From Streptococcus sanguinis SK1 = NCTC 7863 (GTDB lineage: Bacteria > Bacillota > Bacilli > Lactobacillales > Streptococcaceae), in NCBI RefSeq assembly GCF_000194945.1, contig NZ_GL878507.1, positions 248,001 through 312,000 on the forward strand: DNA of 64,000 bases, in the 5' to 3' direction. Below the pieces are notes generated by a model. It was not told where the DNA came from, searched no databases, and saw only the letters and a list, made by a program, of their open reading frames with translations. Position 1 is the stretch's first letter, and each line of letters begins with the position of its first letter. This document shows, piece by piece, positions 1 through 64,000 of this stretch. A program made the translations under genes and the position numbers.

Positions 1-42
1 AAGTCCTTCTTAATCGGACGAGACAATTATACAGACAGATTC

Positions 43-150
43 TTATTTTAGTTTCTTGCTTCTGATGAGCAAGACGAAGAAGGCGATAAGACCAAAAATA
101 TTAAAGAAAAGGATGCCCAAGGCCGCAAGAAGTTTTTTTGTTTTACTCAT
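43..150 (-). CDS. 35-aa single-span membrane peptide
   Basis: An open frame of 35 codons starts at ATG 150 behind GAGGAAAA (spacing about 4) and stops at TAA 43-45. The product begins MSKTKKLLAALG, has one hydrophobic helix at about residues 7-29 flanked by Lys/Arg on both sides, and ends in RSKKLK. That is the layout of a small single-pass membrane peptide. An extended -10 (TGATATGAT, minus strand, near 183-191) lies about 35 bases upstream. I do not recognise a family and assign no function. A small toxin-like or complex-associated peptide is possible, but nothing in the sequence decides this. Confidence 0.6.
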   Translation of the reverse strand: MSKTKKLLAALGILFFNIFGLIAFFVLLIRSKKLK

Positions 151-292
151 CAGTTTTCCTCATTTCTGGATTACTTTGTACTATCATATCAAAATTTTCA
201 ATGTTTGAATAGGCTTCATTAGAAAAATTAGCTATAGCTTCAAACTATATTCTTATCAATAAAAAAGGATTATCTAAAAGTGCTATAAAGAA

Positions 293-321
293 TTGCAGCA
301 GCACACTTTGATTGATATAAT
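293..321 (+). promoter_or_regulatory. Promoter of the cyclase-family gene
   Basis: TTGCAG at 293-298, a 17-base spacer and TATAAT at 316-321 with an extended TG (313-314). Predicted transcription start is near 328, giving a leader of about 80 bases before ATG 411. Confidence 0.65.
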
Positions 322-410
322 AATGCAAAAGTAAATAAGAGTTTTTGCTAGAGGTGTGGGTGCGTAATCAACATCTTCCCAAAGCAAGACTGACTAGATT
401 GGAGAAGGCT

Positions 411-1142
411 ATGACAGATTTATTAAAAATTTATCAGGAACTACAGGAGAAAAAATGGGTTAACTTGTCCCATCAGATCAAGGAAGATAGTCCGCATTTT
501 CCAGCTCTGCCTGCCTTGGAGAAGAAGGATATTTTCACTTTGAAAGACGGTTTTCATGTTCAGCAGTTTTCTGTAGTTGGCCAGTACGGGACTCATATTG
601 ATGCTCCGATTCACTTTGTGGAGGGTGGTCGCTGGTTGGAAGAGATTGAACTAAAAGATCTTTTCCTGCCTTTGGTGGTTATTGATAAGTCTAAGGAAGT
701 AGCAGAGAATCCAGACTTTATTCTGGGCAAGCAGGATATTTTAGATTTTGAAGCGGAGCAAGGGCAGATTGAGCCAGGAACGTTTGTTGCTTTTCGCTCA
801 GACTGGTCCAAGCGTTGGCCGAGTCAATCAGCTATGCGCAATCTGGATGATCAGGAGATTCAGCATACTCCTGGGTGGGGACGGGATGCTCTAGAGTTCC
901 TTATCCATGAGCGTGGTGTTAAGGCGGTAGGTCACGAAACCTTTGATACAGATGCAGGTATTCCTACAGCAGAGCATGGATTGCTTAATGAATACTATCT
1001 TTTGGAGCAGGACATTTATCAGCTAGAAGTTATGACCAATCTAGATCAGCTGCCGGCTAAGGGTGCTCTCATATCAATTAGCTTTCCCAACTGGCATCAA
1101 GCCAGCGGTTCACCAGTTAGAGCTGTAGCTATTTTACCATAA
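411..1142 (+). CDS. Cyclase family (kynurenine formamidase-like) metal hydrolase
   Basis: The 243-aa protein belongs to the cyclase / kynurenine-formamidase-like family (PF04199), metal-dependent amide or lactone hydrolases. The diagnostic metal motif is visible: GTHIDAPIHF, with His62, Asp64 and His68 as likely ligands, followed by the usual region GVKAVGHETFDTDAG near residue 190. I chose ATG 411 because GGAGAAGG precedes it at good spacing. An in-frame TTG at 345 has no ribosome binding site and would add 22 unrelated residues. The gene stands alone with its own promoter and is convergent with gor. The substrate cannot be read from sequence, and since no tryptophan catabolic genes are nearby a kynurenine role is unsupported. 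Confidence 0.85.
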   Translation: MTDLLKIYQELQEKKWVNLSHQIKEDSPHFPALPALEKKDIFTLKDGFHVQQFSVVGQYGTHIDAPIHFVEGGRWLEEIELKDLFLPLVVIDKSKEVAENPDFILGKQDILDFEAEQGQIEPGTFVAFRSDWSKRWPSQSAMRNLDDQEIQHTPGWGRDALEFLIHERGVKAVGHETFDTDAGIPTAEHGLLNEYYLLEQDIYQLEVMTNLDQLPAKGALISISFPNWHQASGSPVRAVAILP

Positions 1143-1147
1143 AGAAA

Positions 1148-1178
1148 AAGGAGTCTGAGATTTCATTTCAGGCTCCTT
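1148..1178. terminator. Hairpin between cyclase gene and gor, probable bidirectional terminator
   Basis: An 11-bp stem with one G-U pair and a 9-base loop directly follows the cyclase stop. The U-tract is good on the minus strand (CCTTTTTCTTT) but absent on the plus strand, so termination of plus-strand transcripts is less certain. Confidence 0.5.
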
Positions 1179-1372
1179 GTCGCATATAATAACTAATAAA
1201 AAGATCGCTTTTTATAATCTTTGGAATTTCTTGATGGATATTTCAAAGGAATGTCAAATGAAGTTGAAATAGCTTTAATTACAATCTTACAAAAATGTAA
1301 GATTCGTCTGTAAAATGAAAGATTAGGTTATGGAATGGTCATGATCTTTATTATAAAATGGTAGCAGAAGTC

Positions 1373-1399
1373 AAAAAGAGGCTGGAATACCAAACCTCT
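1373..1399 (-). terminator. gor terminator
   Basis: On the minus strand AGAGG pairs with CCTCT across a short loop with extra internal GG/CC pairs, followed by TTTTT. It lies 17 bases after the gor stop codon. Confidence 0.65.
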
Positions 1400-1415
1400 T
1401 CTGATTTTGAATTTT

Positions 1416-2765
1416 TTATCGCATGGTCACGAATTCTTCGGAACCTGTCGGGTGAATAGCAACTGTAGCATCAAAGTCAGCCTTGGTAGCGCCCATCTTG
1501 ATAGCAACTGCGAAACCTTGAATCATCTCGTCTACTCCGTAGCCAATGCCGTGCAGGCCAACGACCTTTTCGTCCTCACCGGCAGTGATGAGCTTGAACT
1601 TGGCCTGTTGGCGGTGCTGGGTGACAGCTGAATACATGGATGTGAAGCTAGATGTGTAAACGTGAATATTTTCAGCTCCGTAAGTCTTGATAGCCTCTAC
1701 CTCAGTTAGGCCGACTGTCCCAATAGCGGGATGGGAGAAGACGACAGTTGGAATAGTTGAGTAGTCCATCTTAGCATTTGTTTTACCATTGAAAAGACGC
1801 TCAGACAGAGTTCGTCCAGCCTTGATAGCAACAGGAGTTAATTCTTTTTCGCCTGTTACATCGCCGAGAGCATAGATGCCAGGAACCACAGTGTTTTGGT
1901 ACTCATCTACAGCGATAAAGCCACGTTCATTGAGAGTGACGCCAGCTGCTTCCAGATTGAGGTCTTGAACGTTTGGCTTACGACCGATTGCCCAGATAAC
2001 ATGCTGGGCTGTGTGACTGCTGCCATCTTCAAAGTAGAGCTTGAGCTGACCATCAGGCAGTTTTTCCAGCTTTTGTGGAATCTTATGAGTATGAAGCTGG
2101 AGTCCAGACTTTTCCATTTCTTGGAGCAAACCGTCAATCAGATAGCTGTCAAAGTTGCGTAGTGGTCGATCCTTACGGACAAAAAGGTCTGTTTTAACTC
2201 CTAGAGCATGGAGCACGCCGGCTAGCTCAACTGCTATATAGCCTGCTCCAACAATGGCCACAGATTCAGGTAATTCTTCCCAAGCAAAGACATCATCAGA
2301 ATTTTCTCCGTAGCCTGCGCCAGGGATCTTGGGGATAGCTGCATGAGCACCCGTCGCAATGACAATGTGCTTGGCACGAATAAGTTCACCGTTGACTTGG
2401 ACAGTGTTTGCATCTACAAAGCGGGCACGGCCTTCGATCAGCTCAACCCCATTCCGCTTGAAGCTACCATCGTAAGACGAACGTGCTCTGTCAATATAAG
2501 CTTCACGATTTTTCCGAAGGGTAGCAAAATCAAAAGTTTGATTGTCAGAAGTAAAGCCGTAGTCCGGTCCATAATGCTGGATAGCTTCAGCGATTTGAGC
2601 TCCGTACCACATAATCTTCTTTGGGACACAGCCGACATTGACACAGGTGCCACCCAGTTTCTTTTCTTCAATAACGGCAACCTTGGCACCGTATTCGCCG
2701 GCCCGATTCATGGTAGCAATTCCCCCGCTGCCACCGCCAATAGCAATCATATCAAATTCTTTCAT
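1416..2765 (-). CDS. gor: Glutathione-disulfide reductase
   Basis: A 449-aa FAD-dependent pyridine nucleotide-disulfide oxidoreductase that reduces GSSG to GSH with NADPH. FAD motif GGGSGG is at residues 10-15, the redox-active pair Cys41/Cys46 in [13 protein letters not shown], the NADPH-binding Rossmann segment near [12 protein letters not shown], and the C-terminal HPTGSEE (His438, Glu443) that supplies the active-site base. Length is the family norm. I start at ATG 2765, behind GGAG; the longer open frame upstream encodes an unrelated tail. A TATAAT (minus strand, 2785-2790) sits just upstream. It probably works with the glutathione peroxidase at 11 kb in peroxide defence. Trypanothione-type specificity is not indicated. 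Confidence 0.93.
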
Positions 2766-2924
2766 CTTTTTAGAATCTCCTTCTATTATATGAGGTAATT
2801 GTACCTTTTTTAGCAGGTGAATGCAAAAATCTGCTACGGATTTAAGTGGAGTGACTATCTGAGATAAAATAGCAACCATTTGTGAGAAACTGTAAATTTT
2901 TTTAGAAGAATTATGATAGCCTTG

Positions 2925-2933
2925 TGATATAAT
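2925..2933 (+). promoter_or_regulatory. Extended -10 promoter of the efflux operon
   Basis: TG-A-TATAAT with no good -35 box, about 40 bases before ATG 2975. The gene has a strong AGGAGG ribosome binding site. Confidence 0.55.
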
Positions 2934-2974
2934 ATAACAAAAGAAAATCGTTTTCATCAAGAGGAGGAAAAAAG

Positions 2975-4138
2975 ATGAAAAAGTTAAAGAAATGGCAATT
3001 ATTTAGCATTATTGGAGCTACGATTGCAGTTGTTGCAGGAGCAGTTCTCTTCATGTTTCTAAATGGAGGGAATCCTTCTGAGGCACCGATCGATACGACT
3101 CCCTTAGTTCAAAAGGCCAAGGAAGGATCAGTGGCTTCTTCAGTCTTACTGACAGGCAATGTCACAGCCAGCAACGAGCAGTACATCTACTATGACAGCA
3201 CCAAGGGTGACTTGGAAAATGTACTGGTCAATGTTGGTGACCAGGTGACTGCCGGTCAAGCTTTGGTAACTTATAAAAGCGCAGAGGCTCAGGCTGCTTA
3301 TGATGCGGCTGCTCGGGCGGTTAGCAAAGCCGATCGTCAATTGCATGACTTGCAAACCAATGGTGTGACTGTAAATACGACTGGCGATGAAGAAGCAGAT
3401 GGGGCGTCTGAAGCTCAGGCACAGCGTTCTGTCGAGTCTCAGGCAGCTGACCTGCGCGATGCTCGGGCTGATGCAGTAGATAATATGAACAAAGCGCAAG
3501 CTACTCTCAATGCCTTAACAGTAACCAGCACAGCAGATGGTACGGTCGTAGAAGTCAACCGCGATGTTTCAAAATCAACAACTGGTGCCACTCAAACCTT
3601 GGTTCATATCGTCAGCAATGGTAATCTGCAAATTAAGGGAGAATTGTCCGAATACAACCTGGCTAACTTGTCTGTCGGTCAAGAAGTGACCATTACATCA
3701 AAAGTTTACCCAGACAAGAAATGGACTGGTAAAATCAGCTACATTTCCAACTATCCAAAAGACGGCCAGCAGGCAGCAGCTCAACCGTCTGGAACAGGTG
3801 GCAGCGGAACAGCTTCAGGTTCTAAATATCCATTTACAATTGACATTACCAGCGAGATTGGTGAGCTCAAGCAAGGTTTCTCTGTCAACATTGAAGTTAA
3901 AAACAATACTCAGGGACTCATTGTGCCAGTCAGCAGTGTGGTAATGGACGGAGACAAGAACTATGTTTGGGTTCTGGAAAAAGGAGTTGCTAAGAAGACA
4001 GAAGTGACGCTCGGAAATGCTGATGCTGAAAATCAAGAAATCTCATCTGGTTTGACAAAGGATAGTAAAGTTATCATCAATCCGACAGATAGCTTGAAAG
4101 ACGGTCAAGAGGTGAAATCTTATGAAGAAGCTAATTGA
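2975..4138 (+). CDS. MacA-like efflux adaptor (membrane fusion protein)
   Basis: This 387-aa protein is the adaptor of a MacAB-type ABC export system. An N-terminal membrane anchor (about residues 8-30) is followed by a biotinyl-lipoyl-like half ([14 protein letters not shown]-type region at about 75-95), an Ala/Gln-rich helical hairpin (about 98-185), the second lipoyl half, then beta-barrel and membrane-proximal domains. A low-complexity Gly/Ser/Ala loop lies near residues 265-285. In Gram-positives such adaptors (YknX; the spr0693 type in pneumococcus) span the wall side without an outer-membrane channel. Start is fixed by AGGAGG. The next gene overlaps its end by 17 bases, indicating one operon. 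Substrate, for example a peptide or antimicrobial, is unknown. Confidence 0.85.
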
Positions 4139-4820
4139 GTTAAAAAATATTAATAAGAGCTATCGCAATGGAGATCAGGAACTACAGGTATTAAAAGACA
4201 TCAGTTTGGAGGTTGAAGAGGGCGAGTTTGTTGCTATCATGGGACCGTCTGGATCTGGTAAGTCTACTCTGATGAATATCATTGGGATGCTGGATCGTCC
4301 GACCACTGGTGAATACCATCTAGGAAGCGAAGAAGTAGCTAAGCTAGGTGATAAGAAGCTGGCCAAGGTTCGAAATAGGCAAATCGGCTTTGTCTTCCAG
4401 CAGTTCTTTCTCTTGTCTAAGCTTAATGCCTTGCAAAATGTGGAACTGCCCTTGATCTATGCAGGTGTTGGTCAGTCTAAACGGAAGTCCTTGGCCGAGC
4501 AGTTTCTGACCAAGGTGGAGCTGGACACGCGGATGCACCATCTGCCTTCAGAGCTCTCTGGAGGACAGAAGCAGCGGGTTGCCATTGCTCGTGCTTTGGT
4601 CAATAATCCCTCTCTGATTCTGGCTGACGAACCGACGGGGGCCTTGGATACCAAGACTGGTGAGCAGATTATGGAGCTCTTAACTGAGCTCAATCGAGAA
4701 GGGAAAACCATTATCATGGTAACCCACGAGCCTGAGATTGCTGCCTATGCCAAACGGCAGATTGTCATTCGTGACGGTGTCATCTCATCTGATAGCGCTA
4801 AGGAAGGAGGACTAGCCTAA
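4122..4820 (+). CDS. MacB-type ABC transporter ATP-binding protein
   Basis: A 232-aa ATPase of the LolD/MacB class that powers the neighbouring permease. Walker A GPSGSGKS at residues 41-48, Q-loop in VFQQ near 92, signature LSGGQKQR at 145-152, Walker B LILADEP at 165-171 and the switch His in VTHEP are all present, so the protein should be active. It overlaps the adaptor gene by 17 bases and the permease gene by one (TAATG), a tightly coupled three-gene operon. Confidence 0.92.
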   Translation: MKKLIELKNINKSYRNGDQELQVLKDISLEVEEGEFVAIMGPSGSGKSTLMNIIGMLDRPTTGEYHLGSEEVAKLGDKKLAKVRNRQIGFVFQQFFLLSKLNALQNVELPLIYAGVGQSKRKSLAEQFLTKVELDTRMHHLPSELSGGQKQRVAIARALVNNPSLILADEPTGALDTKTGEQIMELLTELNREGKTIIMVTHEPEIAAYAKRQIVIRDGVISSDSAKEGGLA

Positions 4821-6088
4821 TGCAAAACTGGAAATTTGCCATTAGCTCCATTCTTGGACACAAGATGCGGTCTTTCCTGACCATGATTGGGATTATTATC
4901 GGAGTGGCTTCGGTTGTGGTTATCATGGCCTTAGGAGATTCCATTACCCGACGGGTCAATGAGAGTTTTACCAAAAGTCAGAAAAACATGCGCCTCGTCT
5001 TTTCTCCTAAAAAGAGCAAGGACGGCTCCTATACACAAACGGCTGATCTCTATTCTGTAAATGTGGAAGATGAAAGCGAAGAAGTGGTGGAACCACCCAA
5101 GGCCCAGGAAGCATGGGTTAAGGAATTGACCCATATCAAGGGAGTGGACGGCTACTATGTGACCAACTCTGCTATGGAAACCTTTAGCTACGAAAATAAG
5201 AAGGCTGAGCGCGTCAACTTTGTCGGAGCAAACATGACCTATATTCAGGTAAAAAAATACAAAATCATTGCTGGTCGTGCTCTGAGACAGCAAGACTATC
5301 AAGGCTTTGCCAGTGTTGTGCTGCTAGACGAAGGTCTGGCTGCGACCCTTTTTTCTTCCGCTGAAGAGGCAATCAATAAGATTGTGACAGTGGGTGCCAG
5401 TAACTATCGGGTGATTGGGGTTTATAGAGATCCTGAAACTCCTGCTGCATCTGGCTCCATGCAGGTCTATGGTGGTAATGCCATTACAACTAATACTCTC
5501 ATAGCTGCAAACTTTGGAGTAGATGAAATTTCAGAGATTGTTCTTCGGGTGAATGATACCAGCTTGGTTCCAGAACTTGGCCCTAAGGTTGCCAAGAAAT
5601 TAACAGAAATTGCTGGTCTGCAACAGGGCGAATATCAAGTGACAGATGATAGTGCCCTCTATCAGGAAGTACAAAATATTTATGGTGCCATGACAGGAGT
5701 TATCGGTGCCATCGCCGGAATCTCACTTTTTGTTGGTGGTATCGGCGTTATGAATATCATGTTGGTATCGGTCACTGAGCGGACTCGTGAAATCGGTCTG
5801 CGGAAAGCTCTGGGAGCAACACGTGGTAACATACTAATGCAATTTTTGATTGAGTCTATGATTTTGACACTGATTGGTGGTTTGATTGGACTGGTTCTAG
5901 CTGCGGGACTTGCGTCTGTACTAGGCTCAGCCATGAGTCAAATGCTGGAAGGAACACCAGTAACGGTATCTCTACCAGTCAGCATCGTCAGCCTTCTCTT
6001 CTCAGCAACCATCGGTGTTCTCTTCGGTATCCTGCCAGCCAACAAGGCCTCTAAACTAGATCCAATTGAAGCACTGAGATATGAATAA
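4820..6088 (+). CDS. MacB-type ABC transporter permease (FtsX fold)
   Basis: The 422-aa permease has the MacB/FtsX layout: one membrane helix near residues 18-38, a large extracytoplasmic MacB_PCD domain (about 40-270), then three C-terminal helices (about 285-315, 335-365, 380-405). The conserved cytoplasmic stretch SVTERTREIGLRKALGAT after the second helix is typical. With the adaptor and ATPase it should form a complete Gram-positive MacAB-like mechanotransmission pump exporting small molecules or peptides. Its start overlaps the ATPase stop, and a strong terminator follows. Confidence 0.9.
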   Translation: MQNWKFAISSILGHKMRSFLTMIGIIIGVASVVVIMALGDSITRRVNESFTKSQKNMRLVFSPKKSKDGSYTQTADLYSVNVEDESEEVVEPPKAQEAWVKELTHIKGVDGYYVTNSAMETFSYENKKAERVNFVGANMTYIQVKKYKIIAGRALRQQDYQGFASVVLLDEGLAATLFSSAEEAINKIVTVGASNYRVIGVYRDPETPAASGSMQVYGGNAITTNTLIAANFGVDEISEIVLRVNDTSLVPELGPKVAKKLTEIAGLQQGEYQVTDDSALYQEVQNIYGAMTGVIGAIAGISLFVGGIGVMNIMLVSVTERTREIGLRKALGATRGNILMQFLIESMILTLIGGLIGLVLAAGLASVLGSAMSQMLEGTPVTVSLPVSIVSLLFSATIGVLFGILPANKASKLDPIEALRYE

Positions 6089-6094
6089 TACAAC

Positions 6095-6121
6095 AAAAAG
6101 TCTGGTTTCCCAGACTTTTTT
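6095..6121 (+). terminator. Terminator of the efflux operon
   Basis: AAAAAGTCTGG pairs with CCAGACTTTTT around a 4-base loop, ending in a U-tract. It follows the permease stop by 6 bases. Confidence 0.9.
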
Positions 6122-6128
6122 GTGATGT

Positions 6129-6156
6129 AAAAATCCTGCTGGGCTTCCAGCAGGAT
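6129..6156 (-). terminator. lysS terminator
   Basis: A perfect 10-bp stem (ATCCTGCTGG / CCAGCAGGAT) with a 4-base loop. On the minus strand it runs into TTTTTA, 30 bases after the lysS stop. Confidence 0.85.
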
Positions 6157-6186
6157 CTGTTTTCTTAAGATTGTATAAAATACAGA

Positions 6187-7698
<1,512 letters not shown>

Positions 7699-7754
7699 CT
7701 ACCTATTTTATCACAAAAGATAGGGAAATTCATCTATATTTGGCTATAAAGTAA

Positions 7755-7779
7755 GAAAAAAAGCTAGAAATCCAGCCTT
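7755..7779 (-). terminator. Terminator of the histidine phosphatase gene
   Basis: Minus-strand AAGGCTGG pairs with CTAGCTTT (two G-U pairs), followed by a run of Ts. It overlaps the stop codon of the gene. Confidence 0.6.
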
Positions 7780-8413
7780 AATTTTCTGCTTTTTCAACTA
7801 AATAATCCGTATTATTCCAAGTGATCAGCTCAAAATTCTCAAAGTCTTCTGTTTCAAGGATGGTGATGCTGGCATTGGTCAGGCCGCCATTCTTGCGTAG
7901 GAGGGGTGTGTCATAGCCCAGCATGGTTCGAATACTGGCGGTTAAGTTAGCACCGTGCCCGACAATGAGCACTTGCTCATAGTCCTTGTCTTTTAAGGTC
8001 TTGATAAAGGAAATGGTCCGGTGGGTTGTATGGTAAACCGACTCAGCGTCAAAAAACGTATGATTAAATTGCGAAAGGTTGTGGCGGAAGGCAGTCATCT
8101 GGTGCGGATAGATGGCTTCTATGGTAGAGATTTTTGCGCCTTCCAGTTTTCCCAACTGCCATTCTCGCAGTTCAGGTACTGATACGATTTCAGTCGGAAA
8201 CTGGCTTTCTTCTTGGATAATCTCAGCAGAGCGAATGGCGCGTGGGAGATCGCTGCTGTAAATCTTGTCAAATTGTGTCTGAGCCAGATGTTTTCCTAAG
8301 GTTTGCAGTTCTTCAACGGCGGTTGGCAGCAGTGGCGAATCACCGCTGGCTCCCTGAAAGCGACCTTCCTGATTCCATTCCGTTCTTCCGTGTCGGACAA
8401 AGTATAATTTCAT
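7778..8413 (-). CDS. Histidine phosphatase family protein (phosphoglycerate mutase-like)
   Basis: The 211-aa protein belongs to the histidine phosphatase superfamily. The N-terminal catalytic motif FVRHGRTEWN carries the phospho-accepting His8 and Arg7; a second conserved His is in LIVGHGANL near residue 150. The family includes cofactor-dependent phosphoglycerate mutases and many small-molecule phosphatases; the RHG-x-T signature and length fit the phosphatase-like branch better than GpmA. No clear Shine-Dalgarno sequence precedes ATG 8413. It lies 62 bases downstream of the YbaK-type gene on the same strand and may be cotranscribed. Substrate unknown. Confidence 0.82.
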   Translation of the reverse strand: MKLYFVRHGRTEWNQEGRFQGASGDSPLLPTAVEELQTLGKHLAQTQFDKIYSSDLPRAIRSAEIIQEESQFPTEIVSVPELREWQLGKLEGAKISTIEAIYPHQMTAFRHNLSQFNHTFFDAESVYHTTHRTISFIKTLKDKDYEQVLIVGHGANLTASIRTMLGYDTPLLRKNGGLTNASITILETEDFENFELITWNNTDYLVEKAEN

Positions 8414-8475
8414 AGTGGTTGATTGTTTCTTTCTTATTAGGGTTTATTGAGAATATTAGGTGCAGTATTGAAGAA

Positions 8476-8961
8476 TTATGAGCTAGGATTCTCCTTGAGG
8501 TCTGCAAAGTTAGCTTGAACAAAATCTGCCAAATCTTGAGCCTTGATTTCGATACTGCGGCCGACTTCGCCAGCAGAAACGATGATGCTATCTCGCTCTA
8601 GAGCTGACTGGTCGATATAGATTGGAAAGTTGTGCTTTTGACGGATACCGACAGGATTATTGGCTCCGTGAATATAGCCCGTTGTCTTTTCCAAGTCTTT
8701 CTGGGGAATCATACTGACTTTTTTATTACCGGAAATCTTGGCCATTTTCTTTTCGGATAGATGTTCTGTGATTGGTAGGATACCGATTAGTGTGCCAGTC
8801 TTGTCTCCTGTCAAGGCCAAGGTTTTATAAATCTGCGAACGGTCCAAGTCATTGGCTGGCTGTTCAGCTAAGGCATTTAGCTGCAGACCTCGATGTTCAA
8901 TCTTAGCCTTGCTTAAAATTTGCTCGACCAGTGTTTTTTTGATTTTTGTTTTTTTAGCCAT
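8476..8961 (-). CDS. ybaK: YbaK-type Cys-tRNA(Pro) deacylase
   Basis: A 161-aa member of the YbaK/EbsC family, trans-editing enzymes that hydrolyse Cys-tRNA(Pro) and prevent cysteine misincorporation. Family hallmarks visible are the segment YKTLALTGDKTG near residues 45-56, the MIPQKDLEKTTGYIHGANNPVGI stretch read as separate conserved blocks around 84-106, and the C-terminal SAGEVGRSIEI. Length is normal. The start overlaps the end of the DUF368 gene by 8 bases, so the two are translationally linked. Confidence 0.88.
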   Translation of the reverse strand: MAKKTKIKKTLVEQILSKAKIEHRGLQLNALAEQPANDLDRSQIYKTLALTGDKTGTLIGILPITEHLSEKKMAKISGNKKVSMIPQKDLEKTTGYIHGANNPVGIRQKHNFPIYIDQSALERDSIIVSAGEVGRSIEIKAQDLADFVQANFADLKENPSS

Positions 8962-9802
8962 TAGTGTATCTCTCTTCTAATTGCGACATCCAGAGTCCCA
9001 GCCAGGTTCCCAGACCGAAGAAAAAGGCCGCAAGGACAAGTGTCAATACAGAAACTCCATGATAGCTGATGCTTTCACTGTTTCCTGCTTGTGGCACTAC
9101 AATGAGAAGTGTACTGGATAGGACAATGCCAATGATAAAGTGATAGACACGGGAGTAGTAGTTTTTCAAAATATGATCCATGAGCTTAGAGAAGAGAATC
9201 AGTGCCAAAGCTCCTCCGATTCCAATAGGAAGAAAGGTTCCCAGGAGATCCAGTTTGCGAAAGCCATTTAGCATAGGGGCATAGAGTCCTAAAATCAGGA
9301 GAAGGTTGGACGGACTGAGTCCGGGAATTAAAATGCCCAGTGCAATCAAGGCCCCTGCTAAGATGAAAGAGAGGAAGTTGGCTGGCAAGGTGCCGACCAT
9401 CCCATTTAAGGAATAAAGAAAGATTCCTGAAAGGATGAGGCTGACCCAGAAAACGAGAATATCAACCCGATCACGCTCACTTTTAGCGACAGACTCTTTA
9501 ATGAGGCTGGGAACAGTCCCGATGATAGCTCCAGCAAATCCCCAAAGGACAATCACTTTGTAGTTATCCAGCAGCAGATTGACAGGATAGGAGAAAGCGG
9601 CAATTCCTAAAATCATTCCGATTCCAACTGGTATGAAATAGAGAACATTTTCGACGAAGTTTTCTTTTAAATGTGCTAAAAAATGAATCAGGCGCTCGTA
9701 AATACCTAGGATAGCTGCTAAAACACCGCCTGAAACTCCCGGCAAAATAAAGCCAAGTGCAATGACCATTCCTTTGAAAATTCTATTCAACCAAGAAATC
9801 AT
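8954..9802 (-). CDS. DUF368 polytopic protein, undecaprenyl-phosphate translocase family
   Basis: A 282-aa membrane protein with about eight or nine helices and the DUF368 signature GFILPGVSGGVLAAILG near the N-terminus, repeated in ILIPGLSPSNLLLILG in the second half (an inverted-repeat fold). DUF368 proteins (PopT) have been reported to return undecaprenyl phosphate to the cytosolic face for wall synthesis. I choose ATG 9802, preceded by AAAGGA; an ATG 24 bases upstream has no ribosome binding site. A TATAAT on the minus strand near 9836-9841 could drive it. In this wall-rich region a lipid-carrier recycling role fits, but that rests on family knowledge. Confidence 0.85.
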   Translation of the reverse strand: MISWLNRIFKGMVIALGFILPGVSGGVLAAILGIYERLIHFLAHLKENFVENVLYFIPVGIGMILGIAAFSYPVNLLLDNYKVIVLWGFAGAIIGTVPSLIKESVAKSERDRVDILVFWVSLILSGIFLYSLNGMVGTLPANFLSFILAGALIALGILIPGLSPSNLLLILGLYAPMLNGFRKLDLLGTFLPIGIGGALALILFSKLMDHILKNYYSRVYHFIIGIVLSSTLLIVVPQAGNSESISYHGVSVLTLVLAAFFFGLGTWLGLWMSQLEERYTNG

Positions 9803-9901
9803 TGTATTTTCCTTTTCTAATTTCATTTATCAAATCATTATATCATAAAATATAGGCTTTATTAAGAGGAAACGGCTGGAAATTTCCTATTTTGTGACAA
9901 T

Positions 9902-9938
9902 AAAAAAACGACAGCAGTCTTTGAGACTTGAGCTGTCG
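9902..9938 (-). terminator. Terminator of the GH25 gene
   Basis: CGACAGC pairs with GCTGTCG, with an internal GTCT/AGAC stem. Minus-strand U-tract of seven Ts. Confidence 0.88.
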
Positions 9939-9945
9939 CTCTGAG

Positions 9946-10803
9946 CTATTGACTTTCTTTAGGAACTGTAAATAGCTTTTGATAAGTAGCTGTCTGGTCT
10001 TTCAAGGTTGACAGCTGGTTCAAATCAAGATAATGGGAGAAACCAGTCAGCTGACCTTGTGATGTGTACTGATGCAAGTCATAATCTTGCTCAGTATTTG
10101 GTGCGGCATTGTAGTAGCCGTCGTCATTACCATAAGTCGGAATCCAAATTGCTGTGAACTTATCGGTAGAGATGCTATGCTCCTCCATAAAATAAGTTCC
10201 AATATAGATACCAATATTTTTAACACCAAGTGACTCTAGCTTGGCTCTGAAAGCTTCAACTCCCGCATTCATGTCAGACATGGTCTTTTCTTCGACATCT
10301 AGCCAATAATAGGTTGGATGGTACTTGGCAGAAGCCTTGTAGAAACTTTCAGCTTCTTTTTCCATTTCCTTTTTGCTATTGGCAGCTACATATGCATAGA
10401 CAGCAACAGGGATGTTACGCTTTTGAAATTCTTTGATATGTTTTTCATAAGACTTGTCCAGACCATTCAGGTGGGTTGCTGCGTTTTCTTTTTTTGCTTG
10501 CGCTCCACTATGAACACGGACAATTACTCCTGAAACATTCTGTGCGAGTAAGTCGTAATTAATCTCACTTGGCAGCTGCCAGCCAGAAATGTCAATGATT
10601 GGTCTGGAAATAAACTCTTCATCCAAGGACGAATCGTCAGATGTTTCCTCTTTTTTTGAGGAACTTGGAGTTTGTTTAGTTTGTGAAATTTTTGCCTGTG
10701 CTTGCTTTTCCTGAGAGTCAGTAATTTGCTTGCTTATCAAAATAAAAGCGATAAAAGAAGCAAAGAAAATTAGGATTGCAAGCGGTTTAATCCTCTTCCT
10801 CAT
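9946..10803 (-). CDS. Membrane-anchored GH25 muramidase-like protein
   Basis: The 285-aa protein has an N-terminal membrane anchor (about residues 7-24), a Lys/Gln/Ser-rich linker to about 65, and a glycoside hydrolase 25 domain from about 67 to the end. GH25 enzymes cut the MurNAc-GlcNAc bond of peptidoglycan. The expected acidic residues are present: Asp71 in PIIDISGWQ, and Asp169 and Glu171 in YYWLDVEE. It lacks choline-binding or SH3 repeats, so it would act locally as a tethered wall hydrolase. No Shine-Dalgarno sequence precedes ATG 10803; a TAAAAT at 10812-10817 (minus) would place transcription start about two bases upstream. Confidence 0.85.
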   Translation of the reverse strand: MRKRIKPLAILIFFASFIAFILISKQITDSQEKQAQAKISQTKQTPSSSKKEETSDDSSLDEEFISRPIIDISGWQLPSEINYDLLAQNVSGVIVRVHSGAQAKKENAATHLNGLDKSYEKHIKEFQKRNIPVAVYAYVAANSKKEMEKEAESFYKASAKYHPTYYWLDVEEKTMSDMNAGVEAFRAKLESLGVKNIGIYIGTYFMEEHSISTDKFTAIWIPTYGNDDGYYNAAPNTEQDYDLHQYTSQGQLTGFSHYLDLNQLSTLKDQTATYQKLFTVPKESQ

Positions 10804-10906
10804 ACTGGTTTATTTTAACTTAAAACAAATAAAAAAGCAAAAAATATCCCCAGAATTGCTAGAAAATGAATAAAATGTAATATAATTGAAATATTATAAA
10901 GCAAAA

Positions 10907-10938
10907 ACAAGACATTTTGAAAGCTCAAAATGTCTTGT
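10907..10938 (-). terminator. Bidirectional hairpin, terminator of glutathione peroxidase gene
   Basis: A perfect 14-bp stem with 4-base loop (ACAAGACATTTTGA and its complement). T-runs flank it on both strands, so it can stop transcription from either side. On the minus strand it follows the gpx gene. Confidence 0.85.
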
Positions 10939-11012
10939 TTTTTTAAAAGAGCTTAGCTAAGCTGTGGACGGTGAGTTGCCGTTGGATAAATCATTTTGCT
11001 TTTTCTTACCTT

Positions 11013-11489
11013 TTATAATAGCTTTTGAATGAGCTCTTCAATCTTTTTGGGAGAAGTTTGCGGAGAGAAACGTTTGACAACTTTGCCATCTCGACTGACC
11101 AGAAGCTTTGTGAAGTTCCATTTGATTTTCTCGCCCAACAGACCTCCCTTTTCTTTTTTGAGCCAGTCAAAGAGAGGAGCAGTTTGAGGACCGTTGACAT
11201 CAATCTTAGCAAATCGAGGAAAGCTCGTTCCGTAGTTAAGGTTGCAAAAGTTGTTGATTTCTGCAGCGTCTCCAGGTGCCTGCTGGCCAAACTGATTGCA
11301 GGGGAAATCTAGAATTTCAAATCCGTCTTTCTGATAGCGCTCGTAGAGTTCCTGCAGTTCTTGATACTGAGGAGTGAAGCCGCAGCCGGTCGCTGTATTG
11401 ACAATCAGCAGAATCTTTTCTTTATAATCACTCATTTTTTGCAGACTTCCGTCTTGTTTTTGGATTTCGATATCATAAATGTTTGTCAT
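11013..11489 (-). CDS. Glutathione peroxidase (Cys type)
   Basis: A 158-aa glutathione/thioredoxin peroxidase that reduces hydroperoxides. Peroxidatic Cys36 sits in NTATGCGFTPQY, where animal enzymes use selenocysteine; Gln70 in CNQFGQQAP and Trp124-Asn125 in WNFTK complete the catalytic tetrad. Cys82 in NNFCNLNYG is a plausible resolving cysteine, which would allow thioredoxin as donor. Start ATG 11489 has GAGGAGG. The window also has glutathione reductase at 1.4-2.8 kb, so a GSH-based peroxide system is possible. Confidence 0.93.
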   Translation of the reverse strand: MTNIYDIEIQKQDGSLQKMSDYKEKILLIVNTATGCGFTPQYQELQELYERYQKDGFEILDFPCNQFGQQAPGDAAEINNFCNLNYGTSFPRFAKIDVNGPQTAPLFDWLKKEKGGLLGEKIKWNFTKLLVSRDGKVVKRFSPQTSPKKIEELIQKLL

Positions 11490-11600
11490 GTTATCCTCCT
11501 CTATCTGACCTCTATCTTAACACTTTTTCATGCAAAAGATAGAAAGCAAGGCTATATTGTTCCAGTCTCTGCACTAATGCTTTTTTTTCAATCCAAAAGG

Positions 11601-11609
11601 TGGTATAAT
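11601..11609 (+). promoter_or_regulatory. Extended -10 promoter of ftsW
   Basis: TG-G-TATAAT, 34 bases upstream of ATG 11644, with only a weak -35. Confidence 0.6.
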
Positions 11610-11643
11610 GAGAATTGAATTTTTAGAAGTTTGATGGTGAAAT

Positions 11644-12876
11644 ATGAAAATTGACAAGAAGCACTTGTTGAATTACTCCATCTTGATTCCCTATTTGATT
11701 TTATCTGTTTTGGGATTGATTGTGGTCTATTCAACGACGAGTCCTACCTCGATTCAGGCCGGAGGAAATGGTTTTGGCATGGTCTTGAATCAGGGGATTT
11801 TTTGGGTAATAAGTCTCTTTATAATTGCGCTCCTATATAGAATCCGCTTGGGTTTCCTGAAAAAAGGAGGCATCCTGACTATAGTTATCTTTGCTGAAAT
11901 TATCCTCTTGCTCTTATCTCGTTTTATAACAGGGACTATTAATGGTGCCCATGGTTGGCTCAAGCTTGGAGCTTTCAGTATTCAGCCTGCGGAGTATTTG
12001 AAGATTATTTTGGTCTGGTATCTAGCTTTTCGCTTCACTAAGAGGCAGGAGGAGATAAAGGTCTATGATTATCAAGCTCTGACTCATAACCATTGGTTTC
12101 CTAAAGCCTTTAACGACTGGCGGACCATGGTGGCTATTCTGATTGGGATTGTAGCGATTATGCCAGACCTTGGAAATGCGACTATTCTATTTTTGACCGT
12201 CGTAATAATGATAGCTGTCAGCGGGATTGGCTATCGATGGTTTTCTACGATGCTTGGAGCCATTGTTAGTGTTTCCGGCTTGGTTCTGGCGAGCATTTGG
12301 TTGATTGGGGTTGAGCGCGTGGCCAAGATTCCAATCTTTGGGTATGTGGCCAAGCGTTTCAGCGCTTTCTTTAATCCCTTCAAGGATCTGTCTGGATCAG
12401 GCCACCAATTGGCTAATTCCTACTATGCTATGAGTAATGGCGGCTGGTTTGGTCTAGGCTTGGGTAACTCTATTGAGAAGCGCGGTTATCTGCCGGAAGC
12501 TCATACAGACTTTGTATTTTCTATCGTGATAGAGGAGTTTGGTTTCTTTGGTGCTAGTCTGATTCTGGCCCTACTCTTTTTCCTGATTCTGAGAATTATC
12601 TTGGTAGGGATTCGGGCCAAGAATCCATTTAACTCCATGATGGCTTTGGGAATTGGCGGTATGATACTCATGCAGACCTTCATCAATATCGGTGGAATCT
12701 CAGGTCTCATTCCTTCTACAGGAGTAACCTTCCCCTTCCTATCGCAAGGAGGGAACAGTCTTCTGGTCTTGTCAGTAGCCATCGCCTTGGTACTCAATAT
12801 TGATGCCAACGAGCGCCGTGATGCCCTGTATGAGCAGATGGAAGCGGAGGCGCAAGACCAATCTGAGGAAGCTTAA
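11644..12876 (+). CDS. ftsW: FtsW-type septal peptidoglycan polymerase (SEDS family)
   Basis: A 410-aa SEDS glycosyltransferase with about ten membrane helices. SEDS signatures include the region NGAHGWLKLGAFSIQPAEYLK read as conserved blocks near residues 100-118, the IMPDLGNATI stretch near 175 and the C-terminal TGVTFPFLSQGGNSLL with the PFLSxGGxS hallmark. FtsW polymerises lipid II at the division septum with its partner class B PBP. RodA is the main alternative; the ftsW-ppc neighbourhood and N-terminus resemble the streptococcal FtsW that I recall. It has a GGTGA ribosome binding site, and ppc follows after 46 bases without a clear terminator. Confidence 0.85.
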   Translation: MKIDKKHLLNYSILIPYLILSVLGLIVVYSTTSPTSIQAGGNGFGMVLNQGIFWVISLFIIALLYRIRLGFLKKGGILTIVIFAEIILLLLSRFITGTINGAHGWLKLGAFSIQPAEYLKIILVWYLAFRFTKRQEEIKVYDYQALTHNHWFPKAFNDWRTMVAILIGIVAIMPDLGNATILFLTVVIMIAVSGIGYRWFSTMLGAIVSVSGLVLASIWLIGVERVAKIPIFGYVAKRFSAFFNPFKDLSGSGHQLANSYYAMSNGGWFGLGLGNSIEKRGYLPEAHTDFVFSIVIEEFGFFGASLILALLFFLILRIILVGIRAKNPFNSMMALGIGGMILMQTFINIGGISGLIPSTGVTFPFLSQGGNSLLVLSVAIALVLNIDANERRDALYEQMEAEAQDQSEEA

Positions 12877-12922
12877 TCTCAGTTAGTGTGAACAGTTGTT
12901 GCAAAAATGAAAGGTGCTGATT

Positions 12923-15769
12923 ATGTCATTTAACAAATTAGAAAGCTACAGCAATAAAGAAGTGATTCGAGAAGAAGTCGCCATTTTGACAGACTTGCTT
13001 GCCGACATTACTCGGAATCTTCTCAACCCTGAGACCTTTGAAAAAATCTCCCTCATGGAAGAGTTGGCTGTCAACTCCAAGTATCATGAGCTAAAAGCGA
13101 TTGTAGAAGAACTGACGACGGATGAAATGGTTTATATTTCTCGTTATTTCTCTATTTTGCCGCTTTTGATTAATATCTCAGAAGATGTTGACTTAGCTTA
13201 TGAAATCAACCATCAGAACAATATCAATCAAGATTATCTTGGGAAACTGTCAACAACTATTGACTTGATTTCAACGCGGGAAAATGCTCAGGAGATTCTG
13301 GAAAATCTGAATGTTGTGCCAGTACTGACAGCTCACCCGACCCAGGTCCAGCGCAAGACTATTCTGGACTTAACCAATCATATTCATAGTTTACTGCGTC
13401 AGCATCGTGATGTTAAGGCTGGCCTGGTAAATGAGAAGAAGTGGCTCGGAAATCTCCGCCGTTATATTGAGCTCATGATGCAGACAGATATGATCCGTGA
13501 GAAGAAGCTGAAAGTGACCAATGAGATTACCAATGTCATGGAGTACTACAACAGCTCTTTCCTACAAGCGATCACTAACTTTATGGTCGAATACAGACGC
13601 TTGGCGGAAGAGCGGGGCATCAAGCTGGATAATCCTAAGCCTATTACCATGGGAATGTGGATTGGTGGAGACCGAGATGGCAATCCTTTTGTAACCGCAG
13701 AAACCCTCAAACTATCAGCTACCCTCCAGAGTGAAGTCATCCTCAACTATTACATTGACAAGGTTTATACACTCTATCGCACCTTCTCGCTCTCGACCAA
13801 TCTCTCAGAAACAAGTCAGGCAGTAGCAGAAATGGCAGCACTGTCTACTGACAAGTCTGTTTATCGGGAAAATGAGCCTTACCGCCGAGCTTTCCACTAT
13901 ATCCAGTCCAAGCTGATTCAAACCTTACTTTATCTAAAAGAAGGCAACTTTTCAAGTGACGGTCAGCGATTGACTGACCGAGCTGAGGAAAAATTGTCTG
14001 CGAAGGCCAATCTTTCTGTCAGCAATAAAGGAAGAGAAATCATTCCTAACTATATCCAGTCTCGTATCAGCGAGACCCTGACAGAGCTGAAGAAAGAAGA
14101 GACACCTTCTTACAAAACAGCTCAGGAATTCAAGGAAGACTTGCAGGTCATTTATGATTCTCTTATCGAACATCATGGCGAAGCCTTGGTAAATGGGGAC
14201 TTGACTGAACTTCTCCAAGCGGTTGATGTTTTTGGCTTCTTCTTGGCCAGCATTGATATGCGGCAGGATTCCAGCGTTCATGAGGCCTGTGTGGCTGAGC
14301 TCTTGGCTTCAGCTAATATTGTTCAAGATTATAGTAGTCTGTCTGAGGAAGAGAAGTGCCAAGTACTGCTCAAGCAGCTGCTTGAAGATCCTCGTATCCT
14401 ATCAGCTACTCACGAGCCTAAGTCTGAACTCCTGCAAAAAGAACTGGAGATTTTCAAAACAGCCCGTCAGCTAAAAGATGCCATTGGTGAGGAAGTGATT
14501 AAGCAAAATATTATTTCTCACTCGACCAGTGTATCAGATTTACTTGAGTTGGCTATTATGCTTAAGGAAGTGGGGCTGATTGATGAAAATGGGGCTCGTG
14601 TCCAGATTGTTCCGCTCTTTGAAACCATTGAGGATTTGGACAATTCCTGCGATACTATGGAGAAATACCTGTCTCTGCCAATTGCGCAGAAGTGGATTGC
14701 CTCTAAGGATAATTACCAGGAAATTATGCTGGGCTATTCAGACAGTAATAAGGACGGTGGTTACCTATCTTCTTGCTGGACTCTCTACAAGGCTCAGCAG
14801 CAGCTGACAGCTATTGGTGATAAGTTTGGTGTAAAAATCACCTTCTTCCATGGCCGGGGAGGTACGGTGGGACGTGGTGGCGGCCCAACCTATGAAGCTA
14901 TTACTTCTCAGCCACTCCGCAGTATCAATGACCGGATCCGTCTGACTGAGCAAGGGGAAGTCATTGGTAATAAATATGGAAACAAAGACGCAGCCTACTA
15001 TAACTTGGAAATGCTGGTGTCTGCTGCCATTAACCGCATGGTAACTCATAAGAAGAGCGATAGCCATACTTCTGATAAATATGAGCGAATCATGGACCAA
15101 GTAGTCAATCGCAGTTATCAGATTTACCGTGATTTGGTCTTTGGCGACGAGCGTTTTTACGATTATTTCTTTGAATCCAGCCCGATCAAGGCTATCTCTA
15201 GCTTTAATATCGGTTCTCGTCCAGCTGCCCGTAAAACCATCACTGAAATCGGTGGTCTCAGAGCTATTCCATGGGTCTTCTCATGGTCTCAAAGTCGGGT
15301 TATGTTCCCAGGTTGGTATGGTGTTGGTTCAAGTTTCAAGGAATTCATTGATGAAGACCCAGAAAACAATCTAGCCTTCCTGCAATTTATGTATAAGAGA
15401 TGGCCTTTCTTCAAGTCACTCTTATCAAATGTAGACATGGTTCTGTCTAAGTCAAATATGAATATCGCTTTTGAGTATGCGCAGCTTTGTGAAGATCAGA
15501 ATGTGCGAGATATTTTCAATATTATCTTGGATGAGTGGCAGCTGACTAAGGATGTCATTCTAGAGATTGAAGGGCACGATGAGCTCTTAGCAGAAAACAC
15601 TTATCTGAGGGATAGCTTGCACTACCGCATGCCTTACTTTAATGTTTTGAATTATATTCAACTAGAACTAATCAAGCGTCAGCGAAACGGCCAGCTTACA
15701 CCAGATCAAGAAAAACTGATTCACATCACCATCAACGGTATTGCGACTGGTCTGCGAAACTCTGGCTAA
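12923..15769 (+). CDS. ppc: Phosphoenolpyruvate carboxylase
   Basis: A 948-aa PEP carboxylase producing oxaloacetate from PEP and bicarbonate, an anaplerotic step in streptococci with an incomplete citrate cycle. Catalytic His138 lies in VLTAHPTQ, the [10 protein letters not shown] block near residues 248-257, the glycine-rich [14 protein letters not shown] active-site loop near 640-655, and the conserved C-terminal end ATGLRNSG (family usually ends in NTG). ATG 12923 is chosen, with AAAGGTG upstream; a GTG three codons earlier overlaps that site. Full length, followed by a terminator. Confidence 0.97.
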
Positions 15770-15778
15770 TACAAAGAG

Positions 15779-15804
15779 AAAATCGGAATTGTTCCGGTTT
15801 TTTC
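15779..15804 (+). terminator. ppc terminator
   Basis: AAAATCGGAA pairs with TTCCGGTTTT around a 3-base loop and continues into Ts, 10 bases after the stop codon. Confidence 0.85.
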
Positions 15805-15810
15805 TATTTT

Positions 15811-15837
15811 TGTAACCAAAGGGCTACTTAATTCGTT
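15811..15837 (+). promoter_or_regulatory. ECF-sigma-type promoter (possible autoregulation)
   Basis: TGTAAC (15811-15816), 17-base spacer, CGTT (15834-15837). This resembles promoters used by Bacillus ECF sigma factors (TGAAAC or TGTAAC with CGTC/CGTA/CGAC). It directly precedes an ECF-like sigma gene, as in autoregulated ECF operons. An overlapping TATACT (15837-15842) could instead serve the housekeeping sigma factor. Confidence 0.45.
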
Positions 15838-15863
15838 ATACTAGTGAAGGAGGGGGTGAGCTT

Positions 15864-16361
15864 ATCAAACTAGATGAATATGAAACAATCTTGATAGGCT
15901 TTGCTCGCGAGATTGTCTCCTATCTGCAGAAGTCAGGGGCTTCTAAAGTGGAAGCAGAAGATGTAGTTCAGGACGTTTTTGTCAAGATGTTGGAAACAGA
16001 AGTTATTATTCCGGCGGAAAAGATGCGAGCTTGGATGTATCGAGTTTCCATCCGGCGCTATATCGACAGATATAGGAGAGATAAGCATTATTTGGAGATT
16101 TTGCGAAAAGAATTTTTTGGAAAAGATCTTGTCAATCCCTTTGAAAATGAAGATTATGAGCTGCTAAGAAGTATGATAGAAGCTCTGCCGCTCAAGGAAG
16201 CCACGCTTTTAGAACTCTATTATTTTCAAGATTTCACGGTCAAGGAGATTGCCCAAATTATGTCTTACTCAGTGAGCAAGGTCAAGATTCAGCTGATGCG
16301 CAGTCGTGCTAAACTCCGAAAGGAGCTGGAAAAGAAAGGATATCGAAATGGAAACATTTAA
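15864..16361 (+). CDS. ECF-like sigma-70 family factor, start codon uncertain
   Basis: About 165 aa. Region 2 (EAEDVVQDVFVKMLE with the RAWMYRVSIRRYIDRYRR helix) and region 4 (LPLKEATLLELYYFQDF then the helix-turn-helix VKEIAQIMSYSVSKVKIQ) are clear, with no regions 1 or 3, as in ECF sigma factors. Coding continues upstream of the first conventional in-frame start (TTG 15891, no ribosome site). A strong AAGGAGGGGG ends near 15856, but the only codons at proper distance in frame are CTT 15861 and ATC 15864, so I mark ATC as the tentative start. The next gene overlaps by 14 bases and encodes the likely anti-sigma factor. Target genes are unknown. Confidence 0.75.
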   Translation: MKLDEYETILIGFAREIVSYLQKSGASKVEAEDVVQDVFVKMLETEVIIPAEKMRAWMYRVSIRRYIDRYRRDKHYLEILRKEFFGKDLVNPFENEDYELLRSMIEALPLKEATLLELYYFQDFTVKEIAQIMSYSVSKVKIQLMRSRAKLRKELEKKGYRNGNI

Positions 16362-17346
16362 AATTATTGCAAAGAAAAGTAGGAGAAAGAGACTCTGGAA
16401 GACAGTCGTCATTAGTTCCTTTGTATCTTTAGTTCTCTTAGGTCTTCTAGGAAAGGGGCTGGCAGAATTAGCCTCTGGTAACGGACGAGACTTGCAGAAA
16501 CAGTATGAAGTTATGTCCGAAATCGCCTATCCTAATGTTGACTATGACAGTCTATACTACAATCCGACCTCTTATCTTTCGGGAACATTACGTTCTGATC
16601 GTTTTAAAGACCTTGATGGAGTGATGGTGGATTATCCAGCCTATGAGGGGAACTATTCACTAACAGGTTCTTATAAAAATCCGACGTCAGAGGCGACTTA
16701 TTCCTCTACCTCAGGGACCTATACGCGAGAGCTTCGTCAGAAATATCCGGTCTTTTACAATGTCAATGCCAAACAGACGAAGTCTTCAGATCCAGCACCT
16801 CAGGAACTTGTATCTGTCAAAGAAATGCCGAATCAATTGGTAGAAATAGCTCTGACTTTTGATAAACCTTACACTTATAAGGAAATCCAGCAGATGATAC
16901 CGAGCAACCTCAAGATTAACTGGTACTGGATTGGCAGTCAGTCAGAAGATGGTGAAAATGGTATGGCATTGCGCACCGATCCTCAGACGACTTATGGAGC
17001 TAATAGTACGCTGCTTAATCCCTATCCGTCGGACGGCAAAAAAGAGAGCGAAGAGGCTAAGCAAGAGCAACAGACTTTCTTAGACTATTTGAAAAAGGCC
17101 GATAAAAACCTTTTCCCAACTGTCAACAAGTACAACATGTACAATGATGTTGAGTCCTATCTCAAGAAATTTGGTCGGTTAGATATTCGCGAGGAAAAGA
17201 ATCGAGATCAATTGACGTTTTCAGGTGTCATCCTTACTGGAAAATCCGAAAATTTCGCCCAACTAGAAGGTAAAGAATGGAACCATGCTTCTAGTATTGG
17301 AGCCTCTATTCAAAATCAACCTTACTACAAATTAGACAAGGAATAA
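16348..17346 (+). CDS. Membrane anti-sigma factor-like protein
   Basis: A 332-aa protein with a basic N-terminus (KKSRRKRLWKT), one membrane helix at about residues 19-40 and a large extracytoplasmic domain. The layout matches sigma-factor regulators with N- and C-terminal Sigma_reg domains; the region LVEIALTFDKPYTYKEIQQMI near 160-185 fits the C-terminal domain as I recall it. ATG 16348 has AAAGGA upstream and overlaps the sigma gene by 14 bases, implying coupled synthesis. It would hold the sigma factor at the membrane until an envelope signal releases it. The cytosolic portion is short (under 20 residues), which is less than in classical anti-sigma domains. Confidence 0.72.
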   Translation: METFKIIAKKSRRKRLWKTVVISSFVSLVLLGLLGKGLAELASGNGRDLQKQYEVMSEIAYPNVDYDSLYYNPTSYLSGTLRSDRFKDLDGVMVDYPAYEGNYSLTGSYKNPTSEATYSSTSGTYTRELRQKYPVFYNVNAKQTKSSDPAPQELVSVKEMPNQLVEIALTFDKPYTYKEIQQMIPSNLKINWYWIGSQSEDGENGMALRTDPQTTYGANSTLLNPYPSDGKKESEEAKQEQQTFLDYLKKADKNLFPTVNKYNMYNDVESYLKKFGRLDIREEKNRDQLTFSGVILTGKSENFAQLEGKEWNHASSIGASIQNQPYYKLDKE

Positions 17347-17369
17347 TTCACAAAAAAGTGCTAAAAGAC

Positions 17370-17397
17370 TTGCATTTTCATTTAAATTTGATAAAAT
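17370..17397 (+). promoter_or_regulatory. tuf promoter
   Basis: TTGCAT at 17370-17375, 16-base spacer, TAAAAT at 17392-17397. The leader to ATG 17469 is about 65 bases and contains GGAGG at 17454-17458. Confidence 0.65.
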
Positions 17398-17468
17398 AGT
17401 AAGGAAAGTTAGACTGTATTGCCTACTGTCTATCTATAAAATATATTTTATTGGAGGCTTTTACTCAA

Positions 17469-18665
<1,197 letters not shown>

Positions 18666-18704
18666 TTCGATTCCGTTCCCAGATAACAATTATAGTCAGA
18701 CACT

Positions 18705-18730
18705 AAACCCCGTGAAAACGGGGTTTTTTA
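18705..18730 (+). terminator. tuf terminator
   Basis: AAACCCCGT pairs with ACGGGGTTT around a 4-base loop, followed by T6. Confidence 0.93.
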
Positions 18731-18998
18731 ATATTGTAATTGTTTTAAAAAATAAGGAAGAATAGAAGGTGATTGGAAATAACCAGATTATAGAGCTAGG
18801 TTTTTCGGAAGTAACTTGAAGATGATTTAGGAAACGGAAAAAGAAGAAGTATAGATATAAGCTTGATAGAAGTTTTCCCCTTTTTAATTAGGTTGGGGAA
18901 GAAAGTATCATTTAAAAGAGAGATTCTTTCAGGAAGGATTTTCACTTTTCACTGAAAGTATAGTATAATAAGAAATAGAATACATTTGGAGAAGAAAA
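18731..18998 (+). promoter_or_regulatory. AT-rich spacer with promoter of the polysaccharide module
   Basis: The 333 bases between tuf and the flippase hold the tuf terminator, then an AT-rich stretch with no supported gene. TATAAT at 18964-18969 with a poor -35 (TTCACT near 18941) is the likely promoter for the polysaccharide module, and GGAGAAG lies before ATG 18999. Weak dyads (TTCCCC 18875-18880 with GGGGAA 18895-18900; CTTTCA with TGAAAG around 18926-18957) might act in the leader or operator region. Confidence 0.5.
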
Positions 18999-20327
18999 AT
19001 GCCCTCAAAATCAGGATCATCACCTTATGCTAAAAATAATGACGGTAATAAAGAAATAGAAAAAATAATCTCAAAAGAAGGACTGAAAAATAACTATATA
19101 TGGAACATGTTGGGGACAGTCTCATCTTCATTGATATCAGTCGTCTTGCTTCTACTAGCTTCTAGATTTCTAGATTCAAGAGATTCTGATATTTTTAGTA
19201 TTGCCTATGCTCTTGGTCAGCAGTTTTTTGTTCTAGGTTATTTTCAAGTTAGAAATCTGCAATCTACGGATGTAAAAGAAAGATACCAATTTGCTTCTTA
19301 TCATAACACGAGACTTTTTACGGTCTTTTTGATGATTTTTACATCGTTTATCTATACTCTATGGCAAGGGTATGATATTTACAAATCTAGTATTATTTTA
19401 TTGCTTGTTCTTTATCGGGCTATAGATGCATATTCAGATGTTTTTCAAGGATTATTTCAGCAAAAAAATAGATCAGACTTAGCTGGAAAGGTGCAATTCT
19501 ATAGGAGCTGGATTTGCATGTTAATATTTGCGATAGTCCTGTTGCTTACAAAATCATTGATGGTAGCTAGTATTGTTATTTGCTGTGCGAATTTTATTCT
19601 GACCTTCCCCTTAGATTTCAGAAACTGTAGATTATATTTTTCTCAGGAAAAGTTTTCTCCTAAACTCCATGATGACAGAAAAAATGTGTATTCTATTTTG
19701 AAAAATAGTTTCCCTTTGTTTTTAAATGGATTTTTGCTAACGTATATCTATAACGAGCCCAAAATTGATATTGACTACCTTTTGACAAATGGCTATTTTC
19801 CATCTGGGATTCAAAGAGATTTTAATGTTCTATTCATGCCTGTCTTTGTTCTATCCCTTTTATTCTTTGTCCTGAGACCGTTGACTACACAGCTTTCCAT
19901 TTATTGGAATGAAAAGAAATTTACACTATTTTTCAAACAGGTCAATACTCTAAATCTAGTAATGACTGTTTTAGGACTCGTTATTGTTATTTTGGGTTAT
20001 CTGATTGGTACAGAAGTTCTTAGTGCTGTCTATGGTATCCAATTACAGGAGTATAAACTTCCTTTCACAATATTACTTATAGGCGGTATTTTGAATGTTT
20101 TTGCTCTAGTGGTTGATATCATTATGACCATCTTTAGAAAACAGCATTATCTGATGATAGCCTATTTATTGACATTTGCTGTTTCAAAATTTATTACTTT
20201 ACCATTTATTCGCGATCAAAAATTGCTGGGAGCTGCTAATTCCTTTTTAATCTCCATGTGCGTCTTTTATGCAACAAGTCTGATTATTTATGGCGTTGCT
20301 AAAAATCAGGAAAAAAGAAAGAAGTAG
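18999..20327 (+). CDS. Polysaccharide flippase (Wzx-like)
   Basis: A 442-aa polytopic protein with about 12-14 hydrophobic helices and the MATE-like polysaccharide-flippase pattern: a hydrophilic N-terminus of about 40 residues, then NYIWNMLGTVSSSLISVVLLLLA as the first helix region. Such proteins flip undecaprenyl-linked sugars across the membrane. In group A Streptococcus a flippase (GacK) cooperates with GacI/GacJ/GacL; the nearby GT2 and DUF2304 genes suggest the same here. A repeat-unit flippase is the alternative. The gene is clearly more AT-rich than tuf upstream or the GT genes downstream, suggesting recent exchange. Confidence 0.78.
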   Translation: MPSKSGSSPYAKNNDGNKEIEKIISKEGLKNNYIWNMLGTVSSSLISVVLLLLASRFLDSRDSDIFSIAYALGQQFFVLGYFQVRNLQSTDVKERYQFASYHNTRLFTVFLMIFTSFIYTLWQGYDIYKSSIILLLVLYRAIDAYSDVFQGLFQQKNRSDLAGKVQFYRSWICMLIFAIVLLLTKSLMVASIVICCANFILTFPLDFRNCRLYFSQEKFSPKLHDDRKNVYSILKNSFPLFLNGFLLTYIYNEPKIDIDYLLTNGYFPSGIQRDFNVLFMPVFVLSLLFFVLRPLTTQLSIYWNEKKFTLFFKQVNTLNLVMTVLGLVIVILGYLIGTEVLSAVYGIQLQEYKLPFTILLIGGILNVFALVVDIIMTIFRKQHYLMIAYLLTFAVSKFITLPFIRDQKLLGAANSFLISMCVFYATSLIIYGVAKNQEKRKK

Positions 20328-20333
20328 AATTCT

Positions 20334-21326
20334 ATGAATATCTTATTTACATTAAATGATGCGTTTGTACCTCAAGTTGCAACCTGTATGTGTTCTATAT
20401 TTGAGAATAATAAATCTGCAGAGAATATTACAGTATATTTAATTGGCGAGAGGATAAACCAAGAGAATCAAGACAAATTAAAAGGATTCGCTAAAAGTTA
20501 CGATAGAAAAGTTTGTATTATTTCTATAAATAATATCGCAGACTATATTGACTTTGATTTTGATACAAACGGTTGGTCTTCAATTATTTTGGCACGTCTT
20601 TTTTTAGACAAACTTCTTCCACAAGAAGTTGATAGGATCTTATATCTCGATGGAGATACACTAGTTCTAGAAGATATAGGTTCACTTTTTTATAGCGACT
20701 TGGGAGATAAGGTAATAGGTATGTGTCCCGAACCAACTGTGGATAAGTCAAGAAAGGAATTTCTAGCTTTGAAAGAGCACCCCTATCATAATTCGGGTGT
20801 CCTATTGATTGATCTAAAAAAATGGCGTAAGGAAGAGATTGGTAAAAAGGTTATAGAATTTTACCAATTTCACGAAGGAAAGCTATTCGCACCAGACCAA
20901 GATGCCTTAAATGGAGCCTTGAAAGAGCAAATTTTTACTTTGCCAATTTCCTTTAATTATTTTAATATTTATGATGTTTATCCTTATAAAACGTTGAGTG
21001 AATTAAGTAAGCCAACTAAGTTTATATCACAGGAAGATTTTAATCATTTTCGGAAAGCACCTACAATTATTCACTATCTTGGTGAAGAGAGACCTTGGCG
21101 GAAGGGGAATACACATAGATTTAAAAAGGAGTATCTCCATTATCTCCACAAAACTCCATGGAAGGATACACCAATGGAAGAAGGTTGGCAGCTGTATTTT
21201 GTTTGTTTTAGAATCTTTAATATTGTTATGAAGCCTTTTCCAATGCTAAGATATAAGATTATCAATTCCCTAATCCCGAGCTTTATGAAATATAGAAAAA
21301 AACAGTTACAGAAAAACAAAAAATAA
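20334..21326 (+). CDS. Family 8 glycosyltransferase
   Basis: A 330-aa GT8 (retaining, GT-A fold, UDP-glucose or UDP-galactose type donors). The N-terminal ILFTLNDAFVPQVATCMCSI is the usual first strand and helix, the DxD metal motif is Asp106-Gly-Asp108 in LYLDGDTLV, and the HNSGVLLIDLKKWR block plus the DQDALNGAL and HYLGEERPW segments are characteristic. It ends in a Lys-rich tail suggesting peripheral membrane contact. Starts 7 bases after the flippase gene and shares its low GC. Acceptor unknown. Confidence 0.88.
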   Translation: MNILFTLNDAFVPQVATCMCSIFENNKSAENITVYLIGERINQENQDKLKGFAKSYDRKVCIISINNIADYIDFDFDTNGWSSIILARLFLDKLLPQEVDRILYLDGDTLVLEDIGSLFYSDLGDKVIGMCPEPTVDKSRKEFLALKEHPYHNSGVLLIDLKKWRKEEIGKKVIEFYQFHEGKLFAPDQDALNGALKEQIFTLPISFNYFNIYDVYPYKTLSELSKPTKFISQEDFNHFRKAPTIIHYLGEERPWRKGNTHRFKKEYLHYLHKTPWKDTPMEEGWQLYFVCFRIFNIVMKPFPMLRYKIINSLIPSFMKYRKKQLQKNKK

Positions 21327-21362
21327 TGTGATGACATGTTATAGAAAGAATAGATTAAATTA

Positions 21363-22079
21363 ATGAAAGTTTTAATGATAATTCCTGCTTATAATGAGGA
21401 AGAAAGTATTTTAAATACGGTTATGAGCATTGTAGAATATCGGAAGAAAGTTGATTTTGACTTAGACTACGTAGTTATCAATGATGGGTCAGTTGATAGA
21501 ACCAAGGATATTTTGGACAGCCATCATCTGAATGCTATTCATTTGGTTATGAATTTAGGGATTGGCGGAGCTGTTCAGACGGGTTATAAGTATGCTCTTG
21601 AGAAGGATTATGATGTGGCCGTACAGTTTGATGGAGATGGTCAGCATGATATTGAGTCGCTGGATGCTTTGCTGGAGCCTATTCGCCGTCAGCAGGCGGA
21701 TTTGGTTGTTGGTTCTCGTTTTATCGGTGACAAGTCTTCGGAGTTTCAGACGACTTTTATGCGGCGTTTTGGCATTACCATTATTTCAGCTTTTATTAAA
21801 TTAACAACAGGCAAAAGGATTCTGGATACCACATCGGGCTATCGATTGGCTAATCGAGACATTATTAGACAATTCGCTGCGCGCTATCCTATCAAGTATC
21901 CTGAGCCAGAATCAATCGTCCATATCTTGAAGCGGAAATATAAAGTGCTGGAAGCACCAGCCAATATGTTTGAACGTGCAGGAGGAGTCTCTTCGATCAC
22001 TCCGATTAAGTCCATTCGTTATATGATTGAAGTTTGCTCTTCGATCTTGATTGCTGCTTTTATGAAAGAGAGTGAATAA
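21363..22079 (+). CDS. GacI-like polyprenyl-phosphate sugar synthase (GT2)
   Basis: A 238-aa GT2 of the dolichol-phosphate-mannose synthase class: IPAYNEEES at residues 8-16, INDGSVDRT near 39-47, and DGDGQHD at 90-96 for metal-nucleotide binding, then VVGSRF and the TSGYR block. It has no membrane helices of its own. The next gene encodes a DUF2304 protein, the same pair as GacI and GacJ in group A Streptococcus, where GacI makes undecaprenyl-phosphate-GlcNAc and GacJ stimulates it. I infer an undecaprenyl-phosphate sugar product; the sugar is not readable. Starts 36 bases after the GT8 gene and touches the next gene. Confidence 0.85.
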   Translation: MKVLMIIPAYNEEESILNTVMSIVEYRKKVDFDLDYVVINDGSVDRTKDILDSHHLNAIHLVMNLGIGGAVQTGYKYALEKDYDVAVQFDGDGQHDIESLDALLEPIRRQQADLVVGSRFIGDKSSEFQTTFMRRFGITIISAFIKLTTGKRILDTTSGYRLANRDIIRQFAARYPIKYPEPESIVHILKRKYKVLEAPANMFERAGGVSSITPIKSIRYMIEVCSSILIAAFMKESE

Positions 22080-22438
22080 TGTCCATTTTGTCTATTGTTA
22101 TGCTAGTGGCTTCAGTCCTATTCCTGTATTTTGTCTTTCGGAATATCAATCAAAACAATATTTTGTTTGAGCAAGCCTTTATGTGGATTATTATTGGCTT
22201 TGTACTGATTGTTATTTCTGTTTTTGATTGGATTCCCGTTTCGATTGCCAAATTGTTAGGCTTTGAGTTGACCTCAAATTTTGTCATGTCCGTGGCTATC
22301 TTTTTCCTGCTGGTTATTGTTTTTTTACATACTATTTCCATTTCCAAACAAAAGGAGCAAATCAAGCAGTTGGTGCAAGAACTGTCCATCATGAAGCAAA
22401 GAATGTCCAAGTTAGAGAGTGAAAAAGATGAAAAATAA
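22079..22438 (+). CDS. DUF2304 small membrane protein (GacJ-like)
   Basis: A 119-aa protein with three membrane helices (about 4-20, 30-50, 62-84) followed by a charged coiled-coil tail (ISKQKEQIKQLVQELSIM and on to the end). DUF2304 proteins pair with polyprenyl-phosphate GT2 enzymes and raise their activity (GacJ in group A Streptococcus). ATG 22079 overlaps the stop of the GT2 gene by one base, supporting a stoichiometric complex. Confidence 0.83.
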   Translation: MSILSIVMLVASVLFLYFVFRNINQNNILFEQAFMWIIIGFVLIVISVFDWIPVSIAKLLGFELTSNFVMSVAIFFLLVIVFLHTISISKQKEQIKQLVQELSIMKQRMSKLESEKDEK

Positions 22439-23207
22439 CCATACCTGGGTGATTTGCGCCTATGGCGAAAGCGAATTTTTAGAAGCTTGTATCTTGTCTT
22501 TGCAGGCTCAAACCTTGCAATCAAAGATTATCTGCTATAGCTCAACACCGTTGGGTTCAATTAAGCAGCTGTGCCAGAAGTACGGTATTCCTTTTTACAC
22601 GAAAGAAGGCGGTGGTATCGGTAAGGACTGGAATAATGCCCTTACCTTTGTTGAGACTTCTTATGCTACCATTGCTCATCAGGATGACTACTATGAGCCA
22701 ACTTATTTAGAAGCAGTGATGCAGAAGATAGAGCAGTCTAAGGATATTCTCATTGCCTATACAGACTACTTTGAAGAGAAAAATGGAGTCAAAATTCCGG
22801 CTAATACCAATCTGAAAATCAAGACTCTCATGCTTAAAACCTTAAATCTGATGCCATCCAGTCGTTTTTGGAGAAATCGGGTTCTAGCTTTTGGCAATCC
22901 CATTTCCTGTCCGGCGGTGACATACAATTTAGAGGCATTAAGGGATTTTCGATTTGATGAGGAAATGCGCGTGAGTCTGGATTGGTACGCTTGGTACAAG
23001 ATTAGCGCCTATAAGGGTCGCTTTGCTTATATTTCTGAGAAGCTTATGTGCCACCGGATTCATGGAGAGTCGGAAACAACCAAGACCATTTCAGATAATA
23101 CTCGAACCAAAGAGGACTTGTTTATGTATCAGCTTTTCTGGCCAAAGTGGGTGGCTAATCTGATAAATAAAGCATACATGAAGAGTCAAGATGCTAACTC
23201 AAACTAA
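22428..23207 (+). CDS. Family 2 glycosyltransferase
   Basis: A 259-aa GT2-type enzyme: WVICAYGESEFLEACILSLQAQ as first strand and helix, a donor-binding region around GIGKDWNNAL, and HQDDYYEP as the metal-binding acidic motif near residues 81-88. The C-terminal part has a basic, hydrophobic segment that may touch the membrane. ATG 22428 (rather than GTG 22419) is preferred; it overlaps the DUF2304 gene by 11 bases. Probably adds one sugar to the lipid-linked intermediate; donor unknown. Confidence 0.8.
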   Translation: MKNNHTWVICAYGESEFLEACILSLQAQTLQSKIICYSSTPLGSIKQLCQKYGIPFYTKEGGGIGKDWNNALTFVETSYATIAHQDDYYEPTYLEAVMQKIEQSKDILIAYTDYFEEKNGVKIPANTNLKIKTLMLKTLNLMPSSRFWRNRVLAFGNPISCPAVTYNLEALRDFRFDEEMRVSLDWYAWYKISAYKGRFAYISEKLMCHRIHGESETTKTISDNTRTKEDLFMYQLFWPKWVANLINKAYMKSQDANSN

Positions 23208-23231
23208 TAGAGTTATTTACAAGGAAAGTAT

Positions 23232-26213
23232 ATGAAAGATTTAATATCTGTTGTTGTAACTTGTTACAACCATCAAGATTACATTGAACAGTGTTTGCGC
23301 AGTATTTTTGCTCAGACCTATCGAAATATTGAGTTACTGGTATTGGATGATGGCTCCTCTGACCATTCTGCTGAAATCATAGAGTCTGTCTTGGTGGATT
23401 CCCCTTTTCCGACGCGGTTTGAAAGCCATGAAAACATGGGGGTTGTCAAGACAAGAAACAAGGCTTTGCAGCAAATTCAAGGCACTTATTTTATTTTTGT
23501 GGATAGTGACGATTTTCTGGATTCAGACTATATTGAGAGCTTCTACACAACCATGGTGCAAGAGGAAGCAGATATTGTCTATGGGGATTTGTATGATCCT
23601 GATAAAAAGGAGTTTTACCTTAAATCACGGCCATTTGACAAGCTAGCTTTCTTAACAGAGAATTATATTTCCAACTGTTCCCTCATTCGTCGTTCGGTTG
23701 CTGATGGTATTTATTATGATGAAGCGCTGAATCGTGAAAAACTGGAGGACTATGATTTCCTTTTAAACTTAATTATCAATCAAGGAGCGAGACCAGTTTA
23801 TGATTCAAAAACAAAGCTGAATTACCGGGTCTTTGATAAGGAATCAATCTCTAAACGGGATTCTACGAGATATCATTACGAAATGTATCTGAAAATTCTG
23901 CGTAAGTATGTAAAACAGATACCAGATGAAATATATCAAGCTCTGGGCAAAAACATATTCACACTGGAAGGTCGTTTGGATGAACTGATTCAGCATATGG
24001 ATAAAGTGAACGACTATGTTCTTGAACTGCAGGAGGATCAGCGGCAGTTACATAAAAATCTAGACTCCTTGAAATCCAGACTGAGAACGATAAAGGAACA
24101 GCGGGATGATGCTATTCAGGAGCAGTTTCGTATTCGACGCTCTATTTCCTATCGCCTGGGGAATGGTGTGATTACGCCATTGAAACGTCTGGCTCGATTA
24201 GTCAAAAATCCTCGCAGTATCAAAGCTGTTTTAAGTCGGATTAAGCAACAGCTGGTTCGTTTGAAACGCCAAGTTAAGTCTCCTAAGGTTTATTATTATC
24301 AATGGCTGCGGAACTCTCAAAGGGAAAAAGCTCTTGCTTCAGTTTCAAGCGGCGAAAAAGTCTTAGTCTATGTCATTTTTGAATCCGAGCCACGCTTACA
24401 GCAGTACAAACTTATCTTTTTAGAAAAGTTAGCAGCGTTGGCTGATAAGACTCTCATCGTCGTTAATGGTGGACTGGCTGCAGAGGATTTAGAAACTATA
24501 GAGCATTATGGGCAAGTCTTGGTGCGGGATAATAGTGGTTATGATACGGCAGCTTTTCGTGAAGGCATTCTTTCCTTAGGAAAGGAAAAGCTGCAACATT
24601 GTTCTCAGCTGATGCTCGTCAATGACACCAATATCGGACCTATGAGTGATTTGGCGGCTGTCTTTCAAACTATGGCAGGCAGAAATCTTGACTTTTGGGG
24701 AATTTCCTATGGTGAGACCCAGGAAGATATCACTGGATTTAACCGCTATGGTTACATTCCCAATCATCTACAGTCTTATTTTTTGGTGATTGAGCCTTTG
24801 CTGCTTCAGTCCGAAGAATTCTACGACTATTGGCAAGTGCTGACTGATACGGATTCAAGGGAAGAAGCAATCGGAAAGCATGAAACGACTTTTACCAAGT
24901 ACTTTGCTGACTTGGGCTATCGTTACGATGCCTTGGTTCACGAAAATCAGGATTCTGCTATGTATATTCATCCATTAAGGATGTTAAAGGCGGGCAGTCC
25001 TCTGATTAAGTATACTTCTTTGAAGAATTATGATGATCAGCAGTTTTTATGGCAGGGTCTGGAAAGAGAGTCAGAGGTTCCTGATGTATTGGACTATGTT
25101 CGGGAGAAGACAGACTACCCAGTAGAAATTCTTGAGAACATTGTTCAAAAATTCAAAGATGTGCCTCGTGATCAATATATCCTCATCATTGACGGTGTAG
25201 AGAATATCATTCCGCAGTGTACGCGCTACCGTGTACTCAATAAGGCAGAGCAGCTTAGAAAGAATGGCTTTGCAGTAAAAGCGGTCAATGCGTCTGAGTT
25301 TAGTCTGACTCAAGCCCAGTATGCCAGCCACATCATTATCTACCGCGCTCCTTGGTCCGCTCAACTCCAGCTTTTATGTGATTTGGCTCGGGAGGAGCAT
25401 AAGCCAGTTTATTTTGATATTGATGATTTGGTCTTTGATACCCTTTATACCGACCAGCTAAGCTATACTCAAGGCTTGTCTGAGAAGGAAAAGGGCAATT
25501 ACGATGCTGGTGTCAAGAATTACGGGAAAATGTTGGCGGCTTGTGATGGGGCGATTACCTCTACGAATCAGCTAAAAGAGGAATTGTTCAAATACAAGGA
25601 TACAGTTCTGCTGAATCGTAATCTGGCGTCCAGCGAATTGATTGCGGTTAGCTCGCAGTTCTTGAAGGAAGACTTTGGTGTAGACGACAGAATCAAAATC
25701 GGTTATTTCTCTGGCTCCATCAGCCACAATGAGAATTTTGAGCTCATCAAGCCAGCTATCAAAGAAGTGCTGGACAACTACCCAACCGTGGAGCTTCATA
25801 TTGTAGGGCACTTAGATATCCCGCAGGATATGAAACAATATTCGCGGCGTATTATCGTCCATGAGTATGTGGACTGGAAGGCCTTGCCTCAGTTGATTAG
25901 TCAGGTTGATATTAATCTAGCTCCGTTGGTTGACTCAGTCTTTAATCGGGCCAAGTCAGAAATCAAGTGGATAGAAGCAGCTCTAGTAAAGGTACCAACG
26001 ATTGCCAGTCATATCGGGGCCTTTGCGGACATGGTGATTGACGGTCAGACGGGACTTTTGGCTAAAGATAGTGAATGGAAAGAAAAGCTAGAAAGCCTGA
26101 TTCTTTCTGCGGATTTACGTAGAGAACTGGCGGAGAATGCCTACGCTTTTGTATTAGAAAATTGCAGTTTAGATAAAAAAGATGAAATGGTGACTTATTT
26201 TGAAAAGAAATAA
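23232..26213 (+). CDS. Three-domain glycosyltransferase (GT2 + RgpF-like + GT4-like)
   Basis: A 993-aa protein with three catalytic-looking parts. Residues 1 to about 215 are GT2 (VVTCYNHQDYIEQCLRSIF, VLDDGSSD, IFVDSDDFLD). A Glu/Arg-rich coiled coil spans about 240-290. Residues about 370-625 match the rhamnan synthesis F domain (RDNSGYDTAAFREG, LMLVNDTNIGPMSDL, LDFWGISYG), plainly homologous to RgpF encoded at 33 kb. From about 650 to the end is a GT4-like domain with PVYFDIDDLVFD, IGYFSGSISHNENFE and the EIKWIEAALVKVPTIAS donor site. It may build a multi-sugar segment including rhamnose on one polypeptide. Terminal overlap with the next gene is 14 bases. Confidence 0.82.
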   Translation: MKDLISVVVTCYNHQDYIEQCLRSIFAQTYRNIELLVLDDGSSDHSAEIIESVLVDSPFPTRFESHENMGVVKTRNKALQQIQGTYFIFVDSDDFLDSDYIESFYTTMVQEEADIVYGDLYDPDKKEFYLKSRPFDKLAFLTENYISNCSLIRRSVADGIYYDEALNREKLEDYDFLLNLIINQGARPVYDSKTKLNYRVFDKESISKRDSTRYHYEMYLKILRKYVKQIPDEIYQALGKNIFTLEGRLDELIQHMDKVNDYVLELQEDQRQLHKNLDSLKSRLRTIKEQRDDAIQEQFRIRRSISYRLGNGVITPLKRLARLVKNPRSIKAVLSRIKQQLVRLKRQVKSPKVYYYQWLRNSQREKALASVSSGEKVLVYVIFESEPRLQQYKLIFLEKLAALADKTLIVVNGGLAAEDLETIEHYGQVLVRDNSGYDTAAFREGILSLGKEKLQHCSQLMLVNDTNIGPMSDLAAVFQTMAGRNLDFWGISYGETQEDITGFNRYGYIPNHLQSYFLVIEPLLLQSEEFYDYWQVLTDTDSREEAIGKHETTFTKYFADLGYRYDALVHENQDSAMYIHPLRMLKAGSPLIKYTSLKNYDDQQFLWQGLERESEVPDVLDYVREKTDYPVEILENIVQKFKDVPRDQYILIIDGVENIIPQCTRYRVLNKAEQLRKNGFAVKAVNASEFSLTQAQYASHIIIYRAPWSAQLQLLCDLAREEHKPVYFDIDDLVFDTLYTDQLSYTQGLSEKEKGNYDAGVKNYGKMLAACDGAITSTNQLKEELFKYKDTVLLNRNLASSELIAVSSQFLKEDFGVDDRIKIGYFSGSISHNENFELIKPAIKEVLDNYPTVELHIVGHLDIPQDMKQYSRRIIVHEYVDWKALPQLISQVDINLAPLVDSVFNRAKSEIKWIEAALVKVPTIASHIGAFADMVIDGQTGLLAKDSEWKEKLESLILSADLRRELAENAYAFVLENCSLDKKDEMVTYFEKK

Positions 26214-27507
26214 AGAAGTCAAAGTCGAGAATATTTTCTTGTTACTGGCAAGTGTATTTGTCTTGACTTTTATGATTGCACAGCCGATTAATCGGGTGCC
26301 TGATGAGACCAATCATGCTCGTATGACATGGGAAATCTTCCATAAACCGACCAATCGAACATATAAATGGATGGACAAAATCCCATCTACTCCGAATGTT
26401 TCGCCGGCAGAGTACAAGCAGCTGTTCTCAGAGAAGATAGATTTGGCGCAAGAAGAGTTTGCCTTTGGCTTTAATCTCAAGGCTGTCTCTTTCCTGCCTC
26501 AGCTGCTAGGTATGACCTTAGGAAGCTTGCTTTATCCGTCAGTAGGCTTCATCGTGATGATGGGGCGGTTCTTTAATGCCTTAGCATACATCATCGGGGT
26601 TTATCTGCTGATTAAATATTTCAAATATGGCAAAAAAGCTCTACTTTTCCTATCTCTTTTGCCTATTATGGTCCAGCAGGCAGCTTCTCTCTCTTATGAT
26701 GTGATGAGCTATCTGGAGATTATGCTGGCGGTTGGCTTTTTGACCAATATTGCCTACCATAAGAAGTTCACTAATAGAAATGTACTGGAGCTTTTGGTGA
26801 TTTCTATAGGACTCTTTGTCACCAAACCGAATAATGTCCTTTTATTAGGCTTGCTGCCTTTTGTTGACTTTGAGTTTGAAGGATTCCTTGCGGTTCTGAA
26901 CAAGCCTTTTCTTGCAACCAAAGCTTTTGTAGCTCGTTATCGCCCTATCTTCTATGTACTTGGCTTTTCAGCTTTCTTTCTTGCCTTGCATCTGGCATTT
27001 CGCAATCAGGGAGGGCTATTGCACTATGGCCAAGTCTTGCTGAATACGCTCTTTAAGCAAAGTGTTAATGGCGACTTGAATACAATTTTGACAATCGGTA
27101 TGTTTGGCTTTTTGGGGAATTTTACTATCCAGCTGCCGCTTTGGTTGATTTTTATCGATGTGGTAGTCTTGGCGCTTATCTTCTTGCAATCGCAGAAAGA
27201 TTTTATGACCAAGGGTTATACAGTCATGTCGCGTTATCTGTTTCTGGTTCAAGTGATTGCTGTTGTGTCAATTATGTATCTGCAGTGGACGCCCATTGTC
27301 CTCGGTAAAGGTGCTATGATATCAGTTGGTGCTCAGGGACGTTATTTTACACCCTTCCTGATTTTACTGCTACCAACTGTTGCTAATCTAGGAACCTTGG
27401 ACATTAAAGACAGAGTGGTGAATCGAATGATGGTTGGGACTCTGGTAGCTAACTTCTTGGTTTCCCTCTACTTGATGGTGCCCTTTTATTGGAATGTATT
27501 AGGATAA
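26200..27507 (+). CDS. DUF2142 polytopic membrane protein, candidate GT-C transferase
   Basis: A 435-aa protein with about eleven hydrophobic helices. After helix 1 comes the DUF2142 signature PINRVPDETNHARMTWEIF, whose acidic residues on the outer face resemble the GT-C aspartate loop. I infer that it uses the undecaprenyl-phosphate sugar made by the GT2/DUF2304 pair and transfers it to the polysaccharide outside the membrane, the job of GacL in group A Streptococcus. The start is TTG 26200 with GGTGA upstream, overlapping the previous gene by 14 bases. Confidence 0.72.
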   Translation: MKRNKEVKVENIFLLLASVFVLTFMIAQPINRVPDETNHARMTWEIFHKPTNRTYKWMDKIPSTPNVSPAEYKQLFSEKIDLAQEEFAFGFNLKAVSFLPQLLGMTLGSLLYPSVGFIVMMGRFFNALAYIIGVYLLIKYFKYGKKALLFLSLLPIMVQQAASLSYDVMSYLEIMLAVGFLTNIAYHKKFTNRNVLELLVISIGLFVTKPNNVLLLGLLPFVDFEFEGFLAVLNKPFLATKAFVARYRPIFYVLGFSAFFLALHLAFRNQGGLLHYGQVLLNTLFKQSVNGDLNTILTIGMFGFLGNFTIQLPLWLIFIDVVVLALIFLQSQKDFMTKGYTVMSRYLFLVQVIAVVSIMYLQWTPIVLGKGAMISVGAQGRYFTPFLILLLPTVANLGTLDIKDRVVNRMMVGTLVANFLVSLYLMVPFYWNVLG

Positions 27508-27510
27508 GCT

Positions 27511-28758
27511 ATGAAAAAAAAGATATTATTCATTTCGCCGACTGGAACGCTGGATAATGGAGCTGAAATCTCTATTGTCAATTTGATGGAATACCTGGTA
27601 GAGACGGGCCATCAGGTTATCAATGCGATTCCGGATTATCATGTAGCCGTTCAGCAGGACTATATCTCCAGCCTGGCGGCCTTGGGTATTGAGACTGTAG
27701 CCTTGCCGTCAGTTAAATGGTGGTGGGAGGACTCGCCTGGTGGCCTGCCAGGTAGTCCTGAGTCTAGAGCTCGGTCTTATCAGGATAATACCTCAGCGCT
27801 CAGAAAGATACTAACGGAGCGAAAGATTGATTTGGTTATTACCAATACGGTCAATATGTTTCAAGGAGCAGTGGCAGCGGCCTGCGAGGATGTTCCGCAT
27901 TTCTGGCTGATTCATGAATTTCCTGACGGAGAGTTTGGCTACTATAAGGAAAAGCTAGATTTTATCAGTGATTATTCGCAGGAAATATTTGCAGTTAGAG
28001 GAGCCTTGCAGAGACAGCTGCAGAATCTGCTGCCAGACAGAAAAGTCTTGTCTTTTGCCCCTTTTACGAAAATTTATCCTACTGATACAGGAGAAAGGGA
28101 TGGAGTCGAAAGGCGTATCGTGTCAGTTGGACGTTTGACAGAGCGGAAAAATCAATTAGAATTGATAAAGGCCTATAACCAGCTATCTCAGCCAAAACCG
28201 GCCTTAGTTTTTATCGGTGCCTGGGATGAGGAGTACAAAAAAAGATGCGATACTTATATCTCTGAACACCAGATAAAAAATATTAGCTTCCTGGGACACA
28301 AGGACAATCCTTGGGCAGAGGTGACGGCAGCAGACCTAGCGGTATTTCCGTCTGCGATGGAAACCTTTGGTTTAGTCTATATTGAAGCGATTATGAATGG
28401 CCTTCCGACCATTTTGTCAGACAATCCTGGTCACCTATCCGCCTATGAAATCTTTGAAGAAGGTCAGCTCTATTCATCTGGTAATATCGAGGAGTTGGCT
28501 GATAAGATAAACCTTGCCTTGGCAAACTTTGAGGGATTAAAAGACCAGTCGGTGGCCAATCTTGGCAAAATCCAAGAGCGCTACACAGTTCAGAGTGTTT
28601 ACCAGACCTTATTGGATAAGATTGAAAACACTGAGATGTACAAGGCTAACTCCTTGCGCCATGTCAAGTGCTTATTGGATACAAATTTACCTTCTCAACA
28701 AGCCAGCTCTTTCTTACGCAAAGTGAAAAATAAGCTGCTTTCTGGTAGAAGAGGTTAA
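27511..28758 (+). CDS. Family 4 glycosyltransferase
   Basis: A 415-aa GT-B fold enzyme. The N-terminal half carries ISPTGTLDNGAEISIVNLMEYL (family-typical glycine loop and helix); the C-terminal half has SVGRLTERKNQLELIKAY, then the E-x7-E donor motif in METFGLVYIEAIMNGLP near residues 287-303. It likely uses a nucleotide sugar on a lipid-linked acceptor in the cytoplasm. Last gene of the first polysaccharide block: 3 bases after the DUF2142 gene and followed by a strong terminator. Confidence 0.85.
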   Translation: MKKKILFISPTGTLDNGAEISIVNLMEYLVETGHQVINAIPDYHVAVQQDYISSLAALGIETVALPSVKWWWEDSPGGLPGSPESRARSYQDNTSALRKILTERKIDLVITNTVNMFQGAVAAACEDVPHFWLIHEFPDGEFGYYKEKLDFISDYSQEIFAVRGALQRQLQNLLPDRKVLSFAPFTKIYPTDTGERDGVERRIVSVGRLTERKNQLELIKAYNQLSQPKPALVFIGAWDEEYKKRCDTYISEHQIKNISFLGHKDNPWAEVTAADLAVFPSAMETFGLVYIEAIMNGLPTILSDNPGHLSAYEIFEEGQLYSSGNIEELADKINLALANFEGLKDQSVANLGKIQERYTVQSVYQTLLDKIENTEMYKANSLRHVKCLLDTNLPSQQASSFLRKVKNKLLSGRRG

Positions 28759-28764
28759 AGAAAG

Positions 28765-28804
28765 AAAAGGACAAGTGCAGCCGTGGCTCTACCTGTCCTT
28801 TTTG
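28765..28804 (+). terminator. Terminator between the two polysaccharide blocks
   Basis: AAAAGGACA pairs with TGTCCTTTT, with an inner AGCC/GGCT hairpin, ending in T5. It separates the variable module from rgpA. Confidence 0.82.
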
Positions 28805-28827
28805 TATTATACAAACACACTAGAAAG

Positions 28828-28836
28828 TGGTATAAT
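28828..28836 (+). promoter_or_regulatory. Extended -10 promoter of the rgp core operon
   Basis: TG-G-TATAAT 36 bases upstream of rgpA ATG 28872. A GAGGGAAATC ribosome site follows. No convincing -35. Confidence 0.65.
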
Positions 28837-28871
28837 AGAATGGATTGTAAAATCTTGAATTGAGGGAAATC

Positions 28872-30020
28872 ATGAAACATGTCTTCATTATCGGGAGTCG
28901 GGGACTTCCTGCCAAATATGGAGGGTTTGAAACCTTTGTCGAGAAATTGACAGAGCATCAAATCTCTTCTCAAATCCAATATCATGTGGCTTGCTTATCA
29001 GATGATGAAGCTTTTCATCATTTTGACTACAAGGGAGTCGACTGCTTTACAGTCAAGCCACCTAAGCTTGGCCCAGCCCGCGTAATTGCCTATGATATGA
29101 TGGCTGTCTCCTACGCCCTCAAGTTTGCTAAGAAAGAGCAGATTGAGCAGCCTATTTTTTACATTCTTGGAAATACGATTGGTGCTTTTATCTTTCCTTT
29201 TGCTCGTCGTATCCATCAGGCAGGCGGTAAATTCTTTATCAATCCTGACGGGTTGGAGTGGAAGCGGGCCAAATGGTCTAAGCCAGTCCAAGCCTATCTC
29301 AAGTATTCTGAAAAGGTCATGACCAAGCATGCAGACTTGGTTATTGCGGACAATCAAGGTATCGAAAGCTATATTCAAAAAGCTTATCCTTGGTCTAAAA
29401 CGACCTGTATCGCTTATGGAACCGACCTTTATCTGTCCAATCTGACGGAAAACGAAGGCAAGGTCAGAGTCTTCTTTGAAAAGTGGGCCAGTAAGGAAAA
29501 AGACTATTACCTCATTGTCGGACGCTTCGTTCCGGAAAACAACTATGAAACCATCATTCAAGAATTTATGAAATCCAAGACCCAACGTGATTTGCTGATT
29601 ATCTGCAATCATGAGGGCAATCCCTATTTTGAAGAGCTTAAGAAGAAAACAGGCTTTGACCGTGATTCTCGCATTAAGTTTGTCGGTACGGTCTACGATC
29701 AGAATCTGCTCAAATATATCCGTAATCATGCTTTTGCATACATACATGGCCATGAGGTTGGCGGGACCAATCCGGGACTCTTGGAAGCACTGGCTCAGAC
29801 AGATGCCAATCTGGTGCTGGATGTGGACTTTAACCGTAAGGTAGCAAAAGAAACGGCTCTCTACTGGCAAAAAGAACCCGGCCAGCTGACTCAACTGATT
29901 GACCGAGTAGATGCTCAAACAGAGTTTACGGAGCTAGGTCAAGCCGCCAAAGAAAATATGAAAGAAAACTACACCTGGGAAAAAATTGTGGGTGAATACG
30001 AGGATTTATTTTTATCATGA
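28872..30020 (+). CDS. rgpA: RgpA-type rhamnosyltransferase
   Basis: A 382-aa GT4 with the DUF1972 N-terminal domain: FIIGSRGLPAKYGGFETFVEKL is the hallmark of the RgpA/GacB/CpsT beta-1,4-rhamnosyltransferase group that commits the lipid-GlcNAc primer to rhamnan. The donor-side sequence GGTNPGLLEALAQTDANLV near residues 292-310 is conserved. Start ATG 28872 chosen for its GAGGG site; an ATG-like start 12 bases earlier is less placed. It opens the core operon; rgpB overlaps its stop by 4 bases (ATGA). Confidence 0.92.
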   Translation: MKHVFIIGSRGLPAKYGGFETFVEKLTEHQISSQIQYHVACLSDDEAFHHFDYKGVDCFTVKPPKLGPARVIAYDMMAVSYALKFAKKEQIEQPIFYILGNTIGAFIFPFARRIHQAGGKFFINPDGLEWKRAKWSKPVQAYLKYSEKVMTKHADLVIADNQGIESYIQKAYPWSKTTCIAYGTDLYLSNLTENEGKVRVFFEKWASKEKDYYLIVGRFVPENNYETIIQEFMKSKTQRDLLIICNHEGNPYFEELKKKTGFDRDSRIKFVGTVYDQNLLKYIRNHAFAYIHGHEVGGTNPGLLEALAQTDANLVLDVDFNRKVAKETALYWQKEPGQLTQLIDRVDAQTEFTELGQAAKENMKENYTWEKIVGEYEDLFLS

Positions 30021-30952
30021 AAGTGACCATTCTTCTGTCCACCTATAATGGGGAGCAGTTTCTGGCCGAGCAGATTAAGAGTATTCAAGAGCAGACATAT
30101 AGGGACTGGCAGCTGCTGATTCGTGATGATGGCTCTACAGATGGGACGCGGGCTGTCATCGAAGACTTTTGCTGCAAGGATGACCGCATTGCCTTTATCA
30201 ATCGGGAAAATCCACAAAATCTAGGTGTCATTCAGAGTTTTCATAGCCTGCTTCAATACCAAGATTCGGATTTCTATCTCTTTAGCGACCAAGATGATGT
30301 TTGGCTGCCAGACAAGATTGCCATGCAATTGGCTGAGGCAGACAAGTATGATAGCAGTCAGCCCTTGCTGGTGTATACTGACTTGAAGGTCGTGGATCAA
30401 GAGCTACAGGTTGTTCACGAAAGCATGATTCGCACTCAGTCAGATCACGCTAATACAGAACTAGTCCAAGAGTTGACGGAGAATACGGTGACGGGTGGAG
30501 TTTCTATGATAAATCGCGCCTTGGCCCAACTTTGGACTGGGAAGGAAGAGCATGAACTGCTCATGCACGATTGGTATCTGGGCTTGCTGGCTGCGGCTTT
30601 TGGCAATCTAGTCTATATTGACAAGCCGGGTGAGCTCTATCGTCAGCATTCGAATAATGTGCTGGGAGCTCGAACGCTCAGAAAACGCGTAAAAAATTGG
30701 GTTCGCCCCCATGTTCTTTTTGCCAAGTATTGGAAATTGATAAAAGACAGTCAGACCCAGGCTAGAAATTTGCTGGTCCTGCCGCTGACTGCTGAAAATA
30801 GAGAGTTAATTGAGAACTTTGTGACCATTATGGAGGTGCCTTTTAAGGAGCGCTGGTGCAGGATTCACCAGTACGGCTATCGTAAAAACCGCACTTTCCA
30901 TACCCTTGTTTTTACGAGCCTCATTCTCACAAAGTTTGCTTATAAGGAGTAA
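30017..30952 (+). CDS. rgpB: RgpB-type rhamnosyltransferase (GT2)
   Basis: A 311-aa GT2 with ILLSTYNGEQFLAEQIKSI, IRDDGSTDGT (residues 36-45) and the acidic FSDQDDVWLPDK motif near 92-103. This is the RgpB/GacC alpha-1,3-rhamnosyltransferase group using dTDP-L-rhamnose in the cytosol. A HDWYLGLLAAA block near 190 is the usual base-containing region. Overlaps rgpA by 4 bases; 5 bases to rgpC. Confidence 0.9.
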   Translation: MKVTILLSTYNGEQFLAEQIKSIQEQTYRDWQLLIRDDGSTDGTRAVIEDFCCKDDRIAFINRENPQNLGVIQSFHSLLQYQDSDFYLFSDQDDVWLPDKIAMQLAEADKYDSSQPLLVYTDLKVVDQELQVVHESMIRTQSDHANTELVQELTENTVTGGVSMINRALAQLWTGKEEHELLMHDWYLGLLAAAFGNLVYIDKPGELYRQHSNNVLGARTLRKRVKNWVRPHVLFAKYWKLIKDSQTQARNLLVLPLTAENRELIENFVTIMEVPFKERWCRIHQYGYRKNRTFHTLVFTSLILTKFAYKE

Positions 30953-30957
30953 TATTC

Positions 30958-31764
30958 ATGGATTTTTTTAGTAAAAAAAACCGTATTCTTTTGAAAGAAT
31001 TAATCAAGACGGATTTTAAGTTGCGTTATCAAGGGTCCTTGGTCGGCTATCTCTGGTCGATTTTGAAGCCATTGATGATGTTTACTATCATGTATCTGGT
31101 CTTTGTCCGCTTTTTGCGCTTTGATGATGGGACACCCCACTATACAGTAGGGCTTTTGCTGGGGATGGTCTTTTGGTCTTTCTTTACCGAAGCCACTAAT
31201 ATGGGCATGCTTTCCATCGTTTCTCGGGGAGATTTGCTGCGTAAATTAAACTTTCCTAAGCATACCATCGTCTTTTCATCAGTTCTTGGAGCAGCTATCA
31301 ATTTTCTGATTAATCTAGTCGTTGTTTTCCTCTTCGCTTTGATTAATCAGGTGGAGTTCGGCTTGCATACGCTGATGATTATTCCTCTTTTTCTGGAGGT
31401 ATTGGTCTTGGCAATGGGCTGTGCCCTCATGCTGTCTTCCTTGTTTGTGAAGTATCGGGATATTGGACCGATTTGGGAAGTGGCTCTTCAAGCAGGAATG
31501 TACGCCAGCCCTATTATCTACTCTCTGAACTTCCTTTTGGATGGTAAAAAACTTTTTGTAGCTAAAATTATGATGCTCAATCCGATTGCTCAGATGCTGC
31601 AGGATATGCGCCATTTCATCGTTTCTCCTGTCAATGTCAGAGGCTGGGATATTGTGAACAACAAACTAATCGCCCTCATTCCTTACTTGATTCCTTTTGT
31701 GATATTGGCTCTAGGTTTGTTCTTCTTTAATAAAAATGCTAAGAGATTTGCGGAGATTTTATAA
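30958..31764 (+). CDS. rgpC: RgpC, ABC-2 type polysaccharide export permease
   Basis: A 268-aa ABC-2 permease with about six helices. The N-terminal amphipathic LLKELIKTDFKLRYQGSLVGYLW block is the usual interface helix of Wzm-type exporters. With RgpD it moves the undecaprenyl-linked rhamnan to the outer face. Starts 5 bases after rgpB and overlaps rgpD by one base. Confidence 0.93.
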   Translation: MDFFSKKNRILLKELIKTDFKLRYQGSLVGYLWSILKPLMMFTIMYLVFVRFLRFDDGTPHYTVGLLLGMVFWSFFTEATNMGMLSIVSRGDLLRKLNFPKHTIVFSSVLGAAINFLINLVVVFLFALINQVEFGLHTLMIIPLFLEVLVLAMGCALMLSSLFVKYRDIGPIWEVALQAGMYASPIIYSLNFLLDGKKLFVAKIMMLNPIAQMLQDMRHFIVSPVNVRGWDIVNNKLIALIPYLIPFVILALGLFFFNKNAKRFAEIL

Positions 31765-32969
31765 TGTTAAATAATATTGCAGTAAAAGTCGACCATGTAA
31801 GTAAATTCTTTCGATTGCCTACTGAAGCTACTCAGAGTTTGAGAACCAGTCTAGTCAATCGTTTTAAGGGAATCAAAGGCTACAAAGAACAGCATGTTTT
31901 GAAAGATATTTCCTTTGAGGTCGAAAAGGGTGACTTCTACGGGATTGTCGGGCGCAATGGCTCTGGTAAGTCTACCCTCCTGAAAATTATCTCTGAGATT
32001 TATATTCCGGAGAAGGGCAAGGTAACTATTGATGGTAAGTTGGTTTCCTTTATTGAGCTGGGTGTCGGATTCAATCCAGAACTAACTGGCCGCGAAAATG
32101 TCTATATGAACGGTGCCATGCTGGGATTCTCAACAGAAGAAGTAGACGCAATGTACGATGATATCGTGGAGTTTGCTGAGCTGGGAGAGTTTATGAATCA
32201 AAAACTCAAGAACTATTCTAGCGGTATGCAGGTGCGTTTGGCCTTTTCTGTGGCCATCAAGGCTCAGGGTGATATTCTGATTTTGGACGAGGTTTTGGCT
32301 GTCGGGGACGAAGCCTTTCAGCGTAAGTGTAATGACTATTTCAAAGATCGCAAGGAGTCAGGTAAGACGACCATTCTGGTGACCCATGACATGGGAGCTG
32401 TTAAAAAATATTGTAATAAGGCCGTCTTGATTGAAAATGGCTTGGTCAAGGCTATCGGCAATCCAGATGATGTGGCCAACCAGTATAGTCTGGACAATGC
32501 GACTGAAACAAAAGCCATGAACGAAGGATTTCAGGTTGAGAATGCAGCGGTTTCTGATTTGAAGGTTAAGCTCTTGCATTCGCCTCAGATTTCACCTGAA
32601 CAAGAGATTGAATTTGAAATTTCTTATCAGGTTAATCAAGACCTACCGACTTATGTTTCCTTTTCTCTGACAGATATCGATCGAACTATCTGGCTTTACA
32701 ATGATAATTCCATGGATCAGCCGACAGAAGGACCTGGACAGAAGCGCTTGACTTACAAGTGTCATGTAACACAGATAAATAACGCTAAGTTAAAACTGCA
32801 GGTTTCGGTGCGGGATCAGGAAGAACAGATTTTAGCCTTTGCAGACTCTCAGAACAACCCAGTTATCTTAGTCAATCGCCAGGATATTAAGGATGACGAT
32901 GTCTCTGCTAAGGATTCTGCTACTGGCTTAATCCAGCGTAATGGCAGTTGGAAGATTTCTCAATCATAA
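31764..32969 (+). CDS. rgpD: RgpD, polysaccharide ABC exporter ATPase
   Basis: A 401-aa Wzt-type ATPase: Walker A GRNGSGKS at residues 63-70, signature YSSGMQ at 151-156, Walker B ILILDE at 171-176 and VTHDMG switch. Residues from about 240 form a beta-rich C-terminal domain like the carbohydrate-binding domain of Wzt, which may check chain end or length. Directly overlaps rgpC. Confidence 0.93.
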   Translation: MLNNIAVKVDHVSKFFRLPTEATQSLRTSLVNRFKGIKGYKEQHVLKDISFEVEKGDFYGIVGRNGSGKSTLLKIISEIYIPEKGKVTIDGKLVSFIELGVGFNPELTGRENVYMNGAMLGFSTEEVDAMYDDIVEFAELGEFMNQKLKNYSSGMQVRLAFSVAIKAQGDILILDEVLAVGDEAFQRKCNDYFKDRKESGKTTILVTHDMGAVKKYCNKAVLIENGLVKAIGNPDDVANQYSLDNATETKAMNEGFQVENAAVSDLKVKLLHSPQISPEQEIEFEISYQVNQDLPTYVSFSLTDIDRTIWLYNDNSMDQPTEGPGQKRLTYKCHVTQINNAKLKLQVSVRDQEEQILAFADSQNNPVILVNRQDIKDDDVSAKDSATGLIQRNGSWKISQS

Positions 32970-32985
32970 AGAATAAGGTATTTTC

Positions 32986-34656
32986 ATGGAACGAATATTA
33001 CTCTATGTTCATTTCAATAAATGCAATCATATAAGCGGTCATGTCTTCTATCAATTGGAGCAGCTAAAGCCGCTTTTTTCTAAGATTCTTTTTATTTCAA
33101 ATAGTCCTTTGAGTAATGAGGACAAATGCCGGCTGAGAGAAGACTTGGGAATTTCTGACTTGCTTGAGCGGGATAATCGAGGCTTCGATTTTGCTGCCTG
33201 GCGTGATGGCATGAACTGGCTGGGTTTTGACACTTTGCAGAACTCAGACTCCCTGACTCTCATGAACGACACTTGCTTTGGTCCACTATGGGATTTGGCG
33301 CCCATTTATCAGCGCTTTGAAGAGGATTCGCAAGTCGATTTTTGGGGAATGACTAATTTTCGCAAGACCAGGTACTTTGAAGAACACCTGCAGAGCTACT
33401 TTGTCACCTTTAAGCAGTCAGTTCTTAAAGACAAGTCTTTCCGTGAATTTTGGTCTCAGGTAGAAGATTTTACTGACGTTCAAGATGTGATAGACCATTA
33501 CGAGACCCAGTTTACCAAACGTTTTGTAGAGGCAGGATTCAAATATCAAGCTCTCCTTGATACCCGTCAGGAAGAAGCAGGAGAATTGGTTCATCCAGAT
33601 TTTTCATACTATAAGCCTCTTAGGATTCTGGAAGCAAAGATTCCTTTTCTAAAGGTGAAGGCTCTCACGGGCAATCCTTTTTTGGCTAGGTATTTGCTGG
33701 AAGATCTTGAAACCAACTCATCCTATCCAACTTCGCTTATTAGGGAACACCTGTTCTATCATTTTGGTCCAGACCTTCCTTGTTTGCTGCAGGACAAGTA
33801 TTTGTCTCAGGCAACTTCGAACTATCGGACAGATCAGCCTGTCCTCCTGCATATTCATGTAACGGATTTTCCTATTTTTCAGCAGTATCAGGACAAGCTA
33901 TTCTCTCTATCGTCTCAGTACGAGTATTTATTGACAACAAACCAGCCAGAAGTTTTGAAACAGCTGCAGACAGCTCTTGGTCATCTGGGTAATAAAGTTC
34001 AGCTTGTCCTAAGTCAGAAATCTCGCGCCTGGCTTGCCATGCTAGAGCAGAAGGAAATTCTGCAAGACTATGCTTATATCGGTCATCTATCTACTCATAG
34101 ATTGGTGGGGAATCAGGCAGTTTTTGATCAAGCTATGCGTTCTGATTTGATAAATATGATGGTTGATTATGCAGATGCAAGCATAGAAGCGCTAGAGCAG
34201 GAGTCTGCTGTAGGGCTGGTTATTCCAGATTTGCCGCGCCTAGTCAGAGATGGCTTGTTTGAGTCAGAACCGCCGCTTCCAAGTCTGACTGCTGTCTGGC
34301 AGGAAGCTGTTTTGCATAAGTCTTTTGACTTTATGACCGCCCCTTCTCTAACGAGAGTCTATGGCGGCTTCTTATGGTTCAAATATTCTGCTTTGACTAG
34401 TTTGTTCCGAATGAAGAGCTTAGAAAGCTTGCCATCCTCTGAGCAGGAGTTGTCTGATGTTTTAGAGCATTTATTGGTTTATATAGCTTGGGACAGTCAT
34501 TATGATTTCAAGATTATGCCCTTATCTTCCCTCCCCTCTTTACTGGACTTGCAGAGGAAAAGGGAAGAGTTGACCGAGCAAAAAGAAAAATTAAGTCAGA
34601 AAAATTTATCTCAAAAGATTAGAAATCGTTTGTCCAATCTTTTAAAGAAAAAGTGA
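32986..34656 (+). CDS. rgpF: RgpF, rhamnan synthesis protein F
   Basis: A 556-aa protein of the RgpF family (PF05045), which extends the rhamnan backbone. Visible blocks are LERDNRGFDFAAWRDGMNWL near residues 60-79, LMNDTCFGPLWDLAPIY near 90-106 and VDFWGM near 115-120. The C-terminal half (about 280-530) is a second, more diverged domain, and the end is Lys-rich. Follows rgpD by 17 bases, so the rgpE gene found between these two in S. mutans is absent here. The 993-aa protein at 23 kb contains a homologous domain. Confidence 0.9.
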   Translation: MERILLYVHFNKCNHISGHVFYQLEQLKPLFSKILFISNSPLSNEDKCRLREDLGISDLLERDNRGFDFAAWRDGMNWLGFDTLQNSDSLTLMNDTCFGPLWDLAPIYQRFEEDSQVDFWGMTNFRKTRYFEEHLQSYFVTFKQSVLKDKSFREFWSQVEDFTDVQDVIDHYETQFTKRFVEAGFKYQALLDTRQEEAGELVHPDFSYYKPLRILEAKIPFLKVKALTGNPFLARYLLEDLETNSSYPTSLIREHLFYHFGPDLPCLLQDKYLSQATSNYRTDQPVLLHIHVTDFPIFQQYQDKLFSLSSQYEYLLTTNQPEVLKQLQTALGHLGNKVQLVLSQKSRAWLAMLEQKEILQDYAYIGHLSTHRLVGNQAVFDQAMRSDLINMMVDYADASIEALEQESAVGLVIPDLPRLVRDGLFESEPPLPSLTAVWQEAVLHKSFDFMTAPSLTRVYGGFLWFKYSALTSLFRMKSLESLPSSEQELSDVLEHLLVYIAWDSHYDFKIMPLSSLPSLLDLQRKREELTEQKEKLSQKNLSQKIRNRLSNLLKKK

Positions 34657-34713
34657 GATTCTTGGTTTACAAAAAATCTCGCTAGAGAATATAACTATTT
34701 ACCAGAAAGAAAA

Positions 34714-37182
34714 ATGAAATTTTTACTCAACCACTATAAGCAGTTCTCATACCTGCTGATTAGTTTTTTATTTTTAGATATAGTCGCTGTCACGACAGTC
34801 TTATTATTGGAGGAAGGCGAAGATTTGCGGAGCTATCCAGCCTTGTGGCTGGCCTTTCTGATGTTGCTTCCTCTTTTGTTTGGCTTGGGCAAGCTTTTGT
34901 CTCAGCTCTTCAGCAAAAGATTCTTTATATGGTCAGCTATTATTTACGCTCTTTATACAGGATTTTCTTACTTACTGACAGTAACGCAGCATGTCAATGA
35001 TTTTGAGTTCAAAGTAGATAGAGTGTTTAGCAATCATTTTTGGCAGCTTAACTCCCTGCCTGGCTTGCTTTTGATTTTCTTATTTGCGTATATTTTTATC
35101 CATTTTCCAAAGCTTAAAAAACGCTTCCCAGGTAAGTTCTTGCAGGTTAATAAGAAAAATAGAGAGGTACTGGAAAATCTTTTTCTATCCCAACTCTTCC
35201 TATTTCTTGCTTTGATGGACGATAAGATGCCGGAATTGCTGCATCACCAAAGCTATTTAGTGAATTTCCTTGAGGAAGGCAAGTTGGATATAACGCAGAA
35301 CTTTATGCTAACTTTCCTCTGCCTTATCGCACTTATCTTTATCCTGCTTTCTCTCCCTAGCTTTCTAGCTGTGAAGGGATTGCGCGATCTTGCTCAGAAT
35401 AAAGCTAGTGTGTCTGTAGCTTTTGTGTTGAGTGCAGTGTTTGCTCTTATCTTTAATTACACCATTCAAAATAGTATCCGAGGAGACGTGATTGTTTTGG
35501 ATCAGTATCTTTTCACTGGAGCCAGTCTCTTTCAAATCATCGTTTTTTTCATGATTTTTATGGCTCTTTACCTGATTTTCAATCATTTTCTCCTGCCAAC
35601 CATGCTGATAACAGCGCTAGTAGTGGTTGCTACCATAGCCAGTAGTCTGAAATTTCAGTATCGCCAAGAGCCAATATTGCCTAGTGATATGGTCTGGCTG
35701 AGAAATCCCAAGACCCTCTTTGACTTTCTCGGAGGCAATTACGGATTTTATGCTATCTTGGGACTAGTTGCTTTAGGCGCTCTCTACTGGTATTTGCGTA
35801 AGAAAATCTTGCCAGGCAAGCTCATTACCGTTCTTAAATACCAACTTCTCTTGCTAGTCCTGCCACTGGTCTTTTTCTTGGGAGTCATGGATATATTTGC
35901 TACTAAAAAGAATGGCAAAATAGTAGAGAATATCCCAGTTATTTCGATCTTAAATAATTACCATGACCTGACTTGGATGGGAAATACTGTCAATTCACAG
36001 CTGCGCTCTCTTTCTTTTGTCTGGTTTTCACAGATGTCGGATACAACCATGACCGAGCCACGTGGCTATTCTAAGGAAAAGATTCAAGAGATAGAAAAAA
36101 AGTATAAGAATGTTGCGGAAGCTATTAACAAAGAACGCCAGAATAAAATCGAAGATCAAACGGTAATTTATCTTCTGAGTGAAAGTTTTTCTGACCCGGC
36201 TCGGGTTGACGGCGTTACTATGTCTGAGAATCCAATTCCTTATATTCAGGATGTTAAAACTCGCACCACCAGTGGACTTATGAAGTCAGACGGCTATGGT
36301 GGGGGAACCGCCAATATGGAATTTCAGACCCTGACTGGTTTGCCTTTTTATAATCTGTCTCCGTCTATTTCGGTTCTCTATACTGAAATTGTCCCGAGGA
36401 TGAATAGATTTCCTTCCATTAGTGATGCTTATTCATCTAAGAATCGGACAGTAATCCATCTGGCCTCCCCTAGCAATTATGCCAGAAATGTCATTTACCA
36501 GGATTTGGGATTTGATACCTTTATTCACTATGGTACCAAAGGCCTGAAAGGTAATAATATTGGGGGAAATTACAGCGATCAAACGACTTATAATCAGGTC
36601 TTGGAGCATTTGAATGGCAAGCAGGGGCAATTTTTCTCTGTCATGACCATGCAGAATCACATGCCTTGGACTGAACCCAATCCGGTATATATATCTGCCA
36701 GCTATACTGACTTTAGCAAGGAAGGGAACGAATCTCTTTCTAGCTATGTCAGAATGCTTTACCATACAGATCAGGCCACCAAGGAGTTTTTGGAGAAGCT
36801 TTCAAAGGTAGATAAAAAGGTAACAGTCGTCTTTTATGGCGATCATCTGCCAGGTCTCTATCCTCAGTCAGCCTTTAAAGAAGATCCAGAAAGCCAATAT
36901 CTGACAGATTATTTCGTTTGGAGCAATTATGAAACTCCTAAACTTGATTATCCAAGAGTCAATTCTAGTGATTTCTCCGCTCTCTTACTGGAGCAGACAA
37001 ATTCCAAAGTATCACCTTACTATGCTTTATTAACAGAAGTATTGCATAAGGCTAGTGTAGATAAAAAGGAATTGGACGAAGAAGCTCAAGAAATAGCAGA
37101 TGATTTGAAACTGATTGAGTATGATATGGTCAGAGGAAAGGGCTACTTGTCTGATAGCTTCTTTAAGACAGCAAAATCATAA
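34714..37182 (+). CDS. GacH-like glycerol-phosphate transferase (LTA synthase/sulfatase fold)
   Basis: An 822-aa protein with about eleven membrane helices in its first 400 residues and an extracellular alkaline-phosphatase-like domain from about 480. Active-site features: Glu in LLSESFSDP (metal), Thr532 in YGGGTANMEF as nucleophile, and YGDHLPG near 715 for metal binding. In group A Streptococcus the equivalent GacH adds sn-glycerol-1-phosphate from phosphatidylglycerol to the wall polysaccharide side chain. Position at the end of the rgp core matches gacH. The LTA synthase at 58-60 kb is distinct and shorter, so this is not the LTA polymerase. Confidence 0.86.
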   Translation: MKFLLNHYKQFSYLLISFLFLDIVAVTTVLLLEEGEDLRSYPALWLAFLMLLPLLFGLGKLLSQLFSKRFFIWSAIIYALYTGFSYLLTVTQHVNDFEFKVDRVFSNHFWQLNSLPGLLLIFLFAYIFIHFPKLKKRFPGKFLQVNKKNREVLENLFLSQLFLFLALMDDKMPELLHHQSYLVNFLEEGKLDITQNFMLTFLCLIALIFILLSLPSFLAVKGLRDLAQNKASVSVAFVLSAVFALIFNYTIQNSIRGDVIVLDQYLFTGASLFQIIVFFMIFMALYLIFNHFLLPTMLITALVVVATIASSLKFQYRQEPILPSDMVWLRNPKTLFDFLGGNYGFYAILGLVALGALYWYLRKKILPGKLITVLKYQLLLLVLPLVFFLGVMDIFATKKNGKIVENIPVISILNNYHDLTWMGNTVNSQLRSLSFVWFSQMSDTTMTEPRGYSKEKIQEIEKKYKNVAEAINKERQNKIEDQTVIYLLSESFSDPARVDGVTMSENPIPYIQDVKTRTTSGLMKSDGYGGGTANMEFQTLTGLPFYNLSPSISVLYTEIVPRMNRFPSISDAYSSKNRTVIHLASPSNYARNVIYQDLGFDTFIHYGTKGLKGNNIGGNYSDQTTYNQVLEHLNGKQGQFFSVMTMQNHMPWTEPNPVYISASYTDFSKEGNESLSSYVRMLYHTDQATKEFLEKLSKVDKKVTVVFYGDHLPGLYPQSAFKEDPESQYLTDYFVWSNYETPKLDYPRVNSSDFSALLLEQTNSKVSPYYALLTEVLHKASVDKKELDEEAQEIADDLKLIEYDMVRGKGYLSDSFFKTAKS

Positions 37183-37185
37183 ATA

Positions 37186-37224
37186 AAAAAATAGAATAGG
37201 CAAGTCTACCTGTTCTATTTTTTC
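37186..37224 (+). terminator. Terminator of the rgp core operon
   Basis: AAAAAATAGAATAGG pairs with CCTGTTCTATTTTTT (one G-U or mismatch), loop about 8 bases, immediately after the stop codon. Confidence 0.85.
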
Positions 37225-37261
37225 TTAATTTATGCTAAACTAGTAGTATGGGGGTGTGAGC

Positions 37262-37750
37262 ATGATAAAGATTTTTGGTAAGGTTCGCTATCACTGGCAG
37301 CCAGATGTAGCTATCCTGATAATATATTGGTCTTTATCGGTCATTCCGATTTTTGTTGGCCTGGCTTTGATGTATGAAAGCTCACGAGTGCCGACTCTTG
37401 TTCTGTTTTCTTTCTTCTTGTTCATGGTTTTGCTGGGAATGGGAGTTCATCGTTATTTTACCATTTATGACGATGGAACCTTGCGAATTATCACAGCCAA
37501 TCCCTTTACTCCGATAAAGGTCAAGATTTCAGATATTGAAAAAGTCGAAGTGACCAAGACGTCAATTACCTTATATTTTAAAGGGCAGAACCGCAGCCGG
37601 AGTTTTTGTATGCGCAAGTGGCCCAAGAAATATTTTGTCAATGCCCTGGCCCTTAATGAGCATTTTAAGGGTGAGGTAGAATTAGTAGATAATTTTACCC
37701 ATATTGACTATTTTGAAGCTTACTATGGTAGTCAGTCCAAAAAATCCTAG
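37262..37750 (+). CDS. EbsA family membrane protein
   Basis: A 162-aa protein with two close membrane helices (about 18-38 and 43-62) and a C-terminal soluble beta-rich part containing ISDIEKVEVTKTSITLYFKG. This pattern and position before the ferredoxin, LysM and cmk genes match the streptococcal EbsA family, named after an Enterococcus aggregation-related locus; biochemical function is unknown. ATG 37262 follows GGGGGTG; an extended -10 (TGCTAAACT, 37233-37241) lies upstream. Its stop overlaps the ferredoxin stop on the other strand within one CTAG. Confidence 0.75.
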   Translation: MIKIFGKVRYHWQPDVAILIIYWSLSVIPIFVGLALMYESSRVPTLVLFSFFLFMVLLGMGVHRYFTIYDDGTLRIITANPFTPIKVKISDIEKVEVTKTSITLYFKGQNRSRSFCMRKWPKKYFVNALALNEHFKGEVELVDNFTHIDYFEAYYGSQSKKS

Positions 37751-37944
37751 TCTTTCAAAAGAGCTCGGGTTGGGCAGTTTTTGATGGCTTCCACGACATC
37801 GGGATCCTCAGTGATTTCCTTTTCTAGGAGCTGGTCGTCCTGGTAAAATTTGACGATGCCATTGTCATGATAGTCAAAAAGATCTGAGTAGGTTTGACAA
37901 AGCCCGCAGGCAATGCACCGTTCGGGAATGAGTGTTACTTTCAT
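37747..37944 (-). CDS. Single-cluster [4Fe-4S] ferredoxin
   Basis: A 65-aa ferredoxin. Three cluster cysteines are in RCIACGLC and the fourth in IKNCPTRAL, giving one 4Fe-4S cluster; the second cluster motif is lost, as in Bacillus Fer-type proteins. It would pass electrons in the cytosol; partner unknown. Two in-frame ATGs exist (37950 and 37944); neither has a Shine-Dalgarno sequence. I prefer 37944 because the promoter predicts transcription to begin there. Divergent from the LysM gene with 45 bases between starts. Confidence 0.88.
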   Translation of the reverse strand: MKVTLIPERCIACGLCQTYSDLFDYHDNGIVKFYQDDQLLEKEITEDPDVVEAIKNCPTRALLKD

Positions 37945-37950
37945 ACCCAT

Positions 37951-37979
37951 ATTGTAATAAGATTTTAAGAAAAACTCAA
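37951..37979 (-). promoter_or_regulatory. Ferredoxin promoter, predicts leaderless transcript
   Basis: On the minus strand: TTGAGT (37979-37974), exactly 17 bases, TACAAT (37956-37951). The usual +1, seven bases after the -10, is 37944, the A of the ATG. The -35 box abuts the AGGAGG site of the divergent LysM gene. Confidence 0.6.
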
Positions 37980-37989
37980 GGAGGAAGTC

Positions 37990-38427
37990 ATGGAAAAAGA
38001 ACCATGGGAAGAAGATGTATACGATAACGGAGAAGATAAGTTGAAACGAACTAAGAAATTTAGCGCCTTGAATGCTGATCGTTTGTTGACCATATTAACC
38101 ATTATTTTCTGTATTTTAGTGGTTGCGGTGGTGTGCTTCTTGACCTATCTGTCTACTGGGGGAAGTAATAGACAGACCCAAATGGAAGGTTTCTACGGCA
38201 CTTCAGCAGCAAGTTCCAGCACTGAAGCGTCTTCTACAGCAGAGCAGCCAGCGGCAAATACCACAGAATCATCTGAAGGAACTCTGACGGTCCAGCCTGG
38301 TGAAGGTGAGGCAGCCATTGCAGCGCGTGCAGGTATTTCCATTGCCAAGCTTGAACAGCTTAACCCTTCTCATATGTCCACTGGTTCTTGGTATGCCAAT
38401 CCAGGTGATGTTGTGAAGATTGAGTAG
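37990..38427 (+). CDS. LysM-domain surface-associated protein (SAG1386/EF1546 type)
   Basis: A 145-aa protein: acidic/basic cytosolic N-terminus (about 35 residues), one membrane helix (about 36-56), a Ser/Thr/Ala/Glu-rich linker (70-98) and a short LysM-like domain (LTVQPGEGEAAIAARAGIS, then LEQLNPSHM) at the C-terminus. LysM domains bind peptidoglycan GlcNAc chains, so it likely bridges membrane and wall. AGGAGG precedes ATG 37990. The streptococcal order ferredoxin / this gene / cmk is conserved as I recall. cmk follows after 9 bases. Confidence 0.83.
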   Translation: MEKEPWEEDVYDNGEDKLKRTKKFSALNADRLLTILTIIFCILVVAVVCFLTYLSTGGSNRQTQMEGFYGTSAASSSTEASSTAEQPAANTTESSEGTLTVQPGEGEAAIAARAGISIAKLEQLNPSHMSTGSWYANPGDVVKIE

Positions 38428-38436
38428 GAGCCAGCC

Positions 38437-39114
38437 ATGAAACAGATTCAAATTGCAATTGATGGTCCAGCTTCCAGTGGAAAATCGACCGTTGCCAAGA
38501 TTATTGCTAAGGATTTTGGCTATACTTATTTAGATACAGGAGCCATGTATCGGGCTGCAACCTATTTGGCTCTGCGGCATCATCTAACAGAAGCAGATGC
38601 CACTGAAATTGTAGACTTGCTCAATAATCATTCGGTCAGTTTTGGTCGAGCGGAAGATGGCGAGCAGTTGGTCTTTGTCGGAGATGTAGATGTGACTCAC
38701 CCAATTCGAGAAAATGATGTTACCAATAACGTTTCGTGGGTATCTGCCATTCCTCAAGTCCGTGAGAAACTGGTGGCCTTGCAGCAGCAAATTGCAGCTC
38801 AGGGAGGGATTGTCATGGATGGCCGTGATATTGGAACGGTTGTCTTGCCTCAGGCTGAGCTCAAGATTTATTTGGTAGCTTCGGTTGATGAAAGAGCTGA
38901 GCGCCGTTATAAGGAAAATCTATCGAAAGGTATTCCTGCTGACTTGGAGAAACTGAAAGAAGAAATTGCAGAGCGGGATTATAAGGATAGTCACCGCGAG
39001 GTTTCGCCGTTGAAACCGGCAGACGATGCCATTCATTTTGATACCACGGGTGTTGGCATTTCTGAAGTTGTTGCATTTATCGAAGAAAAAGCGAAAAAAA
39101 TCATTGACAAATAA
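38437..39114 (+). CDS. cmk: Cytidylate kinase
   Basis: A 225-aa CMP/dCMP kinase. P-loop GPASSGKST at residues 9-17, followed by [10 protein letters not shown], the GRDIGTVV block near 129-136 and the lid region RRYKENL. It phosphorylates CMP and dCMP with ATP in pyrimidine salvage. Full length. ATG 38437 has TAGGAG. The 3' end overlaps the infC promoter: the -35 TTGACA lies inside the last codons. Confidence 0.95.
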
Positions 39115-39132
39115 AATGAAACTTGGTATGAT
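39104..39132 (+). promoter_or_regulatory. Promoter of the infC-rpmI-rplT operon
   Basis: TTGACA (39104-39109), 17-base spacer, TATGAT (39127-39132). A near-consensus promoter that starts within the cmk coding end. Confidence 0.85.
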
Positions 39133-39138
39133 AGTAGA

Positions 39139-39267
39139 GTTGAGAAAAGCAGAAGTGAGAGCTTCTCGCCTTGCGACTAACGTTGTCTGGCTCTACAGGA
39201 TTCAGTTTCAGTAATGAAATACTATCATGTAGTGCGGGTTTGCGTTAGCAGGTCCGCACTTGTTTTT
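39139..39267 (+). promoter_or_regulatory. L20-type leader with transcription attenuator
   Basis: About 150 bases of structured leader precede infC. There is a hairpin AGAAG/CTTCT near 39150-39165 and, at 39231-39260, AGTGCGG pairs with CCGCACT followed by a T-rich tract (terminator). Such leaders in Firmicutes are bound by ribosomal protein L20, which promotes termination and so limits its own operon. A stretch TACTATCAT (39220-39228) is complementary to ATGATAGTA at 39128-39136, usable only in readthrough transcripts from cmk. Confidence 0.78.
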
Positions 39268-39296
39268 CTCTAAAAATAAAAAAAGAGGTGAAAACC

Positions 39297-39818
39297 ATAG
39301 CAAAACAAGACTTATTCATCAATGATGAAATTCGTGTGCGTGAAGTTCGCTTGATCGGTCTTGACGGCGAACAATTAGGTATTAAACCGCTGAGCGAAGC
39401 GCAGTCTCTTGCGGATGAAGCAAATGTCGATTTGGTCCTGATTCAGCCACAAGCTAAACCACCTGTTGCAAAAATTATGGACTACGGTAAGTTCAAATTT
39501 GAGTACCAGAAAAAACAAAAAGAACAACGCAAGAAACAAAGTGTTGTTACTGTGAAAGAAGTCCGTCTCAGTCCAACCATTGATAAGGGAGACTTTGATA
39601 CTAAACTTCGCAACGCACGCAAGTTCCTTGAAAAAGGAAATAAAATAAAGGTATCGATCCGCTTCAAAGGTCGGATGATTACCCACAAAGAAATCGGGGC
39701 TAAAGTTTTAGCAGATTTTGCTGAAGCGACTCAAGATGTTGCTATCATTGAGCAAAAGCCTAAGATGGATGGACGTCAGATGTTCATGCAGATGGCGCCA
39801 ATTCCTGACAAAAAATAG
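39297..39818 (+). CDS. infC: Translation initiation factor IF-3, likely AUA start
   Basis: A 173-aa IF-3 with the N-domain ([15 protein letters not shown]), the central [17 protein letters not shown] linker helix and C-domain [10 protein letters not shown] and [17 protein letters not shown]. It prevents premature subunit joining and checks start codons. I place the start at ATA 39297, six bases after the Shine-Dalgarno AGAGGTG. The in-frame GTG 39288 overlaps that site and would not be usable with it. The resulting N-terminus (M)AKQDLFIND aligns with Bacillus IF-3, which starts from AUU. Rare starts let IF-3 repress itself. Confidence 0.9.
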
Positions 39819-39851
39819 ATTGTCAGAAAGATAGAAAAAGGAGAAAACATT

Positions 39852-40052
39852 ATGCCAAAACAAAAAACACACCGCGCATCAGCTAAACGTTTCAAACGTA
39901 CAGGTTCTGGTGGCTTGAAACGTTTCCGTGCTTACACTTCTCACCGTTTCCACGGAAAGACTAAGAAACAACGCCGTCATCTTCGCAAAGCAGGAATGGT
40001 GCATGCAGGAGACTTCAAGCGTATCAAAGCAATGCTTACAGGTCTGAAATAA
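39852..40052 (+). CDS. rpmI: Ribosomal protein bL35
   Basis: A 66-aa bL35: [20 protein letters not shown]-terminus and very basic throughout, with the family's [10 protein letters not shown] segment. A large-subunit protein. Codon bias is high. AAAGGAG site; between infC and rplT as in most Firmicutes. Confidence 0.97.
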
Positions 40053-40096
40053 GAGCTACTGTAACAATTATCTAGGAAATATTGGAGGAAATATAA

Positions 40097-40456
40097 ATGG
40101 CACGTGTTAAAGGTGGCGTTGTATCACGCAAACGCCGTAAACGTATTTTAAAATTAGCTAAAGGTTACTATGGAGCAAAACATATCTTGTTCCGTACTGC
40201 AAAAGAGCAAGTAATGAACTCTTACTACTATGCATACCGTGACCGCCGTCAGAAAAAACGTGATTTCCGCAAACTTTGGATCACTCGTATCAATGCAGCA
40301 GCTCGTTTGAACGGACTTTCATACTCACAATTGATGCATGGTTTGAAATTGGCTGAGATTGAAGTTAACCGTAAAATGTTGGCTGACTTGGCTGTTAACG
40401 ATGCAGCAGCTTTCACAGCTCTTGCAGATGCAGCTAAAGCTAAGCTTGGTAAATAA
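40097..40456 (+). CDS. rplT: Ribosomal protein bL20
   Basis: A 119-aa bL20 with the long basic N-terminal helix ([21 protein letters not shown]) shown by its repeated Arg/Lys pattern, and the globular C-domain ([20 protein letters not shown]). It is an assembly protein of the large subunit and also the likely repressor acting on the leader at 39139-39267. GGAGG site; ends in a terminator. Confidence 0.97.
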
Positions 40457-40464
40457 TTAAAATA

Positions 40465-40492
40465 AGAACTGAGGATTTCCTTGGTTCTTTTT
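40465..40492 (+). terminator. rplT operon terminator
   Basis: AGAACTGAGG pairs with CCTTGGTTCT (two G-U pairs) around a short loop, followed by T5, 9 bases after the stop. Confidence 0.8.
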
Positions 40493-40674
40493 CCATAACT
40501 CTTAATGAAAAGTTTGAAGAGAGAAATAGCCTGCCATGCCACTTATAGTATAGATAAAGGCTTGTTACTGATAAGACAGCTTTCATGGTAAAGCTAGTTA
40601 AAAATAGGAATTTGCGATATAATAGATAAAAACAGACATATATGTAAATAAAAAATTAGTAGAATGGAGAAATT

Positions 40675-41142
40675 ATGTCAGAGAATCGTTTGGCTTGGGA
40701 TCAGTATTTTGCGGCTCAGGCTCTCTTAATCGCTAATCGCTCAACCTGCAAGCGAGCCAAGGTTGGTGCTGTCTTGGTCAAGGATAATAAGGTTATTTCA
40801 ACTGGTTACAATGGCTCTGTTTCGGGGACTGAGCACTGTATTGACCATGAGTGTTTGGTTATTGACGGCCACTGCGTACGGACCTTGCACGCTGAGGTCA
40901 ATGCTATCTTGCAGGGAGCCGAGCGGGGAGTTCCTAAGGGATTTACGGCTTATGTGACCCATTTTCCCTGCCTCAACTGTACCAAGCAACTGCTTCAGGT
41001 CGGCTGCAAGCGGGTAGTCTACATCAACCAATATCGGATAGATGACTATGCTCAGTATCTATACAAGGAGAAAGAGGTGGAATTAGTTCATCTGCCGCTG
41101 GATGATGTCAAGAAGGCTATCGCTCAGACGGATTTGGTATAG
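40675..41142 (+). CDS. comEB: ComEB-type dCMP deaminase
   Basis: A 155-aa cytidine/deoxycytidylate deaminase-family protein. Zinc ligands and catalytic glutamate are in HAEVNAIL (His-Ala-Glu) near residues 71-78 and PCLNC near 102-106; the SGTEHCIDHECL insertion with extra Cys/His fits dCMP deaminases that bind a second zinc. Converts dCMP to dUMP, feeding dTMP synthesis. The name comes from its position in the Bacillus comE operon; it is not itself required for transformation there. TATAAT at 40618-40623 and GGAG precede ATG 40675. Confidence 0.9.
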   Translation: MSENRLAWDQYFAAQALLIANRSTCKRAKVGAVLVKDNKVISTGYNGSVSGTEHCIDHECLVIDGHCVRTLHAEVNAILQGAERGVPKGFTAYVTHFPCLNCTKQLLQVGCKRVVYINQYRIDDYAQYLYKEKEVELVHLPLDDVKKAIAQTDLV

Positions 41143-41198
41143 TGTACTTTAATTTTTTAAGATTAGTAGTCTTCTTATTCGAAGTAAATCTAAATAAT

Positions 41199-41227
41199 AA
41201 AGCTATAGTTTTCGTCTATAGCTTTTT
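41199..41227 (+). terminator. comEB terminator
   Basis: AAAGCTATAG pairs with CTATAGCTTT around a 7-base loop, then T-rich. Confidence 0.85.
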
Positions 41228-41261
41228 CTATTAAAAAAATTCTGAATTTTTTAGCGAAAAG

Positions 41262-41270
41262 TGGTATAAT
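41262..41270 (+). promoter_or_regulatory. metK promoter
   Basis: TG-G-TATAAT extended -10. The predicted start at 41277 coincides with the first base of the riboswitch stem. Confidence 0.75.
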
Positions 41271-41276
41271 GAAGAA

Positions 41277-41358
41277 GTTATATAGTCCCGATAAGGTGGT
41301 AGTTCTTTCTATCAGTACTTTGTAACTCTATAACAATTTATTTAAGGGGGGACATTTC
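41277..41358 (+). promoter_or_regulatory. SAM-III (SMK box) riboswitch
   Basis: The metK leader has the SMK layout. GTTATA (41277-41282) pairs with TATAAC (41329-41334) as the closing stem. GTCCC (41285-41289) can pair with GGGAC (41349-41353), which contains the ribosome binding site GGGGGG of metK. S-adenosylmethionine binding would stabilise this pairing and block translation. The class is known from metK leaders of lactic acid bacteria. Confidence 0.9.
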
Positions 41359-41359
41359 T

Positions 41360-42550
41360 ATGTCAGAACGTAAACTTTTCACGTCTGAGTCTGTATCGGA
41401 GGGGCATCCTGATAAGATTGCAGACCAAATTTCCGATGCTATTTTGGATGCTGTCTTGAGTCAGGATCCAGATGCCCATGTGGCTGCTGAAACAGCCGTT
41501 TATACGGGCTCGGTTCATGTTTTTGGTGAGATTTCGACCACAGCTTATGTAGATATTAACCGTGTGGTTCGTGATACCATTGCAGAGATTGGCTACACCA
41601 ATACAGAGTATGGATTTTCAGCTGAGACAGTCGGTGTGCATCCGTCTTTGGTGGAGCAGTCACCAGATATCGCTCAAGGTGTCAATGAAGCCTTGGAGGT
41701 TCGTGGGAATACGGACCAAGATCCATTGGACTTGATTGGTGCTGGAGACCAGGGGCTTATGTTTGGCTTTGCAGTTGATGAAACGCCGGAGCTCATGCCG
41801 CTTCCTATCTCGCTCAGTCACAAGCTAGTCCGTCGATTGGCAGAGTTGCGCAAATCAGGAGAGATTGCCTATCTGCGTCCAGATGCTAAGTCTCAGGTGA
41901 CTGTTGAGTATGATGAAAATGACCAGCCAGTGCGCGTGGATACGGTAGTTATTTCGATTCAGCATGATCCAGAAGTGACCAATGAAGAGATTCATCGTGA
42001 TGTGATTGAAAAGGTAATTAAAGCAGTTATCCCAGCCCAATATTTGGATGATAAGACGAAATTCTTCATCAATCCAACCGGTCGCTTTGTAATTGGCGGT
42101 CCGCAAGGGGACTCTGGCTTGACAGGACGCAAGATTATTGTGGATACTTACGGCGGTTATGCTCGTCACGGTGGCGGTGCTTTCTCTGGTAAGGATGCAA
42201 CCAAGGTCGACCGCTCAGCTTCATACGCAGCTCGCTACATCGCTAAAAACATCGTGGCGGCTGGACTGGCCAAGAAAGCAGAAGTACAGTTAGCCTATGC
42301 CATTGGTGTGGCTCAGCCGGTTTCTGTACGCATCGATACTTTTGGCACTGGTACTGTTCCAGAAAGCAAGTTGCAGGAAGCGGTTCGTAAGATTTTTGAT
42401 TTGCGTCCGGCCGGTATCATTCAAATGCTGGATCTAAAACGACCAATCTACCGTCAGACAGCAGCTTATGGCCACATGGGTAGGACAGATATTGACCTGC
42501 CTTGGGAAAAGTTGGATAAGGTAGAGGCATTGAAAGCAGCAGTGCAGTAA
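41360..42550 (+). CDS. metK: S-adenosylmethionine synthetase
   Basis: A 396-aa methionine adenosyltransferase that makes SAM from methionine and ATP. The family blocks [18 protein letters not shown] (residues 11-28, His14), [10 protein letters not shown] near 122-131 and [16 protein letters not shown] near 260-275 are intact. Own promoter, SMK-box feedback control of translation, and own terminator. Confidence 0.97.
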
Positions 42551-42556
42551 GATGAC

Positions 42557-42588
42557 AGTTCTCAATCGTAATGGTTGAGAACTTTTTT
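42557..42588 (+). terminator. metK terminator
   Basis: AGTTCTCAATC pairs with GGTTGAGAACT around a 5-base loop, then T6. Confidence 0.92.
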
Positions 42589-42751
42589 ATATAGGTGGCT
42601 TTTACAAGGCAAGCAGTCTAGCCTTGCGCTTCTCTCAGTCTTGGTAATACTGTATTTTTCTGAAAGAACTGTTGAAAAAGCAATTTTCCCTGTTTCATTT
42701 TAATTTCAATTGTCTTATTTATCTAAAAGTATAGGAAATTTCCCGAATCTG

Positions 42752-42760
42752 TGGTATAAT
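42752..42760 (+). promoter_or_regulatory. murA promoter
   Basis: TG-G-TATAAT extended -10, 35 bases before the murA ATG. Between this and the metK terminator is a CAAGGC/GCCTTG hairpin (42605-42626) without U-tract. Confidence 0.65.
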
Positions 42761-42795
42761 AAATGGCAATACCTTGAAAGAGCTTTAATTTAAAC

Positions 42796-44055
42796 ATGAA
42801 AAAAATTGTAATACATGGTGGTCGCCCCTTAAAAGGAGAGGTGACTATTAATGGTGCTAAAAACAGTGTCGTTGCCCTGATTCCGGCTGTGATTCTGGCG
42901 GATGATATTGTAACGTTGGATGGTGTTCCAGATATTTCGGACGTGGATAGCCTGATTGATATTATGATTGCCATGGGAGCTAGTGTTACTCGCTCTGAGG
43001 ATAGTCTGACGATTGATCCGCGTGGTATCCAAAACGTCCCTATGCCTTATGGGAAAATCAACAGTCTAAGGGCTTCTTATTATTTCTATGGCAGCTTGCT
43101 TGGTCGCTATGGTGAAGCAACAGTAGGTCTGCCTGGTGGTTGTGACTTGGGGCCGCGTCCTATTGACTTGCACCTCAAGGCTTTTGAAGCCATGGGGGCT
43201 AAGATGACCATGGACGGCAACTACATGAACCTATCCACAGGAGGTCAGCAGCTGAAAGGTGCTAGCATTTATATGGATACGGTCAGCGTGGGTGCCACCA
43301 TCAATACTATGTTGGCTGCTGTCAAGACAAAAGGTCGGACTATTATTGAAAATGCAGCGCGGGAGCCAGAAATCATCGACGTAGCAACTCTCTTGAACAA
43401 TATGGGAGCGCACATCCGTGGAGCAGGTACTGATATTATCACGATTGAGGGGGTTCCACACCTCCATGGAACTCGTCATCAAGTAATTCCAGACCGTATC
43501 GAGGCAGGGACTTATATTGCCCTTGCTGCAGCTATTGGTCAGGGAATTCAGATTAATAATGTCCTTTATGAGCATTTAGAGAGTTTTATTGCCAAACTTG
43601 AGGAAATGGGTGTTCGGATGACGGTTTCTGAAGACAGCATTTTTGTCGAAGAGCAGCAAAACCTGCGAGCTATAAACATCAAGACTTCCCCTTATCCAGG
43701 CTTTGCAACTGACCTACAACAGCCGATTACTCCGCTCTTGCTGACGGCTAATGGCCATGGTAAGATTACGGACACCATCTATGAGAAGCGGGTTAACCAT
43801 GTGGCGGAGCTGGCTAAGATGGCAGGTAAGATTTCGACCAGCAGCGACCAGATTGTCTATGAGGGGCCAAATCAACTGCAAGGAGCTCAGGTCAAGGCAA
43901 CCGATTTACGAGCAGGAGCTGCTTTGGTTATTGCAGGTTTGATGGCTCAAGGAAAGACAGAGATTACTAATATCGAGTTTATCCTGCGTGGCTATTCTAA
44001 TATTATTGAAAAATTAACAAGTCTGGGTGCAGATATCCAGTTGATAGAAGAATAA
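42796..44055 (+). CDS. murA: UDP-N-acetylglucosamine 1-carboxyvinyltransferase
   Basis: A 419-aa MurA, first committed step of peptidoglycan precursor synthesis (PEP plus UDP-GlcNAc). Lys22-Asn23 in NGAKNS, catalytic Cys116 in [13 protein letters not shown] (the fosfomycin target) and Arg/Asp features of the fold are present. Low-GC Gram-positives usually carry two paralogues (MurA1/MurA2 or MurA/MurZ); which one this is cannot be told from this window. ATG 42796 lacks a close Shine-Dalgarno sequence (GAAAGAG lies about 15 bases away). Confidence 0.94.
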
Positions 44056-44088
44056 GCGTTTTTCGCTTATTTTTTGTAGAGGTAGCAG

Positions 44089-44640
44089 ATGAATTTGTGG
44101 ACACATTTAGCAGCTTGTTCATTTATTGAGACAGAGCATGCTTTTTTGCGCCCCATTGTCTTTGAAGATGCGGGGGCTCTATATAAAATTGCGTCCAATC
44201 CGGAAAATACTCAATTCATTTTTCCGACAGAAGCAAGCCTAGAGGAAAGTGAATACGTCATTGCCAATTTCTTTATGAAAAATCCTCTGGGGATTTGGGC
44301 TATTTGTCACAAGGAAACGCAGGAAATGATTGGCTCTGTCAAGTTTGAAAAGATGGACGAGATCAAGAAAGAGGCTGAGTTAGGTTATTTTCTGCGGCAA
44401 GACTACTGGGGCCAAGGACTAATGACAGAAATTGTCCGAGAGATTGCTTTTCTATCTTTTACCCGCTTTGACTTCAAGCGCCTCAGTATTATCACTCATG
44501 CAGAGAACCTAGCTAGTCAAAAGGTGGCTCAAAAATCTGGCTTCAGCCTCTACCGGCAGTTTAAAGGGAGCGATCGGTACACGAGGAAGATGAGAGATTA
44601 TCTGGAGTACCGTTATGAGAGAGGAGATTTTAATGAGTAA
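44089..44640 (+). CDS. GNAT family N-acetyltransferase (RimJ/RimL-like)
   Basis: A 183-aa GNAT: ETEHAFLRPIVFEDAGALY N-terminal beta-alpha start, ELGYFLRQDYWGQGLMTEIV carrying the acetyl-CoA pyrophosphate loop (QGLMTE near residues 109-114) and FKRLSIITHAENLASQKVAQKSGF toward the end. Fits enzymes that acetylate protein N-termini or small amines. Overlaps spxR by 8 bases and probably shares a transcript with murA and spxR. Substrate unknown. Confidence 0.85.
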   Translation: MNLWTHLAACSFIETEHAFLRPIVFEDAGALYKIASNPENTQFIFPTEASLEESEYVIANFFMKNPLGIWAICHKETQEMIGSVKFEKMDEIKKEAELGYFLRQDYWGQGLMTEIVREIAFLSFTRFDFKRLSIITHAENLASQKVAQKSGFSLYRQFKGSDRYTRKMRDYLEYRYERGDFNE

Positions 44641-45910
44641 GCATCAGGAAATTTTAACCTATCTTGAAAATCTTCCAATTGGCAAGAGGGTCAGTGTCCG
44701 CAGTATTTCAAACTATCTGGGAGTTAGTGATGGGACGGCCTATCGAGCGATCAAGGAAGCGGAGAACCGCGGTATTGTTGAGACCAGGCCTCGGAGTGGT
44801 ACGGTTCGGGTCAAGTCCAAGAAAGTTGTCTTGGAGCATCTGACCTATAAGGAAATTGTTGATATTACTGGCTCAGAAGTATTGGCTGGAGAAGATGGTC
44901 TAGAAAAAGAATTCAATAAATTTTCCATCGGAGCCATGACGGAGCAGAATATCCTACGCTATCTGACAGAGGGCGGTCTCCTGATTGTTGGAGACCGGAC
45001 GAAAATTCAGCTCTTGGCTCTGGAAAATGAGAATGCGGTGTTGGTTACTGGAGGTTTTGAAGTCAGCTCGGAAGTTCTAAAGATGGCTAATTTGCTTAAT
45101 ATACCGGTTCTCAGGACCAAGCACGATACCTACACCGTTGCAACCATGATTAATCGTGCCCTGTCTAATATGCAAATCAAGACCGATATTTTAACAGTGG
45201 AGCAGGTATATCGCTCTAGCCACGAGTACGGCTTCTTGCATGATACTGATACTGTTCGTGACTATCTAGACTTGGTTCGTCGCAATCGCGCCAGCCGGTT
45301 TCCGGTTATCAACCAGCAGCAGATGCTAGTGGGGGTAGTAACCATGCGGGATGCTGGGGATAAGTCTCCTCTGACAACCTTGGACAAGGTCATGACGAAA
45401 AACGTCTTTATGACAGGCTTATCGGCTAATATTGCCAATATCAGCCAGCGCATGATTGCAGAAGATTTCGAAATGATACCAGTAGTGCGCAGCAATCAGA
45501 CCTTGCTGGGTGTGATTACGCGGCGGGACATTATGGAAAAAATGAGTCGTTCTCAGATTTCCAGCTTGCCGACTTTCAGTGAGCAGGTAGGACAGAAGAT
45601 TAGCCGTCAGGATGATTTGTTTTCCTTTACTGTTGAGCCTTTTATGCTGGAGCAAAATGGTGTGCTGGCCAACGGTGTGCTGACAGAAATTTTGACTCGG
45701 ATTACCCAGCAGCTCATGGTCAACAGCGGCCGCAGCCTGATAATCGACCAGCTGATGATTTATTTCTTTCAGGCGGTCCAGATTGATGACCTGCTGCATA
45801 TCCAGCCGCGTATTATCCGTCAGACTAGGCGGACAGCCATTATTGACTTTGAGATGTATTTGGAAGCGATGCTGGTTGCCAAAGCCACGATTACAGTGAA
45901 AATTAATTAA
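44633..45910 (+). CDS. spxR: SpxR-type regulator (HTH, DRTGG, CBS, HotDog domains)
   Basis: A 425-aa transcription factor. Domains in order: winged helix (about 1-65, with SVRSISNYLGVSDGTAYRAIKEAE), DRTGG (about 70-180, GGLLIVGDRTKIQ), two CBS repeats (about 190-310, with VVTMRDAGD and VITRRDIME) and a C-terminal HotDog thioesterase-like fold (to 425). In pneumococcus SpxR is reported to activate pyruvate oxidase (spxB) expression in response to metabolic state. ATG 44633 follows AGAGGAG; the longer open frame begins six codons upstream. map follows after 21 bases. Confidence 0.88.
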   Translation: MSKHQEILTYLENLPIGKRVSVRSISNYLGVSDGTAYRAIKEAENRGIVETRPRSGTVRVKSKKVVLEHLTYKEIVDITGSEVLAGEDGLEKEFNKFSIGAMTEQNILRYLTEGGLLIVGDRTKIQLLALENENAVLVTGGFEVSSEVLKMANLLNIPVLRTKHDTYTVATMINRALSNMQIKTDILTVEQVYRSSHEYGFLHDTDTVRDYLDLVRRNRASRFPVINQQQMLVGVVTMRDAGDKSPLTTLDKVMTKNVFMTGLSANIANISQRMIAEDFEMIPVVRSNQTLLGVITRRDIMEKMSRSQISSLPTFSEQVGQKISRQDDLFSFTVEPFMLEQNGVLANGVLTEILTRITQQLMVNSGRSLIIDQLMIYFFQAVQIDDLLHIQPRIIRQTRRTAIIDFEMYLEAMLVAKATITVKIN

Positions 45911-45931
45911 GAAGAGGAATTTAGAGAAAGA

Positions 45932-46789
45932 ATGATTACTTTAAAATCACAGCGTGAAATTGACTTGATGGACAAGAGTGGAGATTTTCTGGCTTCTGTC
46001 CATATTGGTTTGAGAGACTTGATTAAGCCAGGCATTGACATGTGGGACATCGAAGAGTATGTCCGCAAGCGTTGTAAAGAAGACAATGCGCTGCCCCTGC
46101 AGATTGGTGTTGAAGGGTCTGTCATGGACTATCCTTATGCGACTTGCTGCTCTCTTAATGACGAGGTAGCCCATGCCTTTCCCCGTCATCAGAAACTGGT
46201 AGAAGGCGATGTCATCAGCGTTGATATGGTTGTTGGCTTGGTCGATAAGGCAGAGCTGGATGTGTCCAAGCTAGACTTTGACAATGTAGCACAGATGAAG
46301 CAGCACACAGAGAGCTTCCGGGGCGGTGTGGCAGACTCTTGCTGGACCTATGCAGTAGGGAAGATTAGCCCAGAGGCTCAGCAGCTGATGGATGTGACTA
46401 AGGAATGTCTCTATCGTGGAATTGCGGCTGCTAAGGTTGGCAATCGTATTGGTGACATTGGCGCAGCTATTCAGGAATACGCTGAAAGTCATGGCTATGG
46501 CGTTGTGCGAGATTTGGTGGGGCATGGTGTTGGCCCAACCATGCATGAGGAGCCTATGGTGCCGCATTATGGTCGAGCAGGACGCGGCTTGCGCTTGCGT
46601 GAGGGAATGGTTCTGACTATCGAGCCCATGATCAATACAGGTACCTGGGAAATTGATACGGACTTTGAGACCGGCTGGGCACACAAAACACTGGATGGCG
46701 GCCTGTCCTGTCAGTATGAGCATCAGTTTGTCATTACAAAAGATGGCCCTGTCATTCTGACCAGCCAGGGAGAAGAAGGGACTTATTAG
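45932..46789 (+). CDS. map: Methionine aminopeptidase (type I)
   Basis: A 285-aa metalloprotease removing the initiator Met. Metal ligands are in DVISVDMVVG (Asp), DLVGHGVGPTMHEEP (His near residue 197) and LTIEPMI with QYEHQF for the last Glu. The streptococcal form carries an insertion of about 30 residues after the first metal region (KAELDVSKLDFDNVAQMKQH), which explains the length over 250. A terminator follows at once. Confidence 0.94.
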   Translation: MITLKSQREIDLMDKSGDFLASVHIGLRDLIKPGIDMWDIEEYVRKRCKEDNALPLQIGVEGSVMDYPYATCCSLNDEVAHAFPRHQKLVEGDVISVDMVVGLVDKAELDVSKLDFDNVAQMKQHTESFRGGVADSCWTYAVGKISPEAQQLMDVTKECLYRGIAAAKVGNRIGDIGAAIQEYAESHGYGVVRDLVGHGVGPTMHEEPMVPHYGRAGRGLRLREGMVLTIEPMINTGTWEIDTDFETGWAHKTLDGGLSCQYEHQFVITKDGPVILTSQGEEGTY

Positions 46790-46794
46790 AAATC

Positions 46795-46823
46795 AAAGGC
46801 TGGGCATTGTCTCAGCTTTTTTT
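46795..46823 (+). terminator. map terminator, abutting the next ribosome site
   Basis: AAAGGCTGGG pairs with CTCAGCTTTT (two G-U pairs) around 6 bases, then T7. The next gene's GAAGGAG begins right after the T-run (46824). Confidence 0.75.
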
Positions 46824-46836
46824 GAAGGAGAAGAGA

Positions 46837-47748
46837 GTGAAGAAATTATTTGGCAAGGTTCGTAACAATCAGTTTTTAAGAGCATTTTTCCGTTTTTATA
46901 AAGAGGCAGATAGCGAGCTGAGCAGCGTTGCAGTTGCTTATTATTGGCTGATTTCCGTTTTTCCCTTGCTCTTAATCGTGGTGAATATTTTGCCCTATTT
47001 TCACATTCCGGTGGCGGATTTTCTGACAGCCATCAAGGACATGCTACCTGAGACTTTATATGATGTTGTAGCAAAAGTCATGCGTGAAGTGCTAACCCAG
47101 CCCTCAACTGGCCTGTTGAGCTTCTCAGTCTTGTCGGCTCTTTGGACTTTTTCCAAATCCATGAATTTCTTACAGATTGCCTTTAACAAAGCCTATGGAG
47201 TAGCCAAGAGTCGGGGTCTGATTTCCCATCGCGTCATGAGTCTCTTTGTGAGTCTAGGTCTGCAGATTCTTTTTGCCTTGGCCCTCTTTCTGACCATGTT
47301 CGGTCATATGTCGCTGGATTTCCTCCGTACTTACTGGAAGCTAGATAGCCAGCTCTATCAGCACTTGCAGCATTTTACCGAGCCCCTGATTTACGCCTCA
47401 CTCTTTGCGGTTTTGGTTATGCTCTATTATTTTCTTCCTAATGTGAAAATCAGCAAGAAACGCTATGTTCTGCCCGGAAGCGCCTTCGTGCTCTTAACTA
47501 TTCTGGCTTTGCTGAATATCTTTTCTGTCTACATGGATAATTATTTAAATCACCTGGTTGATGTTCGCTTTTTCAGCTCTATCATTATGGTTGTGATGAT
47601 GTTTTGGTTTATCATAATTGCTAAAATTTTGATTGTTGGCGCAGTGCTTAATGCCAGTATCCAGAGCTGCTGTGAGTCAGGGTTTCAAATTGAGAGCACT
47701 GGACGCTTTACTTTCAAGAAGAAAGAGCAGGATGAAGAAGAGGACTGA
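46837..47748 (+). CDS. YihY/BrkB family membrane protein
   Basis: A 303-aa polytopic protein with about six helices and the YihY signature SVAVAYYWLISVFPLLLIVVNI near residue 30 and GLLSFSVLSALWTFSKS near 95. Older annotations call it ribonuclease BN; this was a misassignment, and the family's role (possibly lipid or small-solute transport) is unsettled. I choose GTG 46837, behind AAGGAG. A terminator directly upstream implies either readthrough from map or an unseen promoter. Confidence 0.82.
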   Translation: MKKLFGKVRNNQFLRAFFRFYKEADSELSSVAVAYYWLISVFPLLLIVVNILPYFHIPVADFLTAIKDMLPETLYDVVAKVMREVLTQPSTGLLSFSVLSALWTFSKSMNFLQIAFNKAYGVAKSRGLISHRVMSLFVSLGLQILFALALFLTMFGHMSLDFLRTYWKLDSQLYQHLQHFTEPLIYASLFAVLVMLYYFLPNVKISKKRYVLPGSAFVLLTILALLNIFSVYMDNYLNHLVDVRFFSSIIMVVMMFWFIIIAKILIVGAVLNASIQSCCESGFQIESTGRFTFKKKEQDEEED

Positions 47749-47780
47749 TGTTGTTTTAGAGTGGAAAAGGATAAATAGGT

Positions 47781-48800
47781 ATGAAAAGTAAAAAACTAAC
47801 TAAATGGAAGAGTATTGTGGTTGCTCTAGTCTTGATTCTAGGATTTGTAGGCTATTATATCTGGGATAATTGTCAAAAGGCACAATTTCAAGAAAATTAT
47901 GGTCAATATACCTACTATGTGCCTGAGTATAGACCGAATTATAAATTTTTTGAAGGAAAAAAAGCTTTGTTTTATAATTGGGAGCTCGTAGACTCGGAAG
48001 AAATGCAGAAAATGGCAACAGTTAAGTCAGAAACAAGTAAGTTTACTAGTTTAAGGGCATTTAATTATGGCTATTTTGTAAATAACTATATGAAGCTGAA
48101 GAACAATCCAGAGCAAGGCCTATATGATTTTAATCGGAATGTACCAGAAAAAGGAGAATATTGGAGGTTAGCTGTTTATAAACTAGTGGGAGAAAAACTA
48201 GAAAGAAAAGAATTTGATATTTTTAAGATGGTGCGTTCTTTTGATGATAATCTTGTTCCTTCTGAAATAGACTCAATAGGAATGGGGAGAGGTGCGACTA
48301 GTGAGAAGAAGTACGTTAGGATTATTCTTCATCCCAAACATTCTGAAAACGATGAGGATTATAAAGTTTACTTCATTGATTTGGATGAGGGAAAGATTCT
48401 TCCAGCTGATAAAGTGAAAACTGATAAGTTATCTACTAAAAATAATTTTGTTTCCAATACAAGCTTTTATGATAACCTCGCTAAGAAAGGAGTAAGCGTA
48501 TCTATGACCAGTGTTGGTTTAAATGATACGTATCCTCGCAAAAATCTTAAAAAAACAGTCCTTGGTCAAGATTATCCCGAATTGCACAAGATTTTGCAAG
48601 GCTATGATTCTCGTGTAGCTTTCTTAAATGAAGAACCTGATATCAAGTTGGTTCAGAAGGTTGCTGAACTCTTCTTTCCGCCAGGAACGAATGTATTTGA
48701 GAATGTAACTATCCCAGCTGAATATTCAGTAGATGGGCAGGAACATGTCATTAATTCAGCGGAAGAATTACAAAAATACTATAAGGAAGATGAAAACTAG
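47781..48800 (+). CDS. Hypothetical membrane-anchored extracytoplasmic protein
   Basis: A 339-aa protein with a basic N-terminus, one hydrophobic helix (about 10-28) and a long hydrophilic remainder rich in Lys, Asp, Tyr and Asn. No lipobox (Cys31 lacks the L-x-x-C context) and no LPXTG, so it stays anchored by its N-terminal helix. I recognise no family. The gene is more AT-rich than its neighbours and could be lineage-specific. It lies 32 bases after the BrkB-like gene and has its own terminator. The hypothetical protein at 63.3 kb shares the general layout but no obvious sequence similarity. Confidence 0.7.
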   Translation: MKSKKLTKWKSIVVALVLILGFVGYYIWDNCQKAQFQENYGQYTYYVPEYRPNYKFFEGKKALFYNWELVDSEEMQKMATVKSETSKFTSLRAFNYGYFVNNYMKLKNNPEQGLYDFNRNVPEKGEYWRLAVYKLVGEKLERKEFDIFKMVRSFDDNLVPSEIDSIGMGRGATSEKKYVRIILHPKHSENDEDYKVYFIDLDEGKILPADKVKTDKLSTKNNFVSNTSFYDNLAKKGVSVSMTSVGLNDTYPRKNLKKTVLGQDYPELHKILQGYDSRVAFLNEEPDIKLVQKVAELFFPPGTNVFENVTIPAEYSVDGQEHVINSAEELQKYYKEDEN

Positions 48801-48823
48801 AAAAAGACATTTTTGCCAAATTT

Positions 48824-48846
48824 AAAGAGGATTTTCCTCTTTTTTC
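48824..48846 (+). terminator. Terminator after the hypothetical gene
   Basis: AAAGAGG pairs with CCTCTTT around a 5-base loop, then Ts. Confidence 0.82.
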
Positions 48847-48857
48847 TTTTCAATTAT

Positions 48858-48890
48858 TTTTATTGCATTTGCAATAAAATGTGTTATAAT
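48858..48890 (+). promoter_or_regulatory. marR promoter with overlapping palindromic operator
   Basis: A perfect inverted repeat with 10-base arms (48858-48867 and 48870-48879, spacer TT; core TTGCATTTGCAA) covers the -35 region (TTGCAT, 48863-48868). TATAAT is at 48885-48890 with TG before it. The symmetry and placement fit an operator for the MarR protein encoded just downstream. Confidence 0.75.
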
Positions 48891-48919
48891 AGTTTCAAAT
48901 AAAAATCAAAGGAGGGGAA

Positions 48920-49369
48920 ATGTCAGTATTACGAGAGATTGGGATTATCGCCCGAGCTTTGGATTCCATTGCTAATATTGAGTTCCGTGACATAGAGCTA
49001 GCAAGAGGTCAATACCTTTATTTGGTGCGAATCGCGGAGAATCCAGGGATCATCCAAGAGGAGCTGTCGGAGCTTCTCAAGGTGGATCGCTCAACGATTG
49101 CCCGCTCTGTCAAGAAGCTAGAGGCCAAGGGCTTGGTCCAGCAGAAGGCAGCCAAGGGCAACAAGAAGAACAAGGAATGGTTTGTGACGGAAAAAGGAGA
49201 AAAACTTTATCCTTTGATCCTAGCTGAGAATGACTATTCTGAAGAGACTTCCCTGCAGGGCTTTTCTCAAGCGGAAGTTCAAGCCTTGGAGAAAATGCTG
49301 ATCCGAGTGCGTGAAAACATCACAGGTGACTGGGAAGCCGTCAAAAAAGGACAAAAAAGAAACTATTAA
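48920..49369 (+). CDS. MarR family transcriptional regulator
   Basis: A 149-aa MarR: dimerisation helices at both ends and a winged helix with GIIQEELSELLKVDRSTIARSVKKLEAKGL near residues 43-72 and KEWFVTEKGEKL as the wing. Usually a ligand-responsive repressor. The palindrome over its own promoter suggests autoregulation together with the B3/4 gene 17 bases downstream. GGAGG site before ATG 48920. Confidence 0.9.
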   Translation: MSVLREIGIIARALDSIANIEFRDIELARGQYLYLVRIAENPGIIQEELSELLKVDRSTIARSVKKLEAKGLVQQKAAKGNKKNKEWFVTEKGEKLYPLILAENDYSEETSLQGFSQAEVQALEKMLIRVRENITGDWEAVKKGQKRNY

Positions 49370-49386
49370 GATTAAAGAGGTGCATC

Positions 49387-50094
49387 ATGAAAGTTACAGT
49401 TGAACATGAATTTTGGCAAGTATTTCCGAAAGCTCAGATTAGTGTTTTAGTGGTCAAGAGGCTGGATAATAGTGTGGATGAAAGTAAGGATCCATATTTC
49501 AAATCCCTGCTGGATAAGGGAGCAAAACGAGCTGAGGACTTTATCCCAGACGAGAACTTCACTCAAAATGAAGTCATTCAGGAGTGGCGGCAGGCTTTCA
49601 GCCAATTCAAGACCAAGAAAGGAGCGCGTTCCTCTATCGAAGCTCTGCTCAAGCGGGTCAGTCAGGGACGGGAATTTCATCCAATCAATCCTTTGGTCGA
49701 TATCTACAACAGTGTCTCGCTGTCTTATGCGGTTCCATGTGGCGGTGAGGATTTGGATAAGATTGTCGGAGGTCTTCATCTAGGAAAAGCCAAGGGTGGG
49801 GAATCCTTTTTCCCGCTGGGTGCTGAGAGTGACGCACCGGCACTTCCAGAAGAAATCATCTACTATGATGAAGAAGGGGCTGTCTGCCGTTGCCTTAACT
49901 GGCGAGAAGCCCAGCGAACTATGCTGACCGAGGAGACCAAGAATGCCATCTTGGTTATCGAGGCCATCAACGAAGAGCAGGCCGTGCGTGCTCAAGCAGC
50001 TATGATAGAGCTTCAGACTCTGATTGAGGACTATTCTGGTGTCAAAGGTGAAATCACCCATCTGACGCTTGATAATCCAAGCTTGGAAATTTAG
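49387..50094 (+). CDS. B3/B4 tRNA-binding domain protein
   Basis: A 235-aa stand-alone relative of the B3/B4 editing domain of phenylalanyl-tRNA synthetase beta subunit (PF03483). Typical segments are INPLVDIYNSVSLSYAVPCGGEDLD near residues 98-122 and the Gly-rich GGLHLGKAKGGESF. Such free-standing proteins are thought to edit mischarged tRNA or to handle amino-acid analogues, but most are uncharacterised. Cotranscribed with marR, which suggests ligand-controlled expression. Confidence 0.82.
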   Translation: MKVTVEHEFWQVFPKAQISVLVVKRLDNSVDESKDPYFKSLLDKGAKRAEDFIPDENFTQNEVIQEWRQAFSQFKTKKGARSSIEALLKRVSQGREFHPINPLVDIYNSVSLSYAVPCGGEDLDKIVGGLHLGKAKGGESFFPLGAESDAPALPEEIIYYDEEGAVCRCLNWREAQRTMLTEETKNAILVIEAINEEQAVRAQAAMIELQTLIEDYSGVKGEITHLTLDNPSLEI

Positions 50095-50098
50095 GAAT

Positions 50099-50134
50099 AA
50101 AAAAATCTGGATCAGAATTATCTGGTCCAGATTT
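50099..50134. terminator. Bidirectional terminator between B3/4 gene and gtrA
   Basis: A 14-bp stem (AAATCTGGATCAGA against TCTGGTCCAGATTT, one G-U) with 4-base loop. T-run of seven on the minus strand; weaker (GCTTTT) on the plus strand. Confidence 0.85.
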
Positions 50135-50166
50135 GCTTTTATAGGGTGAAATAGACTGATTTGTTG

Positions 50167-50607
50167 TTATTTCTCCTTGTTTTTAAAGACAAAAATCTTA
50201 CTAAAGACATAGTTGAGAACGATGATTAGTACTTGAGCAATGAAGGTTTCGATGGTATTGACCATTTTGATATTGTTATTGACAAACTGGCCTATGATCT
50301 GTGGGAAGCTAGTGACAAAAATAAAGGTTAGCAGTAAATTTAAGCCCATAGTAGCCAAACGTGCAGTGAAAAATTTGATAAGTCTAGAAGGCCAGCCACT
50401 CCTTGCTTGCTTGAAAACGATGGTATCGTTGGTTACAAAAGCAAAGAGAATGCCAAGAATATCACCAATTATCGTAGCCAGTAGTTCGTTTCCCGTCAAT
50501 TCATAGCAGAGCATCCGACTGACAACGGATACGACAGTTGTTGCCACACCAAAGAAAAGATAGGCCAGAACCTCATTGTCAAAGAATTTTTTGATTAAAG
50601 TTTTCAT
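50167..50607 (-). CDS. GtrA family membrane protein
   Basis: A 146-aa protein with four helices (about 15-35, 42-62, 80-100, 118-140) and the GtrA signatures VATTVVSVVSRM near residue 21 and NYVFSKIFVFK at the end. GtrA-type proteins take part in moving or using polyprenyl-phosphate sugars or teichoic-acid glycosylation. It stands alone here; a link to the polysaccharide module is possible but unproven. Confidence 0.85.
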   Translation of the reverse strand: MKTLIKKFFDNEVLAYLFFGVATTVVSVVSRMLCYELTGNELLATIIGDILGILFAFVTNDTIVFKQARSGWPSRLIKFFTARLATMGLNLLLTFIFVTSFPQIIGQFVNNNIKMVNTIETFIAQVLIIVLNYVFSKIFVFKNKEK

Positions 50608-50637
50608 AAAGATAGTCTATCATATTTCTAGGATTTA

Positions 50638-50646
50638 TGCTATACT
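50638..50646 (+). promoter_or_regulatory. queT promoter
   Basis: TG-C-TATACT extended -10; predicted start near 50651-50653, where the leader hairpin begins. Confidence 0.6.
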
Positions 50647-50650
50647 AGTT

Positions 50651-50707
50651 GGGTTGCCAAATCTGTGGGGAATCAACTAATGATGCTCCACTCATGTGAC
50701 GCAACCC
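50651..50707 (+). other. Upstream leader hairpin adjoining the preQ1-II riboswitch
   Basis: GGGTTGC (50651-50657) pairs with GCAACCC (50701-50707), enclosing about 43 bases with an inner GTGG/CCAC pair. It begins at the predicted transcription start and ends where the riboswitch begins. Confidence 0.55.
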
Positions 50708-50765
50708 TTGGCGCTTAGCTTCTTTCGCCAAGCATATTACACGCGGTAAAGCCGCTAAAGGAGAA
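50706..50765 (+). promoter_or_regulatory. preQ1-II riboswitch (COG4708 type)
   Basis: CTTGGCG and CGCCAAG form the first stem with the CTTAGCTTCTTT loop, followed by CATATTACACGCGG and the CGCGG...CCGC hairpin, ending in AAAGGAG, the queT ribosome site. The order and conserved bases match the class described from streptococci. preQ1 binding should sequester the ribosome site and lower transporter synthesis. Confidence 0.93.
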
Positions 50766-50768
50766 AAT

Positions 50769-51284
50769 ATGAAACAAGAAAAACTGAGAGTTCGTGATTT
50801 GGCTCAGATTGCCATTGTTGCTGCTATTTATGTAGCTCTTACGATTACGCCCCCTTTAAATGCGATTAGCTTTGGTGCTTACCAGTTCAGAATTTCTGAA
50901 ATGATGAACTTTATGGCTTTTTATAATCGGAAATATATCATGGGAGTGACCATTGGCTGTATGATTGCCAATCTCTATAGTTTTGGAATCGTTGATGTCT
51001 TTGTTGGCGGTGGGTCCACTTTAGTCTTCCTGTCACTGGGTGTCTATTTTTTCAGTCGCTATAAGAATCAATATCTTATTAAAGGCTTGATTCGTTTGGA
51101 TCATTTCTATTTTGCAGTTTTCTTTTCTATCTCAATGGTGACCATTGCTGCAGAATTACACTTCTTGCAAGGCTATCCATTCTTCCTGACTTGGTTTACA
51201 ACGGCCATTGGAGAATTTGCTTCTTTGATTGCTGGAGCTATCATTATTAACCAGATTGCAAAAAGTATTGATTTGACAAAATAA
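50769..51284 (+). CDS. queT: QueT family queuosine-precursor transporter
   Basis: A 171-aa ECF-transporter substrate-binding (S) component with five or six helices and RVRDLAQIAIVAAIYVALT near the N-terminus; FGAYQFRISEMMNFMAFYN is the characteristic family block near residues 39-57. It imports queuine or preQ1 using the shared EcfAAT module encoded elsewhere. The preQ1-II switch immediately upstream strongly supports this substrate. Confidence 0.93.
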   Translation: MKQEKLRVRDLAQIAIVAAIYVALTITPPLNAISFGAYQFRISEMMNFMAFYNRKYIMGVTIGCMIANLYSFGIVDVFVGGGSTLVFLSLGVYFFSRYKNQYLIKGLIRLDHFYFAVFFSISMVTIAAELHFLQGYPFFLTWFTTAIGEFASLIAGAIIINQIAKSIDLTK

Positions 51285-51292
51285 AACAGCAG

Positions 51293-51315
51293 AGAGCGGA
51301 ATTTCCGCTCTTTTT
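51293..51315 (+). terminator. queT terminator
   Basis: AGAGCGGA pairs with TCCGCTCT around 3 bases, then T5. Confidence 0.9.
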
Positions 51316-51374
51316 ATGTACTTTTCTTTTTGAGGAAGAATTCGGAACAAATAGAGGAAGATTTTGTGTATTTG

Positions 51375-53348
<1,974 letters not shown>

Positions 53349-53357
53349 GGCTGAAGT

Positions 53358-54308
53358 ATGAAGGATAAGATTAAACGAGCACGATTGATTTATAACCCGA
53401 CTTCGGGACAGGAAATTATTAAGAAAAATATTGCGGAAGTTCTGGATGTTTTGGAGGATGTGGGCTATGAAACAAGCGCCTATCAAACCACTCCAGCGCC
53501 TCTTTCTGCTCAAAAAGAAGCTGAAAGAGCAGCAAAAGCAGGATTTGATTTGATTATTGCGGCAGGCGGCGACGGTACCATCAATGAGGTAGTTAATGGT
53601 GTGGCGAATCTGGATGAACGGCCTAAATTGGCCTTTATCCCAACTGGTACAACCAACGATTATGCGCGTGCTCTGAAGATTCCCATGGGAGACCCAGTAG
53701 CGGCGGCCCGCATTATTGAAAAGAACCAGACCATTAAAATGGATATTGGCCGGGCATATGGCAGCAAGTATTTTATCAATATTGCAGCAGCTGGAACCCT
53801 GACAGAGCTGACGTACAGCGTTCCTAGCGAGGTCAAATCCCGCCTAGGCTACTTTGCCTATGTTGCAGAAGGAGCAAAAAAGCTCCCTCGCTCTAAGTTC
53901 CGCAAGGTCCGTATCAAGCACGACCACGGTGTCTTTGAAGGGAAGATTTCGCTCATGTTTGCGGCCCTGACCAACTCCATTGGTGGTTTTGAAAAGCTAG
54001 CGCCAGATACTAAATTAGATGACGGGAATTTTACCTTGATTTTGGTCAAGACAGCCAATCTCTTTGACATGCTGAGTCTGATGATGCAGGCTATCAATGG
54101 CGGTCAGCACGTTGGCGATATCAATGTAGAATACCTCAAAACAAGCAAGCTGCAGCTGGAAGTTTTAGATAAAAAAGGTCCATTTATGCTGAATTTGGAT
54201 GGAGAATACGGCGGTGATACGCCTGTTGAACTGGAAGTGCTGCACGGTCATTTGGAATTTTTTGCCAATATTGATGAAATCAGTCAGACAGCCCTTTCAA
54301 TAGAATAA
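53358..54308 (+). CDS. dagK: Diacylglycerol/lipid kinase family protein
   Basis: A 316-aa DAGK-catalytic-domain protein (DgkB/YegS type). ARLIYNPTSGQ at residues 8-18, GGDGTINEVVNG at 70-81 as the nucleotide loop, and FIPTGTTNDYARAL near 94-107 are diagnostic. It probably phosphorylates diacylglycerol released during lipoteichoic acid synthesis so that it returns to phospholipid; LtaS is encoded 4 kb away. Located between ligA and pulA. Confidence 0.9.
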   Translation: MKDKIKRARLIYNPTSGQEIIKKNIAEVLDVLEDVGYETSAYQTTPAPLSAQKEAERAAKAGFDLIIAAGGDGTINEVVNGVANLDERPKLAFIPTGTTNDYARALKIPMGDPVAAARIIEKNQTIKMDIGRAYGSKYFINIAAAGTLTELTYSVPSEVKSRLGYFAYVAEGAKKLPRSKFRKVRIKHDHGVFEGKISLMFAALTNSIGGFEKLAPDTKLDDGNFTLILVKTANLFDMLSLMMQAINGGQHVGDINVEYLKTSKLQLEVLDKKGPFMLNLDGEYGGDTPVELEVLHGHLEFFANIDEISQTALSIE

Positions 54309-54331
54309 TTTTAGATAAGAGATGAAAGAAC

Positions 54332-56629
54332 ATGCTAGACTATAAAGTCTTAGTCCATTATCACAATCCGACTGGAGATTATTTCTCCTATGATATGTGG
54401 CAGTGGCAAATAAACCATTGGGGAAAGGAAGCAGCCTTTTCCAAACTTGATTATTTTGGTATTCAGGGGGAATTATCATTTCAAACCTGGGAGCCCTTAG
54501 ATCATGCTCATGTGATTATCAAACGTTCAGACTGGTCTAGCCAGTCCTGTGACTATCATATTGATTTGTTACCTCCTCATCTGGTGACGGAAATTTGGCT
54601 GATTGAGGGAGATATGCAGGTTTATTATTCTTTGCAGGCTGCAACGACGAGTCACCAGTATTCACGTCGGCGTCCGCATAACTTTGATATGGCCTTGAGA
54701 ACAGACTACTTTGATGAATGCTGGGGCTATCAAGGCTGGTTGGGACACTGTCAGATGGACGGCGCACATATTTTCAAAGTTTGGGCACCGACAGCTAGGA
54801 AGGTAGAACTAGTAGTCTATGAATCAGCTTCCAATCAAGCTCCTGTTTATAAAATCTTCCCAATGCAAAAAGGAGATCGATATTCTCAAGACCATAAGGA
54901 AAATACCATTGGTGTTTGGTCAGCTGAAATAGCAGAAGACTTGACCGGTAAAACCTATCACTACCATGTTAGCTTTGAATACCGCAATTTTTATACTCGT
55001 GATCCCTATACTGTTGCGACCAGTCCAGATGGCAAGCGCTCAGCGATTCTTGGAGCAGATGAGACAGAAGTAGATGGTTTTCAGGTCCAGCAGGGCAAAA
55101 AAGCCGTCTGGCGTTTGGACAATCCAAATCAGGCAGTGATTTATGAGATGCACGTTCGTGATTTGACCAAGTCGGAGACTTCAGGCGTGGATAGTCAGCT
55201 GCGTGGGACCTTCTTAGGAGCCTGTCAAAAAGGCACTACCAATCATCTAGGGCAAAAGACTGGCTTTGACTATATCAGTGATTTAGGAGTTAATGTCGTC
55301 CAACTTCAGCCTGTCTCTGATCGTCACAAGGACTATGATGAAAATGGAGAGCTGATCTACAACTGGGGCTATGACCCGCAGAATTATCATGCTCCGGAGA
55401 CCAGCTTTTCCAGCAATCCTGCTGATCCTGCGCAGGCTATTCGCGACTTGAAAACAATGATTCAGGCCTATCATGATGCGGGGATTTCTGTGACACTGGA
55501 TGTTGTCTATAATCACATCTACTCGACCTATGATTCGGCTTTTCAGGCTACGGTACCGGATTATTACTATCGGATGAATCCTAACGGCTCTTTCCAAAAT
55601 GGAACCGGAGTGGGGAGTGAGACGGCCAGCGAGCACGAGATGTTTCGCAAGTTTATGACTGACTCTCTGCTCTACTGGGTAGAGGAGTTCAATGTAGATG
55701 GCTTCCGCTTCGACCTGATGGGAATTCATGATGTAGAAACGATGAATGCCATCCGTCAAGCTATGGATGAGGTAGATCCGCGAATCCTGCTCTATGGAGA
55801 AGGCTGGGATATGGGAACGGGCCTGAGACCAGAAGACAAGGCCAAAAAGGACAATGCTTATCAGTTGCCGCGGATTGGATTTTTCAATGATACAGAGCGG
55901 GATGCGGTTAAGGGAGCAGAAGTTTACGGTGGCATCAAGGCTGGTTTTGTCAGTGGCCAGGCGACGGAGGATATCGTTGCTAAGTCTATCCTTGGCAGCA
56001 GTGAGCTAGGCAGCTATCTCAGTCCTGATCAAGTCCTTAACTACGTGGAGGCACACGATAATTTCAATCTGCATGATTTGCTTGCGGAGCTGCATCCTGA
56101 TGATGATGTTCTGACTCGCACCAAGCGGATTGAGCTGGCAACTGCCATAAACCTGCTCATGCAGGGTATGGCTTTCATGGAGGTGGGACAGGAATTTTCC
56201 CGTACTAAGCTCGTAGCTACGGGGGAGGACGGCCAAGTCCTGCATAGCGATCGCGAAAGGGCTATGAACAGTTACAATGCACCAGATGCAGTCAATCAGG
56301 TGAATTGGGATATTTTGCAGGATCATCAAGAGAGTATTGATTTTATCAAGAACATCATTCGCCTCAAGACAAGCTGCAAAACCTTTTCTTATCAGACCTA
56401 TGAAGATATTTATAAGCATGTCTTTGTCCAATCAGCCGAGCAGGGCAGTGGTTTGATTATCTTTGAGATTAAGGACGACAAGCATTATCAAGTCATATTT
56501 AATGCCAGCGGCCTGCCCTATTATCTGCCTAATGCAGATAAGCTGCGTCTCATAGTGGGCAATAGCCGTCATAAGAAGCCTTTCTATGTTGAAAATCTGA
56601 CGGTTTCTGTTTTTGAAGTTATTCAATAA
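54332..56629 (+). CDS. pulA: Type I pullulanase
   Basis: A 765-aa GH13 debranching enzyme cleaving alpha-1,6 links. A CBM48 domain (HIFKVWAPTARKVELVVYE, near residues 145-165) precedes the barrel. YNWGYDPQNY (near 342-351) is the type I pullulanase hallmark; catalytic regions are DVVYNHI, GFRFDLMGIHD (nucleophile Asp), LYGEGWDMG (acid Glu) and VEAHDNFNLHD. No signal peptide or LPXTG, so it acts inside the cell on glycogen or imported branched maltodextrins. Follows dagK by 23 bases. An insertion sequence lies 20 bases after its stop. Confidence 0.93.
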   Translation: MLDYKVLVHYHNPTGDYFSYDMWQWQINHWGKEAAFSKLDYFGIQGELSFQTWEPLDHAHVIIKRSDWSSQSCDYHIDLLPPHLVTEIWLIEGDMQVYYSLQAATTSHQYSRRRPHNFDMALRTDYFDECWGYQGWLGHCQMDGAHIFKVWAPTARKVELVVYESASNQAPVYKIFPMQKGDRYSQDHKENTIGVWSAEIAEDLTGKTYHYHVSFEYRNFYTRDPYTVATSPDGKRSAILGADETEVDGFQVQQGKKAVWRLDNPNQAVIYEMHVRDLTKSETSGVDSQLRGTFLGACQKGTTNHLGQKTGFDYISDLGVNVVQLQPVSDRHKDYDENGELIYNWGYDPQNYHAPETSFSSNPADPAQAIRDLKTMIQAYHDAGISVTLDVVYNHIYSTYDSAFQATVPDYYYRMNPNGSFQNGTGVGSETASEHEMFRKFMTDSLLYWVEEFNVDGFRFDLMGIHDVETMNAIRQAMDEVDPRILLYGEGWDMGTGLRPEDKAKKDNAYQLPRIGFFNDTERDAVKGAEVYGGIKAGFVSGQATEDIVAKSILGSSELGSYLSPDQVLNYVEAHDNFNLHDLLAELHPDDDVLTRTKRIELATAINLLMQGMAFMEVGQEFSRTKLVATGEDGQVLHSDRERAMNSYNAPDAVNQVNWDILQDHQESIDFIKNIIRLKTSCKTFSYQTYEDIYKHVFVQSAEQGSGLIIFEIKDDKHYQVIFNASGLPYYLPNADKLRLIVGNSRHKKPFYVENLTVSVFEVIQ

Positions 56630-56641
56630 GTTATTAGCTAC

Positions 56642-56649
56642 TGAAAAGC
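56642..56649 (+). repeat. Target-site duplication, left copy
   Basis: TGAAAAGC, identical to 58083-58090 on the other side of the element. Eight bases is the usual duplication of ISL3-family elements. Confidence 0.9.
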
Positions 56650-58082
56650 GGCTCTTTGTCAACTGTAGTGGGTTGCTAAAAAGTCATATCCTGGAGAGGA
56701 CTAAATCAGTCCTCTCCTTTTTGATATTCAAAGCGATGAGGATTCTAGTTTTAAAATTGTCAAAGTTCCGAAATCCGAAAGCATTGCGCTTGATGACCTT
56801 GATGAGGTTGTTAGCAGCTTCTAGTTTTGCATTGAGTAGGGCAGTTCCAGCGCGTTCAAGATCTTGTCCTTATCTTTCAAAAAGGTCTTAAAAACAGTTT
56901 GAAAGATAGGATTTACACAAGAGAGGGTATCTTCAATGAGTCCAAAGAAATGCCCAGCCTGTTTCTCTTGAAAATGAAAAAGCAGGAGTTGGTAGAGTTT
57001 ATAGTGTTCTTGGAGTTCTTGGGAGCAATAGAGAATCTTTTCAAGAATCTCTTTATTGGTTAAGTGCAACCGAAAAGTTGGATGATAAAAGCGTTTATGG
57101 CTTAGTTTTCGACTATCCTGTTGAATGAGTTTCCAGTAGCGTTTGAGTGCCTTATATTCGTGCGATTTTCGATCAAACTGATTCATGATTTGGATACGAA
57201 GGCAGTTCATAGCCCGGCTGAGATGTTGTACAATGTGAAAACGATCCAGAACGATTTTAGCGTTTGGGAATAGTTTTCTGGCAATATCGTAGTAGGGACT
57301 AAACATGTCCATGGTAATGATTTTCACGCTATTTCGGACCTGTCTGGAATAGCGCAGGAAGTGATTGCGAATCGTTGCTTGAGTCCGCCCATCTTAAGAT
57401 AGCTATAATCTTTCTGGAATCGAAATCCTGTGCAATGAAGTTCATCTCTATCTGCCGATTGAAACAGTCACTTCCCTGACTGTTTCCACATCCCAGCTCA
57501 TGTGTTCTGGAAGGTAGTTGAGGTTTGCCTTGAACTTGAATTCTTTCAATTTACGAATGACGGTGGAAGTAGAGACAGCTAAGCTTTCAGCGAAGGCTGT
57601 CATAGGGACTTTCTCGATTAGTTTTTGAGGGATTTTCTGCTTGACGATGGTTGCGATTTGGTGATTCTTCTTGACTAAGGAAGTCTCTGCGACAGCCATT
57701 TTCCCACAGACTTTACAGCGAAAACGTCGTTTCTTTAAGCGAATCAGCGTTTTGTATCCCGCACACTCTAGATAAGGGATTTTGGATTCTTTCTGGAAGT
57801 CATATTTAGCCATTTGTCCTTGACAGTGGGAGCATTTAGGAGCAGGATAATCTAGCTTAGCGATGATTTCTTTATGTGTAACAGCATCTAGAACATCCAA
57901 GATAGTGATGTTTTGGTCTTTTATTCCCAGTAAGTTTGTGATAAAATTGAACTGTTCCATAAGAGTCTTTCTAATGATAGTTTCATCGCTTTTCATTATA
58001 GGACTTATGGGACTTTTTTTCTACAACAAATAGGCTCCATCATTCCTACAGCGGTTTTACCCACTACAGAAATTATAGAGCC
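56650..58082 (-). mobile_element. ISL3-family insertion sequence (IS1167/IS1193-like), inactive
   Basis: A 1433-bp element with imperfect terminal inverted repeats (GGCTCTTTGTCAACTGTAGT at 56650 and, on the minus strand from 58082, GGCTCTATAATTTCTGTAGT), flanked by the 8-bp direct repeat TGAAAAGC. Length, ends and transposase similarity all fit ISL3. The transposase is broken by frameshifts, so it cannot move by itself. It sits between pulA and ltaS at the very edge of their shared terminator, leaving that hairpin intact on the right side. Confidence 0.92.
56684..57996 (-). pseudogene. ISL3-family transposase, frameshifted
   Basis: The coding remnant reads on the minus strand. The first piece (57996 to 57448) has a zinc-ribbon (CSHCQG, then CKVCGK) and helix-turn-helix region (VPMTAFAESLAVSTSTVIRKL). 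The frame then breaks: sequence resembling FIAQDFDSRKI continues in a second frame and DGRTQATIRNHF in a third before the DDE domain resumes (57327 to 56821, IITMDMFSPYYDIARKLFPNAKIVLDRFH as blocks). A last shift near 56870 precedes LERAGTALLNAKLEAANNLI, ending at TGA 56684-56686. At least three frameshifts make it a pseudogene. Start is ATG 57996 or, by comparison with relatives, ATG 57960. Confidence 0.9.
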
Positions 58083-58090
58083 TGAAAAGC
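58083..58090 (+). repeat. Target-site duplication, right copy
   Basis: TGAAAAGC adjoining the right inverted repeat; its last bases form the base of the terminator stem that follows. Confidence 0.9.
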
Positions 58091-58120
58091 CTTAAGTCCA
58101 ATGGACTTAAGGCTTTTGCT
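58085..58120. terminator. Bidirectional terminator, now serving ltaS
   Basis: AAAAGCCTTAAGTCC pairs with GGACTTAAGGCTTTT around 3 bases. On the minus strand it follows the ltaS stop by 5 bases. Before the IS insertion it probably also ended pulA transcription. Confidence 0.92.
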
Positions 58121-58122
58121 AT

Positions 58123-60318
58123 CTATGGATTGGCTGTGGAGCTAGAGCTTGAAGAGCTCGAGTCTTCCTGACTGCTGTCTTCGTCGCTGCTGCTAGTTTG
58201 GAACTGCTCTGGATGCAGTGCACGATAGCTTGGCGAATTAAAGAGGTCCACAGTGGAGACATTGCCTCGCTTAGAGTAAAGACTGGTTGATTGGTCGCCT
58301 TTTTCCTTTTCAATAGCCAACAAGGCTTTCATTGAATTAAGATAAGAGTAATCTTTAGGGTTGACCTTGCCTAAGTCATTCCCCTTGTAGAAACGAATCA
58401 AGTCGCCGGTCTGAATAGCGTCACTCATCTTCAGCTGAGTATTGGCAGCATTGCGAATCTCATCCAGCTCCTTTTTGATGGTTTCGTCAGGATTGGTAAT
58501 TTCTTCACCGGTCTGGGTGTAGTAGGTCCGTCCGTTGAAGCTAGTGTATTTTGGAGTGACAAAGTTATTGCTGGATCGGAAAGCTGTGATTTGCTGATGC
58601 TGAGATGACAGCAGGTCTTGTCCAACTTGAAGGTAGTTCTTAGAGTCAATGCCCAGCAAATGCTCCAATGTTGGCAGCATATCTACTTGACCACCGTATG
58701 TATCGATTATCTTTCCTTTGTCCATGCCAGGCACCACGACCATGTAAGGCACGCGCTGCATCATGGCATTGTCATAATTAGACCAAGTCTCAGAGGTCTT
58801 TCCTACAAGAGGGGCCAAGTTAGGATTACGGGTTTGGGAAATTCCAAAATGGTCTCCATAGAGAACGATAATAGAGTTGTCATAGAGGCCGGATTCTTTG
58901 AGATAGTCAAACAAGGCCTTGACAGAAGAATCTAGGTAGTTGGCAGTGGCAAAGTAGCCGTTGATGGTTTCATCCTTGGTCTTAGCCAGCGGGAAGCCAA
59001 TTTCGTCACCAATCAAGCTAGTCGTGTAAGGATAGTGATTGGAAACCGTGATATATTTAGCATAGAAAGGCTGCTGCAGGTGTTCCAGGTATTTGATGGA
59101 ATCTTTCAGCATAATCTTGTCGTTCAAGCCGTACTGGAAAGAGTTGGTGTCGTCCTGCTTGGTAAAGTAAGACGCATCGAAGAAATAGTTATAACCCCAT
59201 TGCTTGTAAGCTGTATTGCGGTTCCAGAAGCTTCCAGTATTTCCATGGAAAACAGCAGAAGTGTAGCCGCCGTTTTTGGAAAGAATAAAAGGTGCAGCTT
59301 GCTGGGTATTGGTACCACCGTAGTTGACCATGAAGGATCCTTGATTGAGACCGAAGAGACCAGTTTCAATCATGGTTTCAGCATCAGAAGTCTTACCAGC
59401 CTTGACCTGGTTGAAGACATTAGAGAAAGCTAAAGTCGAGTTGGAGTGGTAGAGGGAATTGAGGAAAGGTGTCACCTCGTACTCTTTCCCATCTGCCTGC
59501 AGCTTATAGTCAATCAGGAACTGCTGGAAGCTTTCCAGATGGACATAGATAACATTGCGGCCTTTGGCAATCCCGTAATATTCTGGATTTGGTTCCGCAT
59601 AGTGGGATTGGATATATTCTGTTACTGGTTCCAAGTCTTTTTCAGAAGCTTTGGAGCGCTCACGATTGGCGGTATATGTCTGGTTGGCACTGTAACCTAG
59701 AAAGGCTGGCAAGCCCAGAGCACGAACAACATAATAGTTGGAAAATCCACGTGACAAGAGCTCAGGCCGGTCAATTTCAGCCAAGAAAAGGTTGGCTGAG
59801 AAAAGCATGGCGGACAGGGAGGTCACAGCAAAGCTAGCGCGTTTATTGAAAGGGCGGTCATCCATTCGGATGTATTTCTTAAAAAATAAGAAGGCCAAAA
59901 TTGGGAAATCAATCAGATAAAGAATATCCCAAGGGCGGAAGAGCTCAAGTGCTGCTTCCCCAAGTCCAGCTGAAACGCTGCTAGAAGCCAGCATAGTATT
60001 GACTGTGACAAAGTCACTGAACTCGCGGTAGTAAATGGAGTTAGATACCAGCCAAGCAAAGAGGAGCAGATAGATTCCGAAGGCTAGGCTGTAGAATAAT
60101 TTGGTTCGTTTTACATAAAGTGCTAGTCCTAGCAGCAAAAGGCTGATAGGGAAAGGGTTGATAATAGCTAAAAATACTTGATAAGCACCTTGAATATCAA
60201 GGTTAAAATCAATCGTATAGGCCCACATGGTTTTTATCCAATAGAGGACCAGTAAAATCAAGACAAAACCTAGTCTCGTACTCATGAAATTGAGTAAATT
60301 CTTGGTTATTTTTTTCAC
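58123..60318 (-). CDS. ltaS: Lipoteichoic acid synthase family protein
   Basis: A 731-aa polyglycerol-phosphate LTA synthase-type enzyme: five N-terminal helices (to about residue 175), a linker, then the extracellular sulfatase-fold domain. Glu262 in VHLESF and Thr310 in KAGKTSDAET (nucleophile) plus YGDHFGIS near 530 are the catalytic and metal sites. The C-terminus is a Ser/Asp/Glu-rich low-complexity tail (about 25 residues). Start is GTG 60318 with AAGGAAG upstream, and an extended -10 (TG-T-TATACT, minus, -10 at 60369-60364). Ends in the shared terminator. Confidence 0.92.
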   Translation of the reverse strand: MKKITKNLLNFMSTRLGFVLILLVLYWIKTMWAYTIDFNLDIQGAYQVFLAIINPFPISLLLLGLALYVKRTKLFYSLAFGIYLLLFAWLVSNSIYYREFSDFVTVNTMLASSSVSAGLGEAALELFRPWDILYLIDFPILAFLFFKKYIRMDDRPFNKRASFAVTSLSAMLFSANLFLAEIDRPELLSRGFSNYYVVRALGLPAFLGYSANQTYTANRERSKASEKDLEPVTEYIQSHYAEPNPEYYGIAKGRNVIYVHLESFQQFLIDYKLQADGKEYEVTPFLNSLYHSNSTLAFSNVFNQVKAGKTSDAETMIETGLFGLNQGSFMVNYGGTNTQQAAPFILSKNGGYTSAVFHGNTGSFWNRNTAYKQWGYNYFFDASYFTKQDDTNSFQYGLNDKIMLKDSIKYLEHLQQPFYAKYITVSNHYPYTTSLIGDEIGFPLAKTKDETINGYFATANYLDSSVKALFDYLKESGLYDNSIIVLYGDHFGISQTRNPNLAPLVGKTSETWSNYDNAMMQRVPYMVVVPGMDKGKIIDTYGGQVDMLPTLEHLLGIDSKNYLQVGQDLLSSQHQQITAFRSSNNFVTPKYTSFNGRTYYTQTGEEITNPDETIKKELDEIRNAANTQLKMSDAIQTGDLIRFYKGNDLGKVNPKDYSYLNSMKALLAIEKEKGDQSTSLYSKRGNVSTVDLFNSPSYRALHPEQFQTSSSDEDSSQEDSSSSSSSSTANP

Positions 60319-60532
60319 AAAAAGTTACTTCCTTGTCTTATTTCCTAAAAATTTTCTTCTCTAAGTATAACATAATTTCTCCAGTTAAGGAAAATTTGAG
60401 CCGCATTTGAGATATTTTAAATCGGCGAAATTGTAATATTCCTATAAAAGCCTTATCCTCTCTATAGAGAGGTTTATAGTCGTTTTGCACTCGTTTGTGA
60501 AATCTTTTATTAACTCAAATGTAAAATATGTT

Positions 60533-60561
60533 TTGAGAATTTTCACAATCTTTGGTATAAT
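60533..60561 (+). promoter_or_regulatory. Promoter of the rRNA methyltransferase gene, predicts leaderless transcript
   Basis: TTGAGA (60533-60538), exactly 17 bases, TATAAT (60556-60561) with TG before it. +1 at 60568 would be one base before ATG 60569. A second TATAAT overlaps at 60561-60566. Confidence 0.65.
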
Positions 60562-60568
60562 ATAATTT

Positions 60569-61732
60569 ATGAATAAACTTACTGTTACTCAACAGGCAGA
60601 AGAAAAACTGAGAAAGGGCATTCTTTTATTAGATAAAAAGGATTTTGGTGCTCTTTCGCTTCAGAATCAATGCGTGGAGCTGCAAAACCGTCAGGGAAAG
60701 TTCTTAGGCACAGCCTATCTCTCTCCGCAGAATAAGGGAGTTGGCTGGCTGATTTCCCAGAAGAAGGTAGAGCTAAACTCGGATTTTTTTCAAGGTCTCT
60801 TTGAGCAGGCTAAGAGCAGACGTTCTGCTTATTTTCATTCGTCTGACACGACAGCCTTTCGACTCTTTAATCAAGAGGGGGATGGCTTCGGTGGCTTCAC
60901 GGTGGATTTCTACAATGACTTTGCGCTTTTTTCTTGGTACAATGACTTTGTCGTTGCTATCAAGGAGCAGATTCTGACAGCCTTCGCTAAGGTTTTCCCA
61001 GAGATTCAGGGAGCTTATGAAAAGATTCGTTTCAAGGGTTTGAACTACGAATCCGCTCATCTCTACGGAGCAGAAGCTCCAGAAACCTTCACAGTCTTGG
61101 AGAACGGTGTTCGCTATCAGGTTTTTCTGAATGATGGTCTCATGACCGGTATCTTTCTGGATCAGCACGAGGTGCGTGCTAGTCTGGTAGATGGTCTGGC
61201 TGCTGGTAAAAGTTTACTCAATATGTTTTCCTATACAGCTGCTTTTTCAGTAGCAGCAGCCATGGGCGGTGCCAGTCAGACAGTATCAGTTGATTTGGCC
61301 AAGCGTAGCCGTGAGCTGTCAGAAGCTCATTTTCTGGCCAATGGTCTGACACTGGATCAGCATCGCTTTCAGGTGATGGATGTCTTTGATTATTTCAAGT
61401 ACGCTAAGCGTCACGATCTAAGCTTTGATGTCATTGTGATAGATCCGCCTAGCTTTGCTAGAAATAAGAAGCGAACATTCTCAGTTGCTAAAGATTATCA
61501 TCGTTTGGTTGCACAAGCTTTGGAAATCCTGAATCCTCAGGGAATCATGATTTTAAGCACCAATGCAGCCAATCTTTCCAAAAGTAAGTTTAAACAAGAA
61601 ATTGAAAAAGGTCTTGCCGGCAGAAAGCACCGCTATCTTGCGGAGTATGGCCTGCCAGCAGACTTTGTCTATAATAAAAAAGACGGGAGCAGTAATTACC
61701 TCAAGGTATTTACAATAAAGGTGGACCAATGA
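60569..61732 (+). CDS. Class I SAM-dependent rRNA methyltransferase (RlmI-like)
   Basis: A 387-aa protein with an N-terminal PUA-like domain (to about 75), the EEHD-like middle region and a Rossmann methyltransferase domain. Motif I is [19 protein letters not shown] near residues 215-233, and the catalytic motif [11 protein letters not shown] near 290-300. Relatives methylate cytosine C5 in 23S rRNA (RlmI, RlmK). No Shine-Dalgarno sequence precedes ATG 60569. aroD overlaps its stop by 4 bases, forming an operon with aroE. Confidence 0.86.
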
Positions 61733-62406
61733 AATTAGTCGTTTCTGTAATGCCCAAGAGTTTAGAAGAAGCTCAAGAAATTGATGTATCACGCTACGAA
61801 GAAGCGGATATTATTGAATGGCGGGCAGATTTTCTGGCCAAGGATGACATTTTAAATGTTGCGCCAGCTATTTTTGAAAAATTTGCCGGACGTGAGTTGA
61901 TTTTCACGCTACGGACCCGTCAGGAAGGCGGAGAAATTGAACTGTCCGATGATGAATACGTAGCTCTTATCAAGGAAGTGGCCGGTTTTTACCAGCCGGA
62001 TTATATCGACTTTGAATATTTCTCTCACAAGGGAAAATTTGAAGAAATGCTAGAGTTTCCTAATCTGGTGTTGAGCTACCACAACTTCGAGGAAACACCG
62101 GAAAATATGATGGAAATCCTGTCTGAGCTGACTTCTCTGACCCCTAAGGTGGTCAAGGTTTCTGTCATGGCTCACAATGAGCAGGATGTGCTGGACTTGA
62201 TGAACTATACTCGCGGTTTTAAGACTTTAAACCCTGAGCAGGATTTTGTTACTATTTCCATGGGAAAAGTCGGCAAGATTTCTCGCATTGCGGCTGATTT
62301 GACAGGTTCCAGCTGGTCATTTGCCAGTCAGGATATGGCGTCAGCACCCGGTCAGATTTCTCTGAGCAATATGAAGAAAATTCAGGAGATTTTGAATGAG
62401 AATTAA
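61729..62406 (+). CDS. aroD: 3-dehydroquinate dehydratase, type I
   Basis: A 225-aa type I enzyme of the shikimate pathway. Schiff-base Lys143 in KVVKVSVMA and the general base His118 in LSYHNF are present, as are EWRADFL near residue 30 and the C-terminal SAPGQISL. Forms 3-dehydroshikimate for AroE, encoded next with an 11-base overlap. Confidence 0.95.
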
Positions 62407-63253
62407 TGGCCACACCCGCATGGCTGCTGTGGTTGCCAAGCCAATTAAGCACAGTATTTCTCCTCTTATTCACAATATGGCTTTTGAAAAGACTGGTGTC
62501 AATGGTGTCTATCTAGCTTGGGAAGTAGAAGTGAAGGATCTGCAGGCCAGTATAGAAAATATCCGCAGATACGATATGTTTGGTGTCAATCTTTCCATGC
62601 CCTACAAGCAGGAAGTGATCCCTTATCTGGACGAGCTGGATGTCAGCGCTCGCCTTATCGGAGCAGTCAATACGGTTGTGAATAAAAATGGAATTTTAGT
62701 TGGTTATAATACAGATGGCAAGGGATTTTTTAAGAGCTTGCCTTCTTTTGCTATTCGGGGCAAAAAAATGACGATTTTGGGGGCAGGTGGAGCAGCGACA
62801 GCGATTATTGCCCAAGCAGCTTTGGACAATGCAGAGGAAATTTTTGTTTTCACTCGACAGTCTTCCTATGAGAAGACTGTCAGAAAGATGGCAGCTATCA
62901 GTCGCCAAACCAAGAGTTCTATCCAGGTACTAACCTTGGAAGATGCGGATAGTTTGCAGGATACAATCAATCAATCAGACCTTCTGGTCAATGGGACTAG
63001 TCTAGGTATGGATGGCATCAGCATGCCCCTACCTGAACAGCTTGAACTACCTGACCAGATTTTAGTTGCGGATGTTATCTACCAACCTTTTGAAACGCCC
63101 TTTCTCAAATGGGCCAGAAATCAAAATGTCACAGCGGTCAATGGACTTGGTATGCTGCTCTATCAGGGAGCAGAAGCCTTTGAGCTTTGGACCGGCAAGA
63201 CCATGCCCAGTCAGGAAATTTGGCAGTGTTTAGAAGAATTGTACAACAATTGA
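62396..63253 (+). CDS. aroE: Shikimate dehydrogenase
   Basis: A 285-aa NADPH-dependent shikimate dehydrogenase. Substrate site: [10 protein letters not shown] near residues 18-27 and catalytic Lys71 in [10 protein letters not shown]; cofactor loop GAGGAATAI near 127-135. Reduces 3-dehydroshikimate. Start ATG 62396 overlaps aroD, so they are coupled. Confidence 0.95.
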
Positions 63254-63272
63254 ATAAGAGGAGAGCAAGATA

Positions 63273-63881
63273 TTGAAGAAAAAAATTATGGTATTAATTA
63301 TTATTCTGTTTATTATTATCTTAGGAGGATTTATTTTTATGCAACAAATAGAACATTCAAAATTAGAATCTAGAAGAGACAAGCTGATTAAGCATGCTTT
63401 CTCTCTTTTTGAAGAACAAACAGCTCTTTATATTAAGGAAAACTATGCTGGTATTAATAAAATTGAATTTTCTCCTATCTTTTTTGAAGAAGGAGGACCT
63501 AATGATTACTTATCTATTCAAGTTGTGCCAGTCATTTATGATCAAGAAGGAAATAAGGCCTATTTGGGACGTAAAGTAGGAAAAACATCTTTCCTCAGTT
63601 ATGGTTTGCATTTTGGTGTTGAATTTGATTTTGGGATTGATAATGAAGAAATTATTGTTTTAGAGAATTCGAAAGCTGGTGGAGATATTGATGTATCTGA
63701 CGCTAAGACTCTCCCTGAGAATGCAAAAATGTCTAAAGGATATGGAATTGATGATAATATAAGTGCATTAGTAAAAGATGGTCAGTTGAAAAATGTCGAG
63801 AAAAAGGAGGGTGGTAGTCCTCAAGTCGAAATTGTTTATAACCTAGAAATTCAGAAAGGAAATTATCGGAAATGGCGTTGA
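63273..63881 (+). CDS. Hypothetical membrane-anchored protein
   Basis: A 202-aa protein with a TTG start (63273, GAGGAGAG upstream), a very hydrophobic N-terminal helix (about 5-23) and a hydrophilic extracytoplasmic part rich in Glu, Lys and Asn. The stretch ALYIKENYAGINKIEFSPI resembles small streptococcal or staphylococcal anchored proteins (DUF1310/DUF1433-like) from memory, but this is a weak impression. AT-rich compared with aroE. It overlaps the next frame by 10 bases, so a multi-gene family cluster may continue beyond the window. Confidence 0.65.
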   Translation: MKKKIMVLIIILFIIILGGFIFMQQIEHSKLESRRDKLIKHAFSLFEEQTALYIKENYAGINKIEFSPIFFEEGGPNDYLSIQVVPVIYDQEGNKAYLGRKVGKTSFLSYGLHFGVEFDFGIDNEEIIVLENSKAGGDIDVSDAKTLPENAKMSKGYGIDDNISALVKDGQLKNVEKKEGGSPQVEIVYNLEIQKGNYRKWR

Positions 63882-64000
63882 CAGATGAAGAAATTCAACA
63901 AGTTATGGCAAAACGAAAAGAAATAATTGAGCAAAATGAAGATACCGTGTTCTATATAGGTACTAATGAAAATAGAAAATATTATACTATTATAGAAATA
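63872..64000 (+). CDS. Partial hypothetical gene, cut by window end
   Basis: ATG 63872 opens a frame of 43 codons that runs to the window edge without a stop (begins MALTDEEIQQVMAKRKEI). It overlaps the end of the upstream gene by 10 bases, suggesting coupling. Start is acidic and helical, with no signal peptide in what is visible. Function unknown. Confidence 0.55.
   Translation, partial: MALTDEEIQQVMAKRKEIIEQNEDTVFYIGTNENRKYYTIIEI

Follow-up and report, generated by a model that had tools for sequence, protein, structure and literature searches.

Comparison across the genus strongly supports the presence in Streptococcus of an ECF sigma factor gene whose putative start codon is AUH (ATC, ATT or ATA), beside a partner gene that starts with ATG. 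We consider it quite probable that the two genes form an autoregulated pair of sigma factor and membrane anti-sigma factor, in which the sigma factor is translated from this near-cognate codon (AUC in the case at hand). A sigma gene devoid of a usable ATG, GTG or TTG start is new here; an ECF pair in streptococci has been reported before. The locus lies in a window of 64,000 nucleotides (G000:C1:248001-312000, the entire stretch analyzed) of a streptococcal genome of 2.28 Mb, with the sigma gene and its partner following two genes that we take from their sequences to be ftsW and ppc, and preceding one that is presumably tuf. In window coordinates its features, along with a comparator gene, are:

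15775..15805, plus strand: terminator-like hairpin behind ppc, directly 5' of the promoter (pattern match only)
15811..15837, plus strand: putative ECF-type promoter, -35 TGTAAC 15811-15816, spacer 17, -10 CGTT 15834-15837 (element in 111/115 distinct loci)
15844..15846, plus strand: probable transcription start, approximately 10-12 nt past the first base of CGTT, giving a 5' UTR of approximately 20 nt (from the usual ECF geometry)
15847..15853, plus strand: Shine-Dalgarno (SD) AAGGAGG of the sigma gene, 10 nt ahead of codon 1 (from the sequence)
15854..15906, plus strand: predicted RNA hairpin, in which the stretch past the SD plus the ATC codon is paired with approximately codons 10-15 (marked in the window and sister locus L031, not genus-wide)
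15864..15866, plus strand: putative non-canonical start codon ATC of the sigma gene (AUH in 96/109 distinct Streptococcus loci)
15864..16361, plus strand: ECF sigma factor, 165 aa, regions 2 and 4 (Pfam, NCBIfam)
16335..16340, plus strand: SD-like AAAGGA of the partner gene, within the sigma gene (from the sequence)
16348..17346, plus strand: putative anti-sigma factor, 332 aa, ATG start, Sigma_reg_N and Sigma_reg_C, 14-nt overlap with the sigma gene
16402..16470, plus strand: single transmembrane helix of the partner (limits approximate), with 18 residues ahead of it
39297..39818, plus strand: comparator infC, start codon ATA, behind the L20 leader

A preliminary description of this DNA had the anatomy of the locus right, including the 14-base overlap of the two reading frames (16348-16361). 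The two-region ECF-like sigma factor that it proposed is borne out by profile matches to Sigma70_r2 (8.1e-9) and Sigma70_r4_2 (7.2e-13) in Pfam, and by a score of 63.2 bits against TIGR02937 (sigma70-ECF; cut-off 42.9). The region 3 model of Pfam finds no match in the ORF at E <= 1, and the combination of regions 2 and 4 without region 3 in 165 aa (range approximately 160-200 aa) is that of the ECF (group 4) factors. The partner ORF (16348-17346) likewise has the organization of a Sigma_reg_N/C anti-sigma factor, namely Sigma_reg_N (3.5e-11), one transmembrane segment and Sigma_reg_C (2.4e-19), encoded next to a sigma gene. The same description had further spoken of an autoregulated circuit of the SigV/SigM type: the gene pair and its self-type promoter are indeed conserved across the genus, but membership in those families is not borne out, as the sigma factor scores 83.6 against the SigM-subfamily model TIGR02950 (cut-off 147.95) and 63.8 bits against the NCBIfam SigV equivalog model (cut-off 190). 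These values also bear on the idea that the partner is a lysozyme- or beta-lactam-sensing anti-sigma factor of the RsiV/RsiP kind, which would make the pair a SigV or SigP system. While the gene order and promoter do resemble those systems and the SigV model does respond to the sigma factor, RsiV/RsiP-like anti-sigmas carry domains named DUF3298 or DUF4163; in the partner Pfam detects Sigma_reg_N and Sigma_reg_C and nothing of that type, and we regard this assignment as highly improbable.

The start of the sigma gene in the window is unusual: reading on in frame from the upstream stop, the first ATG, GTG or TTG is encountered only at codon 10 of the conserved protein (TTG 15891). This peculiarity was absent from the preliminary description. 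We counted start codons in 115 distinct loci (109 from Streptococcus and six others) aligned on the first conserved residue; these are the 121 rows of our set minus six in which overlapping loci had given the same gene a second time, the remnants L019 and L024, eight truncated readings and 22 exact repeats having been left out of the 121. Codon 1 in the Streptococcus loci is ATC in 55, ATT in 38, ATA in three, ATG in seven, GTG in four, CTG in one and another triplet in one, this last locus having an ATG at the preceding codon. Among the six outgroup loci, GTG occurs in four, ATG in one and ACG in one; related genes show ATG or GTG at exactly the codon-1 position. The 96 AUH rows, which include three broken genes (L018, L054 and L153), have their SD at 7-8 nt from codon 1 in 77 cases and outside this range in 19; the distance in the window, 10 nt, is longer than the common one. 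The usage at codon 1 also departs from that of Ile codons elsewhere in these genes (ATC/ATT/ATA 55/38/3 vs 299/713/148; p=1.5e-10, relatedness ignored), with the share of ATC being 55/96 as against 299/1160 (relatedness ignored). By sequence comparison, the gene shows a conserved non-canonical start behind an SD, as do infC and sigR.

Protein-level conservation sets in at the same place. In an alignment of 102 rows (six of them repeats, with codon 1 being 100% Ile by row selection), L3 is conserved at 90%, D4 at 94%, Y6 at 98% and E7 at 100%, and the residue columns ahead of codon 1 are barely conserved outside the SD. Upstream in-frame stops occur at -8, -7 and -6 in 28, 50 and 36 of these rows respectively, and base changes past codon 1 are mostly at third positions, or for Leu also at the first. 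This conservation, especially of codons 3, 4, 6 and 7, runs counter to the idea that the AUH triplet is untranslated and that synthesis begins at the first downstream canonical codon to give a sigma factor of 156 residues. TTG is a legal start, a mechanical ORF listing does open at TTG 15891, and in 34 of the 41 AUH loci that have no ATG, GTG or TTG between the upstream in-frame stop and codon 5 a canonical codon lies at number 8, 10 or 11. However, TTG 15891 has no SD ahead of it by eye, and a start there would cut within the first helix of region 2, which the structure prediction places at residues 3-23 (mean pLDDT 78). Moreover, the other seven of these 41 loci, the strictest set, reach their next canonical codon only at number 21, 38, 39, 40 or 116, and we consider a downstream start very unlikely.

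A different alternative is that those loci with an ATG or GTG at -1 to -3 start there, which would make the AUH triplet an internal Ile codon in part of the genus. Such codons are found in 40 of the 96 AUH loci, in overlapping classes: 25 with GTG at -3, 17 with ATG at -2 and three with a canonical codon at -1. The 17 loci with ATG at -2 and the three with GTG or ATG at -1 are therefore ambiguous in their starts. Nevertheless, the ATG at -2 sits approximately 2 nt from the SD and the GTG at -3 lies inside it, and these codons vary between related loci, with ATG AGT, ATA AGT and AAA AGC occurring at the same place. Furthermore, the other 56 loci, the window included, have no canonical codon from -3 to +4, making initiation at AUH the favored reading and upstream initiation rather unlikely. 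We also considered RNA structure around the start codon. The hairpins of the window and of L031 have z-scores of about -2.5 to -3.2, but a conserved hairpin as a general feature was rejected, as the mean z across the 121 rows (six repeats included) is 0.10, with three rows below -2.

The AUH start seems to be of long standing in Streptococcus. We placed 109 sigma proteins on a tree: six outgroup rows, whose codon 1 is GTG, ATG or ACG, and 103 Streptococcus rows, comprising 91 with AUH, ten with a canonical codon and two others. Eight changes of the AUH label suffice (bootstrap 7-9) as against a mean of 17 for shuffled labels, on a tree that was rooted without an independent species tree and has 26 of its 106 inner branches unresolved. 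This small number of changes, along with the spread of AUH across the Streptococcus rows, points to an old AUH codon with several later shifts to canonical ones. The weak codon can be dispensed with, given that 11 of the 109 Streptococcus loci use ATG or GTG in its place. That these lie on several branches and have not lost the system could favor the view that the AUH codon is a neutral or slightly harmful relic in an ordinary ECF/anti-sigma pair, with no role in stoichiometry or IF3 control, the more so as regulation is possible by the promoter and the anti-sigma factor alone. Against this, ATG is one base away, yet AUH is retained across deep branches with the SD mostly at its usual distance. 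Additionally, the 16 loci with a canonical start (five of them from the outgroup) show the 7-8 nt SD spacing less often than the AUH loci (6/16 vs 77/96; Fisher p=0.0009, relatedness ignored), as though these loci held initiation weak by other means. We accordingly judge the relic explanation unlikely.

The alternative that we prefer is a functional AUH start, which would point, by analogy with infC and sigR, to IF3-limited synthesis of the sigma factor. An AUH start on infC is a known mark of IF3-limited initiation, and the same window offers an internal comparison: its infC starts with ATA behind GAGGTG, and ATA recurs in all 26 relatives' loci in which the start was readable (30 loci taken from 58 relatives with infC). 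The two genes are alike in having an AUH start behind an SD; they differ in that infC encodes the repressor itself, whereas the sigma gene would be among the targets on which IF3 acts. Fixed non-canonical starts have been described in Listeria for six conserved genes, with infC and rnhC confirmed experimentally, in the available part of that study (PMC13068326).

By analogy, Streptomyces sigR is the closest and a direct precedent for the mechanism. As described in the accessible portions of that work, sigR has a GTC start behind a strong SD (AGGAGGTG) and a co-transcribed anti-sigma gene; experiments showed that IF3 represses its translation, that RsrA is in excess, and that a canonical codon abolishes the control (Feeney et al., 2017; PMC5472188). 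Going by those portions, the two systems share an ECF sigma gene with a non-canonical start and strong SD next to an anti-sigma gene, a putative one in Streptococcus. They differ in phylum, in the codon (AUH as opposed to GTC), and in the partner, which is a membrane Sigma_reg protein rather than the zinc-containing redox protein RsrA, whose gene has a promoter of its own as well; the streptococcal case is drawn from sequence comparison.

Turning to transcription, the preliminary description had noted TGTAAC-N17-CGTT directly upstream of the sigma gene, and this element is present at 15811-15837. A pattern of the form [TC]GT[AT]AC[CT]-N14-17-[CT]GTT occurs within 260 nt upstream in 111 of the 115 distinct sigma loci, a recurrence that makes it more than a chance match; the spacers vary among species while both boxes persist. 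The stricter TGTAACC-N15/17-CGTTNTA is found in 91 of 104 sigma-positive vs 24 of 180 sigma-negative Streptococcus genomes, and most genomes that have such an element hold a single copy, at the sigma gene. Its 128 sites comprise 91 at the sigma gene, seven deletion scars, one remnant and 29 elsewhere. The 24 sigma-negative genomes consist of seven with the scar of a deleted copy, one with a sigma remnant (L024) and 16 others, whose 17 sites are all inside reading frames. We take it as plausible that this conserved promoter-like element is an active self-type ECF promoter. The preliminary description had raised a TATACT box as an alternative, and the evidence for it as a weak sigma-A start is mixed. 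The box shares one base with CGTT, and its TNTA is conserved like CGTT at 97-99% per base (rows selected by motif, six repeats included); however, 36% of the rows have another base in place of its A and 76% in place of its C (with the same selection and repeats), the 21 nt from TTGTAA to TATACT are too many for a sigma-A promoter, and a promoter scan of the locus listed no sigma-70-type site there.

Of the 110 loci in which a partner was identified, 108 have an ATG with an SD-like stretch ahead of the partner gene, in a survey that sought only ATG, GTG and TTG and was thus blind to an AUH start; in 11 rows, six of them repeats, no partner was located. As previously proposed, the protein spans the membrane once and has a large outer domain: the structure model (mean pLDDT 90.6) shows a long helix (residues 2-59) that includes the membrane span, followed by an outer part of mixed beta and alpha/beta structure. 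The outer domain has no Foldseek match at E <= 0.001, and a sequence search of solved structures gave nothing significant. A fold assignment was rejected, as the best match (Z 6.2, residues 34-116) and one to the N-terminal part of PBP5/PBP2a (Z approximately 5), a region that we take to be NTF2-like, are too weak to use. In 107 of 110 partners the N-terminal tail ahead of the membrane helix is 15-26 residues long. Its consensus is F-E-x-x-A-K-K-x-K-R-K, showing a conserved F and a run of basic residues. The usual ECF anti-sigma domains are longer than this, and because the tail is short for such a domain the way in which the partner would bind the sigma factor is left unexplained; either the tail serves as a minimal anchor for the sigma factor or the partner acts in some other way. 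Sigma_reg domains are also carried by YhdL of Bacillus.

The preliminary description had called for a search for further ECF promoters and suggested an envelope-stress circuit. Scans of the window's own genome returned no convincing strict copy besides the self-promoter, and in three such scans the backward control patterns gave more matches than the promoter pattern; its PBP4-like gene has no promoter ahead of it. The absence of a convincing second copy leaves a regulon in this species unproven. The search did yield eight candidate target copies in other sigma-positive genomes, lending indirect support to an envelope role. We read all 29 copies of the strict element away from the sigma gene. 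Eight of the 12 from sigma-positive genomes are intergenic and ahead of envelope genes, whereas the 17 from sigma-negative genomes include no such case (Fisher p=0.0001, relatedness ignored). The remaining 21 matches were rejected: four of those in sigma-positive genomes lie inside genes, and the 17 in sigma-negative genomes comprise 16 in frames of at least 150 codons plus L207 in a shorter frame, the former two groups making up 20 in frames of at least 150 codons. The eight sites represent only three gene classes: a PBP4-like D-Ala-D-Ala carboxypeptidase (Peptidase_S11; G059, G214, G254 and G306), an operon of an FtsX/MacB ABC transporter and a PASTA-domain protein (G102, G177 and G023), and an LdcB/VanY-like carboxypeptidase with surface repeats (G178), families being tested on one member per class.

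A weight matrix, built with the six repeated rows included, was used to scan the upstream DNA of 29 PBP4-like and 11 ABC loci, taken from a larger number of places. For the PBP4-like gene, weaker sites were seen in G133 and G010, and none in G081 or in G065, a sigma-negative carrier of a close homologue. Twenty-five homologues at most 69% identical to the G214 protein gave no convincing promoter, their two top scores being 9.0 and 5.2 against a median of 28.5 for the sigma promoters, so only the close clade counts. The ABC operon has a site in three of eight sigma-positive and none of three sigma-negative carriers, a weak one in G179 (10.0) not being counted. The candidate target promoters are thus patchy across carriers.

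Streptococci are usually described as having ComX as their one main alternative sigma factor. The ECF sigma gene was matched in 104 of 284 Streptococcus genomes at E <= 1e-15, a few of the copies being broken; the named carriers include S. sinensis, S. sanguinis, S. cristatus, S. intermedius, S. massiliensis and S. anginosus. Nine genomes have two tandem sigma genes 1.6-1.7 kb apart, and among plasmids the 16 records with distant matches include none from Streptococcus. The system has often been lost: in seven S. sanguinis-like genomes all that is left of the locus is the promoter and approximately the last ten partner codons, and L018, L019, L024, L054 and L153 are remnants or broken copies. 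More distant homologues occur in Lactococcus sp. dk101 (L072 and L075), whose two genes, unlike the AUH genes of Streptococcus, have ACG and GTG at codon 1.

Related systems are known, each here as far as the accessible text of the report goes. In this sister genus, Llmg2447 is a putative ECF anti-sigma factor whose overexpression confers resistance to the lipid II-binding bacteriocin Lcn972 (PMC9964109); the likeness is by description, with sigma homologues occurring in Lactococcus sp. dk101. The ECF pair MGCS36044_01350/01352 of S. dysgalactiae subsp. equisimilis, likewise comparable by description as a streptococcal sigma/anti-sigma pair, shows raised transcripts in vivo and occurs in several streptococci, the available text not describing its start codon, promoter or regulon (PMC12345147). 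In Bacillus, sigM-yhdL-yhdK is an autoregulated ECF operon in which loss of the membrane anti-sigma factor lets the sigma factor run away, the accessible text making no mention of a start-codon feature (PMC6827917); by comparison with that text, the streptococcal locus has no third operon gene, with tuf coming next, and its SigM-subfamily score is below the cut-off. In the literature searched, which lay mostly outside subscription journals and was partly accessible, we found no account of the start codon that a streptococcal ECF gene uses.

We find the following circuit a plausible reading of the locus. A low-level mRNA from the ECF promoter would carry both genes. On it, the sigma gene, with a strong SD but an AUC start, would often be rejected by IF3, whereas the overlapping anti-sigma gene, with an AUG and its own ribosome site, would be translated more, so that less sigma factor than inhibitor is probably made from each mRNA. 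The membrane anti-sigma would keep the sigma factor bound until a signal from the envelope, received by the outer domain, releases it; the free sigma factor would then drive its own operon together with, in some species, genes of the cell wall, with the weak start dampening the positive feedback. More tentatively, as a possibility in which we have somewhat less confidence, the genus-wide AUH codon could be a translational governor that arose independently of that of sigR, with the partner being a minimal anti-sigma factor that grips the sigma factor with its cytoplasmic tail of approximately 20 residues.

The ECF sigma gene is matched in more than a third of the Streptococcus genomes searched. 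ORF calling limited to ATG, GTG and TTG probably gives the wrong start for the gene in the window, and other genes could be missed. The cell-wall carboxypeptidases and the ABC/PASTA operon provide a concrete hypothesis for the genes that it controls. With a non-canonical start on a second, unrelated ECF sigma gene, the sigR story would become a rule for setting sigma/anti-sigma ratios. If the governor proposal is true, a weak start on the sigma factor with a strong start on the anti-sigma factor would become a general design rule, and the output of an envelope-stress response would be coupled to initiation fidelity and the level of IF3.

In the window and its sister locus (L031), the ATC start codon of the ECF sigma gene is covered by a stable RNA hairpin (window 15854-15906; z about -2.5 to -3.2), a feature that is not found in the genus at large. 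Across the compared loci, the start codon is on average paired more often where codon 1, the first conserved residue, is ATC, ATT or ATA (together AUH) than where it is ATG or GTG, with mean unpaired probabilities of 0.32 and 0.62, respectively. Near-cognate codons also occupy this position, namely ACG in a Lactococcus homologue (L072) and CTG in a Streptococcus homologue (L053); each of these two homologues also carries a GTG in the same frame, three codons before this position. Another locus, L008, contains a small ORF, preceding the sigma gene and following the promoter, that has a Shine-Dalgarno-like stretch of its own and possibly encodes a leader peptide.

The sigma genes occur as tandem copies in several species, and in six such pairs (L048/L132, L006/L140, L049/L141, L050/L142, L051/L150 and L052/L138) both copies have AUH starts. 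In seven S. sanguinis-like genomes (L208-L214), the sigma gene and its putative membrane anti-sigma partner have been lost together almost entirely, so that what remains is the ECF promoter and roughly the final 10 codons of the partner. The S. cristatus clade (L215 and the S. cristatus-like L003-L005 and L033-L038) is distinguished by the placement of codon 1 about 165-195 nt downstream of the ECF promoter, as opposed to about 30 nt otherwise. As for the partner, only ~15-26 residues precede its transmembrane helix in 107 of the 110 loci (window tail, 16348-16401), which is unusually short for an anti-sigma factor.

Elsewhere, the window contains the following features, both RNA elements being Rfam matches over the gathering score:

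39297-39299, ATA start codon of infC, behind the L20 leader
50636-50771, preQ1-II riboswitch
57973-58082, Srn266 RNA

Because the infC start is ATA, ORF calling restricted to ATG, GTG and TTG misplaces the start of this gene in the window.
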